A stretch of 64,000 bases of DNA, from contig JAITSY010000027.1 in NCBI GenBank assembly GCA_031287415.1, positions 1 to 64,000 on the forward strand, given 5' to 3'. This DNA comes from Candidatus Methanorbis basalitermitum (GTDB taxonomy: Archaea; Halobacteriota; Methanomicrobia; Methanomicrobiales; Methanocorpusculaceae). Of the stretch, positions 1-64,000 are shown piece after piece. Positions within the stretch are counted from its first letter, which is position 1, and every line of letters begins with the position of its first letter. The position numbers and the translations under genes are program-made. The notes beneath the pieces were generated by a model, which was given only the letters and a program-made list of their open reading frames with translations, was not told the DNA's origin and did not search any database.

Positions 1-118
1 TCTTGTCAGTGGAGGCAGGATCTACAGTGTTAAGTTCCAGTGCGTTGACCGGGCAGGAGACCACACAGTTATTACAACCGGTACATCGCTCCATGTTGAT
101 ATGCATTGCAAATGCCAT
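1..118 (-). CDS. N-terminal fragment of a 4Fe-4S ferredoxin-type protein, probably an Fwd/Fmd iron-sulfur subunit
   Basis: Only about 39 codons are inside the window; the gene runs off the left edge. The reverse strand reads MAFAMHINMERCTGCNNC followed by VVSCPVNALEL, a typical CxxCxxCxxxCP motif for one [4Fe-4S] cluster close to the N-terminus. It lies downstream of the fused fwdDB gene in the same direction, so an electron-carrying subunit of formylmethanofuran dehydrogenase is likely, but the fragment cannot decide which one. The ATG at 118 is preceded by an AT-rich stretch with a TATA-like box near 175-190, so it probably has its own promoter rather than relying on read-through from fwdDB. 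Confidence 0.7.
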   Translation of the reverse strand, partial: MAFAMHINMERCTGCNNCVVSCPVNALELNTVDPASTDK

Positions 119-509
119 TACTTATATGCACCAGCCTTCGATAGAATATCGACTGTCAGTATTTGTATGTACTTGTATAAATATATTTTTGGATATAATT
201 TAATAATAATGAGGATTAAGAGAGTTCATATTTCATAAAATATATAATTAATATGGAAATATTAATATAATTTGAAAATATCACTTTGAGAGAACACTAC
301 AATCTGAACGAACCAGATTCAGGGACACCACGGATCACCATCTATCCGATTGCCGGATAAACCACCACACAAATCAGACGCTGACTCGCTGTAAAGCTAA
401 AGGAGGATCATCATATGACGTTTTTCTGTTGAATATGTACAAAAATTATTTCGGTTCCGTCATAGCTGCAACTCGAGCAGAGAAAAACGGCACATGCAGG
501 AGGGCAGGA
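119..509. promoter_or_regulatory. AT-rich intergenic region between fwdDB and the ferredoxin gene, with an orphan Shine-Dalgarno
   Basis: No convincing gene is present. The half nearest the ferredoxin start is very AT-rich and has a TATA-like run on the minus strand near 175-190. On the plus strand a near-perfect Shine-Dalgarno (AAAGGAGG, about 399-406) is correctly spaced before an ATG at 415, but the frame stops after five codons (MTFFC). This looks like the preserved leader of a lost or truncated gene, or possibly a tiny leader peptide. Confidence 0.5.
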
Positions 510-2231
510 TCATTTCTGCCTCTGTTTGATACGTCGGATTTCTTCCAGGATACGGGAAAGAATCACCTCATCCGACGGCATACCCGACGTAAACGCCTTT
601 CTTACATGAATCGGCACACCGTCCAGCCGGTAGGCCGTTCCCTCGGCGTCGATGCCGACTGCCGCAACTGGGATGTGGAGCTTTGCAACCGCTGTTGAAA
701 GTGAGATGAACGGATCGAGGACAACCGTATTGATTTTCGTAAGATGCGTCACCGTCTCACGCGGGAAGTGGGCACCGAGATCCGTTCCGAGGATCAGCAC
801 CGCGTCCGCCTCCCACCTTGCGAGAATGTCCACCCCGCTCGTCTCGCCCGGGTTGTAGTGGACAATACCCCGTGAATAGTCCACAGCATACGGGTATCCT
901 GCGGTGAGCGAAAATATCTGATTCGTGCCGTCCACATTCCAGTGGCCTCGAAGCGGGGTCAGTGTGCACTTCGTGTACCGGTTCAGTTCATCAACGAGTT
1001 CGATTCCAGCCCGCACATTCTTGTACTTCCCCCGCGACTGCGTGAGACCAATGCCGGTAAAAAATGAGCAGAATTTTGCATTCAGCAGAATATCCGCGAG
1101 GTTGAACAGCACACTGCGCTCAACACCCGCAACCACGTTGGGGATGACATCCCGTTTGCCCCGCACGATGGCCCGCAATGCGTTGAAGAGGGCATAATCC
1201 CCCCCCAGCTTGACCTGAATAAAGATATCTGCAAGCTTGGCCGTCTCCGACTCGCGGATATCCACCACGATTACCATCCGGTCGGCGCGCCCCTCGGGAC
1301 GGAACGCACCAGTCGAAAACGTCGAGTACCGAGACATATGGCGGGGATGGGCGGCAATCGGATTGCAGGCCCAGTACACGATGACATCGGCACGGTTCTT
1401 CACCTGCCCGAGGGTACAACCAGGATGACCGACCTCCTGCACAGCCATGATCGTCGGACCATGGCACTCAGAGGAACAGTTGTCCATCGCTGCGCCGATC
1501 ACCTCGGCGATCTCAAGTCCGATGTGCATCGCCTCGGTGGATGTACCCGACCAACCGTAAAGCAGCGGGCGCTTGGCAGTTGCAAACATTTCGGCAGCGG
1601 ATCTGATTGCATCGTCAAAGGATATCTCCTTCCATGCGTCTCCTTCACGGCGAATCGGCTTTGCCATGCGACCCGGCGATTGGAACTTGCCAGACGAGAG
1701 CAGACATCCATTGACGACGTCGGTGACGACACCATCCCGTATGTGCAGTTCAATGTCATCGCAGAGGCAACCACAGAGAGGACAGGCATGGTTTCTCACC
1801 ACCTTTTCCCCTTTTTCTACATCGGGAATGCGCGTACCGGCAGGGATTTCATACCTGAGGCCGCCGAGTTCCTCCATCAAATCCCATGCCGACAACAGGG
1901 GGAGATCTGTTGCTGAAACCGTGACAGGCATGCCCTTGAAATCCGGTGCTCCAGTTGCGTGGGTGAATTCATGGAGGATGAAGTTTGCATACGGGCCGCA
2001 TGGAAGGAAGACCACGCCGGCCGGGGTTTCGGGCGATTCGCGGACAAAAAATATTGTTTTACCCGCGGTACTTTCGATAAGAACATGCTCTCCTTCTTCA
2101 ACACCGATCTCCATCAGGTCCATCGGATTGAGGAAACAGTAGGAAGTTTCGCGGGAGTAGTCTTTGGTGTCTTTATAGTACAGCTTGGCACCCTGATTAG
2201 GGGTTCGCCCGCTGCTCATCAGCAGTTTCAT
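510..2231 (-). CDS. fwdDB: Formylmethanofuran dehydrogenase, fused subunits D and B (molybdo/tungstopterin catalytic subunit)
   Basis: Catalytic part of the enzyme that reduces CO2 to formylmethanofuran, the first step of hydrogenotrophic methanogenesis. Residues 1 to about 125 match the small FwdD domain that helps bind the pterin cofactor. From about residue 145 the protein is FwdB-like: a cluster-binding segment ACPLCGCLCDDIE (Cys 150, 153 and 157) and the metal-ligand motif SSECHGPT with Cys at about 256, so this is the cysteine and not the selenocysteine form. At 573 residues it equals the sum of the two usual subunits. The single uninterrupted frame shows a fusion in the order D-B. The divergent mobB gene next door makes the matching guanine-dinucleotide cofactor. 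Confidence 0.93.
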   Translation of the reverse strand: MKLLMSSGRTPNQGAKLYYKDTKDYSRETSYCFLNPMDLMEIGVEEGEHVLIESTAGKTIFFVRESPETPAGVVFLPCGPYANFILHEFTHATGAPDFKGMPVTVSATDLPLLSAWDLMEELGGLRYEIPAGTRIPDVEKGEKVVRNHACPLCGCLCDDIELHIRDGVVTDVVNGCLLSSGKFQSPGRMAKPIRREGDAWKEISFDDAIRSAAEMFATAKRPLLYGWSGTSTEAMHIGLEIAEVIGAAMDNCSSECHGPTIMAVQEVGHPGCTLGQVKNRADVIVYWACNPIAAHPRHMSRYSTFSTGAFRPEGRADRMVIVVDIRESETAKLADIFIQVKLGGDYALFNALRAIVRGKRDVIPNVVAGVERSVLFNLADILLNAKFCSFFTGIGLTQSRGKYKNVRAGIELVDELNRYTKCTLTPLRGHWNVDGTNQIFSLTAGYPYAVDYSRGIVHYNPGETSGVDILARWEADAVLILGTDLGAHFPRETVTHLTKINTVVLDPFISLSTAVAKLHIPVAAVGIDAEGTAYRLDGVPIHVRKAFTSGMPSDEVILSRILEEIRRIKQRQK

Positions 2232-2335
2232 GAAAATTTAATCTCCAGCCGACCCAGAGGGCAAAACGGCTATGTTATTCAGTATGTATCCTGGTCTAAA
2301 TTAATAAAGTGATCTTAGGATGCAACAGTATAGAT

Positions 2336-2761
2336 ATGCGGATCATCAACATCATCGGTCATTCGAACTCCGGGAAAACAACCATGATCGCCCAGCTTGT
2401 GCCACTCCTTGCCCAAGTTGGGACAGTTGCCACAATAAAACACATGGGCCATCATCTCTGGAAACTTCCGGCAGGAAAGGACACAACTGTCCACTTCGAA
2501 GGAGGGGCAATGGCGGCGGCAGGTATTGATGCGGAGAAAACTGTGATGAGTCTCCAGACAAAGAATGTCCATGAAATTCTGGCATTCTACTGCTGGAAGG
2601 GCTATGACTATGTGGTGGTGGAAGGGTTCAAGGAGGAGGGATTCCCCTCTGTGGTGATTGGCGATCTGCCTGCGGGAAATGTAGTTCTGCGGAATGCGGA
2701 TGTTCTGGACGTGTTTGAGAAACGGGATATGTTCGCCGAGTATGTGCCCGCGAAGCGGTGA
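2336..2761 (+). CDS. mobB: Molybdopterin-guanine dinucleotide biosynthesis protein MobB
   Basis: GTP-binding adaptor that helps attach GMP to molybdopterin, giving the dinucleotide cofactor used by formylmethanofuran dehydrogenase. The start MRIINIIGHSNSGKTT carries a P-loop (residues 8-15), and the later VVVEGFKEEG segment is typical of MobB. At 141 residues it is a complete minimal MobB. I chose the ATG at 2336 because it starts directly before the first beta strand; an in-frame GTG at 2309 would add nine residues of no family character. It is divergent from fwdDB, about 100 bp away. A T-rich run at 2765-2772 right after the stop is a plausible archaeal terminator. The gene is intact although moaA and moaC elsewhere in the window are broken. 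Confidence 0.9.
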   Translation: MRIINIIGHSNSGKTTMIAQLVPLLAQVGTVATIKHMGHHLWKLPAGKDTTVHFEGGAMAAAGIDAEKTVMSLQTKNVHEILAFYCWKGYDYVVVEGFKEEGFPSVVIGDLPAGNVVLRNADVLDVFEKRDMFAEYVPAKR

Positions 2762-2980
2762 TGAAAGTTTTTTTAAGGAGAGCGGTTCTTCCAAAAAACA
2801 TCCCTCCCAGCACTACATCTCGCTGCCAACCCATGCCCTGTTGCAAGATATCTCGCCGCCGGACATCGTAAACCTGCCTCCCCCTGACCTCCCAACCGCT
2901 ATCTTGCCGTGCGGTGTTGCTTTCAGGTCTCCTGAAATTAATAGGACTACATCTGTGATGTATCGTGATATAACATTACG

Positions 2981-4108
2981 TCAAAAATCAAACGAGCCGT
3001 ACTTGCCGCCGCCTCCAGGAAACAGCGTAACGCGGCCTTCTCGCATTTTGATGATCGCCTCGGCTGCCACCAGCGATACCGCCGCAAGATCCGCAGCTGG
3101 AACTTCCAGCAGCACCGCAATCTCACTACCGAACGCCTCGATGAGCCGGCCGTACAGCGCGGTACACTTCTTCACGCTCGGCGAGGATGCCCCAAGCACG
3201 CGGACGATCACCTCACCAAGAGGGATCATCTTCAGATACGGCGGCCGCATGACCGGCTCGACAAGAGTTGCGAGCACCTCAGCACGCTCACGGACACCAA
3301 GCTTGATCCTTCCTTTGTCGTGCGAACACCGCCAGTGCAAGCGCTTCGCCTCCGCAAGGGAAAACTGCGCATAGCAACGGGTGCATGCTGTACGGTTGTA
3401 TTTCCCCTCCTCTGGAAAAAAACCCGCATTCAGCACAACCGCACCCTCTGCAACGGCTGCCAGAGCCGCTTTGGGAGAACACCTGGCAAGCTCAATCCGC
3501 GTAAACTCGCGGCCGAGCTTCAGCGGCGTCGGGCTGTGGGCATCCGAGCTGGTCAGAAACGGAACATCTGCCAACTCTGCAATCCCCACACCGTAGCTGG
3601 AGTCGGCGGACAGCCCAAGTTCACAGAACTCAAAACCCTCCTCGCCGTAGCACGCGGACGGCTCGGTGTATGCAGCAAACAACGATGTCCATGGCGTAAA
3701 TGCATGGGCCGGACCAATCATACCGCCCAGATCATGCACAGCCGCTGCGATCTCCCCACCATTCAGATGCAGATGCGGCCGGCCCGCGGTTACCAGATGA
3801 CCACATGCTGGAGCAAACCGATCCTGCAGCTCGGCAAACTGATCGAAACTCTCCATCAGAATCACATGATGCACGCGGGCAGAATCCTCGACCTCGGTCT
3901 GAGGCACCACAACAATCCCGTACTCATTTTCCACAAATGGTTCCCACATTCTGCGCCATTCGGGATGCAGTGCATCACCGCTGCCTACAACATCGATTCC
4001 TTTCATTCTGCAGCCAGCGAGAATATTTTCCGGCAACATATCCTTTGATGTAGCCATCGAAAAACGGGAGTGCAGATGGAGGTCGGCATTCCTCTGCATG
4101 GAGCTCAC
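2981..4108 (-). CDS. Endonuclease Q family protein (PHP-domain DNA repair nuclease)
   Basis: EndoQ nicks DNA on the 5' side of deaminated bases such as uracil and hypoxanthine. The PHP metal site is visible in ADLHLHSRFS (residues 8-17), in GSGDALHPEW around 42-51, and in the SSDAHSPTPLKLG segment near residue 200. A zinc-finger-like segment, CTRCYAQF followed by HWRCSHDKG, lies around residues 245-275. The length (375) fits the core of the archaeal family, whose C-terminal tail varies. Its start codon overlaps the stop of the upstream PAC2-like gene (ATGA), so it is the last cistron of the L44e/S27e/aIF2alpha/Nop10 transcript. The family assignment is firm; activity is inferred from characterised homologues. 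Confidence 0.85.
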   Translation of the reverse strand: MSSMQRNADLHLHSRFSMATSKDMLPENILAGCRMKGIDVVGSGDALHPEWRRMWEPFVENEYGIVVVPQTEVEDSARVHHVILMESFDQFAELQDRFAPACGHLVTAGRPHLHLNGGEIAAAVHDLGGMIGPAHAFTPWTSLFAAYTEPSACYGEEGFEFCELGLSADSSYGVGIAELADVPFLTSSDAHSPTPLKLGREFTRIELARCSPKAALAAVAEGAVVLNAGFFPEEGKYNRTACTRCYAQFSLAEAKRLHWRCSHDKGRIKLGVRERAEVLATLVEPVMRPPYLKMIPLGEVIVRVLGASSPSVKKCTALYGRLIEAFGSEIAVLLEVPAADLAAVSLVAAEAIIKMREGRVTLFPGGGGKYGSFDF

Positions 4109-4572
4109 CTGATGCAGCTGAGATCATCAGGAGGCTTCGGCATGGCAGCCAATCCAATCGCCTCAGCCTCGATTATCATCCACTCAGCCAGTTCAGTCAG
4201 CTCTGTTCTGTCAGCATGAATGGGTGTCAACCTCTCCAGCACATCAAGCACCGCAGTTGGACTGACCGGATCCACCAGACACCCGGACGTCTCATCAAGA
4301 GGTGCGACGCCTTCCATGCTATACAGGCGTCCACGCGTAATTAAGAGACCAGCGGTCCGGGCGATGCCACCCAGCGGCACCACGGGACTGATAACCGCAC
4401 CCACGGCGAAAGCATCCTTTTTCAGGGGAGGAGAACTCTGTGCCGAAAACACCCGGGGATATTCCACCACCTGCTTTCCAACAGGCCCAACTCCTGGGAG
4501 CCCTGCTACTGCGACCGCTGTAGCATGTGCTGAAACATCCCCCACATACCAGCGGACCCTCACCGATTCCAT
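4105..4572 (-). CDS. PAC2-family (proteasome assembly chaperone-like) protein, internally shortened
   Basis: Archaeal PAC2 proteins of about 240-260 residues usually follow nop10, and this gene does so here. It keeps the N-terminal AVAGLPGVGPVGK signature (usual form GLPGVGNVGK), a late G-L-L segment, and the closing SGCLVDPVSPTAVLDVL helix seen in the family. Between them only about 40 residues remain where more than 100 are usual, so a core segment of the fold is missing without loss of frame. The ATG at 4572 overlaps the end of nop10 by 13 bases. It is either an in-frame deletion remnant that may not fold or a reduced version of the protein. Function unknown; a role in proteasome assembly is only a family-level suggestion. 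Confidence 0.6.
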   Translation of the reverse strand: MESVRVRWYVGDVSAHATAVAVAGLPGVGPVGKQVVEYPRVFSAQSSPPLKKDAFAVGAVISPVVPLGGIARTAGLLITRGRLYSMEGVAPLDETSGCLVDPVSPTAVLDVLERLTPIHADRTELTELAEWMIIEAEAIGLAAMPKPPDDLSCIR

Positions 4573-4721
4573 TCGCGTACCATCCGCCGATATTTTCCGT
4601 ATCGGTCCTGGGGGGAGTAGCGTGCAGGAGACGCATTTGCCGTTTCTGCGCCGCATTTCGGGCAAGTTTTTAAAAGAGTGTAAATATGATCAATCGGACA
4701 CTGTCGAATACGATCAGTCAT
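4560..4721 (-). CDS. nop10: Ribosome biogenesis protein Nop10 (H/ACA RNP component)
   Basis: A 53-residue protein in the standard archaeal position directly after aIF2alpha. It reads MTDRIRQCPIDHIYTLLK, then TCPKCGAETANASPARYSPQD, then RYGKYRR. The YTL, CPxCG, P-R-S-x-x-D and YG-x-YR blocks are the Nop10 hallmarks, so it should join Cbf5, Gar1 and L7Ae in the RNA-guided pseudouridylation complex. The first zinc half-site is reduced: one cysteine (C8) is seen where a CxxC pair is common, while C20 and C23 are intact. It starts 11 bases after the aIF2alpha stop. Confidence 0.88.
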   Translation of the reverse strand: MTDRIRQCPIDHIYTLLKTCPKCGAETANASPARYSPQDRYGKYRRMVREWNR

Positions 4722-4732
4722 ACGTCACCAAA

Positions 4733-5506
4733 TTATTTTTGTCTGCGTACCAGTTTCCCGGTACCTTCTGCCCGCTCCATCACCCCAATTGCAGCTCCAG
4801 CAGCTTTTTCCAGAGCTCGTTCTGCGGTCTTATAATCAGGAGCGACCACCTTTATCCGGTATCTGGGTGCACCAAGATACAACAGCTCAATCTCGGCGCC
4901 ATCAACCTTTGGTTCAGCAGAACGAAGGGCACGACGAATCACAATCACTCCGTCCGGTTTGTTGGACATGAGCTCCAGGACTGCAGAAACCGTGACCTTT
5001 AAAATCTTCACATTATCGGATGCAACCTTTGCCAACGCATCCTTCGCAACCCCGGGAAGATTGAACTTCGCAAGGGTCGCGTCGCAGGAGATGGCAATAT
5101 CCTCAAATGCTGCATACAGCGACGAGTATGCCAGGTACATCGCCTCTTCAATCATCTTTACCGCGACTGCGCTGTTCTCGGAAGCAAAACTGATCCACTT
5201 ATGGGCTTTTTGCTCATTTTTCCAGTCCTGAATCTTCTCACGGCGCTGATGCTCGTTCACATCCTTGAGGGAAAGATCGATATGGCCGCGGGTTTCGTCC
5301 ACATACAGGACCTTGCAGACAACCTTCTGTCCTTCGCGAATATAGTCCCGGATGTGCTTAATCCACCCGCGGGAGATCTCCGCAATTGGGATTAACCCCT
5401 TTCGTCCTTCATACTCATCTAAGGCAACGAATGCCGCAAAGTCCTTGACCTCCGTAACACTACAGACGACAAATTCTCCTTCTATTGGCCAATCTCTTTC
5501 ACTCAT
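4733..5506 (-). CDS. Translation initiation factor 2 subunit alpha (aIF2alpha)
   Basis: Subunit of the heterotrimeric factor that brings Met-tRNAi to the ribosome. The start MSERDWPIEGEFVVCSVTEV begins the N-terminal S1/OB domain (residues about 8-85, with GRKGLIPIAEIS and GHIDLSLKDV). A helical middle domain and the alpha/beta C-terminal domain, ending in a lysine-rich tail, follow. Length 257 residues is standard. The frame is open further upstream, but the family always starts at this methionine, which follows the S27e stop (5524) by 17 bases. It is part of the conserved euryarchaeal run L44e-S27e-aIF2alpha-Nop10. Confidence 0.95.
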   Translation of the reverse strand: MSERDWPIEGEFVVCSVTEVKDFAAFVALDEYEGRKGLIPIAEISRGWIKHIRDYIREGQKVVCKVLYVDETRGHIDLSLKDVNEHQRREKIQDWKNEQKAHKWISFASENSAVAVKMIEEAMYLAYSSLYAAFEDIAISCDATLAKFNLPGVAKDALAKVASDNVKILKVTVSAVLELMSNKPDGVIVIRRALRSAEPKVDGAEIELLYLGAPRYRIKVVAPDYKTAERALEKAAGAAIGVMERAEGTGKLVRRQK

Positions 5507-5523
5507 GGATGGAATTTCCGCAT

Positions 5524-5712
5524 TTACTCGTATGAAACTACGATGTCGGCTTTGATGTCGGCCTTGCCCCCGGTTGGCTCTGCAAGTACGCGCCCGCATA
5601 CGATGCACTCAACTTTTGAGGAGGCCTTATCGAACACAAGCTGTTCGTGTTCGCAGTCAGGACACTTTACCTGCAGAAACCTGCTTCGGTTTTCACGAGT
5701 TGCTTTTACCAT
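5524..5712 (-). CDS. rps27e: 30S ribosomal protein S27e
   Basis: A 62-residue zinc-ribbon ribosomal protein. [20 protein letters not shown] opens the protein, and [16 protein letters not shown] gives the second CxxC, so a four-cysteine zinc site is complete. The start is the family methionine at 5712; the frame is open further upstream but that extension overlaps the L44e gene. It sits 5 bases after the L44e stop and is clearly co-transcribed with it. Confidence 0.95.
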
Positions 5713-5717
5713 TTTAC

Positions 5718-5996
5718 TTACTCCGTAAGCTCGAATTTTCCTGCGCGGTATCCTGCTCTCAGGTGTGCTTTTCCACATTCCTTGCACCGATAGCGTACAT
5801 TGATCTTCTTGGTCGGTTTGTCCCCTCCAGGAACCTTGCCGAACTTGCCGCGGTTCCCAACGGAGCCCCGGCGTGCCTTCTGTCGGTCAATCCAGTGGAG
5901 GCCGGTTGTTTTACCCTTCTTTACCTTTTCCACCTCATGTTCAGTGTGCTTCAGACAGTACGGACAGTAGGTGTTGAACTTTACTGGTTTTTTCAT
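5718..5996 (-). CDS. rpl44e: 50S ribosomal protein L44e
   Basis: A 92-residue zinc-binding protein of the large subunit, near the E site. It starts [20 protein letters not shown] and has a second zinc pair in [20 protein letters not shown]. The basic loop [20 protein letters not shown] matches archaeal and eukaryotic L44e. It is the first gene of the minus-strand run that continues through S27e, aIF2alpha, Nop10, PAC2-like and EndoQ. Only about 40 bases separate it from the GINS gene, so its promoter would overlap the GINS 3' end. Confidence 0.95.
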
Positions 5997-6038
5997 GAAT
6001 AATTGTCCCCTCTCATTCAAGGATACCAAATACCATAC

Positions 6039-6740
6039 TTATTTGCGAAGTCTGATATTTAATGCTATGTTGCGGCTGCAAAGAATTTCTGCCATGGGCT
6101 GTTGCAGTGAGACGATGTCTCCTGGAGAAAGAGCATAGCACCGTCCGCTATAATCCTGAAACTCTTCGACTTTTTCTTGTACCATGATGACGCGGTACGA
6201 TTCGGGAGCTCTTTCTGCATCGATGTTTCTATTCGGGAACATTTCATCTGCATGTGCATCCGCAAATGATGCCGCATCAGCCAAAAACGGCTCCTCGGGC
6301 GCTGACCCGGCGGCTGCAGGAGTGAAGTGGTACGCGGTTGTAGTATTTAACATCTGTTTGCCGTCACAAAGAGCCTTTCTGCATGCGGTGGCCGAGTCGG
6401 CAACGGCTTCGTACAGCGCCCGTTCACCCGATACCATGATGCGAAGTTCATCCCGATTGATCTCCTCACCGTTGGCTTTGGCAAGTGCGAGGGAGAAGAT
6501 CTTGCGAGTCCGTTCGGCATAGAGATCGCGGATGTACTCGCGCAGGCTTTCCCGTTCCTTTAAAAGCATCTGGACGCCATCGCAAAAGGGGTCGCCAAGA
6601 CCGTGCGCCTCATTGGTTAGTGCGGAGAGTTCCGCATGCACCTCTTCATAGAGGGTTGCAGGGATATCCGTCAGTGGCCCGCTGTTGCGCTCGTCGATCA
6701 AGTAGCCGTGCAGCTCAGAGATGCGGATGCGGTCAGACAT
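6039..6740 (-). CDS. GINS complex subunit (archaeal Gins51/Gins15 type)
   Basis: Part of the CMG-like replicative helicase complex with MCM and the RecJ-like/Cdc45 homologue. The N-terminal helical A domain (LYEEVHAELSALTNEAHGLG through the KERESLREYIRDLYAERTRKI helix) is followed by a low-complexity linker and a short beta-rich B domain at the C-terminus (YRVIMVQEKVEEFQDYSGRC, LSPGDIVSL), the Gins51 domain order. Its start immediately follows the stop of priS, an arrangement common in euryarchaea that links primase with the replisome. The RecJ-like protein at 36.1 kb is a likely partner. Confidence 0.85.
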   Translation of the reverse strand: MSDRIRISELHGYLIDERNSGPLTDIPATLYEEVHAELSALTNEAHGLGDPFCDGVQMLLKERESLREYIRDLYAERTRKIFSLALAKANGEEINRDELRIMVSGERALYEAVADSATACRKALCDGKQMLNTTTAYHFTPAAAGSAPEEPFLADAASFADAHADEMFPNRNIDAERAPESYRVIMVQEKVEEFQDYSGRCYALSPGDIVSLQQPMAEILCSRNIALNIRLRK

Positions 6741-7886
6741 TCATGCTCCTCCCATCTCGGCGAGCCCGCGGCAACAGAGGAAAACCGCGAGAGATTCTGG
6801 CACGATGTTTGTTCCCTTGTGGAGATCATAGCACGTGCCGAGGATCGGCACAGAGAGATCGAAAGAGCATGCAACGGCTACCTGTCGCTCGCCGAAGACC
6901 ACGGCATCAATCAGCGGATCGAATGCTTCAAGACGGCTGATCTCAAGTGGCGTCACCCGCAGACCCGATCCGCCGTGCAGCGAACCCGGGAGGCGAATGA
7001 GCCGCTTGATGTCAGTAGTCACCGGCTCATCGGTCTGCGCGGCTGCTGCAAGAATTTTTTCCTGGAATGGCGGGTTCTCGGCATTTGCGACAGATCGGAT
7101 GACTTTGTTTTCGAGGAGTTTTTCCGGATCATTTGCCGCAATTGTGCGGATTGCATCAAGATTCTGCAAAAACCCTGCGGCAACCGTCTCAGAGAGTCCT
7201 CTTATGCCGCGGAGATATTCGATCTGCTCTGTAGACTCCATTGCAGCAATACGATCCAGCTCGGCCGTGAACGTAGTCCGGTAGCGCTTCTGCCAGCCAT
7301 TATCTCTTGCCAGTCCTGCAAGCATCCTTTCCGCGGAGAGACCGACTCCAGATACGTAGTTAACAAGTTCGCGGCGCTCGGCACTGTCCCAACTCCGGAC
7401 CGCAAGCGTCGGAACATGGATATGGTAGCCGCGGCCTCCTGAGAAGTTGATCCTGAGATCGCATTCGGCAAAGCCAAGTTCTCCTGTCAGCATGCCGATG
7501 AGTTTGAACAGCTCGTCCTTGATCCGCGAGAGCATGACGTCATACGGTCCGCGGACGATGTGGTCCGCATCAAGATCGAAGATCAAATCCGCGCCCAGCC
7601 ACCCTTTGTCGCTCATCTGCCCAGCACTCGGCCGCACATAATAGGCACTTGAATAGTAGACGTGCGCCGGTGTCATGGTTTTGAGGTAAGTGTAGACCTC
7701 TTCCGGCGAACTGAAAGAGAGGTGGCGGCGCATGCCGGATGCCTTTGTGTCGCGTGAAAAAAAGATGAAGCCCCATTCTCGTTCCGCGAGAGATTCGGGA
7801 ATATATACAGCACCAGCTCCTTGTATTTCTCCGTTGTAGTAGGCAGAAAATCTCTGCTTGAGGAATTCATAGGTCGCCGGCTTCAT
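6741..7886 (-). CDS. priS: DNA primase small subunit PriS
   Basis: Catalytic subunit of the archaeal/eukaryotic-type primase. The metal-binding DLDAD motif is at residues 104-108 (LIFDLDADH) and the nucleotide-binding SGGRGYHIHVP motif near 149-159. A family helix LIRLPGSLHGGSGLRV near the C-terminus holds further active-site residues. At 381 residues it is complete. Its start overlaps the elp3 stop by four bases (ATGA) and its stop abuts the GINS start, so elp3, priS and GINS are translationally coupled. Confidence 0.95.
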   Translation of the reverse strand: MKPATYEFLKQRFSAYYNGEIQGAGAVYIPESLAEREWGFIFFSRDTKASGMRRHLSFSSPEEVYTYLKTMTPAHVYYSSAYYVRPSAGQMSDKGWLGADLIFDLDADHIVRGPYDVMLSRIKDELFKLIGMLTGELGFAECDLRINFSGGRGYHIHVPTLAVRSWDSAERRELVNYVSGVGLSAERMLAGLARDNGWQKRYRTTFTAELDRIAAMESTEQIEYLRGIRGLSETVAAGFLQNLDAIRTIAANDPEKLLENKVIRSVANAENPPFQEKILAAAAQTDEPVTTDIKRLIRLPGSLHGGSGLRVTPLEISRLEAFDPLIDAVVFGERQVAVACSFDLSVPILGTCYDLHKGTNIVPESLAVFLCCRGLAEMGGA

Positions 7887-9445
7887 AGCGTCTTGATCAT
7901 ATATGGGCCTGTCCGCACATATCCCTGTTTGCGATAGTAGGGCCGGACCCCTACACCGCTCATCACTGCGATACTAGAGTATCCTGCCTCTTTTACCATT
8001 TGCTCGGCGCGTGCAAGCAGCTTCTGGCCATAGGAGCGATGTTGGCGTTCCTCGCCGCCGCCGCGTTCTCCCAGCGGTACGATACTTCCATAGACGTGCA
8101 GCTCGCGGACGAGAGCAGCATCGCCCAGTTCAGCACGGAAAACGGCGCCAGGATATCGCAGGCGGACAAATCCTATCAGGGCGTCTCCGGCGACGGTTGA
8201 TAGAAAGTGCTCGGTTCCGCCGCAGCAGTCATAGGTGAGGAGCTTGTCCTCATCGACACCGTGACTGGGCCTGCGGCCGATCTCTCGGCAGCGGATGCAG
8301 CGGCACGACTTGTCGTTCGCGGCAAGCCGTTTTTGTGCCATCTGGCGGATGTGACCATGAATGGATCCAGAGACTATCAGCTTTGCTGGAATGTCGCGCT
8401 GGATTCGTTGCAGTCTGACATACTCAGGCAGCCGTTCTTTGGCATAGGCGAGAAGGCCGACAAGGTCATCCTCGCCATAGGTTTCGTATGCACCCGATTT
8501 CCACAACTCCTCCAGCTCAGCCCCCGGTGTCACAAGCGTAGGATAGATTTTGAGATAATCAGGACAGAATCGGGAATCGGTGAAGAGGGTATCAAACATC
8601 CGTTTGTCGTGTTCAATGATACTCTGATATAGGTTCGGCATTACATGGAAGCCGACTTTGATGCCTGCATCCCGCAGAAGACGGTTTGCCTCTACGCTGT
8701 CAGCGACGGTGTGACCGCGCTTGTTTGCCAGCAGAAGTTCGTCGTCGATATGCTGAAAACCAAGCTCAACCTTGGTGACGCCGAGGTCCAACATCCGATT
8801 AATGTGCTCTGCGCGACACCAGTCTGGCCGCGTCTCAAAGGTCGTTGCTATGCACCGGACACATGAACTCTCGTTTTCGGTCATCAACTCCGCAAGGCAG
8901 TGCGCCCCAGACGGGGTGCCGGAGAACTCGTTCATTCCTCGCAGACACTCAGAAACGAACCAATCCTGGTACGCCGGTTCGCGCGCGGTCATGGTACCGC
9001 CCATGATGATAAGTTCTGCTTTGTCCACATGATGACCAAGCAGTTTGAACTGGCCAAGCCGGGCCACGACCTGGCGGCAAGGGTCATATTCGTTCTGTTG
9101 GGCGCGGAGTGCTGCTGGTTCCTCGCCGGTATAGCTCTGCGGTGACTGAAAGACATGATCAGGACCCCCAGGACAAGGGAGACATTTGCCGTGAGGGCAG
9201 GCACACGGTGAGGTCATGACCGCAACCGGTGCTACGCCGGAGAGCGTCCGGGTAGGTTTTACTTGCAGGAAACGACGGACGAATGCATACTCCTCGGGGG
9301 AGGCTGCGGCAAGAATTGCGGAGTTCCGAGGCATTGCATCAAGCGAGTATTTCCGACAAACAGAGAGCTTGATGCCCTGGATATCAGGAACAGACGAGGC
9401 GGAGATGAGGGAGATGATCTCTCGGCAGATGTCGTGCTCGTCCAT
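7883..9445 (-). CDS. elp3: Elp3-type tRNA uridine-34 acetyltransferase (radical SAM + GNAT)
   Basis: Archaeal Elp3 puts a carboxymethyl group on U34 of certain tRNAs using radical SAM chemistry and acetyl-CoA. The cluster-binding motif lies in SPCACPHGKCLPCPGGPDH, followed by IIMGGTMTAREPAYQDWFV and the TTFETRPDWC segment of the radical SAM barrel. The C-terminal 130 residues are a GNAT domain ending YYRKQGYVRTGPYMIKTL. I use the methionine at 9445 (520 residues), 19 bases after the UPF0058 stop; the longer open frame to 9526 adds residues of no family character. It is co-directional and coupled with priS. Confidence 0.92.
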   Translation of the reverse strand: MDEHDICREIISLISASSVPDIQGIKLSVCRKYSLDAMPRNSAILAAASPEEYAFVRRFLQVKPTRTLSGVAPVAVMTSPCACPHGKCLPCPGGPDHVFQSPQSYTGEEPAALRAQQNEYDPCRQVVARLGQFKLLGHHVDKAELIIMGGTMTAREPAYQDWFVSECLRGMNEFSGTPSGAHCLAELMTENESSCVRCIATTFETRPDWCRAEHINRMLDLGVTKVELGFQHIDDELLLANKRGHTVADSVEANRLLRDAGIKVGFHVMPNLYQSIIEHDKRMFDTLFTDSRFCPDYLKIYPTLVTPGAELEELWKSGAYETYGEDDLVGLLAYAKERLPEYVRLQRIQRDIPAKLIVSGSIHGHIRQMAQKRLAANDKSCRCIRCREIGRRPSHGVDEDKLLTYDCCGGTEHFLSTVAGDALIGFVRLRYPGAVFRAELGDAALVRELHVYGSIVPLGERGGGEERQHRSYGQKLLARAEQMVKEAGYSSIAVMSGVGVRPYYRKQGYVRTGPYMIKTL

Positions 9446-9464
9446 TTTTGCATGGGGAAAATAG

Positions 9465-9728
9465 TTAGCGTTCTGCGACAACACTTGTGCCGGGATCCTG
9501 GGGAAAAGAGGTATGGGGCTTTTCACGAGAATTCATTTCGGTGACGATCTCGTTCCCGAGCGTGAGAAGAGCGACACGGTGCAGGTTTTTACTCTTGTGA
9601 ATATGGATGGGCGAGATCTGCATGGCGTCGTATTCCTCGGTCGGTACAGTGTTCCCTGAAAATGATTCATAGTATTTCTTAATCTGAACCATTAACATAT
9701 GTAATTGGAGTAATTCTTCCTTCTGCAT
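9465..9728 (-). CDS. UPF0058 family protein
   Basis: An 87-residue archaeal protein of unknown function. It starts MQKEELLQLHMLMVQIKKYY, the typical UPF0058 opening, and has the conserved ISPIHIHKSKNLHRVALLTL segment whose histidines bind metal in a solved homologue. It is the first gene of the UPF0058-elp3-priS-GINS run. A GAGGTG Shine-Dalgarno lies just upstream of the ATG. Confidence 0.85.
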   Translation of the reverse strand: MQKEELLQLHMLMVQIKKYYESFSGNTVPTEEYDAMQISPIHIHKSKNLHRVALLTLGNEIVTEMNSREKPHTSFPQDPGTSVVAER

Positions 9729-9897
9729 ATTTTAAAACACCTCACATCAAAAGATCACTTACATTTGTCTATTCATTTACAGATATAGGTTTTTGGTGAT
9801 GTTTATATCTAAGAAAATATCCAGTTACAGACACGATGAAGCATGGCCTGTTTGCAGGAAAAATATCGATTGTTTGCTAAGACAACCCGTGCGATTG

Positions 9898-9935
9898 CAG
9901 AAGCTGCACGCCTCTGATAAGAGGTGTGCGGTAGC
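9898..9935. repeat. Palindromic repeat A copy
   Basis: Hairpin with arms GCACGCCTCT (9906-9915) and AGAGGTGTGC (9920-9929), a 4-base loop and one G-T pair. It lies in the 255 bp between the UPF0058 promoter and the ADP-ribosylglycohydrolase pseudogene; nothing else is seen there. Confidence 0.75.
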
Positions 9936-9983
9936 TACACGTGCATTTCCCTGGGGCTCACCAATTGGTTTGTGAGGTTTTGG

Positions 9984-10761
9984 ATGACGGTTATATCTGA
10001 GAAGGATTGAATCTTCGTCGGCGGACTTTTCGGAGCCGCGGTAGATGGTGCCGTCGGCCTTACATTTGATAGTATGTTCCCCGGGGTCCGCCGCAACGTT
10101 TCAGTTGCAGGCAGCGGACAGTTCGGCCTTGCGGCTGGTTCGGTGACAGATGATACGCTGATGACGCTTGCCCTTCTCCAGACGTATCTTTCCTGCGGGA
10201 GGTTTGATCGTGATGCATTTCTTTTGCGTATGACGGATATCATCCGAAAGGAACCTGCGACATTTGCAAAGACGCTGTGTACTCTGCGGGATCAGGGATG
10301 CGAGCCTTTTTGCGGTACAGGTGGTAGATCTGCCACCCGGCAGCAGGACACACGACAATGTGATGCGGAAGCTTCCGGTGGGTCTTGTGTACGATCCTCC
10401 GGCCGCGACCGTTTGGGCACGACGGATTTCTGTATTCGCCCATTTTAATCAAGCAGCTGGCGGCTGCTGTGCGGTGGTATCGGCAGCAATTGCGATCTTG
10501 CGGGCGGGCGGGACAAAAGAGAAGACGACGGTTGTTGTGGCGCAGGTCGCATGGCAAAAGCTTTTCTGCGGGAATCTGAATCCATCGGTTGATTATGTGG
10601 AGGCGACCACTTGCGCTCTCACCAGTTTTCTGGATGGAGGGAGCGTCCGCGATTGTGTTGAGAGGGCGGTGTCCCTGGGCGGCGATACGGATACCATTGC
10701 AGCAATCGCTGGGGATCTTGCGGGTGTGGCTTGGGGAATGGACAATGTTCCCAAAGGGTGA
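9984..10761 (+). pseudogene. ADP-ribosylglycohydrolase family, pseudogene
   Basis: Intact members remove ADP-ribose from proteins with a di-magnesium site. The reading starts at ATG 9984 (MTVISEKD), meets an in-frame TGA at 10008, then continues IFVGGLFGAAVDGAVGLTFD and GSVTDDTLMTLALLQ, the first metal-binding block of the family. Around 10305-10345 the reading shifts frame, giving THDNVMRKLPVGLVYDP and the second metal block SLGGDTDTIAAIAGDLAG. The usual last 20-30 residues are also missing. One nonsense codon plus one frameshift plus truncation make it a clear pseudogene, although the two halves of the active site are still readable. Confidence 0.85.
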
Positions 10762-10810
10762 ATTGACCGGATTTTAATCCGGGATAAAATTGGGTTGGTT
10801 GCAGAAGGAC

Positions 10811-11272
10811 TTATGTCGGCACGCTTCGCAGTTCGGCGAGTTTGAGGTGTTTTTTTCCTTTCGGGCACATTTCGTCGTAGGATCCGAGGATCTCAAGGAC
10901 AACGTAGCGTCCCGCTTCAATCATGCCATCTGGATGGCAGAAGACGTACCCCTTGCAGAACCGATCGCCGCATACCGGCGTGTAGGTGATGCGGGTGCGG
11001 ATGGCTGCCGATCTTGCCGGAATCACCGCTGTAATCTGTGCTTCGGTAACCTCGACCACAACTGCACCTCCTTCATGAACGCTGCACTCATGCTTCGCGG
11101 GCCGGACCACTGTCACGCGATAACGGCGTCCATCCTTGAGTTTTGCTCTGTGGCAGACGTTTCTTACTTTGCACACCTCGCATGCGGCAATCATTCCAGC
11201 ATATACGAACTCTGCTCCCTCACGGGCAAGCACTGAGCCGACAATTGTTACGATTTTTTCTGCCTCATCCAT
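10811..11272 (-). CDS. UPF0179 family protein
   Basis: A 153-residue cysteine-containing archaeal protein of unknown function. Recognisable segments are CEVCKVRNVCHRAKL, VRPAKHECSVHEGGAVVVEV and the C-terminal MCPKGKKHLKLAEL. The cysteine spacing suggests zinc or iron-sulfur binding but no role is established. Its ATG lies three bases after the egsA stop in the same direction, so it is probably co-transcribed behind egsA. Confidence 0.85.
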   Translation of the reverse strand: MDEAEKIVTIVGSVLAREGAEFVYAGMIAACEVCKVRNVCHRAKLKDGRRYRVTVVRPAKHECSVHEGGAVVVEVTEAQITAVIPARSAAIRTRITYTPVCGDRFCKGYVFCHPDGMIEAGRYVVLEILGSYDEMCPKGKKHLKLAELRSVPT

Positions 11273-11275
11273 CGT

Positions 11276-12358
11276 TTACCTCTCGTAAAGTGCGTTTACG
11301 GCAGCCTGGGCGGCCTCTCTGGTGATGCCAGTATCAAAGATGGTGAACCGATTGGGACGAATCTCACATGCCCGGAGAATTGCTTCCACACAGGCTCCAT
11401 TGCTGATGCCAAGTTCCCTTGGGGTGGTCGGGGCGCCAATCTTTGTGAGAGAGGATCTGATGCCTTCCCAGTCGCCGCCGTGAAGATACATGCCGATGAT
11501 GGTGCCAAGTCCGCAGGCTTCCCCATGCAGCGCGATTCCTGGTGCAAGTTTTTCCAGCATGTGGGCAAATTTGTGTTCACCGCCGGAGGCAGGGCGGGAA
11601 CTGCCGGCAATACTCATTGCAATTCCCGATGAAAACAGCGCCTTTACCACAATCCAAACAGCCGTCTCATCGTAGCGGCTGACCAGATCCGCGCTCTTGA
11701 CTAAAATCTCGGCCGTTATTTTCGACAGCGTCAGCGCGTACTCGCTGATAGCCTCACCGGTCAGCCGGTGGGACAGCTCCCAGTCGAGGATTGCCGTATA
11801 GTTGGCAATGATATCAGCGTATCCTGCTGCAAGCAGCCGGCGGGGGGCGGTTGCAATGACGCCGGTATCGGCAACGATTGCAAGCGGCGGATGGGCGACA
11901 ACGCTCACATTCCCCGCATCGGTGACGACCGAAGCACGTGAAGAGGCAAGGCCGTCGTGGGAGGCGGCTGTTGGTACGCTGACGAACTGAATGTCGCGAT
12001 TGTAGGAGACCACTTTCGCCGTATCTATCACACGTCCACCTCCGACAGCAACAATCAGGCCTGTCTCCGCACCGAGGCAGGCATCCTCGATTCGCTGAAT
12101 CTCCTCGTAGGTGATCCGCCCAACGGTACAGGCCGCAATGTCGCCGTCCGCGAGCATTTCCATTACCCGCATTCCGACGGATTTCATCGTTGATTCACCT
12201 GACAGCAGCATGATGGGACCGGCAATGCCGAGATCATGTATGATTCCCGGAATTTGGAAAAGGGCGTCATGGCCGACTACAACGTTGCGCGGCATCTGTA
12301 TCCAGCGGGATTTGTCAAAGAATTTATCCTTTAATATTCTATTATTATCTGCGTTCAC
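11276..12358 (-). CDS. egsA: sn-Glycerol-1-phosphate dehydrogenase
   Basis: Reduces dihydroxyacetone phosphate to sn-glycerol-1-phosphate, the backbone of archaeal lipids. The nucleotide-binding block GLIVAVGGGRVIDTAKVVSY, the SVPTAASHDGLASSRAS block and the metal-ligand region SGGEHKFAHMLE followed by HGEACGLGTI are all present. At 360 residues it is full length. The start is a GTG (12358) only 15 bases from the divergent DUF63 start, so its promoter must overlap that gene or the true start lies a little further in. It works in the same pathway as the DGGGP synthase at 61.3 kb. Confidence 0.93.
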   Translation of the reverse strand: MNADNNRILKDKFFDKSRWIQMPRNVVVGHDALFQIPGIIHDLGIAGPIMLLSGESTMKSVGMRVMEMLADGDIAACTVGRITYEEIQRIEDACLGAETGLIVAVGGGRVIDTAKVVSYNRDIQFVSVPTAASHDGLASSRASVVTDAGNVSVVAHPPLAIVADTGVIATAPRRLLAAGYADIIANYTAILDWELSHRLTGEAISEYALTLSKITAEILVKSADLVSRYDETAVWIVVKALFSSGIAMSIAGSSRPASGGEHKFAHMLEKLAPGIALHGEACGLGTIIGMYLHGGDWEGIRSSLTKIGAPTTPRELGISNGACVEAILRACEIRPNRFTIFDTGITREAAQAAVNALYER

Positions 12359-12373
12359 AGTCGGGGTCCTCTC

Positions 12374-13231
12374 ATGTTTAATGAAATAGGTGCGTTCATA
12401 CAGAAATATTATATCGATGCGGTCATGGAGGATCAGCCATATAATATTTACTTGACAATTACATGTACAGCCATATTGCTCGTTACCCTTTATCTTCTTT
12501 ATCGCTTTGCCAGGGCAAGCAATATCAGGATTGACTCGCAGCTGATCCTTGCTTCAATGTCGTTTGTAGTATTCGGCGGCATTCTTCGGGTGGTTGAGGA
12601 TACGGGATGTATTCCAAAGCCGTGGTGGGTGCTGCTTGTTACGCCGCCGATCTTTTTCTTGGTGCTGTTGTACACGATCTTTGCGCTGGTGATTTCTCGC
12701 ACACTGGAAACTCACAGAATTGTTTCGTCATATACTAAGCCGTATTTCTGGGTTGGTGCGGCATCAAGCGCTGTGACGCTGGCGTTTCTCTGCTGGTGGG
12801 GTATTACACAGACAGAGCTTGATCTCTGGGTTGCTGCCTGCGTACTGATGACGGCGACATCGGCCGCAGTGATTTTCTGGGTGCTGCTCCGCTATGGGTT
12901 TGGCTTTGAGTACGTGCCCCATCCTCATTATAAGATACTGATATTCGGTCATCTGCTGGATGCGTCAGCGACAAGTTTTGCGCTGGATCTGCATCCAATG
13001 CATTATATTGAGCAGCATGTTTTGGGCGATTATCTGATTCAGCTTACGGGAACAGCGTTTGTGATGTTCCCACTGAAGATTGCTGTGTTGATTCCTGCTA
13101 TCTATATTTTGGAGAGCTTCAGGTACGAGGGGGATATGGGGGACATCTGGCATCTGGTTCTGCTTGCCATGATTACGATCGGATTTGCGCCAGGGGTGCG
13201 TGATCTGCTGAGGGGGGTGCTGTTTATCTGA
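12374..13231 (+). CDS. DUF63 family archaeal membrane protein
   Basis: A 285-residue polytopic membrane protein of unknown function found across euryarchaea. About seven hydrophobic segments are visible, with a conserved-looking FGHLLDASATSFALDL stretch around residue 195 and a short charged N-terminus before the first helix. A TATA-like run at 12331-12341, 34-43 bases upstream of the ATG, lies inside the egsA coding start. The 3' end runs directly into a broken SpoIIM/DUF95 gene, which suggests the two once formed an operon. Confidence 0.85.
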   Translation: MFNEIGAFIQKYYIDAVMEDQPYNIYLTITCTAILLVTLYLLYRFARASNIRIDSQLILASMSFVVFGGILRVVEDTGCIPKPWWVLLVTPPIFFLVLLYTIFALVISRTLETHRIVSSYTKPYFWVGAASSAVTLAFLCWWGITQTELDLWVAACVLMTATSAAVIFWVLLRYGFGFEYVPHPHYKILIFGHLLDASATSFALDLHPMHYIEQHVLGDYLIQLTGTAFVMFPLKIAVLIPAIYILESFRYEGDMGDIWHLVLLAMITIGFAPGVRDLLRGVLFI

Positions 13232-13598
13232 TAAGGTTGTATCGAAGGTTCTACCTGACGGCGCTTGTGATTGTGGCGGCTCTGTTCTTTGGAGTCTGTA
13301 TCTCCGGGTATGCCTCCTCGCTTTCGGTACTGGAGGAACGGATGAGATCGTGGTGACGGTTCGGCATCCAACGACGAAAATGGACGCAACAGTTCCCCAC
13401 GGCATCTTTGAAATCGCGGTAATTCTGATGGTGGCAGCCCTCGGGCTGCAGATGGGCAGATCGCTGTATCTGGGTGTGCAGGGAAGGAATAATGCTGGGG
13501 GGATGACATGCATGTGGTACGGGACACGGTTTTTGCTGGTGGTTGTGCCGCTGCGGGCTGCTGTGGCACTGATGAAGTCATTTGGAACGCTAGTTATT
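13229..13598 (+). pseudogene. Stage II sporulation protein M / DUF95-like membrane protein, pseudogene
   Basis: The first frame gives RLYRRFYLTALVIVAALFFG and CISGYASSLSVLEERM, then stops at about 13354. A second frame resumes with DATVPHGIFEIAVILMVAALG, the diagnostic PHGIFE motif of the SpoIIM/DUF95 family, then a degraded last helix. Most of the middle of the protein is deleted. A RepB half-site (13609-13626) follows. The 234 bases from here to proS hold nothing else recognisable. Confidence 0.75.
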
Positions 13599-13608
13599 GC
13601 AGCGTATG

Positions 13609-13626
13609 GTTGCATGGCAGCGGAAC
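13609..13626. repeat. Palindromic repeat B, half copy
   Basis: The sequence GTTGCATGGCAGCGGAAC equals one arm plus loop of the repeat B palindrome at 51181-51213. The second arm is absent. It lies in debris between the DUF95 pseudogene and proS. Confidence 0.6.
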
Positions 13627-13832
13627 GCTTGCAGTACATGGTGCCCCGAGGACTCGTCAGGACCGGAGCCCAAGACAGGGTACAACTGTCTGTTCGACGC
13701 AAATTGCGTGGTCGGGTGTATCACCGGAGACGGCTGGGAGATCAATTAGAGCCTGCATTTTCCGGTGAAAGTGGGTTACCTTAATTACTCTCTCGGCGCA
13801 TAGATCTAATCGTTTCAGGTGTAGTATACAAC

Positions 13833-15266
13833 ATGGCAGAAGATACAGGGGGACTACCGCCACGCAGTGATTTCAGCGCGTGGTACAATGAAGTTATCCG
13901 GCGCGCAGAAATTATGGATGTCCGCTATCCGGTCAAGGGACTTTATGTTTGGTATCCATTCGGGTTTGCCCTCCGCAGCCAGACCTACACACTTCTCCGC
14001 GGCCTTTTAAACAGAGATCATGAAGAAACGCTCTTTCCTCTTCTGATTCCAGAGACGGAGTTCATGAAAGAGGCCGAGCACATCAAAGGCTTTGAAAACG
14101 AGGTCTACTGGGTTACCCACGGCGGCTTGTCACTTCTTGAGGTGAAGCTCGCGCTCCGCCCGACATCGGAGACCGCAATCTATCCTATGTACGCGCTCTG
14201 GATCCGTTCGCACGCAGATCTTCCGCTGAAGTTGTACCAGATTGTGAGCACATTTCGCTGCGAAACAAAACACACCCGTCCGCTGATCCGGCTCCGGGAA
14301 ATTACCTCTTTTATGGAATCCCACACGGTGCACGCAACTTGGGATGAGGCAAACGAACAAGTCGAGTACGAACTTGGGTTGTCGCAGGAATTCTACCGTG
14401 ATCTTGGTATTCCGATCCTTATCTCCAAACGTCCTGACTGGGACAAGTTCCCGGGTGCAGACTTTACGATGGCGATTGATGTAGTGATGCCGGATGGCAG
14501 AACCCTGCAGATCGGAACAGTCCATCATCTTGGTGATCACTTCTCCCGAACCTTCGGCATCACCTATGAGGATGTGAACGGCGAGCAACAGTTCGGCTTG
14601 CAGACCTGCTACGGCATCTCCGAGCGATGTATCGCTGCAATCATCGGTGTCCACGGCGACGACAAAGGTCTCGTGCTTCCGGCAACGGTTGCACCGACGC
14701 AGGTTGCGATCATTCCGGTCATCGTCGGCAAACGTGGTGATGAGATTCTTGCAGCAGGCGAGGAGCTTGAAAGCGAACTGAAGCAGTCTGGTCTTCGTGT
14801 GAAGATGGATACCCGCGACATGCGGCCTGGTGCAAAGTATTACCACTGGGAGCTGCACGGCGTGCCGCTACGAGTGGAGCTTGGTCCCCGCGATCTTGAC
14901 AGCAGACAACTTGTGTGCGTGAACCGCCTGGGTGCCAAGACCATTATTTCCCGCGAAAATGCAGCAGAATCGGTGAAAAAACTGCTTGGAGAGGTGCATG
15001 ACCAAATACTTGCCCGCGCGGAGAGCCATCTTGAGAGCCGCCTGATGACGGCTACAACTTCCGAGGAGTGCTGCAGGAAGCTGGACGGCAATGTGATGGC
15101 TGTGCACTGGTGTGGCTGCCGAGAGTGCGCAGACAAGCTTGAGGAGCTAACGAACGCAAGCCTGCTTGGAACCGAGATCCGCAGCAGATATGTGATCGAT
15201 GATGAAGGGCCGTGCATCATCTGCAGCAAGCTCGGCAGGGCTGCTCTTGTAGGCAGATCCTACTAA
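13833..15266 (+). CDS. proS: Prolyl-tRNA synthetase (archaeal/eukaryotic type)
   Basis: Charges tRNA-Pro. Class II motifs are visible: [19 protein letters not shown] and [20 protein letters not shown], then the ATP-site region [20 protein letters not shown]. An anticodon-binding domain follows ([21 protein letters not shown] onward), then the C-terminal zinc-binding domain with [10 protein letters not shown] and the final CIICSKLG. At 477 residues it is a complete archaeal ProRS. The palindromic repeat right behind its stop could end the transcript. Confidence 0.96.
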
Positions 15267-15270
15267 CCAA

Positions 15271-15300
15271 AACTACACGCCTCTAATAGAGGTGTGCAAC
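15271..15300. repeat. Palindromic repeat A copy
   Basis: Hairpin ACACGCCTCT - AAT - AGAGGTGTGC, five bases after the proS stop and upstream of nusA. It is placed so that it could act as a transcription terminator or RNA-processing site. Confidence 0.8.
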
Positions 15301-15365
15301 CTCTTCGAATACTGTGGGGTTGTTCCCCGCACACAAATTATTTCAACAAGTACATTTCTGAGATC

Positions 15366-15842
15366 ATGACAGGTACATACGATAAATATGCTGCAGTGGA
15401 GCGGACGATCGATTTCAAAGAACGCCGATATATTGAGGAACTCCGGATTCTGACGAAGGCTACTGCGATTGATTGTCTGATTGACGATCGGTTTGAACGG
15501 ATCATTTATGTGATCAAACCGGGAGATATGGGGCTTGCAATAGGGAAAAACGGCGACAACATCAAGAAAATGTCGCGAGTTCTTGGGAAACGGATTGAAA
15601 TGGTAGAATTTTCCGAAGATCGTGGGCAGTTTATTGCGAATATGTTTAAACCTGCGAAGGTTACGGATGTTTTGTTCGGCGAACCTGGCGAACCAGTGAC
15701 GATTCTAGTACTGGAGAGAGGAGATTTTGGTCTTGCAATTGGCAAGGGAGGATTAACGATAGGGAAGGCCCGCCTGCTAGTCCGCAGGTTCTTTGGAAAG
15801 GACATCGGGGACATTGCAATTCCGGGGGAGGGGGATGAGTGA
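15366..15842 (+). CDS. nusA: NusA-like RNA-binding transcription factor (two KH domains)
   Basis: Archaeal NusA consists only of the two KH domains of bacterial NusA. Both GxxG loops are visible: GLAIGKNGDNIKKMSRV near residue 60 and GLAIGKGGLTIGKARLLV near residue 125. The length (158) is close to the family's 140-150. I use the ATG at 15366, since residues upstream in the open frame come from the repeat. In many archaea nusA lies in the RNA polymerase/S12/S7 operon; here it stands behind proS and in front of a broken hisE, an unusual location. Confidence 0.87.
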   Translation: MTGTYDKYAAVERTIDFKERRYIEELRILTKATAIDCLIDDRFERIIYVIKPGDMGLAIGKNGDNIKKMSRVLGKRIEMVEFSEDRGQFIANMFKPAKVTDVLFGEPGEPVTILVLERGDFGLAIGKGGLTIGKARLLVRRFFGKDIGDIAIPGEGDE

Positions 15843-16154
15843 TGAGTGCTGAAGTGTTTGATGAGCTGGGCAGGTTAATCTGTGGGTTGGGGGAACAGGA
15901 TCTCAGCAAAAAGTCGTATATCCGCCACCGGGTGTTCCATCTGAAAGGTATTGACAAGTCGCTGGAGAAGGTCGGCGAGGAGTCCTGTGAGTTTGTGATT
16001 GCGGTGAAAACGGCAATGTGATGGGAATTGTGAGTGAGGCAGGACATATCTGCTGTTTCACCGGATGGTTGCCCTGAAAGCAGCGAACGTGGATTTTGCA
16101 AAAGTGGAGAAGGAGCTTAGGATCCGGTGGTCCAGCATGTACCTCCACGATTGA
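15842..16154 (+). pseudogene. hisE: Phosphoribosyl-ATP diphosphatase HisE, pseudogene
   Basis: HisE performs the second step of histidine synthesis. Three successive frames are needed to read it: EVFDELGRLICGLGEQDLSK with GIDKSLEKVGEESCEFVIAV, then GNVMGIVSEAGHI, then LLFHRMVALKAANVDFAKVE with KELRIRW. Together these cover the normal length of about 100 residues, including the KxGEE metal-binding motif, so the gene is collinear but carries two frameshifts close together around 16015-16050. The ATG overlaps the nusA stop by one base. Unless another hisE (or a hisIE fusion) exists elsewhere, histidine synthesis would be blocked. Confidence 0.88.
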
Positions 16155-16256
16155 TTCTTTTTCAGCCCTGTTTTTGCTGCACAACATCTATTGTCGTGCC
16201 GAGACTCTTCTTCAGCTGTTCAGACCGATCACCGGCGGTTGATGGTATGCTTGGTC

Positions 16257-17435
16257 TTACGATCCTTCGCAGCGGGTGCCGAATTTTTCGTTGAGCATGT
16301 GCTCTTTGACGATCGCATTTTCCGGGATGATCACTTCGGGCCACAGGCGCGTTCCCGAATGGATGGTGACGTTGTTGCGGAGAACCGATCGCGGGCCAAT
16401 CACGGTATTATGTTCGATTGAACAGTTGTCTCCGATGGTTGTGTCAATGTCGATGATGCTGCCGGAGATGGTGGTGTTCGCGCCGACGACGACGCCGTTG
16501 TAAATGGAGGAGGAGAAGATTTTTGTGTTGCTTTTAATCATGGCGTTTTCACCAATACTGGTGTATGGGCCGATGATGACGTTTTCGCCAATCATAGCCC
16601 CATTACCGATAAAAACGGGACCAACAACCCGTGACCCGGAGCCAAGGAGGATGCCGTCTCCGAACTGCACTGGCCCGGTAATATGGGCATCTTTCACGTT
16701 TAGCGTGCCAGAGATATTGGTTGTTGTATTTTCCTGCAGCTTCCACTTCTCTGCCGCCCGCAACATCGCCGGATTTCCGACATCTGTCCAGTTACCGCGT
16801 GCCAGCCAACCGCTCAGCTGATATCCCCCCTCCATCAACAGCGGGAACAGATCCTTTGCGAAATCAAACTTCGTATTTATTGGAATAAACTCAAATATTC
16901 TCGGGTCGCAGACGTAGATGCCGGTGCTTGCGAGGTTGGAGAAGATCTCTCCAGGTGCGGGTTTTTCCCGGAACCGATGGATTCGAAGCGACGCATCCAG
17001 CTCGGCAATACCGAATTCCCGAGGATCTTCGATACTGATGAGGCCGATCGAGGTAAGCGCCGACGAGTTCATGTGCTCGCGGTAGAACTCAAGCAGGTTC
17101 AGATCCGTCATATGATCCCCACCAACCACTAAGAACGGGGCATCATTCAGATATTTCTCCGCATTCTTCACCGATCCTGCCGTACCAAGCTTCACCTTCT
17201 CCGGCACATATGTGATCGCTGCCCCGTACAGTGATCCGTCGCCCAGTGCCTTCTGGATTTCATCGCCCAGATACCCAATCGTAATCACAATGTTCGTAAA
17301 GCCGAGATTCGCCAGATGCGTCACTAGATGCACAATCGACGGGCGATTTGCAATAGGAATACACGGCTTTGGCCGCTCGAATGTAAGCGGACGAAGACGC
17401 GTACCCTCACCGCCGCACATAATGCAGGCTTTCAT
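16257..17435 (-). CDS. Bifunctional sugar-1-phosphate nucleotidylyltransferase / left-handed beta-helix protein
   Basis: The N-terminal 230 residues are a nucleotidyltransferase: MKACIMCGGEGTRLRPLTFE holds the GGxGTRLxPLT nucleotide loop and ERPKPCIPIANRP the catalytic lysine region; FLVVGGDHMTDLNLLEF follows. The C-terminal 150 residues are hexapeptide repeats (for example IGNGAMIGENVIIGPYTSIG) forming a left-handed beta-helix. This architecture matches archaeal GlmU-like or mannose-1-phosphate guanylyltransferase-like enzymes that make nucleotide sugars for glycans. The exact sugar cannot be told from sequence. It stands alone between pseudogenes. Confidence 0.88.
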   Translation of the reverse strand: MKACIMCGGEGTRLRPLTFERPKPCIPIANRPSIVHLVTHLANLGFTNIVITIGYLGDEIQKALGDGSLYGAAITYVPEKVKLGTAGSVKNAEKYLNDAPFLVVGGDHMTDLNLLEFYREHMNSSALTSIGLISIEDPREFGIAELDASLRIHRFREKPAPGEIFSNLASTGIYVCDPRIFEFIPINTKFDFAKDLFPLLMEGGYQLSGWLARGNWTDVGNPAMLRAAEKWKLQENTTTNISGTLNVKDAHITGPVQFGDGILLGSGSRVVGPVFIGNGAMIGENVIIGPYTSIGENAMIKSNTKIFSSSIYNGVVVGANTTISGSIIDIDTTIGDNCSIEHNTVIGPRSVLRNNVTIHSGTRLWPEVIIPENAIVKEHMLNEKFGTRCEGS

Positions 17436-17480
17436 ATTACTCTATTATTTATGCCTCGCACCTATTGGTTGTATCGCAAA

Positions 17481-17511
17481 TGTCGGCACAACTCTATCAG
17501 AGGCATGCAGC
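17481..17511. repeat. Palindromic repeat A, degenerate copy
   Basis: Reads TGTCGGCACAACTCTATC followed by AGAGGCATGCAGC, a decayed version of the longer repeat A copy at 57648-57695 in the same orientation. Confidence 0.5.
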
Positions 17512-17549
17512 AAACCTATGAAGTACACGCATTGGTACGGCATAAGTTA

Positions 17550-17576
17550 ACGTGACATCACGTCATTTTTATATCT
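17550..17576 (+). promoter_or_regulatory. Palindromic operator-like site directly before a TATA box
   Basis: A perfect 14-base palindrome ACGTGACATCACGT (17550-17563) is followed immediately by a T-rich TATA-like run TTTTTATATC (17566-17575). This is the usual arrangement of an archaeal promoter with a regulator site at or upstream of the BRE. Transcription would start near 17598-17600, just ahead of the hairpin RNA candidate. Confidence 0.5.
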
Positions 17577-17597
17577 ACGGCGTCAACATTATTACCA

Positions 17598-17690
17598 GCA
17601 CAAGACACCAAAAAAGGTTGAGAGTAGAATGGGAATTCCTCAGCCTGCAGTGTAATCCTGTCCGGGGGTAACCCGGAACCTTTTTTGTTC
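17598..17690 (+). ncRNA. Candidate small structured RNA
   Basis: A closing stem pairs AAAAAAGGTT (17610-17619) with AACCTTTTTT (17677-17686), ten perfect pairs. Inside it a second hairpin, CCGGG (17662-17666) with CCCGG (17672-17676), stacks directly on the 3' strand, and a GGAATTCC palindrome lies at about 17632-17639. The run of six Ts ends the element like an archaeal terminator, and a TATA box sits about 25-30 bases before the presumed start. There is no coding frame. I do not recognise an RNA family; a terminator-like attenuator for the downstream PII pseudogene is the main alternative. Confidence 0.45.
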
Positions 17691-17709
17691 GGATTGTTTT
17701 GTATTCCAA

Positions 17710-17778
17710 CAAGGCAGTGAAACCTCGCCGTGGACCCGCGTTGGCTAGCTGCACGCCGACACGTCTGCGCAAAGCAAC
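17710..17778. repeat. Composite of repeat fragments (A-like and AAGGC/GAAACCTCGCC type)
   Basis: ACAAGGCAGTGAAACCTCG around 17710-17730 resembles the sequence at about 55980-56007. From 17747, AGCTGCACGCCGACACG and TCTGCGCAAAGCAAC equal the longer repeat A at 20706-20752 with its central hairpin deleted. The region up to the PII pseudogene has no gene. Confidence 0.5.
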
Positions 17779-17970
17779 AAACAAAGCTTGACTTTGCATC
17801 GGCTGGTGGCGTGCAGTAGGTTGCACATGCGATTTTCCCTTGCGGAAGCCGTGTCCTTGCCAGTATATCCCAAAATTATGGGCAAGAGGTCACTTACGAT
17901 GAACATACGTCGATCTGGACCACTCCAAGTGCGATTGAACAGCTGGCAAACGAATGTGAGGATATGCAAC

Positions 17971-18293
17971 ATGAAAATGATTGTAGCAGTCATCTGGCCG
18001 GATAAGAGGGATGACGTTGTAGATGCCCTTGAGACGCAGAATGTCCCAGGAGTAACCATCACTGATGTCCACGAATGCGGTGAGCAGGGGGGTATCTGCC
18101 CGCAGTATCATGCAGGTTCATACCCTACCGAGGGCGAAGCTGGAAATCGTCATCCTGGATACGGAGGTCGATACTATTTATCAAGACGATCCGTGAGCAT
18201 GCACGGACGGATAAGACGGGAGACGTGCGTATCTTTGTGCTGCCGGTTGCTGCAGCTGCATGGGTACGTACTGATGACGTCATCGTAGGATAA
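17971..18293 (+). pseudogene. PII / NifI-like nitrogen regulatory protein, pseudogene
   Basis: PII proteins sense 2-oxoglutarate and ATP/ADP and regulate nitrogen metabolism. The start MKMIVAVIWPDKRDDVVDAL matches the family opening. After about residue 55 the frame shifts to KLEIVILDTEVDTIYQ, then shifts again to TIREHARTDKTGDVRIFVLP. The last block is the conserved PII C-terminal signature, with 'IREHART' closest to the NifI subfamily encoded beside nitrogenase genes in methanogens. The length when merged is about 105 residues, normal for PII. It lies 3.5 kb from the nitrogenase-like operon. Confidence 0.82.
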
Positions 18294-18413
18294 GATTTCC
18301 CTGCCAGGAGTTTGCCTCCTCTCGTATTCTTCGCCCATTGGATGTAATGATAGAGATGGCAGCAAGTCGGTCAGCCGCCTGCCGGCAGGCAACGTTCCAG
18401 TCTTCTACGCGGG

Positions 18414-18476
18414 TTGCACGTCTCTGATAGAAGTGTGCCGTGCATTGCCGGGCAACGGGTTCCACCGCAATGCAAC
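18414..18476. repeat. Tandem palindromic repeats A + B
   Basis: Repeat A hairpin GCACGTCTCT - GAT - AGAAGTGTGC (18416-18438) is followed at once by a repeat B copy, TGCATTGCCGGGCAACGG and TTCCACCGCAATGCAAC (18441-18476). Both are downstream of the DUF45 gene. A further short palindrome, CCTGCCGGCAGG, lies near 18378-18389. Confidence 0.75.
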
Positions 18477-18497
18477 TCGCCGCAGAACCATCTTCTT

Positions 18498-19235
18498 TTA
18501 GAATACGAATTTCCATCCGTCTGTTTTGAGGATTGCTTCTGCGTCGCAGTAGTTTGGCATGAGCCGTCCGACCTCGGCCCAGAAGGTTTTCTGATGGTGG
18601 CGGAATCTGAGGTGGGAGAGCTCATGGACGACGATATATTCGATGACAATCTTGGGGCCAAAGAAGACGCTGGCATTGATGATAATGCCGTTTTTGGGAG
18701 TGCAACAGCCCCATTTCCATTCCTGTTGCTGGATCCGGAGTTTGGGAGGGGCAACACCTGCAAGCGGTGCGTAGCGGCTGATAATTTCTTCCAGTGGTGC
18801 AGTACCGATTCTTCGATAGAGCATGATCATCATGACCCGGGCGAGTTTTGTCTGCTCACCTTCGGTGAAGGTGTCAGGGACGGTTATGATGAACTGCCCA
18901 TTGGTGAATTCAGCTCTTGTGGAGTTGCCGCTCTTCCGGATCACCGGATACTCGGTTCCAAAGAAGGGGAGGGTTTCACCATTTGTATATCCGCGGGAGA
19001 TGGTTGTTCTTGCGGTGTATTTTTGCACTTGGGTAAAGATCCAGTCAGCTTTGGCATCAACGAGTTTTTTTACTTTTTCAGATGGGATCTGCTGGGGCAT
19101 GTGGACGATGACGGTCGCATTTGGTTTGACTTCGATTGCCCAGGATTTTCTGCGGCTGCTATAGACAACTGCGTAGGGGATTTCCTGCCCATCCAAGATG
19201 ACTGTTCCCGAACCGGCTGCTTCTTTGGACCGCAT
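18498..19235 (-). CDS. M48-family (YgjP/DUF45) metallopeptidase
   Basis: A 245-residue protein with the zinc-protease motif HELSHLRFRHHQKTFW (HExxH plus downstream histidines), preceded by the conserved QQQEWKWGCCTPKNGIIIN block. The N-terminal half is the beta-rich region typical of YgjP-like proteins. No signal peptide or membrane segment is present, so it acts in the cytoplasm. The substrate is unknown. It is divergent from the JAMM-RibL run, with about 40 bases between the two start codons. Confidence 0.87.
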   Translation of the reverse strand: MRSKEAAGSGTVILDGQEIPYAVVYSSRRKSWAIEVKPNATVIVHMPQQIPSEKVKKLVDAKADWIFTQVQKYTARTTISRGYTNGETLPFFGTEYPVIRKSGNSTRAEFTNGQFIITVPDTFTEGEQTKLARVMMIMLYRRIGTAPLEEIISRYAPLAGVAPPKLRIQQQEWKWGCCTPKNGIIINASVFFGPKIVIEYIVVHELSHLRFRHHQKTFWAEVGRLMPNYCDAEAILKTDGWKFVF

Positions 19236-19275
19236 GTGAATTATTATCTCTCCGTCGCGCCAATATATATAAGAT

Positions 19276-19650
19276 ATGTTAGTTCACGCAATTGATCGTG
19301 AGGTGCTGGACCTGCTTTTAGAGATGGGGAAATCAAATTTTCCCGACGAGTTCATTGTGATGCTCGGGATGGAAAAGGGTGTGATTACGACGGTGTATCC
19401 AATTGCGGGGACGACGGTTACGAGCGACAGCGCGACGATTTTTATGGAAATGATTCCGCTCGGGATGCAGATTGCCGGGACGGCTCACTGCCATCCACGT
19501 GGCGCGTTGTGGCCATCAGATGCTGATTTGCAGATATTTTCAGAGAGTGGCCAGTGCCATATTATTGTGGGCGATCCGTTTGAGGTGGATTCGTGGCGCT
19601 GTTTTGATCGTGAGGGATATGAGCGACCTCTGGAGGTTGTCACTGCGTGA
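19276..19650 (+). CDS. JAMM/MPN-domain metalloprotease-like protein
   Basis: A 124-residue single MPN domain. The zinc motif is readable in GTAHCHPRGALWPSDADL, which fits HxHP...SxxD, with an upstream glutamate in the first strand region (PDEFIVMLG). Such proteins cleave isopeptide bonds to ubiquitin-like SAMPs or hydrolyse other substrates; this one is small and unassigned. Its TGA overlaps the GTG start of ribL (GTGA), so the two are translationally coupled. Confidence 0.85.
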   Translation: MLVHAIDREVLDLLLEMGKSNFPDEFIVMLGMEKGVITTVYPIAGTTVTSDSATIFMEMIPLGMQIAGTAHCHPRGALWPSDADLQIFSESGQCHIIVGDPFEVDSWRCFDREGYERPLEVVTA

Positions 19651-20072
19651 AATGGGTTGTTGCGACCGGGACGTTTGATATTCTGCATCCCGGGCATTTG
19701 TTTTATCTGGAGGAGTCGAAGAAGCTTGGCGATGAGCTGTGGGTGATTGTTGCCAGGGAGCGGAATGTGATGCATAAGCCGCGGCCAGTTGTTCCTGAAA
19801 AACAACGTTTGCGGATGATTTCTGGGTTGCAATGCGTGGATCATGCGGTTCTTGGAGATAGAGAGGATATATTCCGGCCAATTGCGGAGATTGATCCAGA
19901 TATTGTTACACTTGGATTTAATCAGATGTTTTCAGAAGAGCTGCTGCTTTCCCAGATGCGGGAGCATGGCATCCGTGCAGATGTTGTGCGGATTGGGGAT
20001 TATACCGGCTGCCCGTTTAATTCTTCGACGAAAATTATTGATGAGGCGGTGAAGAGGAGATGCAGGGGATGA
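19647..20072 (+). CDS. ribL: FAD synthase RibL (archaeal nucleotidyltransferase)
   Basis: Archaeal RibL transfers AMP from ATP (or CMP from CTP) to FMN to make FAD. The cytidylyltransferase signature is clear: VVATGTFDILHPGHLFYLEE with the HxGH motif, and the late FNSSTKIIDEAV motif. At 141 residues it is full length. It starts with GTG overlapping the JAMM gene stop. A glycerol-3-phosphate cytidylyltransferase is the other possibility for the family, but this archaeal subgroup has been shown to be FAD synthase. Confidence 0.85.
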   Translation: MKWVVATGTFDILHPGHLFYLEESKKLGDELWVIVARERNVMHKPRPVVPEKQRLRMISGLQCVDHAVLGDREDIFRPIAEIDPDIVTLGFNQMFSEELLLSQMREHGIRADVVRIGDYTGCPFNSSTKIIDEAVKRRCRG

Positions 20073-20674
20073 GGAAGGCTTCTGTTGATGAGGAGGTTGT
20101 GCGGCTGACACGTTTTATCCGCGAGAACGGCGGTGATGCGGTGTTCATTGATGTGGATAAGATAGTTACGGGTGCGTGGGTAAGGATGAAGTGCCTGTTC
20201 GGCTGTAACGGATTTGGGCGGCGGTTTTCATGTCCGCCTTACGCGCCTGCGCCTGCAGAGACGCAGGCCGTACTTGACTGTTATTCCCATGCGCTTCTGG
20301 TGCGGTTTGCGGGGGACATTGGGGAGCCGGTTCCGGAGCGGCGGGTGTCCCACGAGATGACACGGTATGTGCAGAGGGTGATGTTTGAGCTGGAGGATAT
20401 GGCATTTCAGGATGGTTTTTACAAGGTGTTCGGGTATACGGGTCATCAGTGCGGCTGGTGTGCAAACTGCTGCGCAAAAGAAGGGGGGACGGTGATTACG
20501 GACTGCAAAAACCGGCAAAAAATGCGGCCGAGTATGGAGGCTGCGGGTATGGATGTGTATGCGACATGTGCGAATGCGGGATGGAAACTGGATGTGCTGG
20601 AGTGTACGCAGGTTCCGGGCAGTGCGGTGCTTCATTCACCGATGACAACGGTGATGCTGCTGCTTTTGGAATAA
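20069..20674 (+). CDS. DUF2284 metal-binding protein
   Basis: A 201-residue cysteine-rich protein. Cysteines cluster in MKCLFGCNGFGRRFSCPPYA and GHQCGWCANCCAKEGG, with a further conserved CANAGWKLDV at the end, as in DUF2284 proteins thought to bind iron-sulfur or zinc. Function unknown. The ATG at 20069 overlaps the ribL stop by four bases (ATGA); an earlier in-frame ATG at 20060 is also possible. It is the last intact gene of the JAMM-RibL-DUF2284 run. Confidence 0.82.
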   Translation: MRKASVDEEVVRLTRFIRENGGDAVFIDVDKIVTGAWVRMKCLFGCNGFGRRFSCPPYAPAPAETQAVLDCYSHALLVRFAGDIGEPVPERRVSHEMTRYVQRVMFELEDMAFQDGFYKVFGYTGHQCGWCANCCAKEGGTVITDCKNRQKMRPSMEAAGMDVYATCANAGWKLDVLECTQVPGSAVLHSPMTTVMLLLLE

Positions 20675-20705
20675 TTATAGGGAATCGACCCATTCCCCTG
20701 GAAAA

Positions 20706-20752
20706 GCTGCACGCCTCTGATTGAGGTTACGCAGACACATCTGCGCAAGCAA
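20706..20752. repeat. Palindromic repeat A, long form
   Basis: Begins GCTGCACGCCTCTGATTGAG and continues through TTACGCAGACACATCTGCGC to AAGCAAG. By my reading it matches the reverse complement of 57648-57695 with only two differences over about 48 bases. The rest of 20675-20992 contains no gene, though a reading frame from about 20787 (NVEKGTISISEGGPDKSY...) ending at 20964 could be a remnant of a beta-rich surface protein. Confidence 0.8.
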
Positions 20753-20992
20753 GATGACGTCCCGCGGGAGGACCTCGCACACCGCGCCTGGGGATGCATA
20801 GACACCTACAATGTGGAAAAGGGTACGATCTCGATTAGTGAGGGTGGACCGGACAAGTCCTACAAACCGAAGTCGACCGGGACGTATAAGGTCACCGGTC
20901 ACGAGAAAGAAGGGAAGGGAACTGTCCACGACGAGGTTCGGTCACACAATAACCAAAAAGAGTGAGCGGTTCTCGCCAGCACATACTCTCAC

Positions 20993-21717
20993 GTGCAACT
21001 AATGAATCAGGCGAACCCATGGACGAGAAATGACCTGCATGGCGTTGGAGAACTAGAAAAAGAAGGTGGTCCAACGACAACTTGTATCCTCATGCTGCTC
21101 CTCGCCCCACGGAACGCAATAGCAGCTGACGAATCGGGAAAATCCGTGGAGTTGGACGTTGCGTTTGCGTACTTCCCTCAAGTACGACCAAGAAACCGGA
21201 CGGGCGATCCCGGTTAATCTTCACAGACTAACCGATTATTGCTCCGACCTGATAGATGAGGAACGTCAGAAACTGAGCGATAGGTACAATGCCTATAAGC
21301 AGATAGACGTCATCGATCCGAGCTACCAGAAATTCCATGTAGGAATCGAGAAGTACAGATACAGCAAGCTGATAAATTCGCTCAATCAGTCCTCAGAAAC
21401 CATCACCACCGACTCGGAGGACGCTTCCCCGACCCATGAAGGCCACGGGGTACGACCCGTTCGGTATCCTGCATGAGCGATCTCAAAAGTACTGTTCCTG
21501 TGAGTATGAGACTACCAGATACATGAGATGGCCACCTGGCGCGGGAAACCAGACCCTGTCCGGGGCAATTATTGCCACAATTGTCGGCGTCGTCATCCTC
21601 ATCGTCCTTATGGGTGGGGCTGCAGTGCCTAGGCCGGTACTGGCGTGGGGCGACCCCGGTGGGTGGATACTCTGTATCCGCTTGTTGAGTATGTCCCGTA
21701 CTAATCAGACAAAGTAA
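20993..21717 (+). pseudogene. Decayed secreted or membrane protein, unknown family
   Basis: Three consecutive frames carry protein-like sequence. The first has a signal-peptide-like stretch CILMLLLAPRNAIAADESG. The second, after a shift near 21175, has a charged helix RLTDYCSDLIDEERQKLSDR with KIDVIDPSYQK-like text. The third, after about 21470, ends in a strong membrane segment LSGAIIATIVGVVILIVLMG. This order (signal, ectodomain, C-terminal anchor) suggests a broken surface protein. I recognise no family and the limits are approximate. Confidence 0.4.
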
Positions 21718-21746
21718 GTACCCGGCAACTCCTGTAAAATCCCCGT

Positions 21747-22871
21747 TCAGTTCCCTTTTTGCCGGTTCATCAGAGCATTGAGCGCTCCTTCTATCAACAC
21801 AGCCCCGCCTTCAATGCCTGCAAGAGGACGGGCCGTAATGGATATACGGCTCCGGTCCGGCGGGGTGATACCAAAGAATGCAGCCCTGCGGTAGGTGGCC
21901 GCCTCAAAGGTTGAGCCGATGATCAGATCAGGTTCTGCTGCAGCAATCGCTGCATTGATCTCCACGGAGTTTGCCGAGTACGGCACACCATCCGCACCGT
22001 GGTCTCGAGCAAACACAATGGGGACATCTGAGCCGAAATAACGCTCCATCATCATTTTTGCAAAAACAGCGTAGCTCTCTTGCGCCGCGACCACAACGAT
22101 CGGCGGATTGTACTTCCGCAGATACTTGTCGCAGGAGTAGTACATGTGCTCCTCAGCACGCTTCCATTCGGCAAGGACAGCATCGCAGTTCGTGACTGGG
22201 AAAACACCCACAAGTCCTTCAACAGTTTTTGGGATATCCAAGAACAGCAGGCTACCAAGATTGGTACCCACCCCGGAAGGGTACGAAGAATTAGCCGAAA
22301 CCGTGAATGGTGCAGCGCCTGAGCGGAGATTTTTGTACGTGTCGCAGCAGAACCGCACCGCAACCGAAAGACCTAACAGGCCAAGCAACCGCTCTGTCTC
22401 GCGCAGATTGCCGCACCAGAAAAGATCCAGGAGATTAATACCATCAATGTTGATGCCAATGCGAGTGTCGCTGACAGCAGGTGCGACGGCGGCGATGGCT
22501 CGTTTTGTTCCTTCTTCCGCATTGCCGCAGAACCCCGGGGCATCCACAAAGATCGCAGAAACGTCAGAGAAGGCAGTCTTCAGATCCTCGCCTATCAACG
22601 CCGGAACACAGGTGTTGACTACGGCAATCGGCTTCCCAGTAGAGGCAACCTCGGTCACCACCTCACGCAGCCGGTCGATAGTGCCGAACACAATCTCCGA
22701 CTCCAGAAGGTACGTACTGAACAACGGAACCTTCAGGAACGACCGCGGATAGTAGTAACAGCCGGACGAGCCATGAATGATCACACAAAGATCGGGAAAC
22801 CCTGCAAGGGCTGCCACTGCCCCGGTCATCGCACACGGCCAGACCGGATTCATACATCTGCTGTCAGCCAT
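21747..22871 (-). CDS. Nitrogenase-like NifK/NifE-type subunit of an uncharacterised group IV reductase
   Basis: A 374-residue member of the nitrogenase component 1 superfamily. From the ATG at 22871 the N-terminus reads [20 protein letters not shown], with further cysteines in the HGSSGCYYYPRS loop (C38) and in NTCVPALIGEDL (C88). These match the places where NifK-type proteins bind the shared P-cluster or [4Fe-4S] cluster. The longer open frame to 23162 lies over the preceding gene and is not coding. The start overlaps that gene's end by 8 bases. I see no nifE/N/B nearby. It is longer and differently spaced than F430-biosynthesis CfbD, which has no partner of this kind, so the substrate is unknown. 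Confidence 0.75.
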   Translation of the reverse strand: MADSRCMNPVWPCAMTGAVAALAGFPDLCVIIHGSSGCYYYPRSFLKVPLFSTYLLESEIVFGTIDRLREVVTEVASTGKPIAVVNTCVPALIGEDLKTAFSDVSAIFVDAPGFCGNAEEGTKRAIAAVAPAVSDTRIGINIDGINLLDLFWCGNLRETERLLGLLGLSVAVRFCCDTYKNLRSGAAPFTVSANSSYPSGVGTNLGSLLFLDIPKTVEGLVGVFPVTNCDAVLAEWKRAEEHMYYSCDKYLRKYNPPIVVVAAQESYAVFAKMMMERYFGSDVPIVFARDHGADGVPYSANSVEINAAIAAAEPDLIIGSTFEAATYRRAAFFGITPPDRSRISITARPLAGIEGGAVLIEGALNALMNRQKGN

Positions 22872-23925
22872 GGTTCGTCGCCCCCCTCCACAGAGAGAGC
22901 ATCTTTTCAACACCCGCCGTTCCAATGGGAAGGTAAAATGGCAGCCGGATCGGAAACCCATCGGACCGTTCTTCCATTGACAGCCGGGTAATTGCCTCGC
23001 GGGCAACTGCACAGGTCCCGGAGAACGGCTCAGCCCCAAGAAAGACAGATCTACCAGAAAGCCCCGCAAATTTTGCGAGCATTGCATTCTGATATGCTGT
23101 TTCACTCTCCATTGCGGCCGTAATTTTCTCTTCGGGAACGTTGCAGGCTTTACCGACATCACACAAGAACAAAAAACAGCCGGAGAGTCCGCGGGGAAAC
23201 TCGGGGATCACTGGGCGGCCGAACCGCTCACCGAACACTTTTCCTGCGGCTGCGACTCGTTCGTCCCGCAGAACAAAACACTGGGAACTGCCAAGCTGCA
23301 TAAGTGTAGCGTAATTGCCGTTGCGGCAAAACCGCACCGTCACCCGAAGACCGAGTTTTGCGAGCAGACGCTCCACCTCCGCATAATTTAGGTCAGCCTC
23401 GAACTCAAGATTCTTCTCACCGATAAGAGCAACTGTCCCGAACACCGATTTAGCAACGGGGGAGCGGGTGGCGAGCGCGGTAAGAACAGCATTCTCTCCG
23501 TCTTTGGCGCTCCCTCCCAAAAATCCCGATGCCGGCACATAGAGGATCCGATCCGCGTACAAATGGCGGGCACAAACTGCGCCGCAGTCATCCCCGATGG
23601 TCTCCGGAATGCAGGAAGTTACGACGATGATGAGATCCGGGCTTTCCACGGCAGCACGATCCAATGCGGCGGAAAGGCAGTCCTCACCACCGAATATCAC
23701 CTCACGATCCCCGAAGCTGGAGACAAGAATCTCCGGCACAATCCAGACATCACTATCATTTATCATCGCATGCAGCATCGAAAACGCCTGATGCACGCAG
23801 CCCTCAGGAGCGTGGACGACAGCAACCGCTCCTGGGATAAAACAGGCGACCGACAGAGCACCCCCTAAAGCACAGCCAGCCATCCGGGATTCATAAATAC
23901 TCTCTGGCAAGATTCTCCAGCTCAT
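22864..23925 (-). CDS. Nitrogenase-like NifD-type subunit of an uncharacterised group IV reductase
   Basis: About 353 residues. From the ATG at 23925 it reads [20 protein letters not shown], with C18, C28 and C43 ([12 protein letters not shown]) and then C105 in [14 protein letters not shown]. This is the NifD/BchN-like cysteine pattern for a cluster at the subunit interface. The ATG at 23925 overlaps nflH by 35 bases; the next methionine (23883, MAGCALGG) would start 7 bases after the nflH stop and is an alternative. The Cys/His ligands that hold FeMo-cofactor in true NifD are not evident, so dinitrogen reduction is not expected. Middle gene of a tight three-gene operon. Confidence 0.75.
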
Positions 23926-24697
23926 CAAGTTCAAGGGCTTTTGGAATCCGCAGGTCTTCGTTGGCAAGAATCGTTTTTGCAAGCCCACGATATATCTCAG
24001 CCTGCAAAGAGATTGGGGCATACTCGATCACCGTCATCCGGTTCACCTCGGCGACCTGCACCGCTTTATCGCGAGGGATAAACTGCACAAAATTTGAACC
24101 GATACGGTTTGCAAATTCCTCGACAAGCTCACGCTCGTTGTCCATATTTTTGGAGTTGCAGATAACACCACCGAGCCGGCAGCGTGCCGTGCCCCGTTGA
24201 GAAAGCCGCGCGATCGCTTTACAGATATTGTTTGCAGCATAGAGGCTCATCAGTTCGCCGCTTGTTACCAGATAGACCTCCCGCGCGTAGCCGTCCCGCA
24301 TCGGCATGGCAAACCCTCCGCAAACCACATCCCCAAGGACGTCATAGATTACAATGTCACCATAAAGCGCTTTCATTTTTTCCAGCAGCTGAAACGTTGC
24401 GATAATTCCTCGGCCCGCACACCCGATGCCAGGCTCCGGGCCCCCGGCCTCCACGCATCGAGTACCGCCAAATCCGGTGAAGACAACATCATTCATAGCG
24501 ATATCTTTTCGTTCGTACATCTGCTCAAGCACGGTTGGAATCCAGCGACCGTTCATCAGCATTCTGGTACTGTCGTGCTTTGGGTCACAGCCAATCTGCA
24601 TGACGTCCAGACCCATCTCCGCAAACGCCACCGACAGATTTGCAGATGTCGTGGATTTCCCGATACCTCCTTTGCCGTAGAGGGCTATCTGTCTCAT
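23891..24697 (-). CDS. NifH-like ATP-dependent reductase (nitrogenase iron protein homologue, group IV)
   Basis: A 268-residue NifH/BchL/CfbC-type protein that should hydrolyse ATP and pass electrons to its partner proteins. The P-loop is GKGGIGKST (residues 8-16), switch I includes [10 protein letters not shown] (37-45), and the two cysteines that bridge the [4Fe-4S] cluster between monomers are C93 in GIGCAGRG and C126 in [11 protein letters not shown]. The conserved [10 protein letters not shown] loop precedes them. It is the first gene of the operon, preceded by its own promoter. By itself it could be CfbC of F430 synthesis, but the two downstream component-1-like subunits argue for a different enzyme. 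Confidence 0.85.
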
Positions 24698-24719
24698 TCA
24701 CTATTCTATTGACCTGCAT

Positions 24720-24750
24720 ACCACATATATCTTAACTTGTGACAAGCTAT
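24720..24750 (-). promoter_or_regulatory. Promoter and operator-like palindrome of the nitrogenase-like operon
   Basis: On the minus strand, a TATA-like AAGATATATG (about 24723-24733) lies 25-36 bases before the nflH ATG. Directly upstream is a perfect 11-base palindrome CTTGTGACAAG (24736-24746). The layout suggests binding of a repressor or activator at the BRE. It does not match the GGAA-N8-TTCC operator known for NrpR of some methanogens. Confidence 0.5.
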
Positions 24751-25130
24751 TTTTCACTCGGGAAGGAAGACGCCAAGTTAGTTCTAGTTTTACTTCTTCT
24801 GCCATCACTGTTGCAACCATTGCAGGGCAGCTGGTTCCGCTACCATGCAACCTATGAGTAGTAAAAAATGGAATTACACCACAAAGTGCTTAGATGTGGG
24901 CCAGATGTCAACTTACTTGCTCTTGCAGTATATTTGAAAAAAGAAAGTGATAGGTAGATTATCATGGTGACCCATGATGATTTGAACGGGATGACCGTAA
25001 TGAGTAGTATTCACTCCCAGGTTTCTCCCATTTTTCTCAGTCGTTTGATCCTTGCCAACTGCACACACAGGAGAAGCGCATATACGCATAACAAAAAAAT
25101 AAGAAAAATACTTATCGACCATTTCGTAAT
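24751..25130. other. Intergenic region with a repeat B copy
   Basis: No gene is supported. A repeat B variant with TTGCAACCATTGCAGGGCA and CGCTACCATGCAAC occupies 24810-24851 and closely resembles 53848-53888. The rest is AT-rich without recognisable content. Confidence 0.6.
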
Positions 25131-25364
25131 TTATCCCGCAATTTTCGACAAATCACGCACTTTATACGCCTTTATTACCGTTGGCAAATAATACCACTCT
25201 TTCCAATGCAACGTCTCTACGTACCAGATATAGCATTCAGGCTTCTCCCACCGTCCATGAAACTTGAGAGTATGCATTGTGGTTATCCGGTTTCCATTTC
25301 CGTCAGCGATATCCGGTTGGTTGTATGTAAAATCATTATCAACCGTATCTTCCCACATAGTCAC
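25131..25364 (-). CDS. Short hypothetical ORF, possibly a gene fragment
   Basis: A 77-residue frame rich in Trp and Tyr (KFHGRWEKPECYIWYVETLH...), with no start context or family I can name. It lies in an AT-rich island between the nitrogenase-like operon and dnaK, next to a probable DNA methyltransferase remnant on the same strand, and could be part of the same lost gene or a foreign fragment. Evidence that it is expressed is lacking. Confidence 0.3.
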   Translation of the reverse strand: MTMWEDTVDNDFTYNQPDIADGNGNRITTMHTLKFHGRWEKPECYIWYVETLHWKEWYYLPTVIKAYKVRDLSKIAG

Positions 25365-25419
25365 ATACGGCTGTTTACGCCTATTAGTTCACTTGTATCT
25401 GAACGGTCAGTGTCGCATT

Positions 25420-25629
25420 CTATGACCCCCTTGGAAGTTTGAGCTTGGCAGACCAACTATCAGACGTATCCTCTTCAACAATAATAATCGGAATATATCT
25501 TCTCCGTTCTGATGATACCTGCGGAATTGCAAGATAATGGCTTATGGGGAAATTACGATTTCCGAAGGCTGTGACGTTGTCTCCTTGTGCCAGATTTCTT
25601 ATCGGACTTAACGGTTTAAGTGGAAACAT
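25420..25629 (-). pseudogene. Remnant of a type II DNA methyltransferase (Eco57I/PglX-like C-terminal region)
   Basis: A 69-residue frame contains HYLAIPQVSSERRRYIPI, which resembles the conserved 'IPRVSSERRxYIP' segment found late in large adenine-specific DNA methyltransferases of restriction and BREX-type systems. The catalytic NPPY domain is not present anywhere near. It therefore looks like the relic of an eliminated restriction-modification gene inside the AT-rich island. The identification rests on this one motif. Confidence 0.4.
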
Positions 25630-25646
25630 ATAAAAATATTAATCAA

Positions 25647-25710
25647 CTATTGATATAGAAAAGTATATTTCAGATTTTGAGAACAGTTCCCCATTCAAAA
25701 TGATAATTCC
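25647..25710 (-). repeat. AT-rich repeat C, left copy (inverted)
   Basis: On the minus strand the core reads GGAATTATCATTTTGAATGG, then a CTGTTCTC block, CTGAAATATA and TCTATATCAATAG. It is nearly identical to plus-strand copies at 29549-29612 and 57856-57918. It ends just upstream of the grpE TATA box. Confidence 0.8.
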
Positions 25711-25726
25711 GAAATCGCCATAATAC

Positions 25727-25741
25727 AAATATTTATATAGA
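25727..25741 (+). promoter_or_regulatory. grpE-dnaK-dnaJ promoter (TATA box)
   Basis: ATTTATATAG at 25731-25740 is a good archaeal TATA box, 47-57 bases before the grpE ATG, leaving a leader of about 20-25 bases. No CIRCE element or other inverted repeat stands out between it and the start codon. Confidence 0.6.
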
Positions 25742-25787
25742 ACTGCAATACAAATAATTAGCGTAGCGAGTATTCGAGTAAATTGCC

Positions 25788-26327
25788 ATGGAGAAAAAAA
25801 CAGAAATCCCGGAAGAACACCAACCGGTGGCAGAGGAGACTCCGGTGACTACCGTTGAAGAGACTCCGATTGATCCGGCCGTTGAGCTCACCAGAAAATA
25901 TGATGAGCTCAACGATAAGTATTGCCGTCTTGCCGCAGAGTTTGAGAATTATAAAAAACGTGTCAAACGTGACGCGAAAAATACCATCCGGTACGCAAAC
26001 GAAAAACTTGCCCACGACATGCTTGACGTTTTGGACAACTTCGAACGTGCACTCATCGGCGGTGACGACGATCTCAGGTCAGGACTCGAACAGATACACA
26101 AACTCTATCTCTCGATCCTTGCCAACAACGGTGTAGAACCAATGAATGCCCAAGGATCTGTGTTTGACCCGAACCAGCATGAGGCAATCGCCTACATCCC
26201 GTCAGAATCCCTAGAAGGAGTAATCGTTGACGAAGCAATACGCGGCTACACCATGCATGACAAAGTTCTCCGTCATGCAAAAGTCGCCGTTTCACGCGGA
26301 AAAGAAGAAGAAACAAAGGTGAAGTAA
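25788..26327 (+). CDS. grpE: Nucleotide exchange factor GrpE
   Basis: A 179-residue GrpE. After an acidic, proline-rich N-terminus comes the long helix with FENYKKRVKRDAKNTIRYAN, then the beta domain with VFDPNQHEAIAYIPSES and the closing EAIRGYTMHDKVLRHAKVAV, the family signature. It releases ADP from DnaK. Its TAA is followed without a gap by the TTG start of dnaK. Most archaea that have DnaK acquired the whole set from bacteria, and the bacterial gene order is kept here. Confidence 0.95.
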   Translation: MEKKTEIPEEHQPVAEETPVTTVEETPIDPAVELTRKYDELNDKYCRLAAEFENYKKRVKRDAKNTIRYANEKLAHDMLDVLDNFERALIGGDDDLRSGLEQIHKLYLSILANNGVEPMNAQGSVFDPNQHEAIAYIPSESLEGVIVDEAIRGYTMHDKVLRHAKVAVSRGKEEETKVK

Positions 26328-28226
26328 TTGACAGATAAAAAAATCAGCAGCAAAGTAATTGGAATTGACCTTGGAACAACAAACTCCTGCCTTGCCATCA
26401 TGGAAGGAGGAAGCCCGATCGTCATTGCAAACGCTGAGGGCTTCCGGACCACGCCATCGGTTGTCGGCTTTTCCAAAGATGGCGAACGTCGAGTCGGCAA
26501 TGCCGCCAAACGCCAGGCTATCACCAACCCGATGAGGACAGTCAGTTCCATCAAGCGTCACATGGGAACCGACCATCATGTCGAGATCGACGGCAAGAAG
26601 TACTCTCCGCAGGAGATTTCTGCCATGATTCTGCAGAAGCTTAAGCTTGACGCGGAAGCATACCTCGGAGAGAAAGTCGAAAAGGCTGTCATCACCGTTC
26701 CCGCCTACTTTAACGACGCACAGAGGCAAGCAACGAAAGATGCCGGAAAGATTGCAGGGCTTGATGTTCTGCGTATCATCAACGAGCCGACTGCATCTGC
26801 TCTTGCCTATGGACTTGAGAAGGAAAAAGAAGTTACCGTCCTCGTCTACGATCTCGGCGGCGGAACATTCGATGTCTCTATTCTGACCCTTGATAATGGT
26901 CTCTTCGAGGTAAAAGCGACAGCAGGAAATAACCGTCTTGGCGGTGACGATTTCGACCAGAGAATCATCGACTACCTTGCAGAGGAGTTCAAAAAGAAAG
27001 AGGGCGTTGACCTCAGGAAGGATCCGGTCGCCATGCAGCGGTTAAAGGACGCAGCAGAAAAGGCAAAGATAGAACTCTCGTCCCTGCAGAAGGCAAATAT
27101 CAACTTGCCGTACATCACCGCCGACTCCTCTGGTCCAAAACACCTCGACATCGATCTGACCAGGGCAAAGCTTGAGCAGCTGATAGACGACCTTGTTCAG
27201 AAGACCGTTGGGCCGGTCAAACAGGCATTAAGTGATGCAGGCCTCAGTGCATCTAACATTGACCACGTGCTTCTTGTCGGCGGCTCGACTCGTGTGCCGG
27301 TCGTCGTTGACATCGTCCGCAAACTGCTTGGCAAAGAGCCGGACAAGAACCTCAACCCAGACGAGTGTGTTGCCCTCGGCGCAGCAGTCCAGGGAGCGGT
27401 ACTCACCGGTGAGACCAAGGATGTTGTTCTCCTCGATGTCACCCCGTTGACCCTCGGTATTGAGACCCTTGGTGGCATTGCAACCAAACTCATCGAGAGA
27501 AACACCACCATCCCGACGAGAAAGAGTCAAATTTTCTCAACGGCAGCCGACAACCAGACCTCTGTCGAGATCCACGTTGTTCAGGGAGAGCGTCAGTTTG
27601 CCCGTGACAATTTCAGCCTCGGCAAATTCCAGCTTACCGGCATCCCGCCTGCGCCGCGCGGCATGCCGCAGATTGAGGTCACGTTTGATATCGATGCAAA
27701 CGGGATCGTGCATGTCTCTGCAAAGGATCTCGGGACAGGACACGAACAATCGATGACTATCTCCGGCAGAAAGGATCTCAACAGCGACGAGATCGAGAAG
27801 ATGGTCCGCGATGCAAAGCAGTACGAGGAGGAAGACAAGAAACACCGCGAGGAGATTGAGCTGCGTAATACCGCCGACAACGCTGTTTATGCTGCTGAAA
27901 AACTCGCGAACGATAAGGAGACAGCCGACAAGATAGAGGCAGAGGACAAAGAAAAAATTGAGAAAGCTGCAGCAGAACTCAAAGAGGTTCTCATCAAGGA
28001 AGATGCAGTAACCGAGGTCATCAAGGAAAAGATGGATGTCCTGCAGGAAGTTGTGTTTGCAGTGACTTCGAAGATGTACCAGAAAATTCAGGCCGAACAG
28101 CAGGCACAGCAGCAGGAGGGAACCTCTGGCACGGGAGCAGGATGCGATGGAACCTGTAGCGGCGACTGCGGTACCAAACAGGACGACAACGTGGTTGATG
28201 CAGACTACGAAGTGAAGAAGGATTAA
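26328..28226 (+). CDS. dnaK: Chaperone protein DnaK (Hsp70)
   Basis: A 632-residue Hsp70 with all signatures: [17 protein letters not shown] at the start, [14 protein letters not shown] in the middle and [19 protein letters not shown] near residue 320, followed by the substrate-binding domain and helical lid. It starts with TTG right after grpE, so translation is coupled. The C-terminal tail is unusual: instead of a plain Gly/Gln-rich linker it contains [14 protein letters not shown], with three cysteines in seven residues, before the usual acidic end [11 protein letters not shown]. Confidence 0.97.
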
Positions 28227-28250
28227 ACTCTTTTTTTCAGGAGAATGACA

Positions 28251-29405
28251 ATGGGTTCGGAATCGTACTATGATGTCTTGGGTGTTCCCCGCAATGCGAC
28301 GGAGACAGACATCAAAAAGGCATACCGGAACCTCGCCAAGAAGTATCACCCAGACGTCTGCAAAGAGCCCGGGGCTGAGGAGAAGTTCAAGTCGATCAAT
28401 GAGGCGTACGCGGTGCTGTCAGATGAGTCGAGACGCCGTCAATATGATCAGCTGGGACACGAGAACTTTACGAACGCTTCGAAGGGCAGTTACGGCGGTG
28501 GACCAGGAGGTGCAGGATTCAATGCCGATTTCTCCGGGTTCGGCGATATCTTCGATTCGTTTTTCGGTGGAGGCGGGCGCAGATCCGGCCCCAGCCAAGG
28601 CAGTGATCTGCTGATGCGGATCCAAATAACGCTGGGAGATGCGGTGTTCGGGGTACAGAGGGAGATCGAGGTGCTGCACACCGAACAGTGTCCGGACTGC
28701 GACGGGACGGGGAGTTCAACGAAGAAGATGGCTACGTGTCCGAAATGCGGTGGGACGGGTCAAATCAAACAGATCAGAGATTCGATCTTCGGTCAAATGA
28801 TGACGGCGTCGCCTTGTCAAAACTGCGGAGGACGCGGAAAGGTTCCGGAATCAGTCTGCCGGAACTGCACTGGCACCGGCAGAACGAGGGTCAGAAGGAA
28901 GGTTACGGTGCATGTACCACCGGGCATTGAGTCGAGGATGCGGCTGCGGATGGAGGGATACGGTGAGGCAGGCGATTACGGAGCACCGAATGGCGATCTG
29001 TATATCGAGGTCTTGATTATGCCAAACCAGCGATTCGATCGCGAGGATGACAATCTGGTGACGCAGTATGAAATTACGCCGGCCCAGGCAGCACTCGGCT
29101 GCGAGGTCGAGATCGAGACGCTGGATAAGAAAAAGGTGGCGCTAAAGGTTCCGGCAGGGATTTCGTATGGTACCCGTCTCCGGATTCCTGGCGAGGGCAT
29201 TCGAAGACGCGGCAATTTCGGGAGCCTCATGGTGCGGATTATAATCGCAACGCCGAAGAAACTTTCATCGGCTGAGCGGGAACTCTATGAAAAACTTCTT
29301 GCCACCGAGGAGAATGCTCCGAGAGAAAAAGAGCAGAAGAGATCTGCATCCGACAGTGATGCCCCAAAGGATGAGAAAAAAAAGAAGCGCGGCATCTTTA
29401 AATAA
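28251..29405 (+). CDS. dnaJ: Chaperone protein DnaJ (Hsp40)
   Basis: A 384-residue type I DnaJ. The J domain (residues 1-70) has the HPD motif in [20 protein letters not shown] Gly/Phe-rich region follows, then the zinc domain with four repeats of the CxxCxGxG type ([32 protein letters not shown]), then the C-terminal client-binding domains. I use the ATG at 28251 because the AGGAG Shine-Dalgarno is then 7 bases away; the ATG at 28245 would be only 1 base away. The tail is lysine-rich. Confidence 0.95.
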
Positions 29406-30296
29406 TATTTCGAAAAGTAAGCGACCATCAAAAGGATGATGTAGAAGAACAGTTCAACCACGTCTTTTGGTGAGATTTAACGGAAGCATTGCATTCGGTC
29501 TATCATTTCAAGACTGAACACCGGATACCAGAAAATCGATTTTTTTATGGAATTATCATTTTGAATGGGGGACTGTTCTCCAAATCTGAAATATAACTGT
29601 CTATATCAATAGAGAACGACAAAACAGTTATAGATTATCACTAAAATCGATAAGTCCGTATTTCTCTGGGCTGCCATACGGTTCCTATATTGTGGCATTT
29701 GTTGTGCATTAGGCTGATGGCTATCGCTCGCATACGATTTTATTACCAAACCTTCCGCTTTAGGAAAGTGGTGCACGGTATTTTCAACCGTTATGATTTG
29801 TGTACCTTCTCCACTGTGCAAGTACTTCTGAACCAGATATCTCTCCACGTTGACAGAATAAGCATACGTGTACGCGTTGCTATTCTGAAGTGCTACTACG
29901 CATCCCGCATAGCATGGGATAATCTGCATAATTGCTATGATGTCCGAAATAATTTTCTTCATTTCATCTCCTTGTTTTGTTCAATTTCAATACACAATTT
30001 GCGTTTGTAAAGCTCTGCGCGACTGTTCCTAGTCTTCGAGTTCCCGCTTTGCGGCAGCCTCAACTATTTTCCCTGCGTCTGCCTGATACCAATGCCTCTT
30101 ACCATCTTATGTATCTATTATGCCCCCCAATAACGCACATATATATCTCATCCCATTAGTACGGCAGTAGGCAGAACCAGCAAGATAAAAACGGGATGAG
30201 CTGCAATCGTTCCGCTTGCAGCAACTAGTAACAGTGTCCGCAGAACCCACCCGAGCAAAACCCTGATATTCGCGGAAAATAAAACATAGTATTATT
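29406..30296. other. AT-rich gap of about 0.9 kb with debris
   Basis: It contains a repeat C copy (29549-29612). A minus-strand frame at 29606-29962 (118 codons, starting MKKIISDIIAIMQIIPCYAG) overlaps the repeat and has no family I recognise. Another minus-strand frame at about 30155-30285 encodes a membrane-like stretch (RTLLLVAASGTIAAHPVFIL) without a start codon, probably the end of a lost membrane protein. No functional gene is supported. Confidence 0.5.
29549..29612 (+). repeat. AT-rich repeat C, right copy
   Basis: Core GGAATTATCATTTTGAATGG, then CTGTTCTCCAAATCTGAA and TGTCTATATCAATAGAGAA, in the opposite orientation to the copy at 25647-25710. The two copies flank the grpE-dnaK-dnaJ operon. 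Similarity to the third copy (57856-57918) continues to a shared GATAAGTCC about 35 bases further on. Confidence 0.8.
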
Positions 30297-30821
30297 ATGG
30301 AGAGCAGCAACGGCCTTCCTACACTTGCCTGCGGCGGAAGATGGGGGGAGCGGACTTTTGTCGCTCCAAACGCGACGATTGTAGGGGACATCACACTGGG
30401 GGACGACGTCACCGTCCTGTTTGGTGCAGTCCTCCGAGCAGACATGGCACCAATCATCATCGGCAGCCGCTCCAATGTGCAGGACAACGCCGTCATTCAC
30501 GAAAGCACCGGCCATCAGGTAACCATCGGCAGCAATGTTTCCATCGGGCACGGCGCCATCATCCACGGCTGTACAATCGGAGACGACTGCCTGATCGGCA
30601 TGGGGGCTATTGTCTTAAACGGTGCCGTCATCGGCAAAGGGTCCCTCGTAGCCGCCGGAACACTAGTCTCAGAACGCAAAATCATTCCGCCAAACTCCCT
30701 CGTCATTGGCGTACCGGGAAAAGTTGTCCGCGAACTCACCCCAGAAGAAACCACAGGCAACCTCCAAAATGCCGACACGTATGTTGGTATCGGCAAGAGA
30801 TATCAGCATGAGTTGGCATGA
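30297..30821 (+). CDS. Gamma-class carbonic anhydrase-like hexapeptide protein
   Basis: A 174-residue left-handed beta-helix protein of the Cam/YrdA type. Hexapeptide repeats run through ATIVGDITLGDDVTVLFGAV onward. The three zinc-ligand histidines can be placed in NVQDNAVIHES and in SIGHGAIIHGC. The catalytic glutamate-bearing loops of true Cam are reduced, as in CamH/YrdA homologues, so the activity is uncertain. It overlaps the following HdrA-like gene by 14 bases and is coupled to it. Confidence 0.83.
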   Translation: MESSNGLPTLACGGRWGERTFVAPNATIVGDITLGDDVTVLFGAVLRADMAPIIIGSRSNVQDNAVIHESTGHQVTIGSNVSIGHGAIIHGCTIGDDCLIGMGAIVLNGAVIGKGSLVAAGTLVSERKIIPPNSLVIGVPGKVVRELTPEETTGNLQNADTYVGIGKRYQHELA

Positions 30822-32106
30822 CGTCGTCGTCATCGGTGCAGGCGTTGCCGGCATTCAGGCGGCAATGGACATCACCAGCCACAACATCCCCGTCTGTCTC
30901 ATCAAACGGGAACCAACGATTGGCGGCCACATGGGAATGCTTGACAAAACCTTCCCGACAAACGACTGCTCGATGTGCATCCTCTCCCAAAAAATGGCCG
31001 ACGTCGATCGGCACCCGAACAGTACCCTACTGACTCTTGCGGAAGTGGAAAAGATTGAAGGTGATGCTGGAGACTTCACCGTCACCATAACCAAATATCC
31101 CCGCTACATCCGGGAATCTAGCTGCATCGGCTGCGGCGACTGTTCTGCGGCCTGTCCAGTCGAGGTGTACAACAGCTTTGATGCAGGCATTGGCGTTCGC
31201 AAGGCCATCTACAAGCCGCACGCGCAGGTCATCCCAAACTGGGCGATGAAAGATAATCTGCACTGTATTGAGTGCGGACTCTGCTATAATGTCTGCGGCA
31301 AAAATACTGTTTTGCATGTTGACGAGGAGGCCGTACAGATCATCACCATCAGCGCCGCTGCAGTCGTAATTGCAATGGGCTACGCCTTCTTCGATGCACG
31401 GAAGAAGGGACAGTTCGGTTATCTGCGGTATCCCGACGTCCTCCCGGGCATCGAGTTTGAACGAATGATCAATGCGGGTGGTCCGACCTTTGGCGATATC
31501 CGCAGACTTTCCAACGGAGAGACACAAAAGTCTGTCGTGTTCGCTCAGTGCGTCGGGAGCCGCGACATATCACTTGGGCGAAATTTCTGTTCCTGTGTCT
31601 GTTGTATGTATGCTCTCAAAAACTCCATGATGATAAAAGAACACTACCCAGAGATCGATATCACCATATTATACAGCGATCTGCGCGCCTACGGCAAAGG
31701 ATACGAGGAGTACGCAGAACGTGCAAACCAAATGGGAGTCAATATCGTCCGTGCTCTCCCAGGCGAGGTCCAACAGGCGAAGAACAACCTGGTCCTTCAC
31801 GTCGAAGACATCGAGACCGGCGAGTTCAATAATTTGGAAGCTGATCTGGTTATCCTCTCCGTCGGCATTGCACCGGCGCTAGGCACCATCCGACTGGCAC
31901 AATCCCTCGGCCTTCCGCTGGACGAAAACAACTTCCTTGCAAGCGCTGACACGAAGCTCGACCCGGCGGGAACGATCCGGCCCGGCATCTACATCGCCGG
32001 AACCGCCATCGCGCCCAAAGACATCCCCGACTCCGTCATCTCCGGCGGGGCCTCTGCCATGAAGGCAGTCATTGATGGGTTCTATACTTCAGGGGCGCAG
32101 CAGTGA
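30808..32106 (+). CDS. HdrA-like flavin- and iron-sulfur-containing oxidoreductase
   Basis: A 432-residue relative of HdrA, the electron-bifurcating flavoprotein of heterodisulfide reductase. The FAD fold starts at once (DVVVIGAGVAGIQAAMDITS). An HdrA-type segment with NDCSMCILSQKM follows, two [4Fe-4S] motifs (CIGCGDCSAACPVEV and CIECGLCYNVCGKNT) come next, and CSCVCCMYALKNSMMIKEH completes the HdrA signature. Full-length HdrA is about 650 residues, so this is a short form. Start ATG 30808 is just before the flavin fold; earlier in-frame codons lie in the gamma-CA gene. Its stop overlaps mtnA (GTGA). Partners are unknown. Confidence 0.82.
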   Translation: MSWHDVVVIGAGVAGIQAAMDITSHNIPVCLIKREPTIGGHMGMLDKTFPTNDCSMCILSQKMADVDRHPNSTLLTLAEVEKIEGDAGDFTVTITKYPRYIRESSCIGCGDCSAACPVEVYNSFDAGIGVRKAIYKPHAQVIPNWAMKDNLHCIECGLCYNVCGKNTVLHVDEEAVQIITISAAAVVIAMGYAFFDARKKGQFGYLRYPDVLPGIEFERMINAGGPTFGDIRRLSNGETQKSVVFAQCVGSRDISLGRNFCSCVCCMYALKNSMMIKEHYPEIDITILYSDLRAYGKGYEEYAERANQMGVNIVRALPGEVQQAKNNLVLHVEDIETGEFNNLEADLVILSVGIAPALGTIRLAQSLGLPLDENNFLASADTKLDPAGTIRPGIYIAGTAIAPKDIPDSVISGGASAMKAVIDGFYTSGAQQ

Positions 32107-33128
32107 ACAGTGATATCAAAACGATCTGGTGGAACGACGAAAATAATGCCGTCATGCTGATCGATCAGACAAAACTTCCGGTCGCATGCGTGATAACCGA
32201 AGTCAGGACCGTTAAGCGACTGGTAGAAGCAATCCGCCGCCTTGAGATTAGGGGAGCACCGGCTCTTGGGATTGCCGGAGCATTCGGCGTGGCACTTTCA
32301 GCTCTTTCCTGCGCTTCAGATGCCGAGTTTGCCGAAACCGTTGCGATGGATGCAGCGCTTCTCAAGAGCACCCGGCCGACCGCCGTTAACCTTGCATGGG
32401 GCATTGACAGAGTGCTCCGATCGATGGAGAACTTGCCGCCGATGACGGCAAGACTCCTTGCCGTTACCACTGCAAAGAACCTCTCAGCCGAGGATGAGAA
32501 GGGTTGCATGCTGATAGGCCGTAATGGGGCGTCACTCCTACCACAGATCGGAACGGTGCTGACGCACTGCAATGCAGGGGCACTCGCCTGCTCCACGTGG
32601 GGAACGGCACTTGGCATTATTCGTTCGGCCAGAAAGATGGAAAAGAAGATATCCGTTGTTTCTTGCGAAACCCGGCCCCTCCTTCAAGGATCCAGGCTGA
32701 CCGCATGGGAACTGCATCATGACGGCATTCCGGTGACCTCCATCATTGACGCGGAAGCTGCCTGGCTTATGCGGCAGGGCAAGATAGACTGCGTTGTTGT
32801 CGGTGCTGACCGCATCACCAAAGATGCGGTCTTCAACAAAATCGGCACCTACATGCACGCTGTCTGTGCGAGGCACCACAACATCCCGTTCTATGTTGCC
32901 GCTCCCGCCTCAACATTTGACATCGGTGCGGCTGAGGCCGATATTGTTGTTGAGGAACGGAGCCGCTGCGAGGTTGCGGCCTTCTGGGGAAAGCCAACCG
33001 TGCCGGAAGGCGTGCCTGTCATCAACTATGCGTTTGATGCAACGCCGCTGGATCTTGTCTCCGCGATCATCACCGAGACGGGCGTTTTGTATCCGCCGTA
33101 TGACTTTTCGTGTCTTGGGCATATGTAA
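32103..33128 (+). CDS. mtnA: S-methyl-5-thioribose-1-phosphate isomerase (MtnA family)
   Basis: A 341-residue member of the eIF2B-like isomerase family. Key blocks are RRLEIRGAPALGIAGAFGVA, the cysteine in VVSCETRPLLQGSRLTAWEL, and VVVGADRITKDAVFNKIGTY carrying the catalytic aspartate. In archaea the enzyme acts on methylthioribose-1-phosphate or related sugars in purine and methionine salvage. It starts with GTG overlapping the HdrA-like stop. A ribose-1,5-bisphosphate isomerase is less likely, since the MtnA motifs are complete. Confidence 0.88.
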   Translation: MNSDIKTIWWNDENNAVMLIDQTKLPVACVITEVRTVKRLVEAIRRLEIRGAPALGIAGAFGVALSALSCASDAEFAETVAMDAALLKSTRPTAVNLAWGIDRVLRSMENLPPMTARLLAVTTAKNLSAEDEKGCMLIGRNGASLLPQIGTVLTHCNAGALACSTWGTALGIIRSARKMEKKISVVSCETRPLLQGSRLTAWELHHDGIPVTSIIDAEAAWLMRQGKIDCVVVGADRITKDAVFNKIGTYMHAVCARHHNIPFYVAAPASTFDIGAAEADIVVEERSRCEVAAFWGKPTVPEGVPVINYAFDATPLDLVSAIITETGVLYPPYDFSCLGHM

Positions 33129-33180
33129 CACAATGGCCCTCCTTTCTCCCGTTCCTATAAGCAACAAGGCAGGCCTGCCC

Positions 33181-33226
33181 GTCGGTCAGGCAGGTTGGCG
33201 GCGGATTCCACTGCCACATGCAACTC
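33181..33226. repeat. Palindromic repeat B-like copy
   Basis: After a GC-rich inverted stretch (GGCAGGCCTGCCCGTCGG, about 33171-33188), GGCGGCGGATTCCACTGCC and ACATGCAACTCC form a repeat B variant. The remaining 240 bases between mtnA and DUF116 hold no gene. Confidence 0.5.
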
Positions 33227-33368
33227 CTCCACCATTTGGCTTTGCAGTTAGTCATTATCGTCGCACTGTTTGTTCTGTCAGTTCAAAAGAATCTTTCCGG
33301 TCCATGGCTTTTCCCTGGTCTGCAGTTGCATCCATTGGGTCTAGCAAAAATATCGAGGAAGGAAAGTC

Positions 33369-34094
33369 ATGCTAATTAGTTTGCCGTTTGGGATGACGGT
33401 ATTCAACAGCCCGTTCTGGGATAATCTAGCACTTCTGATCGGACGGATTCTGCTGATTCTGATCATCACCTGGATCCTGTCCGTGATCCTGATGATTGCC
33501 TTAATCATGCTTTCGATCAAACGCAAACAACTCTGCTTTTCAATACTGCTCCGACCAGCTCTGGCACTTATGGAAGGTGCGGTTGTGACAGGATGCCGGA
33601 TTCTTGGTGTTGACGCAACGCAGCTGATGGAGTTTTTGATTAAGATTGACAACGATGTAAACACGACCTCCTTTGCCGCTGTGCCGACGGAAAATCGTGC
33701 AGTTTTTTTTCCGCAGTGTCTGCGGTCTGCAGTCTGTCCGGCCCGCCTGACACCGGACGGTCTGAAGTGCATCTTTTGTGGAAGTTGCAACCTCGGATCG
33801 GTTATTCCTCCACTGGAAAAAGCTGGCTACCGGACATTTCTGATCCCAGGCTCAACGTTCATCAAGCGGATGGTCAAAAAGTACCGGCCGCAGGCGATGA
33901 TAGGCGTCGGTTGTATCCTGGAGGTCAAAGAGGGACAGGAGATGGGGAAACGTATCTCAGTGATTACGCTCGGTGTGGTGACCAAGACCGATGGCTGTGT
34001 TGAGACGACGATGGATTGGGACAAGCTGCTGGAGGTTGCCTCCATCGGTCTTTTGCAGCCGATCGTCCGTTGGGAGCTGGAAAAAAAGCATTAG
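33369..34094 (+). CDS. DUF116 domain membrane-anchored protein
   Basis: A 241-residue protein with one or two N-terminal membrane helices (LALLIGRILLILIITWILSV and onward) and a cytoplasmic cysteine-rich domain: FFPQCLRSAVCPARLTPDGL, then CIFCGSCNLGSVIPPLEK. The domain (DUF116) is common in methanogens and some bacteria and probably binds an iron-sulfur cluster. Function unknown. A repeat A hairpin lies just behind the stop and may serve as terminator. Confidence 0.85.
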   Translation: MLISLPFGMTVFNSPFWDNLALLIGRILLILIITWILSVILMIALIMLSIKRKQLCFSILLRPALALMEGAVVTGCRILGVDATQLMEFLIKIDNDVNTTSFAAVPTENRAVFFPQCLRSAVCPARLTPDGLKCIFCGSCNLGSVIPPLEKAGYRTFLIPGSTFIKRMVKKYRPQAMIGVGCILEVKEGQEMGKRISVITLGVVTKTDGCVETTMDWDKLLEVASIGLLQPIVRWELEKKH

Positions 34095-34122
34095 CTGCAC
34101 ACCTCTGATAGAGGTGTGCCAT
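34094..34122. repeat. Palindromic repeat A, best-conserved copy
   Basis: Perfect ten-base arms GCACACCTCT (34097-34106) and AGAGGTGTGC (34110-34119) with loop GAT, directly after the DUF116 stop and followed by CATGCAACC, a piece of repeat B. A second inverted repeat, GGAAGTC...GACTTCC, lies at about 34168-34191. The remaining bases to the moaC pseudogene (34405) have no recognisable gene. Confidence 0.85.
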
Positions 34123-34405
34123 GCAACCGATCAGACTGCGTGCAAGTGCCCGAACAAAAGTATGCTGGAAGTCCCTTGCCACAGACTTCCATTGGTAATA
34201 CCAGCAAGGCAGGCTGGTCTCTGCCGTTCAGCACCCATGTGTACAGCGTGCAGTGCCGAGGTATCCCACGGAGATACGTTCAATCGTTCTTGGCACATTC
34301 CAAGAATGCCCCATTTTTTCGTGCCGTGAAGTGGATGCCAGTGGTAGCAAATGGTGTTTCTTGCGGGTATACGTCCGTAAAAAATCGTGGTTTGCTGTTG
34401 GGGCA

Positions 34406-34884
34406 TTACTTCACAGAGCCCTTGATCATTTCTACCACATGAATTCCTTCAATGCGGGTAATCGGGTACTGGCCGTCTTCATCCTTTTCCGCAGACTTGA
34501 CCATGTCCCAGACGGTAAGGAGCGCAATGGACGCTCCGGTCAGCGCCTCTATCTCGATACCGGTTTTGCCGAACGTTTTGACGCGACACGAAGCCTCGAT
34601 GTACTCAGTGATTCTGCACAAAGGACACCGTGACGGTACCAACCGGTATCGGGTGGCACATGGGGATGACCGGCCCATGTCTGCTGAACCGCCATGATCC
34701 CGGCAACCTATGCGGTTGCGAAGACGTTTCCTTTGACAACCGTGCCCTCTGCGATCGCTTTCAGAGTTTAGGGTCGGAGATGGATTCGTCCGCTAGCGAC
34801 TGCCTCACGGACGGCGTCAGGCTTTTGCGTGATGTCGACCATGTGGACTTCAGTTTTCTCGTTTACGCGTGTGAATGGATGCAT
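34406..34884 (-). pseudogene. moaC: Cyclic pyranopterin monophosphate synthase MoaC, pseudogene
   Basis: MoaC completes the first stage of molybdopterin synthesis. From ATG 34884 the reverse strand reads MHPFTRVNEKTEVHMVDITQ and [18 protein letters not shown], then hits an in-frame TAA, continues [18 protein letters not shown], then a TAG, then [14 protein letters not shown]. The end, in another frame, is [20 protein letters not shown] and [20 protein letters not shown], the conserved MoaC core. At least two nonsense codons and one frameshift, and the central LIPLCHPL block is destroyed. It follows the nnr pseudogene by three bases, so both belonged to one lost operon. Confidence 0.9.
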
Positions 34885-34887
34885 ATC

Positions 34888-36023
34888 TCACTTTTTTCGA
34901 AATAGTGTATACGCAAGATACCTGAGAAAATCGGTTGCAGTCAAGCCATCTCCAGCTTCGGCAGTGGCTGTGTTGCCAACGAAACCTACCGCGTAGACAG
35001 CTGCACAGGCCGCCGGCATCGCCGACATGCGGGCAAACAGGCCGCCGCAGCATCCAGCAAAACATCGCCTGTTCCACCGGTAGTCATGCCGGGAGCGCCG
35101 GTTCTGTTGAATCTGACACGGCTGCCATCTGAGATGGTGTCAACAGGCCCTTTGAGAATGACAACACCTCCCACAGCTGCAGCAGCAGACCGGATCGCCC
35201 CGCCGCGTGCGTTCGGCTTTTCGGGAGCTGCTCCAAAAGTCCGGGAAAATTCTCCTGTGTGCGGCGTGTAGATAGGCTCACGGGAGGCAGGCAAAGCAGG
35301 TTTGCATCCACGACGGCTTTTTTTGCAGCGACAACCACCTCTGCACCCACGGCGAGACTCTCTGCCGCATTACCGAGTCCGGGGCCGCAGACGATTGCAT
35401 CGGATCTCTCCGCAAGTCTGATAAGACGATCGCGGTGCTCTTCTGTGAGCTGATCGCCTGGCAAACGGTCATGAATAATGTTAGGCGCAAAGCCGTCTAT
35501 CGGTGCTGCTACTCGGGCAATGTCGGCTCCTGCACGAAGCGCCGCAATGCCTGCAAGAAACAGTGCACCCTGATAAGGTCCACTATCTACGATCAGGACA
35601 GTCCCTCAGGAGCCTTTTTGGGACCCCGCAGGCTTTTCTGGGATCAGCAGCAGGTCACCCTCGCCGCAGAAGATCTCGGCGGCAAGAGGGATGTCGATGT
35701 TGGATACCTCGGCACCTGGTGTTTTTGCTAGATGGAACGCTACAACGCGATCAGCATGTGCCCCGGGTGTCGGCACGTCGCAGGCAATGATGCAGGCTGC
35801 GGCTGCGTTCATACGGGAAACAAGTGCTGCATACGGCTCTTCGAGCGGAAGCCGTGCGCCGGTCCCAAGCAGAGCATCTACAAGAGTGCCTGCGAAAAAC
35901 AGCTCCAGCACACTCCATTCTCTGAAAAGCGGTTATGCCCCAGCCATCCACATTTTGGTCAACGACACGCATCGTATCTGCCGAAACAACGCTGGACAGA
36001 CCGAAGGATAGAAGTTCACGCAT
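34888..36023 (-). pseudogene. nnr: Bifunctional NAD(P)H-hydrate epimerase/dehydratase (Nnr), pseudogene
   Basis: Nnr repairs hydrated NAD(P)H. The start VSADTMRVVDQNVDGWGITA and FQRMECAG matches the epimerase N-terminus; about 60 residues after that are deleted. Another frame carries GTLVDALLGTGARLPLEEPY and later NIDIPLAAEIFCGEGDLLLI. Further on, SDAIVCGPGLGNAAESLAVG and GAPGMTTGGTGDVLLDAAAA belong to the dehydratase, where GMTTGGTGDVL is near the GMGTGGxGDVL nucleotide motif. The tail EAGDGLTATDFLRYLAYTLF ends at 34888. At least three frameshifts plus a deletion. Confidence 0.88.
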
Positions 36024-36137
36024 AGAAGTCCCCGTTCAATCTGGCCCCGGACATTACCGAAGCTATCAGTATGTAGTCCATCGCAAAAAATAAACCATCC
36101 CATACCTATAGCTTGCTGGAACACCAACTACATAGAA

Positions 36138-37535
36138 ATGGGTTTCATTGAGGATATCAACACCGCAGCCGAGATCATATTGGATGCCCATGCGATAACG
36201 CTTGTGTCGCATATTGATGCAGACGGCATCACAAGCGAGGCGATTGCCGCACAGGCAATTTCTCGGCTCGGTATTCCCGTGACGCCCATTTTTATCCGTC
36301 AGCTGGAGCCACTGACCATGAAGCATGTTCCAAACGATGACACTCTCAAGGTGTTCACGGATCTCGGTGCAGGCCAACAGAACCTGATGGAGGAAGCAGG
36401 ACTGCCCTCGGACAGAATCCTAATCCTTGACCATCATATCAACCAGCCTGCTCCGGGCGGTACCGTGTACACTCAGGTCAATTCACGGTTTTACGGGCCA
36501 GAGTACGCCAAATGCTCAGCTGCGGGCGTTGCCTACATGCTTGCCAGAAAACTTGATACCGCCAACGCCGATCTCGCAGAACTTGCCGTTATCGGTAATG
36601 TCGGCGACATGATGGCGCGGGAATCCTGTGGGCTTTGCGGCATTGCGCGGGGGATCGCCGAAGATGGCATGAAAACAGGCCACATCCATATCACCAAGGG
36701 CCTCAACTGCTACGGCCTCTCAACGCGGCCCTTGCATCTCTGCCTTGCTAACAGCGATGACCCCATTCTTCCGGGAATTTCAGGAAACCCAAAGGCTGCA
36801 GCAGATCTCCTGCTCAGAATCGGCATCTACAAAAAATCGTCGGATCAGCGAGTATGGGAGGAACTTGATGCCGCTGAGGCAAAGCATCTGGCGAGTGTCG
36901 TCGCTGAACAGCTGATCGCAAATGGCGAGTCAACCGAACGGCTGTTTGCAGAACACTACTTCTTCCCGCATGAACCGGCCAGGTCACCATTGCGCAATGC
37001 ATCCGAGTATGCAACGATGCTCAACGCCTGCGGGCGATGGGCAAACCCAAAAATTGGGGAGGCAATCTGTTTCGGTGACCGAGGACAGCGCTACCGTGAG
37101 GCAGAACACATGCTCCGACAACACCGCTCCATCATCCGCGAACTGTATGAGTACATCCTCAATACCGGTGTTGCGGATGCAGGAAGCCTGCAGTGGATTC
37201 ACACAGGTGACGCCTATCCCGACACTATCGTCGGCATCGGCGCAGGGATGGCCTTATCCAAACTGAATCCGGCAAAACCGATCATGGTTCTCTGCTGCGT
37301 TGCAGACGAGCCGGATATGGTGAAGGTCTCGATGCGGACCAATGAAAGAGTGCTTCGGCGCGGCGTCGATCTGCAGACGGCTCTTGTTGCGGCAGCTGCA
37401 GAGTTCGGCGGTGGGGGCGGAGGACATAATATTGCTGCGGGGGCATATATCCCCAAGGGTTGTGAAGATGATTTCATCCGAAGAGTTAACGAGCTTATTG
37501 CCGGCCAGCTTGAAACGGGTGCGCCGCATCGCTGA
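36138..37535 (+). CDS. RecJ-like DHH-family exonuclease (archaeal RecJ/GAN-type)
   Basis: A 465-residue DHH/DHHA1 protein, related to bacterial RecJ and eukaryotic Cdc45. Motif SHIDADGITSEAIAAQAISR corresponds to the first phosphoesterase motif, ILILDHHIN carries the DHH motif, and the C-terminal AEFGGGGGGHNIAAGAYIP is the DHHA1 glycine-rich signature. In archaea these proteins associate with GINS and MCM or act in single-strand DNA repair. The next gene overlaps its end. It may work with the GINS and PriS encoded at 6-8 kb. Confidence 0.88.
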   Translation: MGFIEDINTAAEIILDAHAITLVSHIDADGITSEAIAAQAISRLGIPVTPIFIRQLEPLTMKHVPNDDTLKVFTDLGAGQQNLMEEAGLPSDRILILDHHINQPAPGGTVYTQVNSRFYGPEYAKCSAAGVAYMLARKLDTANADLAELAVIGNVGDMMARESCGLCGIARGIAEDGMKTGHIHITKGLNCYGLSTRPLHLCLANSDDPILPGISGNPKAAADLLLRIGIYKKSSDQRVWEELDAAEAKHLASVVAEQLIANGESTERLFAEHYFFPHEPARSPLRNASEYATMLNACGRWANPKIGEAICFGDRGQRYREAEHMLRQHRSIIRELYEYILNTGVADAGSLQWIHTGDAYPDTIVGIGAGMALSKLNPAKPIMVLCCVADEPDMVKVSMRTNERVLRRGVDLQTALVAAAAEFGGGGGGHNIAAGAYIPKGCEDDFIRRVNELIAGQLETGAPHR

Positions 37536-37962
37536 CTTCCAGTTTGGCAGGAGGGCAGGAGAGGCGCTGTTTCCCGAGGAAACAACGTTTTCCTACTCCA
37601 TTACCAAACGCATCCGGTATGCAAACCTCGGCAAAACGCGTCTCGTAACAGTGCGGGCCGGCGATGGAAGGCTGACGTTGGGTTATCTGGCAGCAGAGCG
37701 CCTGCATGCGTTTCTTGAAGCACCAAAAAACCGCGTTGTGGTGATGAAGGATGCAGTGCCGTTTATACTTGACGGCAAAACCGCGATGACAAAACATGTG
37801 ATCGCAAGCGATCCGGAAATCATGGCAAAAGATGAGGTGCTCGTCGTGGACGAAGTTGACAACCTACTTGCAACCGGCATGGCGGTTCTTTCGGGAACTG
37901 AACTAATTGAATTCTCATACGGGACCGCGGTCAAGGTCCGACAGGGAAAAAATCAGCAGTAG
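37510..37962 (+). CDS. PUA-domain RNA-binding protein
   Basis: About 150 residues. The family N-terminus is KRVRRIADFQFGRRAGEALF, and a PUA domain follows with KNRVVVMKDAVPFILDGKTA, then DEVLVVDEVDNLLATGMAVL. Such proteins bind structured RNA, often tRNA or rRNA in modification complexes; no catalytic domain is present. I chose TTG 37510 because homologues begin with M-(K/R)-R-V-R; an ATG at 37468 in the same frame would lengthen the overlap with the RecJ-like gene to 68 bases. It lies ahead of NAC. Confidence 0.75.
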   Translation: MKRVRRIADFQFGRRAGEALFPEETTFSYSITKRIRYANLGKTRLVTVRAGDGRLTLGYLAAERLHAFLEAPKNRVVVMKDAVPFILDGKTAMTKHVIASDPEIMAKDEVLVVDEVDNLLATGMAVLSGTELIEFSYGTAVKVRQGKNQQ

Positions 37963-38018
37963 ATTCGATGGATTTAAAGAACATTGGATAAAAAGGTAAT
38001 CAAGAAAGGTTGAGAACT

Positions 38019-38360
38019 ATGATGCCAGGAATTAATCCCAAACAGATGAAGGCTGCAATGAAGAAGATGGGCATGAAGATGGAGGAGATAGAAGATATCC
38101 AGAAGGTCGTTGTTTATACATCTTCGGGAAATTACGTCTTTGAGCCTGCCGAGGTCGTTGGCATTACCATGCAGGGCCAAACCTCATATCAGCTGTCCGG
38201 CACTCCGCGGTTTGAGCCGACAAAGGCGGAAATTCCTGAGTCAGATGTTGCGCTTGTCGCATCTCAGACGTCAGTATCTCCCAAAACGGCGCGTGCAGCT
38301 CTTGAAGAGTACAACGGCGACATTGTTGAAGCAATTCTGAAGCTGACGGCAATGAAATGA
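38019..38360 (+). CDS. nac: Nascent polypeptide-associated complex protein (archaeal NAC)
   Basis: A 113-residue homologue of eukaryotic NAC-alpha that binds nascent chains at the ribosome. It begins MMPGINPKQMKAAMKKMGMK, then the NAC beta-domain (EDIQKVVVYTSSGNYVFEPA), and ends with a UBA domain (VALVASQTSVSPKTARAALE, then NGDIVEAILKL). An AAAGGT sequence lies 7-12 bases upstream; the frame extends to a TTG at 38010, which I did not use. Its end overlaps the trmI start by four bases (ATGA). Confidence 0.92.
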   Translation: MMPGINPKQMKAAMKKMGMKMEEIEDIQKVVVYTSSGNYVFEPAEVVGITMQGQTSYQLSGTPRFEPTKAEIPESDVALVASQTSVSPKTARAALEEYNGDIVEAILKLTAMK

Positions 38361-39091
38361 TAGGACCGAACCGGGTGATCATTCGCGGCAACGGCCGCGA
38401 ATACTATGTGCGGGCCGGTGCGGGCGAACTCTCAACGGATCTTGGCACGATCGATCTCGTTGCGGCTGCAGAGCTTGCGAGCGGCGATACCATCCGTACT
38501 CATCTGGAAAAACCATTTACGGTTTTTGCGCCGAGGCCGACTGACTTTTTCTCCCACGGCAAACGTACTGGGGCTCCGATGATGCCAAAAGACATTGGCA
38601 TGGTGATCGCCTATACAGGCATGTCCCGTCGCGACCGTGTGCTGGATGCAGGTACAGGATCTGGAATCTCTGCAATCTTCTTCGGAGGCATTGCGGACCA
38701 GGTTGTGACCTGTGAGATGCGGGAAGATTTCTCCAGGATAGCCGAGGGAAACATCAGAGATGCAGATCTTGCCAATGTAGAGTGCAGGACATGTGATGTT
38801 CTCGAAGTTTCGGACGGGCCATTTGATGTGGTGCACCTTGACATGATGATTACACCAGAGCATGTGGAGCATGCCTACCGGCTTCTCCGTGCCGGCGGAT
38901 ACTTTGCAACGTACACACCATTCCTTGAGCAGACGTTCTGCGTGATAGACACAGCCCGACGGCTTTTCAATGAGGATTTGGTACAGACCTTTGAATGCAT
39001 GGAGCGGGAGCTGACGCGAAGTGCCAGGGGAACACGGCCCTCAACAAGGGTTTCCCATACCGGATATCTGACGATAGTCCGAAAGATCTGA
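38357..39091 (+). CDS. trmI: tRNA (adenine-N1)-methyltransferase TrmI (m1A57/58)
   Basis: A 244-residue Rossmann-fold methyltransferase preceded by a small beta domain. The region FFSHGKRTGAPMMPKDIGMV is the TrmI-specific segment before the SAM-binding loop VLDAGTGSGISAIFFGG. FDVVHLDMM carries the catalytic aspartate region. The archaeal enzyme methylates A57 and A58 of tRNAs. Its start overlaps the nac stop. It is the last gene of the recJ-PUA-nac-trmI run. Confidence 0.9.
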   Translation: MIGPNRVIIRGNGREYYVRAGAGELSTDLGTIDLVAAAELASGDTIRTHLEKPFTVFAPRPTDFFSHGKRTGAPMMPKDIGMVIAYTGMSRRDRVLDAGTGSGISAIFFGGIADQVVTCEMREDFSRIAEGNIRDADLANVECRTCDVLEVSDGPFDVVHLDMMITPEHVEHAYRLLRAGGYFATYTPFLEQTFCVIDTARRLFNEDLVQTFECMERELTRSARGTRPSTRVSHTGYLTIVRKI

Positions 39092-39159
39092 AATACATCA
39101 TTTGGATTAACCGTCTGTAGCTGCAAAATCGAAGGCTTTGCAGCTCAGCAAGGTGACGG

Positions 39160-39207
39160 TTCGTGGGGCTTCCGCTACCCAACGCGAGGTTTCGTTGCCA
39201 TACTGGT
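39160..39207. repeat. Repeat B/D-like fragment
   Basis: GGGGCTTCCGCTACCC followed by AACGCGAGGTTTCGTTGCC resembles, in reverse, the GGCAACGAAACCTCGCCTTG element at about 55984-56003 plus a repeat B arm. Confidence 0.45.
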
Positions 39208-39227
39208 TTATATTACCTCATTACTCT

Positions 39228-39306
<79 letters not shown>

Positions 39307-39337
39307 CAGATATCTCGGATATACGGAGGCAGCCACA

Positions 39338-39952
39338 ATGGGGTCGCAGTGGAAAAAAGACAGTGTATATAAAAAATCCGTGCGGGAGGGTTACCTGGCC
39401 AGATCCGCCTATAAACTTCTTGATATTAATGAACGGTTCAATATAATTCGCAAAACCGACAATGTTGTCGATCTGGGTGCTGCCCCCGGCAGCTGGCTGC
39501 AAGTTCTCCGCACCATGACCAACGGGCAGTTGCTTGGCGTTGACCTCACCCCAATTGTTCCGATGGAATACGTCATCACCATAACTGGTGACTTTACCAC
39601 GCCGAAGGTGCAGGAAAAAATCATGGAACTCATGCCATTCGTCAATGTTGTTGTCAGTGACGCTTCTCCGCATCTCTCTGGAGCCAAAGCCTATGATCAG
39701 GCACGGATAATGGCACTCAACGAGGATACACTCCGGTTTACTGAACTCCTCCTGAAACAGGGCGGAAACTTCGTCATGAAATCATTTCAGGGGATTGATT
39801 TCAATGATCTCTTTAATCAGGTCAAGGAACGCTTCTACGCTGTGCGGGTGATTCGGTCTGTTGCCACGCGCAGAGGAAGTACCGAATGCTACATCGTTGC
39901 GAAGAATTTTATAGGAGATGCAGATGACGACCGGAAACGGTCCAGCGAATAA
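39338..39952 (+). CDS. rlmE: 23S rRNA 2'-O-ribose methyltransferase RlmE (FtsJ/RrmJ)
   Basis: A 204-residue FtsJ-type enzyme. RSAYKLLDINERF holds the first catalytic lysine, VVDLGAAPGSWLQVL the SAM site, VSDASPHLSGAKAYDQ the catalytic aspartate, NFVMKSFQG the second lysine and GSTECYIVAKNF the glutamate, giving the complete K-D-K-E set. The acidic and basic C-terminal tail is short. A GGAGG Shine-Dalgarno precedes the ATG by 9 bases. The moaA pseudogene begins inside its 3' end. Confidence 0.94.
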   Translation: MGSQWKKDSVYKKSVREGYLARSAYKLLDINERFNIIRKTDNVVDLGAAPGSWLQVLRTMTNGQLLGVDLTPIVPMEYVITITGDFTTPKVQEKIMELMPFVNVVVSDASPHLSGAKAYDQARIMALNEDTLRFTELLLKQGGNFVMKSFQGIDFNDLFNQVKERFYAVRVIRSVATRRGSTECYIVAKNFIGDADDDRKRSSE

Positions 39953-40895
39953 TATTCTCACCGATACCTACGGCAGGACCATCACCAATGTGAGAATCGC
40001 CTTAACCAATGCCTGCAACCTCCGGTGCATCTACTGCCACCACGAGGGTGAAGCGATCAGCAGCTGCTGCCCGAGTTGCCATAGCATGCAGATGACCACG
40101 GATGAGATTGCTGATCTGATCAGCATCTTTGTCGAGCTTGGCGTCACCACCATCAAACTCACCGGCGGCGAGCCCACTCTTCGGGCTGACTTTCTGGACA
40201 TCATCCGATCCATTCCGCCACACATCGAATCATCGATGACTACAACCGGTACATTTTTTGCAAAGATGGCAGCAGATGTCAAGGCGGCTGGCCTCTCCCG
40301 TGTGAACATCAGTCGTGATACCATGCGTCGCGATAGGTACCAGAGGATCACCGGACACGATCTTCTGCCAGATATTATTGCTGGAATTGATGCGCAACTG
40401 CGGAGGGCCTCACACCAGTGAAACTCAACATGGTTGTTCTCAAAGGGATCAACGATGACGAGATTGCGGACTTCCTTGCCTATGTCCGGAACCGGAGCGA
40501 TCTGATTCTGCAGATCATCGAACATATGGAGTTGCAGGGCTGTGGAACACGTGCAACCACTGCACACCTCTATCAGAGGCCTGAAACATATCGTCAGAGG
40601 CAATGCAGCATTCATCAGAGATCTCAAAAAGAAGATCGCCACCAGGTCCACATAGATCACTGCTCGCAGAATGCATCACCGGAGAAAATACAGCCTTGAC
40701 GGTGCTGAGATCGAGAAAGTGGACATCAGAGGCCTGCATAGGGACGAACTGAAAGCTGAAATTGCCAAGGCGGTGCAGAATCGGTCTCCGTACTTCACCC
40801 AAAACAGAGGTACAGCACTATCCCAGGATGAAATCCGCGAAAAATCCTGCAACAGCCCCACGGGCCAAAGGGCTGCCATGATCAATACCCCGTAA
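39924..40895 (+). pseudogene. moaA: GTP 3',8-cyclase MoaA, pseudogene
   Basis: MoaA is the radical SAM enzyme that starts molybdopterin synthesis. The N-terminal half is intact: NVRIALTNACNLRCIYCHHE carries the CxxxCxxC motif and TTIKLTGGEPTLRADFLDII the GGEP motif. At about 40415 the frame shifts to KLNMVVLKGINDDEIADFLA and onward. At 40531-40583 a repeat B + repeat A composite interrupts it. After that only RRKYSLDGAEIEKV joined directly to VDIRGLHRDELKAEIAKAVQ remains, so the C-terminal second cluster motif (normally CxxCxRxR) is deleted. It cannot make an active enzyme. Confidence 0.92.
40531..40583. repeat. Composite of repeats B and A inside the moaA pseudogene
   Basis: GTTGCAGGGCTGTGGAACACG with TGCAACC (repeat B-like, 40531-40558) is followed by TGCACACCTCT - ATC - AGAGGCCTG (repeat A, 40561-40580). 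The flanking sequence on both sides still reads as MoaA, so the element was inserted into or replaced part of the gene. Confidence 0.75.
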
Positions 40896-40896
40896 C

Positions 40897-40922
40897 AGAC
40901 GCGAAGTATTATGCTTGCGTCT
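40897..40922. promoter_or_regulatory. Inverted repeat around the tbp promoter
   Basis: AGACGC (40897-40902) and GCGTCT (40917-40922) are perfect arms, with AAG and CTT also able to pair inside, centred on the A/T-rich AGTATTATG that is the best TATA candidate for tbp. It lies 17-42 bases before the ATG at 40939. A protein site over the promoter is possible. Confidence 0.4.
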
Positions 40923-40938
40923 CTCGTAATGTAGAGGG

Positions 40939-41505
40939 ATGAATGGGAAAGCATACGATTCGCTGAAGATAGAAAATATTGTTGCGTCCGGCGTCATCGC
41001 AGGGGCGATTAATCTGGCGGAGATAGCAGAAAAGATAGACGGATGTGAACTGAATACCAAACGATTTCCGGGTGCAGTGTACCGTATCGATGAGCCGAGA
41101 ATGGCATCCCTAATTTTCTCCTCGGGAAAAGTAGTACTTACCGGTATCAGAAATGAGCCGGATCTGCAGGAAGGCCTTGAGATCATTTTAAAGTCTCTGA
41201 AGGAGGCAGGAGTGAAGATCCTGGACGCCCCAAAAGTTGCGGTGACAAACATCGTCTGTTCCTATGATATCGGCAAGTTCATCAATTTAAACCGTGTTGT
41301 GGCAGCCCTCTCCCTTGAGGCCATAGAGTATGAGCCAGAACAGTTCCCCGGTCTTGTCTACCGCATTAAGGATCCAAAGATTGTAGCACTTCTCTTTTCC
41401 TCGGGCAAGATCATCTTGACCGGCGGCAAGAATCTTGATGCTGTCCGCAAAGGTCTGGATTTCCTCGAAAAACACCTTGAGCCCATCTTAAAAGAGCAGA
41501 AATAA
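40939..41505 (+). CDS. tbp: TATA-box-binding protein
   Basis: General transcription factor that recognises archaeal promoters. The 188 residues form two direct repeats of about 90: RFPGAVYRIDEPRMASLIFS with SGKVVLTGIR in the first, and QFPGLVYRIKDPKIVALLFS with SGKIILTGGK in the second. The linker DAPKVAVTNIVCSYDIGK between them is typical. The C-terminus is short and charged. It is monocistronic, with its own inverted repeat at the promoter. Confidence 0.97.
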   Translation: MNGKAYDSLKIENIVASGVIAGAINLAEIAEKIDGCELNTKRFPGAVYRIDEPRMASLIFSSGKVVLTGIRNEPDLQEGLEIILKSLKEAGVKILDAPKVAVTNIVCSYDIGKFINLNRVVAALSLEAIEYEPEQFPGLVYRIKDPKIVALLFSSGKIILTGGKNLDAVRKGLDFLEKHLEPILKEQK

Positions 41506-41662
41506 TCTGGGTACAGCCGATTCAGGTTTACTTTGTCACAAATCATTGATCTTTTTTTCGGCATTGAAAGCAAATTCCTGAGAATACCGCACATGGCAGC
41601 AGTGGTTGGGGGCTGTTTACGATAGCAGCTTTACGATATCCTGCGGCACCAGCTCTGGAATA

Positions 41663-41725
41663 GCTGCATGCATCTGACAGAGGTGCACCATGCAACTTGC
41701 ACAGTCGTTCCGCTGCCATGCAACT
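41663..41725. repeat. Repeat A copy followed by repeat B half copy
   Basis: GCTGCATGCATCTGACAGAG and GTGCACCATGCAAC (41663-41695, a diverged repeat A) are followed by GTTCCGCTGCCATGCAAC (41707-41724), the right arm of repeat B. They lie between tbp and the 3' end of the DUF447 gene, where two convergent transcripts would end. Confidence 0.65.
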
Positions 41726-41730
41726 CCAGA

Positions 41731-42297
41731 TTACAGCCCACAGATCTCACGCAGGTATCTCCCTGCTTTTCGTTCCCGCGGACCGCCGCATTTGGCAATA
41801 ATCTCGAGATGATATTCTATCAACCCGTGAAGGCGCTCCTCCGGGTTGTACACATACCGCGTTGCGTGCACCGTGCAGTCTATCACACTGTTGAATCCCC
41901 GGTTAACTGGACGCAGCTCCTTGCAGACATACTCAGACACCACCGGCAGAAGATCGATGTAGTACGTCTCCTCTGTTTCATGAAGAACGGTCGTCTGAAA
42001 CGCTATCCAGGCGTCTGCCGCAGCTAACCGCTGCATCATGATGCCTCCTGCAAACACCCGCATCAGATCCGTCGCCGCGGCATCCGAAAACGCATACTGT
42101 GGATACAGATAACAGTCCGAAACAAAATTTGCCGTAACCCACCCATACCGCAGAATATTTTCAGTCGTCCTCGATCCCTTGAAGAGAACCAGACGTGGCG
42201 GCATACCAGGCCGTACAATAATGCCTATCGGGGCCGCATTGTTTTCAGTGACCGCAATAACCTCAGTAATTCCTTCGTTTAACAGTCCCATTTCCAT
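41731..42297 (-). CDS. DUF447 family flavin-binding-like protein
   Basis: A 188-residue protein of the archaeal DUF447 family, related to flavin reductase-like split-barrel proteins. It reads MEMGLLNEGITEVIAVTENN and APIGIIVRPG at the start and has the conserved DCYLYPQYAFSDAA segment. The function has not been shown. It overlaps the CitG-like gene by 19 bases and is last in the run marker 9-CitG-like-DUF447; in other methanogens these families also often travel together, which hints at a shared cofactor role. Confidence 0.82.
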   Translation of the reverse strand: MEMGLLNEGITEVIAVTENNAAPIGIIVRPGMPPRLVLFKGSRTTENILRYGWVTANFVSDCYLYPQYAFSDAAATDLMRVFAGGIMMQRLAAADAWIAFQTTVLHETEETYYIDLLPVVSEYVCKELRPVNRGFNSVIDCTVHATRYVYNPEERLHGLIEYHLEIIAKCGGPRERKAGRYLREICGL

Positions 42298-43109
42298 CCC
42301 TCCATCAGTGCGGTGAAAATTCCTGCAATGCAGATATCTGCAAGCGATCCTGGGTTAACCCCCTCACGGATACACTCCTCATCAAAATCCGTAAGGTCCC
42401 AACCGCCTGCAAGCACCTCGCGGGCCTTGTACATGACCTCCCCTGCTTTCCTTTCATCAAATTTTTTGGCAATGAACGTATCTGGATACGCTGCCATCAA
42501 GAGGAGAAACATCTGTGTGATGCTCCGTGCACCGCTGTCAAGTTCAAACAACAGATCCGCTGCCTTGCGCGTCAGAGCAAACCCGTTTGTCCACTCGCGA
42601 GCGACCATGTCGTGCGGCGCTGAGTACTTCATCACATCATACATAGTGATGCCAGCATCAACAAGCCGATGGATCGAGGCCGGATCGTTCACATCCAGAG
42701 GATCCGCGGATCTGACCCGCACCTGCGTAAGGCCAAAGGCCTCGTAAAAAAGAACCGCGTCGATGACCGTAGTTTTTTTCACAACCTCCGCAGCACCGGC
42801 AGTACCGTGACCTGCAATCAGGGGAAGCAGAAGAATGAACGTCCCAAAATGCGTGTTTCCACCGCTGTACATATTCGTTCTGGCGACCGCCTCACACATC
42901 GCCTCCCCAAGGGAAAGGCTGCCATTCTCTACACAGGAAAAGATAGGTTTTGCAAGAACCGCTGAGGCACAAAAATGCTCAATCCGTGTATCATCATAGT
43001 CATGGCACCGATCAATGTTGCCCGGCTTTTGCTGGGAGGTAACCTCAAGAAGCATTGCAAACTGGGCAAGCTCTGTGAGAGTTGCGGGTTTAGCAGTCGG
43101 TCGGGACAT
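42279..43109 (-). CDS. CitG/MdcB-like triphosphoribosyl-dephospho-CoA synthase family protein
   Basis: A 276-residue member of the CitG family, which in bacteria makes the prosthetic group precursor of citrate lyase from dephospho-CoA. Characteristic segments are LLEVTSQQKPGNIDRCHDYD near the N-terminus and the GGNTHFGTFILLLPL metal/nucleotide block. Methanogens lack citrate lyase, so the archaeal protein must have another, unidentified job, perhaps phosphoribosyl transfer in methanogen cofactor synthesis. It starts inside the end of the marker 9 gene. Confidence 0.82.
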   Translation of the reverse strand: MSRPTAKPATLTELAQFAMLLEVTSQQKPGNIDRCHDYDDTRIEHFCASAVLAKPIFSCVENGSLSLGEAMCEAVARTNMYSGGNTHFGTFILLLPLIAGHGTAGAAEVVKKTTVIDAVLFYEAFGLTQVRVRSADPLDVNDPASIHRLVDAGITMYDVMKYSAPHDMVAREWTNGFALTRKAADLLFELDSGARSITQMFLLLMAAYPDTFIAKKFDERKAGEVMYKAREVLAGGWDLTDFDEECIREGVNPGSLADICIAGIFTALMEGWKWDC

Positions 43110-44205
43110 CGGCAAAAATCTTCTCCACGATGCCAGCGGAAAGTTCCCGCTTCATTGCCATGTACTCTGTTTTCGGGAGCGGCAGGGATTTGAGCACCAT
43201 ATCGCGGAACATGCAGGGGGTCGAGGATTTACAGCACCAGGCAAGACTGCCGAAACAAGTCTGGTCTCCCTGAGAGAGGGAGGAATTGACGGTCAGCCCC
43301 TGTTTGAGGGCGAGATAGTCCTGGCAGTCCATACCGAGGTTTTCAAGCGTCGGCAACAGTGGGCACTGTTTGACCGGCATGCAGCAGAACGTCAGCGCCC
43401 GAATATCGCCACCGCGGCAGAGCTGTTTGGGTGCATTGTACCAGCCAGTCTCCTCAGATATCACACGAATAGAGCGGTCAAGATGCTGGAGCGTGGGGAC
43501 ATTTGCCGAACGGGCGAGGGAAACCATATCGGCACCATGAGAGAACATATCCATCATCCTCTCAGGAGAGGTGATACCGTTGTTGGCAATAAGGATCAAA
43601 GGACAGCTGTTTCTGATCTGGCGAAGGCGGGTATAGCCGGTGTCCATCAGATCGATATGAAGGATGTCGGCTCCTGCCACCCAGAGTTTTCGTGCAAGCA
43701 GCCGGTCGTCGGTGACGCCAGCACGCATTTTGACGGAAATGCAGACGCCTTTTGCATGCAGAACGCGGATAATATCGCAGAGGACACCGATGTTGTGAAG
43801 CAGAGATTCGCCGCAGTGTGCATCGATCATCGGCTGTTGGCGGCAGTGGGCATCGATCTCGTAGACAACGTCCGTGCCAAACGCACGGGTAGCAGCAGCA
43901 TATGCCTCGGGGTTGGACCCGCGGAGGTTTAACCCGATGACCACATCGGATCCTTCAAGCATGGCAAGCTCGGCTGCAATCTCCTCAAAACCTCCGAAAA
44001 ACTCAATGCGACCGGCTTCTGCCATTTTTTTGGAGGCTTCCTGCGATGCGGCATCCAATGAAAACCCACCGATGAAGGCAGCCCCCACGTGTGCGGCACG
44101 TTCAAGGACGTACGCTGCGTTGGTTATTCCCGCCATGGATGCGAGTACAACCGGTGTATTTACCGATTTTCCATTAATTGACAAAAATCTGCTTGATCCT
44201 CGCAT
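43090..44205 (-). CDS. Methanogenesis marker protein 9 (Dus-like TIM barrel with cysteine-rich tail)
   Basis: A 371-residue protein found essentially only in methanogens. The first 240 residues look like the flavin-binding barrel of dihydrouridine synthases (SVNTPVVLASMAGITNAAYV, VCISVKMRAGVTDDRL, LILIANNGITSPERMMDM). The C-terminal part is a specific cysteine-rich domain: LTFCCMPVKQCPLL, then QTCFGSLAWCCKSSTPCMFR. The marker designation is a family name without an established function. I use ATG 44205, since the longer open frame overlaps the Hjc gene out of phase. It is followed at once by the CitG-like gene. Confidence 0.85.
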   Translation of the reverse strand: MRGSSRFLSINGKSVNTPVVLASMAGITNAAYVLERAAHVGAAFIGGFSLDAASQEASKKMAEAGRIEFFGGFEEIAAELAMLEGSDVVIGLNLRGSNPEAYAAATRAFGTDVVYEIDAHCRQQPMIDAHCGESLLHNIGVLCDIIRVLHAKGVCISVKMRAGVTDDRLLARKLWVAGADILHIDLMDTGYTRLRQIRNSCPLILIANNGITSPERMMDMFSHGADMVSLARSANVPTLQHLDRSIRVISEETGWYNAPKQLCRGGDIRALTFCCMPVKQCPLLPTLENLGMDCQDYLALKQGLTVNSSLSQGDQTCFGSLAWCCKSSTPCMFRDMVLKSLPLPKTEYMAMKRELSAGIVEKIFADVPTDC

Positions 44206-44236
44206 AGATGCTGTACTTATTCGTGCGCCCTGATAT

Positions 44237-44704
44237 TTAGTCTGACGGGGGGGAGGTGAGGGAATCAAGGCGGTAGCCATAACTGGTCCGCTCCAGCGGG
44301 ATGCATTTGCGGAACTCATCAAGAGGGATGCTCGCTTGCAAATCAAAGAAGGTAAGTACCATCTCCCATGGCATGAGGTGCGCCTCACGCGGACCATTCC
44401 CCCGAAACTCGGCCGCAAGAAAACCCTGGCGGCCCGTGTACTTGAGAAAGCCGGAGATGTTATCGATCTGGTGCACACCGTCCTTGTCTTTGTGGAAGTT
44501 GCTCGTAAAAGAGAGGCGTTTTCCCGTGATGGATTTGCATTCAATGGCAAAATAAAAGGTATGGTCGGGCGAGTCAACAAGGATGTCAACATACTGGGTA
44601 TTAAACTGCGCCTGCTTCAGACGGTACGCAAACCCCTTCATCCGGTGCTCGGTGAAGTACCGGTTGACGCAGATAACTACCGCACGCTCGAACTCGTTTG
44701 CCAT
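44237..44704 (-). CDS. hjc: Hjc-type Holliday junction resolvase family nuclease
   Basis: A 155-residue restriction-endonuclease-fold protein. MANEFERAVVICVNRYFTEH gives the first acidic residue, and QYVDILVDSPDHTFYFAIEC followed by KSITGK gives the D...ExK core. Further on, QIDNISGFLKYTGRQGFLAA matches archaeal Hjc. The archaeal resolvase cleaves four-way junctions in recombination. The family is divergent in this order, so assignment to Hjc rather than a related nuclease is probable rather than certain. Confidence 0.75.
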   Translation of the reverse strand: MANEFERAVVICVNRYFTEHRMKGFAYRLKQAQFNTQYVDILVDSPDHTFYFAIECKSITGKRLSFTSNFHKDKDGVHQIDNISGFLKYTGRQGFLAAEFRGNGPREAHLMPWEMVLTFFDLQASIPLDEFRKCIPLERTSYGYRLDSLTSPPSD

Positions 44705-44778
44705 TTGCTTTGTTTATGTTTCGTCTGCAAGATGATGAACATTTATAGCTGCAGAGGCGCCAATGATTTGATACAACT

Positions 44779-44982
44779 ATGCGGGACGGACGGATACGGA
44801 AGAATATTAGGATAGGGTTGGGGGTGGCAATTGTTCTCAAGAAGGATCAGCCGGCCGGTACGCTCACGCGGGGAAGGGTCGCGGAGATTCTGACAAATTC
44901 ACCCACACATCCGCACGGAATTAAGGTACTGCTCACTTGCGGCTTGGTAGGGCGGGTACAGCAGATCTGCGAGGATGAATGA
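44779..44982 (+). CDS. YwbE family protein
   Basis: A 67-residue protein: MRDGRIRKNIRIGLGVAIVL, then KKDQPAGTLTRGRVAEILTN and the HPHGIKVLLTCGLVGRVQQI block. This matches the small YwbE family shared by bacteria and methanogens, an SH3-like beta-barrel of unknown function. It stands alone, divergent from hjc, and is followed by a repeat B copy. Confidence 0.85.
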   Translation: MRDGRIRKNIRIGLGVAIVLKKDQPAGTLTRGRVAEILTNSPTHPHGIKVLLTCGLVGRVQQICEDE

Positions 44983-45074
44983 AAAAGCGGCGGCAACATT
45001 GTGGTTACTGCCACGGAGACCATCATCGCCACTTCACGCAACACCGCCAAAGACAGCTGGAATGTCAGTGTCAA

Positions 45075-45107
45075 ATTGCATGGCAGCGAAACCCGCGGCC
45101 ACGCAAC
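45075..45107. repeat. Palindromic repeat B copy
   Basis: ATTGCATGGCAGCGAAACC and CGCGGCCACGCAAC form an imperfect palindrome of the same type as 51181-51213, placed at the 3' end of the RFC gene. Confidence 0.7.
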
Positions 45108-45111
45108 TTCA

Positions 45112-46098
45112 TCACCGCATCATTCCGGCAAGCGACGACACAAACGCATTCATCTGCAGAAACTCATTTGATCCGGCACGCATCGCAATATCTGCATCCG
45201 AAAACAGCAGCGCCGCATCCGGCGTCATCTCGCCACGCAGTGCAGAGCGGATCAGACCAAGCACCGCCGAGCCAGAGAGGCCGTACTCAACCATCAGATT
45301 CTCCGCTATCATTCGTGCTCCCTCCTCGTTGCCACAGCGGCATGCCGCTGCCGCTGCCTTGGCCAAAGTGCCTGGTTCCGTCTCGGAAAGTTCCGTGAGG
45401 TCCGTGACCCCATGCAGAGCCATCAACTCCAGCAACACCAGGGCGCGGCGCAGATCGCCGCCTGATCCAAGAATCAGCATCTCCAAATTTTCCTCAGACA
45501 CTGCTGTCGACACACCTTCGGCGGCCAAAATATCCAGCAGCCGTTCACGCATCAGATCTCGATCAATCGGCAGAAAGTACAGCGGTACGCAGCGAGAACG
45601 GAGCGGATCGATTAAGGAGCTCATCGAGTTTACCACGAAGATGAATCGGCAGGTTCTGCTGTACTGCTCCATAATCCGGCGGAGCGCCGCTTGGGCATCC
45701 TTCGGCAGATCGCCTGCGCCGTCAAAGATAATCAGCCGGAACTCAGCCGACAGTGGCTTGAGAGAGGCATGCCACCTCACAATGTACTTGAAGTTTGAAA
45801 GAACCGACTTGTCCTTCTGATACAGCACCGCAAAGCGATCATCTTCTGCAAAGTAGGCGCGGCCATGGGAAAACATCACCGAAACCGGCAACACGGTCGT
45901 GTTCTCGACTGCAGACACCGGGTAAAATTCCCGCGAAAATGCCTCAAGCACCGAAGATTTGCCGCAGCCAGATCTCCCGATGACCAGCAGGTGCGGAAGA
46001 TTGCCGCCCACAGCATACGACCGCAGCTGACGGACGGATGGCTCCTGCCCAAGAGCCTCATCAAAGGTCCTTGGGCGGTATTTCTCAATCCAGAGCAT
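45112..46098 (-). CDS. Replication factor C small-subunit paralogue with altered ATPase motifs
   Basis: A 328-residue clamp-loader AAA+ protein (MLWIEKYRPRTFDEALGQ is the RFC box). The Walker A motif is GRSGCGKSS (41-49) instead of the common GPPGTGKTT, and Walker B is LIIFDGAGDLP, with glycine in place of the catalytic glutamate (normally DEAD). Sensor 1 (FIFVVNS) and the arginine finger SRC at 168-170 are kept. This pattern fits the RfcS2-type paralogue of some methanogens, which may bind but hardly hydrolyse ATP. It overlaps the phosphopantothenate synthetase gene by 14 bases; ATG 46098 is preferred over a TTG two codons earlier. Confidence 0.83.
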   Translation of the reverse strand: MLWIEKYRPRTFDEALGQEPSVRQLRSYAVGGNLPHLLVIGRSGCGKSSVLEAFSREFYPVSAVENTTVLPVSVMFSHGRAYFAEDDRFAVLYQKDKSVLSNFKYIVRWHASLKPLSAEFRLIIFDGAGDLPKDAQAALRRIMEQYSRTCRFIFVVNSMSSLIDPLRSRCVPLYFLPIDRDLMRERLLDILAAEGVSTAVSEENLEMLILGSGGDLRRALVLLELMALHGVTDLTELSETEPGTLAKAAAAACRCGNEEGARMIAENLMVEYGLSGSAVLGLIRSALRGEMTPDAALLFSDADIAMRAGSNEFLQMNAFVSSLAGMMR

Positions 46099-46825
46099 GC
46101 ACAAATGTCTCCGAAATAGCAGTAACGGCTCCTTTCAGAAAATATTTTCCATCAAAGGATGTTGGCATCCTTGGATGTTCGCCCGCCTCTTTGATTCGCC
46201 GGCACTCCGTCGCAATGTTTGGCAGCGCCCGCGTTACCTCATCGATGATCGGAATCGTTGCCATTTTTGACGTGCGGTCAAGCGGATTCAGGTCCACTGT
46301 GATCACAATCTTACCCATTCCAACAAGCGCCTCGCAGCGGTCGCCATCTTCCAGCGGTACGAGGACTACATCCGCCGAGCCGATACCATCCGGGCGGCAG
46401 AGACCGCGGTCATGCGGCAGCGGCACACAGCGTTCCACTGGTCCTTGGGAAACAACCACACCCGCAGCTTCAAGGACTGTTGCCACGTTTTTCATCCGTT
46501 CCCTCGTACGGTGGAAGAGATTGACCTCAACCTCAGCGCCGGAAGCTTTCTGAAGAACGGCAATCTCCGCCGAGGCCAAGGCGGCAGTGTTGCCATTGAT
46601 CGAAAGCACAGGATGCTTTGCGGCAAGCAGCACGCATGCCGCAAGCATCTCCGACTCAAGGGCTGTTGTCGGTGTTTTTTCACCTATCAAATAATCAAAC
46701 GCCTCGCCACGGCCATGAGAGATTAGGCCCTCCAGGGACACAACCCCACACGCGGCATACTCCGCGAGCTGTCTTCTAGTGACGAGCGAACGGTATCTTG
46801 GATGAATCTTTGGAATGTCCAACAT
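46085..46825 (-). CDS. 4-Phosphopantoate--beta-alanine ligase (phosphopantothenate synthetase)
   Basis: Second step of the archaeal CoA pathway, replacing bacterial PanC: ATP-dependent joining of phosphopantoate and beta-alanine. The 246-residue sequence carries LDIPKIHPRYRSLVTRRQLA, then LSINGNTAALASAEI, and ADVVLVPLEDGDRCEALVGM with GKIVITVDLNPLDRTSKMA. A strong GGAGAGGT Shine-Dalgarno lies before ATG 46825. The gene immediately follows pantoate kinase, as in many archaea, so substrate and product pass between neighbours. Confidence 0.92.
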   Translation of the reverse strand: MLDIPKIHPRYRSLVTRRQLAEYAACGVVSLEGLISHGRGEAFDYLIGEKTPTTALESEMLAACVLLAAKHPVLSINGNTAALASAEIAVLQKASGAEVEVNLFHRTRERMKNVATVLEAAGVVVSQGPVERCVPLPHDRGLCRPDGIGSADVVLVPLEDGDRCEALVGMGKIVITVDLNPLDRTSKMATIPIIDEVTRALPNIATECRRIKEAGEHPRMPTSFDGKYFLKGAVTAISETFVHALD

Positions 46826-46826
46826 C

Positions 46827-47678
46827 TTACCTCTCCAATAGCACCGGACCATGCGGGTATACTTTCAGCGGAACGGCCCTGCCGAATCCGGCAAGGACTT
46901 CGCAGGCATCAGGCGCTGCAGCAAACACGCCGCGGCCGAGCATCGTCATGCTTGCTGGAATTCCCGCCTCATCACATGCGGCGAGAACTGGCTGGATTTC
47001 TGTCGGGATCAGACCGCTCGCCTCGGCAAACGCCCGAGATTTTCGCATAAAGTCCGAAAAATCCTCCGGCGCATCTTTGGGGAATGCAACTGAAATCCTC
47101 CGCATCAGATCAGGGGAACCGATTATGTCCGGGGTAAACATCGACCCGAACGTAACTACACATAGCTCCACCTCCGGATAGAATCTTCTGCACACCCCAG
47201 TAATACCAGGAGCAGTCCGAACGGCAATTCCACCGCCGTTCACCGCCGCCACATCACCAAGACCAGTGTTGCAGGTGATCTCAGCCTCATGGGCACGGTC
47301 GGCAAGCTCTTCGGGCATCATGCCAAGATCGAAGACCGCGTTTGCCGCAATAAGTGTTGCAAAAATTGCCGCAGCGCTCATACCGAACCCTGCACCGATT
47401 GGAAGCCCTGCAACCGTCTCAACCGCAGCACGAACATCGAGTCCTGCAAACAACTCCTCGAGGAGACATGACCCGTAACGTGTCTGAGGGTCTCCGGAGG
47501 GAAGCTGGTCGATGGTGACCACCGACGTGTGCACTGCAGAAGTGACCCTTGCCGTAACCCCGCGATCGATCACAATGCCGACGCCACAGCTGCCGGTGGT
47601 TTGCGGAGAATCACCGTCAACACGCCGGAAATATCCCGAGATATGGCCAGGCGCAAAGGCTACAGCAGTTCGCTCCAT
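46827..47678 (-). CDS. Pantoate kinase (GHMP family, archaeal CoA synthesis)
   Basis: Phosphorylates pantoate, the first dedicated step of CoA synthesis in archaea. The 283-residue GHMP kinase opens with VAFAPGHISGYFRRVDGDSP, and its nucleotide loop is GLPIGAGFGMSAAAIFATLI (motif PxGxGxGxSAA). A C-terminal glycine-rich GHMP segment is near MTMLGRGVFA. Its start overlaps coaBC by 19 bases and its stop precedes the next gene by one base, so the three CoA genes form one translational unit. Confidence 0.92.
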   Translation of the reverse strand: MERTAVAFAPGHISGYFRRVDGDSPQTTGSCGVGIVIDRGVTARVTSAVHTSVVTIDQLPSGDPQTRYGSCLLEELFAGLDVRAAVETVAGLPIGAGFGMSAAAIFATLIAANAVFDLGMMPEELADRAHEAEITCNTGLGDVAAVNGGGIAVRTAPGITGVCRRFYPEVELCVVTFGSMFTPDIIGSPDLMRRISVAFPKDAPEDFSDFMRKSRAFAEASGLIPTEIQPVLAACDEAGIPASMTMLGRGVFAAAPDACEVLAGFGRAVPLKVYPHGPVLLER

Positions 47679-48820
47679 AACTCCCGGGCAATATCAGCTT
47701 TGCTGCCGGAGACCTTCCGGCTGCCGTTCTTTTTAATCAACAGATACTCGCCTGCAGCAGCTCCCATAACTGCGGGACGATTTGCTGCAACGAGCACAAC
47801 GTCATCGGCTTCCAGCAGTTTGTGCGCTTCCATTTCGGCATCCTCACCGAGCTTGAACCCGACGATGGTAATTCCCTGATGATACAGGCGGGTAATCAAC
47901 TTGGGCAGGGGTTGCAGCTGGATAGTGCAGGCCGTTCCGCTTGGGATTTTTCCGGTCTCCCGAACAGGCACAAAATCAGAGATGGCAGCAGCGCTGATAT
48001 AGATGTCCGGTTTGTTTTCTGCGACTTCCCGCATCACCGCCTCATGCATATCGGAAGCGGTCCTAATGCAGATATTTCGGACGTTGGGAACATCCCCATG
48101 AACGGCGGTATTGGACACGACTGCAACCTCGGCCCCAAGCCGAAACGCTTCAAGGGCCAGTGCCCTCCCCATAGCACCGCTTGATCGTGTCGTCAAAACG
48201 CGGACATCGTCCAGCTCCTCGCGGCAGGAGCCGTTCGTGATAAGAACACGTTTGCCTGCAAGTGTCCGGGCGGTGATGTCAGCCGCTGCCACGGCATGTT
48301 CGGCATACAGGCAGATCTCTTCTATCACTGCGATCTTTGCCTTCCCTTCTTCCATCCGTGGCGGAACAACCATGATGTTCATCGAATGGAGCGTCTCAAG
48401 ATTTCTGACGACCGTCGGATGGTGGTACATCGATTCATGCATAGCAGGAACAATGATGACCGACATCCCTCTGCCTATTGCGGTTGTGGCAAACGTAGTG
48501 ACAATGGTGTCGTCAATGCCACAGGCAATTTTTCCTATCGTATTGGCGGTGGCAGGAGCAATGAGCAGCAGGTCTGCTTCGCCTCCCTCACCGCAGTAGC
48601 GCACGTGCTCAACCATGCCGGTGATCGTTGTCAGGGCAGGCCGTGCACAGGCATAGGTCAGCGCATCGGAATGAATAATGCCGCATGCCGCTTGACTCAG
48701 AACACCGGTTACTTCAGCACCACGACGGCGAAGCTCGTGGACAAGTTTAACGGCTTCGACCGCAGCAATACTGCCCGTAACCGCGAGCACAATATGTTTG
48801 TTTTCCAGCGTCCGATTCAT
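47660..48820 (-). CDS. coaBC: Bifunctional phosphopantothenoylcysteine decarboxylase / phosphopantothenate-cysteine ligase
   Basis: A 386-residue CoaBC. The flavoprotein decarboxylase domain comes first (HIVLAVTGSIAAVEAVKLVH, APATANTIGKIACGIDD, VPAMHESMYHHP) with the catalytic histidine and the PAMxxxM motif. The ligase domain from about residue 180 has GKRVLITNGSCREELDDVRV and ISAAAISDFVP. ATG 48820 overlaps the taw2 stop (ATGA), better than an ATG six codons further upstream. The order coaBC, pantoate kinase, phosphopantothenate synthetase covers the route from pantoate to phosphopantetheine. Confidence 0.94.
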   Translation of the reverse strand: MNRTLENKHIVLAVTGSIAAVEAVKLVHELRRRGAEVTGVLSQAACGIIHSDALTYACARPALTTITGMVEHVRYCGEGGEADLLLIAPATANTIGKIACGIDDTIVTTFATTAIGRGMSVIIVPAMHESMYHHPTVVRNLETLHSMNIMVVPPRMEEGKAKIAVIEEICLYAEHAVAAADITARTLAGKRVLITNGSCREELDDVRVLTTRSSGAMGRALALEAFRLGAEVAVVSNTAVHGDVPNVRNICIRTASDMHEAVMREVAENKPDIYISAAAISDFVPVRETGKIPSGTACTIQLQPLPKLITRLYHQGITIVGFKLGEDAEMEAHKLLEADDVVLVAANRPAVMGAAAGEYLLIKKNGSRKVSGSKADIARELWSELL

Positions 48821-49686
48821 GTCAGCTCCACATCCCATACGCCGTGCCAGGTATGGCTCGCGTACTTCTTTACTTTATGTTTGCTGAGGGAATAACTAAA
48901 ACCTGCCCTTTCGACAGCGGCCAGGATCTCGGCTTCACTGTCTCCGATGCCGTGGACATGCAGGATGGTTCCCGATTCAGCATGGTCAAGGGCGTCCGGC
49001 AGAAACTCAGGTGCAGCAAAATGCCCCATTAAAAACCGATGATAAACTCCGTTGAGCAGCGTCCGGCAGTTGCCGCAGGAGATGGTGATGCGGTCTGCAA
49101 CACCGTTTGCCTCGACATTTCGCCGAAGGTAGGCACAGGACACGGGATTGATCTCCATTGCATGGACGTTTGCCCCGGCGAGAGCTGCAGGGAGAGCAAA
49201 ATAGCCGATGCCGGCGAACATATCGGCGATCCTCTCTCCAGGACGAACGAGGGAGCGGAGCCGCTGCTTTTCGCTGCGGTTTCCCTGAGAAAACATCAGC
49301 TTTGCCGGGTTAAGTGTGTAATGGATGCCAAATTCGTGGAAGGTGACGTCGTGCGGTTCACCGTAGAGAACCGAGACCTCCGGCTGCCGCATGACTCCGT
49401 CGTGATGGTTGAGCAGCAGCACACAGGCTGGATGCTCCCATGCAACGAGAGATTCCAGCTCTTCGGATGCTGAGACTCTGCGATGCAGAAGCAGAGTGTC
49501 GCCAAGCCGTTGGTAGCCGGGCCCGGAATATGGCTTTCTCTCGGGAAGATCAAAATCGTACGGCCAGCCGTCTGCGACCGGTACGTACGCGTATTCACCG
49601 GCACAGTAGATCCTGCGACCGGCATCTACCCAGAGTTCAGTCCTGTATTTTAGCAGCCTGCTCTTCAAAACTTTGCGGATTCTCAT
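48817..49686 (-). CDS. tRNA wybutosine-pathway aminocarboxypropyltransferase Taw2 / Trm5-family protein
   Basis: A 289-residue Rossmann-fold enzyme acting on position 37 of tRNA-Phe. The SAM-binding segment is GERIADMFAGIGYFALPAAL, followed by VHAMEINPVSCAYLRRNVEA. The motif after the core is MGHFAAPEFLPDALDHAE and the C-terminus VKKYASHTWHGVWDVELT, which resemble Taw2 (which transfers the aminocarboxypropyl group of SAM) more than the NPPY motif of methyltransferase Trm5. The ATG lies 50 bases inside the nmd3 gene, so the true start may be a little downstream. Confidence 0.82.
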   Translation of the reverse strand: MRIRKVLKSRLLKYRTELWVDAGRRIYCAGEYAYVPVADGWPYDFDLPERKPYSGPGYQRLGDTLLLHRRVSASEELESLVAWEHPACVLLLNHHDGVMRQPEVSVLYGEPHDVTFHEFGIHYTLNPAKLMFSQGNRSEKQRLRSLVRPGERIADMFAGIGYFALPAALAGANVHAMEINPVSCAYLRRNVEANGVADRITISCGNCRTLLNGVYHRFLMGHFAAPEFLPDALDHAESGTILHVHGIGDSEAEILAAVERAGFSYSLSKHKVKKYASHTWHGVWDVELT

Positions 49687-50731
49687 CAGCTTTCCCTACG
49701 GGAATAAGGGTGTCGCAGTCACGGACGAAAAGGATGGTGTCACCAGCATCTGCTTCAATCCAGGTATAGTCTGGAATTTCTGCAACATTCTGCGTGGCAG
49801 GATCAAGAACACCAAGAGTTCCAGCATCACGGTACACGACCGTTGCGGTCTCTGCAATTTGGATGTTGCCAATTGAGGAGACGCTGTCATCTTCGCGGAA
49901 GTTCCTGGACAGGCAGGTTGCAAGATCCTGAACGAACAGCATATCTTTGGTCTGGCGGAAAATCCGGAAGTAACCGCGGCCGTGCTTAATAATGTCACCA
50001 CGGGAAAAACGCGGGAGACGAAGGGAGTAGGTCACGCGGTAGAGCTTGATGCCTGCCTTTTCACCGACGAGTTTTGGGTGAGTGGTGAAGGATCCACCAA
50101 GCGCCCCGCATATGTCACGAGAGATGGCGCTGCCTATGGTCTGGGAACTGAAGATGATATCGATGCCGTCTTTCTGTTCTGTTATGTCGGAAACGAAGGA
50201 GAGACGATCGCCCGCATTCTGGAGCTGATCCTCGATCTGATAGGCGATCTCTGCTGCGCGTCGGAGTTCAAACGGTGTCGGTTTTCTGCCGGCTGCGCGC
50301 ACCTGAATGACTCCTTCATAGTAGCTGCCTGAGATTCTGCAGCAGCGGTTGCACTGTTCGCATGCCCAGACAATCTGTACTTTCTGGGTAATCTCGACCG
50401 GTACGCCGTAGAGTGTTCCAGAAACAAACACGGTGGCAATCGAACGGTTGACGCTGAGGTCTGTGATGTTGGTGTCTCTCTGGATATTGGTGACATCTCG
50501 GTGAATGGATATTGCGGAGTTGACAAGGTTGCAGGCGAGTTCCTGGCGTTCAACTGGGCAGTCGGTCCAAATTCCTGCAGCTTTGGTGGAGCCGCAGGTC
50601 GGACAGAAGGTACACTGAACTCTTGGTTCAATGCGGATCCAGACGATATCTTTGGCACGGCAGTTTCCGCATAGCTTGCCGTTTTCTGAAGGAGAGCCGC
50701 ATTTTGAGCAGAATCCCGAGGTGAGGCTCAT
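49637..50731 (-). CDS. NMD3 homologue (60S biogenesis factor family)
   Basis: A 364-residue archaeal homologue of the eukaryotic ribosome export adaptor. The N-terminal zinc-binding part holds CxxC pairs in GFCSKCGSPSENGKLCGNC, CTFCPTCGS and a later CEQCNRCCR. A beta-rich C-terminal region follows, including FSRGDIIKHGRGYFRIFRQT. In archaea there is no nuclear export, so the protein most likely acts in large-subunit maturation. It lies one base after the DUF424 stop, and taw2 overlaps its end, so all are co-transcribed. Confidence 0.88.
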   Translation of the reverse strand: MSLTSGFCSKCGSPSENGKLCGNCRAKDIVWIRIEPRVQCTFCPTCGSTKAAGIWTDCPVERQELACNLVNSAISIHRDVTNIQRDTNITDLSVNRSIATVFVSGTLYGVPVEITQKVQIVWACEQCNRCCRISGSYYEGVIQVRAAGRKPTPFELRRAAEIAYQIEDQLQNAGDRLSFVSDITEQKDGIDIIFSSQTIGSAISRDICGALGGSFTTHPKLVGEKAGIKLYRVTYSLRLPRFSRGDIIKHGRGYFRIFRQTKDMLFVQDLATCLSRNFREDDSVSSIGNIQIAETATVVYRDAGTLGVLDPATQNVAEIPDYTWIEADAGDTILFVRDCDTLIPVGKADENPQSFEEQAAKIQD

Positions 50732-50732
50732 G

Positions 50733-51026
50733 TTACCGTCCGTAGATCTGGACGTGGGGAATGTCGCCGATCAGGATGCCAGATGCCTTGCTGATTATCC
50801 CCGCAGTGGCGGCAAGTTCATAGACACGCTTTCCGATGATGTTTGCGTTGGCTGCTGAAGCAAGGGCTGCAAGAACCTCGTCCTCAGTTGCGAGAATATC
50901 ACCGTAAAATCCAGAATCGATGATGATTTCGCAAGCAGAGCAGGTGAGGGTTGTATTGAGAAGCTCTCGGTCACAGACTGCGATGATTTCGCCCTGGCTA
51001 GGAATATGGTGTATTTTCAGGTACAT
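50733..51026 (-). CDS. DUF424 family protein
   Basis: A 97-residue protein of the archaeal DUF424 family. It reads MYLKIHHIPSQGEIIAVCDR and has the LTCSACEIIIDSGFYGD segment, then ANIIGKRVYELAATAGII. Its place just before nmd3 is conserved in many euryarchaea and suggests a part in translation or ribosome assembly, but no function has been shown. It is the first gene of the long minus-strand run that ends with the RFC paralogue. Confidence 0.85.
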   Translation of the reverse strand: MYLKIHHIPSQGEIIAVCDRELLNTTLTCSACEIIIDSGFYGDILATEDEVLAALASAANANIIGKRVYELAATAGIISKASGILIGDIPHVQIYGR

Positions 51027-51180
51027 TACTTGCGGTATAATATGGAATGCGGCTGGTATTACACTATTGCATGGTCATCCACTTCTGCAAGGGATGCCCG
51101 GTGATTTCTTCATTGGGGATAGGCGACGGCACGGGCGCAACCGGAAATATCTGTCAAAGAGAAAAAATGTTTCGGTATAA

Positions 51181-51213
51181 GTTGCATGGCAACGGAACCC
51201 GCTGCCATGCAAC
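51181..51213. repeat. Palindromic repeat B, reference copy
   Basis: GTTGCATGGCAACGGAACC and CGCTGCCATGCAAC form a palindrome with 15-base arms (one mismatch) and a three-base loop. It lies in the 271 bp between the divergent DUF424 and U32 genes. Confidence 0.85.
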
Positions 51214-51297
51214 TCTGGTTTCCCCCTTGACAAAACTCTGCGGAAACTCAGGACATAGTCCTTAACCTCTCGTACAACCAATGTTATACCCTATCCA

Positions 51298-53655
51298 ATG
51301 CCACACGTCCCCGAACTCCTGGCACCTGCTGGATCTCCCGATGCCCTCAAAGCCGCTGTTGCTGCCGGAGCAGACGCAGTCTATCTCGGCGGAAAAGTGT
51401 TCGGGGCACGCCGGTACGCCGTGAACTTCGACCGTAAAGAACTCGCCGCAGCTGTCGCCTTTACTCACAAAAACGGTGTCAAAATCTATACCACAGTCAA
51501 TACCCTCGCAAGTGATGATGAGATGGCAGGGATTGCCGAATACCTCACCTTCCTCTCGGAGACAGGCGTTGATGCCATTCTCGTGCAGGATCAGGGTGTT
51601 CTGGCAGCCGCCCACGAGGTTGCCCCCGATCTCCCGCTGCATGCTTCCACCCAGATGACGATTCACAATGCCGCAGGCATCAGGTTCGCGGCCGAACATG
51701 GCGTCTCCCGTGTCGTGCTCGCCCGCGAACTATCTCTTGGGGAAGTGCAGACGGTCGGAGAGGTGGCAAAAAAGTGCGGCATCGAACTCGAAATGTTCTG
51801 CCACGGAGCAATCTGCTACGCATACTCCGGTCAGTGTCTTTTTTCCTCGGTGATTGGTGGCAGGAGTGGCAACCGCGGCATGTGCGCCCAGCCATGCAGA
51901 CAGCCCTATGCTCTGCTTGCCAATGGCGATGTTGTCTCAGCACAGGGATGCTATCCGCTTTCGCCCCGGGATCTCTGCCTCTATCCGTACCTAGGAGAGA
52001 TCAGTGACGCACCCATTGCCGCCATCAAAATCGAAGGACGGGTGAGGACGCCCAAATATGTTGCCCTCGTCACCGATGCCTACCGCCGGGCACTGGACGC
52101 TATTGCCACGGGTGAGGATTGGAAGCCGGAAACCGAGGTGATGGAGGACCTCGCCTTTGCATTTAACCGCGGGTTTACCAAAGGCTATCTCCTTGGAGAC
52201 AAAGGCCCGTCATTTATCAATACAAAGAAACCGGGCAATCAAGGGGTCTATGCAGGCAGCGTCAGCGGCAGTGACAACCGTCGCGGCAAAGTCATCATCA
52301 AAATCGAGGGCCCCATTCCAGACAAGGGAGATGGACTTGTTTTTCGGTTTGCAGGTCGGGAGATCGGTTTTGCCTTAAACAAAGAGCCATATCTCTTCCC
52401 CGAAGGAGATGCCTACAAAATTCCTGCGCCGCCAGAGGTCCTCGCAGGCAGCGAACTGTGGATTACCCACCGGATGAAGACCGAACGAAAGGCAGTCTCG
52501 ATAATTTCACGCCCGCGACAGGGCAGAGTTCCTCTCGACATCACTGTGGGTGTAAACAACGACGGGTATCTGACAATCAGCGGCCATGGTGCTGCGGCTA
52601 TCAGCGAAACTCCGATGCAGGATGCCCAGCGGCAGCCTGTCACTGCCCAGGCACTGTCCGTACAGCTGCAGAAAACTGGAGGAACCCAGTTTGTTATCCG
52701 CAGCATTGCAATGAACTACGAGGGAAAGAGATTCCTCCCTATGAGCGCTATCAACGATCTCCGCCGCCGATTTCTCGCCGAATGCGAGGTTGCCCTCATA
52801 ACTCCGCCGGTACGGACGCACCGCAGCTACACGGAAAAAGGAGCTGCCGTGACGGTACGGACGGTTCCTGTCCTGCAGGTGTATGTCAACTCAGTTATCG
52901 GGGCAAAGACCGCGCACTCTGCAGGTGCGGGACAGGTAGTGTACGAGGGATTTGAGGAGATCTCTGATCTGCCGATCATTTACAAACTCCCGCGAATTCT
53001 CCATGAGGAAGAGTTGACAAACACCATCGCCAAAATCCCCGCATCAACCATAGGCATCATGGTGGATGGCGTCGGCATCGCCGAAGATATCAAAGATCTG
53101 CCAAAGTACGGCGGGTCCGGTCTGAACATCACGAACGCCAGGTCTGCGATGGTGTATGGCAAGTCCTGCAGGCAGGTCTGCCTGTCGCCGGAGCTCTCCG
53201 GTAAACAGATCAAAATACTCATGGAACATCTTGCCGCATATGCCAATCCGCCGAAGACGGAGGTAATCGTGCAGGGCAGTCTCGAGGTGATGATAACCCG
53301 AAACTGCATCCCTGCAACAGCCCTCGACTGTCGAAGCTGTAATCTTCCATGGGCACTGAAGGACGGAACAGGCCGCATTTTCCGTGTGCGGACCGACACC
53401 AACTGCTGCGGCCACATTCTGAACGCCGCAGAGATATGCCTTATTGAACATGTCGGAAAAATTGCTGCTGCAGGGGTTTCGGTCATCTCCATCGATGCCC
53501 GCGACAGATCTCCTGAGTACATCCGACGAATGGCTGCTCTCTACACCGCAGCTCTTGTAGGGGAGCGCCCAAAAGAACTCAAAGAGCAGATCATAGAGAT
53601 CGCCTCCGGCGGTGTGACGGCAGCACACTATCTCCGCGGTGTGGAACATCGGTAG
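51298..53655 (+). CDS. U32 family peptidase-like protein (large form with DUF3656-like region)
   Basis: A 785-residue U32 protein. The N-terminal barrel is clear: PELLAPAGSPDALKAAVAAG with ADAVYLGGKVFGARR, then HASTQMTIHNAAG and the U32 signature LEMFCHGAICYAYSGQCLFS followed by GRSGNRGMCAQPCR. The four cysteines there may bind an iron-sulfur cluster, as in RlhA, which hydroxylates 23S rRNA. The C-terminal half has further cysteines (ALDCRSCNLPWALKDG, NCCGHILN). The large size matches archaeal and bacterial long U32 proteins. rRNA modification is a reasonable guess, proteolysis less so. Confidence 0.85.
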   Translation: MPHVPELLAPAGSPDALKAAVAAGADAVYLGGKVFGARRYAVNFDRKELAAAVAFTHKNGVKIYTTVNTLASDDEMAGIAEYLTFLSETGVDAILVQDQGVLAAAHEVAPDLPLHASTQMTIHNAAGIRFAAEHGVSRVVLARELSLGEVQTVGEVAKKCGIELEMFCHGAICYAYSGQCLFSSVIGGRSGNRGMCAQPCRQPYALLANGDVVSAQGCYPLSPRDLCLYPYLGEISDAPIAAIKIEGRVRTPKYVALVTDAYRRALDAIATGEDWKPETEVMEDLAFAFNRGFTKGYLLGDKGPSFINTKKPGNQGVYAGSVSGSDNRRGKVIIKIEGPIPDKGDGLVFRFAGREIGFALNKEPYLFPEGDAYKIPAPPEVLAGSELWITHRMKTERKAVSIISRPRQGRVPLDITVGVNNDGYLTISGHGAAAISETPMQDAQRQPVTAQALSVQLQKTGGTQFVIRSIAMNYEGKRFLPMSAINDLRRRFLAECEVALITPPVRTHRSYTEKGAAVTVRTVPVLQVYVNSVIGAKTAHSAGAGQVVYEGFEEISDLPIIYKLPRILHEEELTNTIAKIPASTIGIMVDGVGIAEDIKDLPKYGGSGLNITNARSAMVYGKSCRQVCLSPELSGKQIKILMEHLAAYANPPKTEVIVQGSLEVMITRNCIPATALDCRSCNLPWALKDGTGRIFRVRTDTNCCGHILNAAEICLIEHVGKIAAAGVSVISIDARDRSPEYIRRMAALYTAALVGERPKELKEQIIEIASGGVTAAHYLRGVEHR

Positions 53656-54321
53656 ACGGTGTTTTTTCGACCCATCGTGCGTCTGTACTAATCCCAATGT
53701 ACCTATTCGGCGCCAAACACATGGGTCAAATATGTACATGCAGAAAGATCTCGGTTCCACTGCCTTGCTGGTTCTCCAGCACCGTGTCCAGAAAGTACGT
53801 CTATGTCAATGGAAAAACGCCGGCTATGCAGATGCTGCAAACGTTCCCTGCAACCATTGCAGGGCAATGGGTTCCGCTGTCATGCAACTATCCAGCGTCA
53901 CTTGGCAGAGCATGCACAAACAAAAAAGCAATCCGTTGCTAGGCAGGATGATACCAAAACGAACGACTCACTGCCCCCATAGACAAAAAATATTTATGAA
54001 CTTATCGGTTTTAGTGGAAAATATATTAATAACTCTTCTAAAGCGCAATTCCGATTCATTATGTGCTTGCTTTCGTTCTTTTTCATCCATTTGTTGCGAA
54101 CAGCGTTTTATAGCGGTTTCGTCTAAGTCATTTATGGTAGCTCCGGCACAGATGCTACCAGAGAAATCACAGCCTACACATCTTGAAAAGAACAGGGAAG
54201 AAAAATTTCAGCCGCCAATGGCGGTACGGCCTCTGCACGCTGACCCCGAAGTGGGTTGCAACACGTCAAGACGCATCGACAATAAAGTCCATGTATGTTC
54301 TCCCGCATAACGGCATAAAAC
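53656..54321. other. Gene-poor gap with a repeat B copy and an orphan ORF fragment
   Basis: A repeat B variant with TGCAACCATTGCAGGGCA and CGCTGTCATGCAAC lies at 53848-53888 and closely matches 24810-24851. On the minus strand a frame from about 54208 to 53968 encodes FFSRCVGCDFSGSICAG and a charged helix (QQMDEKERKQAHNESELRFR) without a usable start codon. This AT-rich fragment looks like the end of a lost zinc-binding protein. Nothing else is recognisable. Confidence 0.45.
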
Positions 54322-55452
54322 TTACATCACGGCTTCAATTCTGTTCAGCGCCACTTCCAGTCGCTCCATAGCCGCTGCATACGAAATCCGAATCCATCCC
54401 GGAGCACCGAACGCCGTACCCGGCGTTGCGGCGACATGCGCTTTTTCCAGCCACAGATTCGCCGTCGCCACATCATCCCCACCGACATTAATGAATGCAT
54501 AGAACGCCCCTTCTGCCGGGGCAGTCCTGAATCCAAGTCCCGTAAGCCTGCCGATCACAAACATCTTGCGGCGCTCGAACTCCTTTCTCATATCCTCAAC
54601 GCAGGTCTGATCGCCCTCGAGCGCCGCAATGCCTCCCCACATTGCAAACGTGTTCACGCAACCGATCGAGTGCTGCATCACTTTATCCATCGCAGGAAGC
54701 GCATCCGGCGGCGCTGCAAAATAGCCGAGTCGCCATCCGGTCATGGCGTAGGCCTTCGAAAAGCCGTTGATCGTAACCGTCCGCTCCAACATATCGCCGA
54801 TCGCTCCAATTGACACGTGCTCCTCCTCATAGATGAGTTTCTCATAAATCTCATCCGATAGACAGAACAGATCGTGGTCCATGCACACATCCGCAACCAG
54901 CCGCAGAGACGACCTCCCGAGAACCGCTCCCGTCGGATTCGACGGCGTGTTCACAATAATCATCTTCGTCTTGTCCGTGATCACCTCGTAAACCGATTCG
55001 TCTACCTGGAAATCCGCATTCAGCGAACAATGAACTGCCCTGCCACCGGCAATCTGTACGCACGGCTCGTACGACACCCACGATGGGTCGATAACAACAA
55101 CCTCATCCCCTTTGTTTAGCATTGCCATCATCGTGATGCGGACAGCATCCTTTGCACCCGCCGTTACCATAATCTCCCTCTGGGTTACTGCAATATGGTT
55201 GTCGCGGTTCAATTTGTCGGCAACTGCCTGCCTCAGCTCAGAAATACCACGAGATGGCGCATAATGCGTTTCACCGCGGATCAGTGCATCAACTGCCGCC
55301 TGCGTAATATGGGCAGGTGTTGCAAACTCCGGCTCACCTACCGCAAGACTGATCACATCAATACCGGATGCTATCATTTCCTTCGAACGGTTGCTCATCA
55401 CCATCGTCGCCGAGGGCGCAACAGCTGCAATCGTTTCCGAAAGAGATTTCAT
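54322..55452 (-). CDS. Class I/II PLP-dependent aminotransferase (aspartate aminotransferase type)
   Basis: A 376-residue fold-type I aminotransferase. ISLAVGEPEFATPAHI, HYAPSRGISELRQAVADKL and IIVNTPSNPTGAVLGR are the AspC/AspB landmarks, and the PLP lysine is in INGFSKAYAMTGWRLGYF. The late RISYAAAMERLEVAL holds the carboxylate-binding arginine. Likely substrates are aspartate/2-oxoglutarate, but branched or aromatic substrates cannot be excluded. Its start overlaps the ribH stop by four bases (ATGA). Confidence 0.9.
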   Translation of the reverse strand: MKSLSETIAAVAPSATMVMSNRSKEMIASGIDVISLAVGEPEFATPAHITQAAVDALIRGETHYAPSRGISELRQAVADKLNRDNHIAVTQREIMVTAGAKDAVRITMMAMLNKGDEVVVIDPSWVSYEPCVQIAGGRAVHCSLNADFQVDESVYEVITDKTKMIIVNTPSNPTGAVLGRSSLRLVADVCMDHDLFCLSDEIYEKLIYEEEHVSIGAIGDMLERTVTINGFSKAYAMTGWRLGYFAAPPDALPAMDKVMQHSIGCVNTFAMWGGIAALEGDQTCVEDMRKEFERRKMFVIGRLTGLGFRTAPAEGAFYAFINVGGDDVATANLWLEKAHVAATPGTAFGAPGWIRISYAAAMERLEVALNRIEAVM

Positions 55453-55868
55453 GCCACAAGTCTCCGGACCATCTTCACTGCGGACTCAACCACACGCTTT
55501 CCGTACTCAATACAATCCTCCGCCTCAAGCCGAGTCAGCCCGAGACCGGAGATGCCCAGAACCACCTGTTTGGCGTACTCAAGCGACAGATCGATGAACT
55601 TTCGTGATGCATGCGGAACCACAATTGGATCATGGTCCGTTGCCCCCTCAATCGCACAGCCAATGGTAAATACCGCATTGATGTCTGACCTCTTCTGAAA
55701 CAGGCGGGCGACAAGCGGCATATCATAGGCGCCCAGAACATAGATGCGATTACAGACATTCGCACCGAGGAAATGTGTGTGCTCTTCCGCTTCCATCTCC
55801 ATCATGTACGTAAGATCGCGGTTGAGCTCTGCAACAACGAACCCGAATTTGACTAGCTGGTCGGTCAT
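55449..55868 (-). CDS. ribH: 6,7-Dimethyl-8-ribityllumazine synthase
   Basis: A 139-residue archaeal RibH that condenses the pyrimidine and butanone-phosphate precursors of riboflavin; methanogens need the product for FAD and for F420. The AVFTIGCAIEGATDHD and VPHASRKFIDLSLEYAKQVV segments hold the active site, and the end GLGLTRLEAEDCIEYGKRVV is typical of the archaeal subgroup. It is the first gene of a two-gene unit with the aminotransferase. Flavin use links it to ribL at 19.6 kb. Confidence 0.92.
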   Translation of the reverse strand: MTDQLVKFGFVVAELNRDLTYMMEMEAEEHTHFLGANVCNRIYVLGAYDMPLVARLFQKRSDINAVFTIGCAIEGATDHDPIVVPHASRKFIDLSLEYAKQVVLGISGLGLTRLEAEDCIEYGKRVVESAVKMVRRLVA

Positions 55869-56267
55869 GATAAATTATCTCTGTATCATATCTGGCGCAA
55901 AAGTATATAGTGGTTCACAATAAAGTTTCAACTCAAAAATGAGTTCCGAGAGTACTACTACTGCTTTCCGGATGCGTCAGCAAGGCAACGAAACCTCGCC
56001 TTGCAGGTAATTATCGGCAGACCAAGATCAGATGCTTCTTTTTTGACCGTGACTATGTCATTCAAGCTACACGCCTCTAATAGAGGCGTGCAGTAGTGGC
56101 ATGTGGAACACGTACAACTTAGAATCTGCAGACATCATCCTTAAATTATGTTTTTCCTACATCCAGGTGATGATGAACGTTAATTAGGGGAACTATCCGA
56201 TCAACCGTGAAACAAGCTGGGGCGGGTGACATTAATCATCCCTCACCACCAATAAGTAAAAGATTCT
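55869..56267. other. Intergenic region between ribH and aspS with two repeat elements
   Basis: CAAGGCAACGAAACCTCGCC with TTGCAGG (55981-56007) and a repeat A hairpin at 56066-56096 are visible. An AT-rich stretch near 55880-55925 could hold the ribH promoter. No gene is supported. Confidence 0.6.
56066..56096. repeat. Palindromic repeat A copy
   Basis: Perfect nine-base arms CACGCCTCT (56070-56078) and AGAGGCGTG (56082-56090) with loop AAT; the flanks GCTA and CAGTAG extend the symmetry. Confidence 0.85.
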
Positions 56268-57557
56268 ATGCGCATCCCAATAAAGGACGTCACCCCCAAA
56301 TCTGAGCATGCGGAGATTGCCGGATGGGTTCACGAAGAGCGTGACCTTGGCGGTCTCACGTTCCTTCTTGTCCGCGACAGAACCGGTATTCTGCAGATAA
56401 CGATCCCAAGGAAAAAGGTCAGCCCCGAAGTACTCGCCGCCATTAAGGAGGTAAGCCGTGAGTCCATCGTCTCCTGCACGGGTGTTGTTAAGGCAACCGA
56501 AAAAGCACCAGGAGGACGTGAACTTGTGCCGAAGACACTCAGGATCATTTCCCGTGCCGACACCCCGCTGCCGCTGGACGTTGCCGAGAAAGTTCCGGCA
56601 GATCTCGACACACGGCTCGACAACCGCTATCTTGATCTTCGCAAACCACGAATCAACGCAATTTTCCTGATCCGAAACGCCGTCCTTCGTGCGGTCAGCG
56701 AATATCTCTGGGACCAGCACTTCACCCAAGTCCAAACCCCGAAGATCGTTGCCGCCGCAACTGAGGGGGGAACCGAACTATTCCCGCTCGCCTACTTTGA
56801 CAAGGAAGCATTTCTCAACCAGAGCCCGCAGCTCTATAAGCAAATGCTCATGAGTGCCGGATTTGACCGCGTTTTTGAGATCGGTCCGATCTTCCGCGCC
56901 GAGGAACACAACACCGTCCGGCATTTAAACGAAGCAACCTCGATAGACATAGAGATGTCTTTTGCCGATGAAAAGGACGCCATGTACGTCCTCGAAGAAG
57001 TTGTTTCCTATGCTTACGGAGAAGTTGCCGACATCTGCAGCAATGAACTTGCCGTCCTCGGCCTCAACGACTTTGCGGTCCCAAAACCACCGTTTCCGAG
57101 GATCACCTATCAGGAAGCAGTCAACATCACTGCGGCGAAAGGAGAAGGGATCGCCTTCGGTGACGACCTCTCCACCGCCGCAGAAAAGATCGTCGGCGAC
57201 GAGATGGGTACGATGTATTTCGTCATCGAGTGGCCGTCCTCCACAAGACCGTTCTATACCATGCCATTTGAGGATAGACCAGAAATTTGCCGTGCGTTCG
57301 ACATGATGCACCCAAGAATGGAGCTCTCCTCCGGTGCCCAACGATGCCACATCCACAACCTACTTGTCAAGCAAATCAAAGCAAAGGGCCTCAATCCCGC
57401 CTCATTTGAGTTTTATCTCAATCCATTCCGCCACGGCATGCCACCGCATGCCGGCTGGGGACTTGGGGCAGAAAGGATGATCATGACCATGCTCGATCTG
57501 CCAAACATCCGCGAAGGTGTACTCTTCCCCCGTGACCGACATAGGGTCAGCCCATAA
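56268..57557 (+). CDS. aspS: Aspartyl-tRNA synthetase (archaeal type)
   Basis: Charges tRNA-Asp, and in archaea without AsnRS also tRNA-Asn. The OB-fold anticodon domain covers the first 100 residues (AEIAGWVHEERDLGGLTFLL, VRDRTGILQITIP). The class II core has motif 2 in FEIGPIFRAEEHNTVRHLNE and motif 3 in HAGWGLGAERMIMTMLDLPN, with the flexible loop AAATEGGTELFPLAYF before them. At 429 residues it is complete. The end FPRDRHRVSP is the usual archaeal C-terminus. It is monocistronic, followed by repeats and decayed DNA. Confidence 0.96.
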   Translation: MRIPIKDVTPKSEHAEIAGWVHEERDLGGLTFLLVRDRTGILQITIPRKKVSPEVLAAIKEVSRESIVSCTGVVKATEKAPGGRELVPKTLRIISRADTPLPLDVAEKVPADLDTRLDNRYLDLRKPRINAIFLIRNAVLRAVSEYLWDQHFTQVQTPKIVAAATEGGTELFPLAYFDKEAFLNQSPQLYKQMLMSAGFDRVFEIGPIFRAEEHNTVRHLNEATSIDIEMSFADEKDAMYVLEEVVSYAYGEVADICSNELAVLGLNDFAVPKPPFPRITYQEAVNITAAKGEGIAFGDDLSTAAEKIVGDEMGTMYFVIEWPSSTRPFYTMPFEDRPEICRAFDMMHPRMELSSGAQRCHIHNLLVKQIKAKGLNPASFEFYLNPFRHGMPPHAGWGLGAERMIMTMLDLPNIREGVLFPRDRHRVSP

Positions 57558-57647
57558 AAATGCAGAAATTTTGTCCTGATCACAACTACGGGACTGGAAT
57601 GATTGCATGAGTTGCGCGTGCACGCCGGCGGCGACACAAGGCCAAAC

Positions 57648-57695
57648 CTTGCTTGCGCAGATGTGTCGGCGTAACCTCTATCAGAGGCGTGCAGC
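57648..57695. repeat. Palindromic repeat A, long form
   Basis: CTTGCTTGCGCAGATGTGTC, then GGCGTAACCTCTATCAGAGG, then CGTGCAGC. Reverse complement of 20706-20752 with two differences by my count. Preceded by GACACAAGGCCAAAC, which may be part of a larger element. Confidence 0.8.
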
Positions 57696-57855
57696 ATCTC
57701 CTCAAACTGAGATCTCCTGCCCGCATCTTTTTTGGTACGGAATTACTCTGAAATGAGGGAAAGAGACATACATTCTGCCATCGAACAGTAATGCAAGATG
57801 TTAGACCCTAATTTTGAAGAAATTTTACCTGGATGAAAAACGGTAATAGATTATC

Positions 57856-57918
57856 GGAATTATCTGTTTGAATGGGAACAGTTCTTCAAACCTGAAATAT
57901 AACAGTCTATATCAATAG
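57856..57918 (+). repeat. AT-rich repeat C, third copy
   Basis: GGAATTATCTGTTTGAATGG, GTTCTTCAAACCTGAAAT and CAGTCTATATCAATAG match the copies flanking the dnaK operon with a few substitutions. An (AT)11 tract follows at 57925-57946. Confidence 0.8.
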
Positions 57919-58100
57919 AGAATGATATATATATATATATATATATTATAACAAAATAGATAAGTCCATTACTTTTTTCGTGTGTGATTGAATATGGCTC
58001 CATCGTAAAAGATGCAATCATAATTACGAGCAACCCGCGGGATCATGGAGATAGCGATGGGGCTGCGTCCAGTATTTACGATAAATCGATCATAGGTAAA

Positions 58101-58164
58101 GTTACATGGAGGCGGAATCCGCTGCCTTGCAAGGCACGGCACACCTTTATCAGAGGTGTGCAGC
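58101..58164. repeat. Tandem repeats B + A
   Basis: GTTACATGGAGGCGGAATCC with GCTGCCTTGCAAGG (repeat B variant, 58101-58134) is followed by GCACACCTTT - ATC - AGAGGTGTGC (repeat A, 58139-58161). Same composite as at 18414-18476 but in the reverse order. Confidence 0.75.
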
Positions 58165-58383
58165 TAAAACAAAGATTCATGGGGATGTATTTCGGATCCA
58201 CAAACGTTCTTTGTGTTACGGCCATAGATTTTTTCTTGCTTCCGTGCGAGGTCAAACGGGTCCTCAGGGCGCAGACTATTGGCCGGAATATGCATCAGTC
58301 AAAGAAAGTATTCTTTCATGAAAACCTATTCATGGCAACGGGACATTATATTACTGATATACCCTTATGTAATTCTGCTTTTC

Positions 58384-59230
58384 ATGGAGATTGCATACGC
58401 CATTTTGGTGGTGGTCGGTCTTGTCGTGCTTGAGACGGTGGCCAGCATCGATAATGCGATCATCAAGGCAAATATTTTGTCCACTCTGACAGTGGATGCC
58501 CATCACTGGTTTTTGACAGGGGGTATTATTATTGCGGCGTTCGGCACCCATGGTATTCTGCCATGAATGAACATCTAGTTCTCCACACCATGCTTAGGCC
58601 CGATTGGTGTAACTGATGACGACATTTTCAGATGATGAGACGACGGTGACGGCGATTGATCAGAGTGCGCCGTTCCTTCTGCTCGCAGAAGGATTTTCTG
58701 GTCTATTTGTTCCCCCACTGGTTGATAACCAGAGGAAAAAACTGCATTGTGCCAGGCGAGCGCGCGATGTCCCGCCAGGGTTCCGTTGTTCTGTGCGACT
58801 GCGTGGTTGTTTTGTTCATTATCTGTTATGCGGCAGCACAGATCAGTGCTCTTTTTGCGATTGCAGCGGTTGGAGGTTGGAGGTTCGGCGATCTTTTTTG
58901 TGATACAGGGTATGCGGCTCTTTGTCGACAAAAACTCTGCCAATCAGAAGTATGGGGCGCCGAACATGTCGGATATAAGCAAGCTGATGCTCCTTGAGGT
59001 GATCGATGCAACGTGCTCAATGGACGGAGTCATCGGTGCATTTGCGTTTACGATGTCAGTGCCACTTATTCTGATCGGATAATGGTATCGGCGCTGTTGT
59101 GGTACGCGGGCTGATCGTCAGAAACGTCGGCAGCATCCGCGGATATGCATACCTCAAAAAGGTGCGATGTGCTCGACTTCATCCTTGATCTCGTGTCATG
59201 TGGCGGCGAAAGATTTGGTCGGGACACATT
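58384..59230 (+). pseudogene. DUF475/TerC-like integral membrane protein, pseudogene
   Basis: The start MEIAYAILVVVGLVVLETVA with SIDNAIIKANILSTL matches the DUF475/TerC opening helix with its S-x-D-N-A motif. After a stop at 58564 the middle is scrambled over several frames. Recognition returns at about 58980 with SKLMLLEVIDATCSMDGVIG followed by AFAFTMSVPLILIG, the second conserved half (LEVxDAxxSxDGVIGAFA). Remnants of RNVGSIRGYAYLKKGAM follow in another frame. Intact members are about 350 residues and may handle metal ions. At least three frameshifts. Confidence 0.8.
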
Positions 59231-59541
59231 CCGGTCTGATTTGTGCCGCTCCTGACAGTTAGTATTGTGGCAGTGGTCTTCTGGTTGTCTTTTCGAGAGA
59301 TCACGGCGGGCAATTGCGGGGTCTGCCATATTCCACGGTCATAATTCTCATTTCCAATATGTGGGAATGATCATGATCGGTATTGCCCAGAACACAGTGA
59401 CGTTACGCGCTGCGGGATGGTTAGCCCAGCGGTTGAATATTATTGTGCGTTTCGTGTTTTTTTGTTGGGATCAGGGAATAACGGTAATACGCCCGAACAG
59501 TCAACAGCTTGGCCATCATCGGCGACAAAATAGTTAGTAAT
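59231..59541. other. Decayed DNA between two pseudogenes
   Basis: Short frames with membrane-like text (for example MIMIGIAQNTVTLRAAGWLA at about 59367) suggest the remains of another small membrane protein, but no family can be named. Confidence 0.35.
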
Positions 59542-60302
59542 CATGTCGCGGCTCCGCTGTCAAAAATGCAGTGCTCCAGCCAGGGTTGAACACGGGAAGC
59601 AGTACACCACCAGTGAAAACTGCGGGACCGATATCTATATTGACCGAAGTAGCGTCGTCTTCAACTACATCATGCCCTTCGTTCTGGATGAACGGCGCGC
59701 GCGTGCGATGTTTTGCCGATAGTGCGCTGGCCAATTCCTTACCAAAGATCTTGAACAGGAAACAAAGATTGCTTCGGTCGAAATTATCTACTTACCGGTC
59801 TTTTTTTCCGTCGTGTGGTCAGTTGGCAGGAAAAGTCCATCATCAAGTCGACAAAGGGAACAACACTCCCAAACCTCCAGAGTCTGGGGATACCACCAAG
59901 GACATAAAGGTCTTTGACGCCACCATTTCCGTCCAGGGTGCCGAGGTTCTCCAACCGGAGAACAGCGTGGAGATATCCCTTGAGGATATCCATGGCAGAG
60001 CGAAGGAGCAGGCTCTCCTGTACCTGCCGTTTTTTGTGTTTCACTACCGGTATCAGGAAACAAATTTCACCTCCATCATGGGAGGGACATCCGGCCGCGT
60101 CTGTACATCCGGATTTTCGGAACGAGCCCCCGCACCGTATGTCCTTGTGGTCGGCAACGGATTCGGCCTCGCATTCATTGGCGGCATCCTCGAACTTGTC
60201 ACGACACCGATCTGTTACGCACTTGTCTTTGTCGGAGCGGCCCTTACCATGGTGATCGGCAGAGCTGTTGTCCGCACGCCTGACAGAGGTGAAAGAGAAT
60301 GA
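59542..60302 (+). pseudogene. Zinc-ribbon membrane-associated protein, pseudogene
   Basis: It begins MSRLRCQKCSAPARVEHGKQ, a degenerate zinc ribbon (the second pair is reduced to ENCGTDIY). An in-frame TAG follows MFCR, after which FLTKDLEQETKIASVEIIYL and PVFF continue. A frameshift at about 59810 then leads to EISLEDIHGRAKEQALLYLP and FFVFHYRYQETNFTSIMG, ending in two hydrophobic segments (GFGLAFIGGILELVTTPICY). The domain order resembles archaeal zinc-ribbon membrane proteins of unknown role. One stop plus one frameshift. Confidence 0.65.
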
Positions 60303-61260
60303 GCAATGTTCCCAGCCTGCTGATGGGTCTTTCCGGTCTCGGCCGCGGCGGTGCAATCGAGATGACCGAGGGAAATCTCCCCGTTTTCGGCAAGTACTGC
60401 GGCTCTGCCCTCGTCACCACCGCAGACAATGCGGGCGTAACAAGGCTAATGTACGAAATAGAGGTCTGCAAGGAGGTGACCGAAGCCGTTGCATGTGAGT
60501 GGTTCGATGCATTTCCCAAAGCCCACAATCTTGCATTGTCTACTGCGATCACCGAGATCTTTCCGATGTATCCTCCATTCTGGCGGCTGACCGGAACCGA
60601 CAAGGACAGGCACACGAAAACAACGCATCATGAAAAGAGTTCCGATGGCGAGTACCTGTTGTTGGTGAACACCTGCCAACAGGAGATCTCGGCATCGTCA
60701 CTCCGCCAGAGACGAAGGGAACACATCTGCCGTATGTGGACGGCGGCATTCCTGTTTTTGAGACGACCTGTCACGTGATGAGGCCTGGGATCAGGTGGAC
60801 ACCGATATTCAGATGAGAGTCTACCGGCGCGCAACTGCCGATATTGAGGGGGTTACGTTTTCCCAAACCATCGGCATTCTCCGTGGATATTTCCGTCTCT
60901 ACTATCCGTACTGGATTGTCCGCTACCATTACCGTAAATGCGACTACTTTGCAGTGTTTGACGGCGTGTTAGGACACCCCATCTCCGGGAGGGGACTGGG
61001 GAAAACAGACCTATCAGACGACAGTTGTGGGTTTTGGTTCCGGATTCGGAGGGCTGTTTGCCGGATCAGGTACAGCGTTTGCTGTAGCGGCAGCTGATGT
61101 CTCCAACATCTGGCATGTTGCTGCCGGTGCGGCTCTGTCTCTTGCGGGGTACTGGATGTTCAGGTTCGGAGCGGAGGTTACCGACGGAAGATACGACGCG
61201 AGGATAAGCTGGCCCAGGTGGTCTAACACTCTTCCTTTTTTACGTATCCCGACAAAATAG
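60299..61260 (+). pseudogene. Membrane-associated protein related to its upstream neighbour, pseudogene
   Basis: The frame from 60299 starts MSNVPSLLMGLSGLGRGGAI and carries about 100 plausible residues before losing sense near 60620. A second frame has FRLYYPYWIVRYHYRKCDYF and AVFDGVLG, and a third ends in GFGSGFGGLFAGSGTAFAVA with another hydrophobic segment and ISWPRW. The YPYWIVRYHYR...FAVFDG block parallels YLPFFVFHYRY...TSIMGG of the preceding pseudogene, so the two are probably paralogues that formed an operon. The start overlaps the previous stop. Several frameshifts. Confidence 0.6.
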
Positions 61261-61270
61261 TATCTTCAAT

Positions 61271-62131
61271 ATGAGCATTTCTGCATATGCTGTGATCATG
61301 CGTCCGGCAAACGCGATTGTCTCTGGTGTCACTGCGATCATGTCCTATCTGGTTGCATCGGGAACAGATACTATCTCTGCGTTTGCCCTGTTCTTTATCG
61401 TGACGGTGATCTGTGGTGCGGGCAATGTTCTCAACGATTTTTTCGATCTGGCGATCGATACGATCAACCGACCGAACCGACCGCTACCATCCGGTGCTAT
61501 TAGCGCCAAAAATGCTGCAATATGGGCAGGTGTTCTCTTCTGTTCGGGCATTATTGCAAGTTTTGCCACAGGCCCCTGGTGCCTTGCAATTGCGGTATTC
61601 AATGTGGTGCTTCTAATTGCCTACGCGGCAAAGCTGAAGAAAATGCCGCTGTTCGGCAACCTCTCGGTTGCGTATCTTTCAGGCAGCATTTTTCTGTTTG
61701 GTGGTGTTCTCGCTGGATCGGCCTCATTGGCGGTTATGCTGCCGCTGTTTGCCATCAGCTTCTTCGGCACGCTCGCCCGCGAAATTTTAAAGGCTGCCGA
61801 GGACATTGAAGGTGATGCGGTTTGGGGGGCAAAAACGCTTCCGATGATGCTTGGGGTGCAGAAGAGTGGGTATGTTGCGGTTGTGCTGGTTTTGTGTGCG
61901 ATTGCGGCAAGCACAGCTCCATACTCCCACTGGGGGGCGGTGTATCTGGTCTCTATTGCGATGATTGATCTCTTCGTCCTCTATGCTGCAGCGACGTCGA
62001 TCCGCTGCAGGACACCTGCGGAGCTCATTGCCACAAGGTCCACGAGCCTGATCAAGTATGGGATGTTTGCAACACTGTTTCTATTCCTTATTATGGAGCT
62101 GTGGCACGGCTTCATTTTTCCGCAGCTTTGA
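61271..62131 (+). CDS. Digeranylgeranylglyceryl phosphate synthase (UbiA family)
   Basis: Adds the second geranylgeranyl chain to form the archaeal diether lipid core. The 286-residue membrane protein has about eight hydrophobic segments and both aspartate motifs of UbiA prenyltransferases: NVLNDFFDLAIDTINRPNRP (NDxxDxxxD) and REILKAAEDIEGDAVWGAKT (second D-rich motif). It acts downstream of egsA, encoded at 11.3 kb. The gene begins 11 bases after the decayed 60299-61260 gene and may have used its promoter. Confidence 0.92.
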   Translation: MSISAYAVIMRPANAIVSGVTAIMSYLVASGTDTISAFALFFIVTVICGAGNVLNDFFDLAIDTINRPNRPLPSGAISAKNAAIWAGVLFCSGIIASFATGPWCLAIAVFNVVLLIAYAAKLKKMPLFGNLSVAYLSGSIFLFGGVLAGSASLAVMLPLFAISFFGTLAREILKAAEDIEGDAVWGAKTLPMMLGVQKSGYVAVVLVLCAIAASTAPYSHWGAVYLVSIAMIDLFVLYAAATSIRCRTPAELIATRSTSLIKYGMFATLFLFLIMELWHGFIFPQL

Positions 62132-62201
62132 GCGGAGATGTATATGGATAACATATTAATACCGTGAGAATGAAGGTTATTACACGTAATAGGGGCATTC
62201 G

Positions 62202-62612
62202 ATGAAAGTTTTCGCAAAGGGTAAGATCTATCTGGCAGAGCCGGGATCATATTTTCGGGGTCCGGTCAAAATTGACGGGGATTTCATTGTGCCGCCACGG
62301 ACGCAGTTCTGGAAGGATCTTGTGGTAACCGGTCGTCTTTCCCTCGGGGCCAGCTCCCGAGTGGGCGGCAGTGTCAGCTGCAGCGGGGCGGTTGTCGCCC
62401 GCGGTTGTGTTGTGGAAGGGGAGCTGACTGCCGGAACGGATCAGGTGACTGTCTGCGATGGGGCGCGAGTTCGGGTAATCCGGTCAGAAGGGAATGTGTT
62501 GCTTCGCCCTGGAATCGTTTCAGAAGAAGTGCATGGTGGAAATATTTTGGTGATGGGAAAAATCCACTGTGGGAAGCTGATGGGCAGAAATACTCGCGTC
62601 ATCACCAACTAG
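62202..62612 (+). CDS. Bactofilin-like / polymer-forming beta-helix protein
   Basis: A 136-residue protein built of short glycine- and valine-rich repeats (for example TGRLSLGASSRVGGSVSCSG, AVVARGCVVEGELTAG). This matches the right-handed beta-helix of bactofilins, which polymerise into filaments in bacteria and some archaea. No membrane segment. The next repeats carry IRSEGNVLLRPGIVSEEV. It is alone, with a possible TATA box near 62150-62160 (AACATATTAAT). Function in archaea unknown. Confidence 0.75.
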   Translation: MKVFAKGKIYLAEPGSYFRGPVKIDGDFIVPPRTQFWKDLVVTGRLSLGASSRVGGSVSCSGAVVARGCVVEGELTAGTDQVTVCDGARVRVIRSEGNVLLRPGIVSEEVHGGNILVMGKIHCGKLMGRNTRVITN

Positions 62613-63267
62613 TCTGTTTTATACGTTTTCTTGCAGAGTTTTTCCTAAAAACATAGTTTTTTGCAGAATCTATGCAGGGAATGCAGAGAAAACAGTTATC
62701 TAATAGTTCCCTTCCAACAGTTATGATCGGTAAAATTACCCGCAGATTGCGGGGCAGCATCCGCCATCCGATGATCCGACATCCGCAGCACATAGGGTGC
62801 GCTCGCAAAAGGGCGAATCATGGCGCTATCTGGTTTGTCGGTACCACAACTAACGGATCCCGAACAAGGGATTTTCAGCGCCGAACTTATTCTGCGTACA
62901 GGTGAATTCGTACTGAAGTGTCGCCTAAACCTCCGGTTTTATGGATCTGCTGCAAAGCCGTGCTGCGTTGCAAGTCATCTCACGTCAAGTCCCAAGCCGT
63001 GAGAACCGCGTTGTGGCTTCCCATGTCCGTTTTGACCATTCGCACACCAATTCCAGTCGTGTTCCCTGCTCCATTGGTGAAAACGCATTCCGCACCCCGC
63101 AGTTCCACGCCTCGACTTGCAACCCATGCCGTGCTTCCACGTACCACGAATTATATAGCTCCTCTGTCTCGACACTCCAACTCGCCCGATGTGCGGTCGC
63201 CGCCTTGCTGATTATGAAGTTTTGCTTGGGGCAAGCGACATCTCATCTTTGCAGGGTTGTGTTCAAG
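62613..63267. other. Decayed region with a possible surface-protein remnant
   Basis: No intact gene. On the minus strand a frame from about 63170 to 62999 encodes STAWVASRGVELRGAECVFT and NGAGNTTGIGVRMVKTDMGS, which looks like a beta-rich surface, pilin or archaellin-type fragment without a start codon. The part at 62700-62810 contains inverted GC-rich words (CGCAGATTGCGGGGC, ATCCGACATCCGCAG) but no clear repeat family. Confidence 0.4.
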
Positions 63268-64000
63268 CTACAGCCACTCTGGCCAGGGAAAGCCGAACTG
63301 TTTTGCCAGGACTGCGACTTCCTTGTGAATGCCTTTATCCAGTTTGAACAGGACAGCAAAGTAGATCATCGCGCCTGCAACAACCGCGGCAAGAACCGGA
63401 AAAACGCTGGTGAGCGGAACAAACTGCCGGTAGATGAGGAGGAATACCGCCATCAGCAGGGCGCTGAAAACGATGTTTGCAGCAGCACGAAGATCGCAGC
63501 GGACCGGAACATAGTTTTTGAGAGAATACCAGAGAAGGACAGTACTGAGGCTGAGGCTGACGAGAGATGCCGCTGCTGCTCCCTCAATGCCAATGACTGG
63601 GATTAGCAGAACATTGAGGACAGTGTTGAGGACTGCTGCCGGGCCACATGCATAGAATGACTGACGGGCATAACCAATTGCACTGAGGGTTGTTCCAAGA
63701 AAAATCATGAAGACGCTGACAACCTGCAGGAGGAGCAGGATGGAGCAGGCTCCACCTCCCGCAGCAAAAACGGCACCGTAAAAGAAATAAAGCAGCCGTT
63801 CGGAGAGCAAAATACCGCCGACAGCCGTCGGCACCGCCAGTAAAAGGCCGTAAGTGATGCTGCGGGTGAGAATGCCGGGAATCTGCGTGAGGCTACCTTT
63901 AGCGCTCCAGCTGCTGAACTTTGGAGTGAGTGTTCTGGCAATCGCCGCAGTGGTGAAGGTTCCGGCGGTGGTGAGCTGGAATGCCACGCGGTAGATGCCG
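63268..64000 (-). CDS. Oligosaccharide flippase family protein (MATE/MOP superfamily), C-terminal part
   Basis: The gene extends past the right edge; about 244 C-terminal residues are seen. At least six hydrophobic segments (for example TYGLLLAVPTAVGGILLSER, VLNTVLNVLLIPVIGIEGAA and SALLMAVFLLIYRQFVPL) and the GIEGAAAASLVS segment match the Wzx/RfbX polysaccharide flippases, which move lipid-linked sugars across the membrane. It may serve N-glycosylation or surface glycan synthesis and could use sugars activated by an enzyme like that at 16.3 kb. The frame continues upstream of GTG 63987, so that is not the start. Confidence 0.82.
   Translation of the reverse strand, partial: GIYRVAFQLTTAGTFTTAAIARTLTPKFSSWSAKGSLTQIPGILTRSITYGLLLAVPTAVGGILLSERLLYFFYGAVFAAGGGACSILLLLQVVSVFMIFLGTTLSAIGYARQSFYACGPAAVLNTVLNVLLIPVIGIEGAAAASLVSLSLSTVLLWYSLKNYVPVRCDLRAAANIVFSALLMAVFLLIYRQFVPLTSVFPVLAAVVAGAMIYFAVLFKLDKGIHKEVAVLAKQFGFPWPEWL

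Follow-up and report, generated by a model that had tools for sequence, protein, structure and literature searches.

The window, a stretch of 64,000 nucleotides from Candidatus Methanorbis basalitermitum, belongs to a MAG of 1.16 Mb that is 74% complete. Between positions 21747 and 24697 its minus strand carries three open reading frames that overlap or nearly abut, which we call H, D and K. A tight minus-strand operon of a NifH homologue and two component-1 homologues had been predicted here, and the reading frames and their Pfam profile scores bear this out. The features are as follows.

21747 to 24697, minus strand: the HDK operon, one tight unit in which D overlaps K, and H and D overlap or abut
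23891 to 24697, minus strand: H, Fe protein of the NifH/CfbC family, 268 amino acids, with a P-loop (Fer4_NifH 351.6 bits)
22864 to 23925, minus strand: D, alpha-like subunit of component 1 with a shortened domain III (PF00148 148.9 bits)
21747 to 22871, minus strand: K, beta-like subunit of component 1, 374 amino acids in three full domains (PF00148 121.2 bits)

The P-loop of H and the two cysteine ligands of its [4Fe-4S] cluster, C93 and C126, are both present, as the original prediction had stated. The start of D is uncertain. The protein has 353 amino acids if translated from the ATG at 23925, which overlaps H, and 339 from the ATG at 23883. In several relatives D starts some 18 residues ahead of the first conserved cysteine region and overlaps H in the same way, and we therefore favor the former. 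K starts at the ATG at 22871, overlapping the stop codon of D. The operon is flanked by short reading frames lacking Pfam matches and by a truncated P-II gene, and decay of the flanking genes is plausible. The P-II (GlnB) remnant lies on the plus strand at 17967-18288; it has a normal start and matches 42 of 102 Pfam positions, after which the frame departs. On the same strand, at 20060-20674, there is a gene for a DUF2284 predicted metal-binding protein, adjoining a cytidylyltransferase-like gene.

Conservation and selection across the Methanomicrobiales

Full-length D, taken as a match of at least 290 bits, was found in 137 of 150 Methanomicrobiales genomes; an automatic tally of 146/150 counts weaker matches too, CfbD among them. 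D is present in nearly all genomes of the family, and the named relatives with a D that is 52-77% identical to that of the window are Methanocorpusculum. Beyond the order the best scores drop sharply, to about 135 bits or less. K is present in 68 of the 70 Methanomicrobiales genomes that were surveyed for it. Four genomes that are at least 90% complete gave no strong match to D (G049, G072, G125 and G149), and in G049 the H gene is cut off, probably at the end of a contig. The K matches of two genomes contain one in-frame TAA (G053:C1:335117-336223 and G087:C12:33699-34814); these may be pseudogenes, or the assembly may be at fault.

Wherever a named relative locus has both genes, H and D are neighbors, in one case with a gap of 203 bases. 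K lies next to D in most named loci, the main exception being Methanoculleus. In loci of that type (L188, L202, L210, L213, L216, L217 and others) K lies 3-5 kb from H and D on the opposite strand, and in some Methanoculleus loci it was not found within the stretch examined. D and K are thus kept together throughout the order, even where K has been relocated. Comparisons of close pairs gave dN/dS values of 0.04-0.06 (H) and 0.08-0.17 (D and K); D evolves faster than H. The prediction that the operon is intact and under selection holds for all three genes (dN/dS 0.04-0.17), and the selection is purifying. Taken together the profile scores, the dN/dS values and the order-wide conservation exclude chance as the origin of these reading frames.

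The neighborhood of the operon gives little guidance on function. A TrkH-like gene upstream of HDK recurs in most loci of the Methanocorpusculaceae. The other recurrent flanking genes (MBL-fold, uridine-kinase-like and isopropylmalate-type) provided no lead, and conserved neighbors were set aside as a functional clue. No tetrapyrrole genes lie beside HDK in any relative locus examined, and no radical-SAM partner or sulfur gene was found beside it among the loci of relatives. Some Methanocorpusculaceae (G015, G028 and G006; loci L028, L029 and L031) have full nif clusters (nifHDKEN) besides HDK.

The Fe protein and F430 synthesis

H scores 415.3 bits against the NCBIfam CfbC model NF033200, for which the cut-off is 402, and no second NifH-family protein exceeds the cut-off in the 74% complete MAG. 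In family- and order-wide surveys most genomes have H as their single Fe protein above the cut-off of this model, and where there are further matches the genome has a nif cluster or another nitrogenase-like set. In the sampled genomes of the Methanosarcinaceae and of f14 (Methanocellaceae-like) the gene order is cfbE-cfbD-cfbC-cfbB (L138-L143 and L145). The window genome (L023) and G031 (L032) have cfbA-cfbE-cfbD-cfbB, in which cfbD abuts cfbB and leaves no gap for cfbC; the layout was examined in these two Methanocorpusculum-like genomes, and for the rest of the order we have the counts of matches to the CfbC model. The H gene is located outside the cfb cluster in the window genome. A search for separate cfbC and cfbD genes gave a divided result: cfbD was found (G000:C15), with 479.5 bits against TIGR03282 (cut-off 268), but H is the only candidate for cfbC. 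The original prediction had taken the operon to be unconnected with F430, with CfbC and CfbD encoded elsewhere. That part of it is not supported as it stands, given that H is the sole protein of the NifH/CfbC family found in the MAG and that the cfb cluster has no cfbC.

The F430 reductase requires an Fe protein (PMC7242693). With classical cfbC missing and H the sole candidate, H must serve F430 synthesis, barring an unrecognised protein. Judged from gene content, H is very probably the donor for CfbD as well as for DK. The genome G072, which is 99% complete, is instructive. At its locus L160 D and K have been cleanly lost, yet H is kept at the syntenic position downstream of the TrkH-like gene, and no more than 171 bases separate it from the next gene. 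Because H is retained there on its own, it has a role that is independent of DK. Equally, since DK is absent from G072 and apparently also from G149, the reaction of DK is not vital.

The sequence identity of H is 46-51% with classical CfbC, 51-56% with NifH and 58% with the H protein of another archaeal cluster. The best tree places H nearer to NifH (85/68), but in the AU test a joint clade of H and CfbC is not rejected (p = 0.24), the tree being one built without the CfbC of Methanobacteriota such as M. jannaschii. We had considered H a clear non-orthologous replacement of cfbC, and gave this up because the test allows a single clade. Its location and its similarity suggest that H may be a different Fe protein that replaced cfbC; it could also be a displaced cfbC.

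The D and K subunits

D and K score 25.8 and 45.3 bits respectively against TIGR03282, far below the cut-off of 268, and each of the 70 Methanomicrobiales genomes tested has one CfbD. These low scores, the genuine separate CfbD and the position in the tree rule out D or K being CfbD. In a tree built without BchXYZ, MarDK and Isr sequences D and K each form a fully supported clade, with CfbD, NifDK and NifEN separate. D groups with the NifE-like part of NifH-NifE fusions (100/98), a grouping that has a long BchN branch inside it, and K joins the partner K of the same fusions with modest support (81/86). Profile comparison leads to the same relatives. D matches the D part of the fusions best (score 359) and NifE next (243), NifE/NifEN being its best match among characterised proteins. 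K matches the fusion K best (198), barely ahead of the D of HDK (193). We found no nifE or nifN in the MAG (74% complete), where only D, K and CfbD match PF00148. NifB was present in all 12 genomes tested, including that of the window. NifDK or a degenerate nitrogenase is ruled out by the tree and by the missing FeMo-co ligands described below. The prediction that D and K make up a heteromeric component 1 of the nitrogenase-like type, distinct from NifDK and CfbD alike, is thus supported by the separate clades and the separate CfbD. D and K do not fall inside the CfbC/CfbD clade in a genome devoid of other cfb genes, nor inside the NifDK clade with nifENB elsewhere.

Four cysteines in D (C7, C32, C94 and C107) and four in K (C13, C20, C45 and C95) are invariant in 41 of 41 sequences taken from across the order. 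C7, C32 and C94 of D align with C62, C88 and C154 of NifD, and C20, C45 and C95 of K with C70, C95 and C153 of NifK. The remaining invariant N-terminal cysteine of K, C13, is not at a P-cluster ligand position. In larger alignments D C107 is nearly invariant, while K C13 is below the 90% listing, partly because the K rows start later. The original prediction had listed cysteines numbered from the starts at 23925 and 22871. Its C18, C43 and C105 of D correspond to C7, C32 and C94 of the alignment, and its C13, C38 and C88 of K to C20, C45 and C95, all six being P-cluster equivalents. Its C28 of D and C29 of K are not conserved, and its C6 of K is conserved but is the one that lies away from the P-cluster ligand positions.

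Downstream of the N-terminal cysteines there is no cysteine or histidine conserved in most of the 41 sequences, with the exception of K C254 (29/41). The position of NifD C275 is a gap in D, beside an invariant R209, and the segment that carries His442 in NifD is absent; the ligands of FeMo-co are thus missing, as had been predicted. D is without much of domain III, while K has the whole of it. Nor is any cysteine or histidine conserved in D at the position of the L-cluster in NifE. Since there are no further conserved cysteines or histidines and D is without the His442 segment, catalysis by FeMo-co or an L-cluster is unlikely. In the alignments DK thus has the ligands of a P-cluster, but none can be seen for an active-site cluster. 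AlphaFold2 models of D and K (pLDDT 89 and 92 respectively) match NifDK, NifEN, DPOR and Mar in fold, MarDK being at roughly the same distance as NifDK and DPOR. The fold search returned superfamily matches only, and no clear nearest solved structure.

Several known systems share part of this character. With CfbCD the operon has in common an Fe protein above the CfbC cut-off, the only candidate for the CfbD of the window genome, and a component 1 without FeMo-co ligands. However, CfbD is a homodimer encoded elsewhere, whereas component 1 of HDK comprises D plus K with six P-cluster-type cysteines; and H is less similar to classical CfbC than it is to NifH. DPOR (BchLNB), for which a cofactor-free active site is proposed, is similar in fold (TM about 0.7-0.8), but has one [4Fe-4S] cluster with an aspartate ligand, and the shortened domain III of D sets HDK apart. 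MarHDK and IsrHDK of group IV have the HDK layout, and MarDK has the six P-cluster cysteines. Yet MarDK binds [8Fe-9S-C], and DK has neither equivalent conserved ligands nor an adjacent radical-SAM partner.

The closest relatives of D and K by tree and profile are the systems with a NifH-NifE fusion and a NifN-like partner, which were mentioned as 'data not shown', with no function given, by Dos Santos 2012 (PMC3464626). We find them in Methanosarcinaceae and a few Methanomicrobiales (L101-L103). The D-like part has the same three cysteines, and FeMo-co ligands are likewise missing. They differ in that H and D are fused into about 740 amino acids where HDK has separate genes, and in that the partner K retains one of the three cysteines, with aspartate at the C70 position, where the K of HDK has all three. 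Frequent neighbors of the fusions are an FecCD permease (L096), CobN (L096 and L102) and CbiK (L105), and no tetrapyrrole genes neighbor the fusion loci L098-L100. The same paper describes NifEN-like 'yellow' clades that have three cysteines per subunit and no FeMo-co ligands, again with no function given (PMC3464626). DK has the same pattern of cysteines and missing ligands, and it is by pattern that we compare it with these clades; the order-wide conservation of HDK and its link to F430 are not described there. The ABC-transporter-linked NifEN-like pair Mlab_1040/1039 of Methanocorpusculum labreanum is also part of a nitrogenase-like three-gene set in a Methanocorpusculum-type host. It is a different system that has fewer cysteines and is distant in the tree from the D and K of the window. 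In G012 a second nitrogenase-like set of three genes (L030 4427-7566) adjoins FecCD-like ABC transporter genes and resembles the Mlab_1040/1039 layout (Dos Santos 2012).

A possible reaction and its alternatives

Fe proteins of the H type are homodimeric ATPases with one [4Fe-4S] cluster that dock on component 1 and pass single low-potential electrons with hydrolysis of ATP. The H homodimer would dock on component 1 of HDK in this manner, delivering its electrons one at a time at the cost of ATP. The lack of a classical cfbC leaves H as the sole candidate, and the gene content strongly suggests that H in addition docks on the separately encoded CfbD homodimer and fills the role of CfbC in F430 synthesis. 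The conserved cysteines suggest that D and K form a heterodimer or a (DK)2 heterotetramer, in which D C7, C32 and C94 and K C20, C45 and C95 would hold a bridging Fe-S center of the P-cluster type. Given the absence of a FeMo-co or L-cluster ligand and the cut-back domain III of D, the bridging cluster would probably pass its electrons directly to an organic substrate that binds in an open pocket, as is the case for DPOR and CfbCD. Our guess is that this substrate may be a tetrapyrrole, and perhaps one containing nickel or cobalt that these methanogens synthesize or recycle. The guess draws on the donor held in common with CfbD, the lack of metal-cofactor ligands, and the FecCD and CobN/CbiK neighbors of the fusion relatives. 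To the reading as a whole, that HDK is a complete two-component reductase whose H also serves CfbD and whose DK reduces a tetrapyrrole directly via the bridging cluster, we give a probability of about 0.4.

A number of observations go against a tetrapyrrole. Known tetrapyrrole reductases use a [4Fe-4S] cluster with fewer cysteines (PMC12552129), while DK keeps all six; the K-like subunit of the nearest relative itself is reduced to one of its three. Tetrapyrrole genes are absent from beside HDK, as they are from fusion loci L098-L100. On the trees, the link to the fusions would be loosened by the long BchN branch on the D side and the modest join on the K side.

The complete P-cluster cysteine set is shared with MarDK (PMC12552129) and with NifEN-like clades described by Dos Santos 2012 (PMC3464626), which raises the possibility that DK resembles methylthio-alkane or isethionate reductase in reducing sulfur compounds or other small molecules, and that a large, unusually bound cluster sits in its active site. 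NifB could supply an L-cluster, and in fold MarDK lies at about the same distance as NifDK and DPOR. We think this unlikely, with the equivalents of Cys275 and His442 missing, most of domain III absent from D, and neither a radical-SAM partner nor a sulfur gene beside the operon. NifB would also be needed if DK were a NifEN-like scaffold or maturase that hands on the [8Fe-9S-C] cluster, for example to the MCR activation complex, in which McrC and Mmp7 carry such clusters. Methanogens do employ L-clusters in MCR activation (PMC12176620), and NifE/NifEN is the best characterised match of D. But other methanogen orders have active MCR without the HDK operon, G072 has lost DK despite having NifB and CfbD, and the position of the NifE L-cluster is without a conserved cysteine or histidine; such a role is improbable.

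The Fe protein held in common with CfbD, and the chelatases among which the nearest relatives are set in several loci, could also suggest that DK is a second, heteromeric CfbD, a Ni-sirohydrochlorin a,c-diamide reductase, or that it acts on a later F430 intermediate or an F430 variant. With a full CfbD in every genome tested a plain duplicate is unneeded, and in the tree CfbD is no close relative of D or K, so there is little to recommend this explanation. Finally the operon might be the cfbC of the order together with passengers; as partners of H, D and K would then be vestigial or have a regulatory role, such as that of a docking competitor that tunes the supply of H to CfbD. The genes for D and K are downstream of that for H, D evolves more quickly than H, and G072 indicates that H is needed independently of DK. 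However, all the cluster cysteines and dozens of other invariant residues are kept order-wide, dN/dS is near 0.1, and both D and K persist where K has moved away, which would be unexpected of passengers. We consider this very improbable.

Returning to the reading of HDK as a two-component reductase of a tetrapyrrole, we put forward its fullest form only tentatively, and as a doubtful proposition. The Methanomicrobiales would then have a new tetrapyrrole reductase, with a relay of the P-cluster type and no active-site metal cluster, a combination undescribed in characterised members; its donor would be common to the F430 enzyme and would have displaced the original cfbC. Nitrogenase-like proteins with such a cysteine pattern, and fusions of H to E, have been known since 2012 (PMC3464626). 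In the open-access literature, subscription papers being outside the search, we found neither the order-wide HDK operon nor the missing cfbC described.

F430 is essential to methane formation, and the reductive step in its synthesis needs a dedicated Fe protein. If the Fe protein is common to both systems in the whole order, the supply of F430 would be tied to another pathway, a link that is hidden by the database labels, which call H 'CfbC' and both D and K 'nitrogenase component 1'. The near-natural knock-out in G072 and the loss of cfbC make the case testable now. It bears on the swapping of partners among nitrogenase-like enzymes, on whether a P-cluster can work when no further cofactor follows it, and on a function that is conserved in a major group of methane producers.
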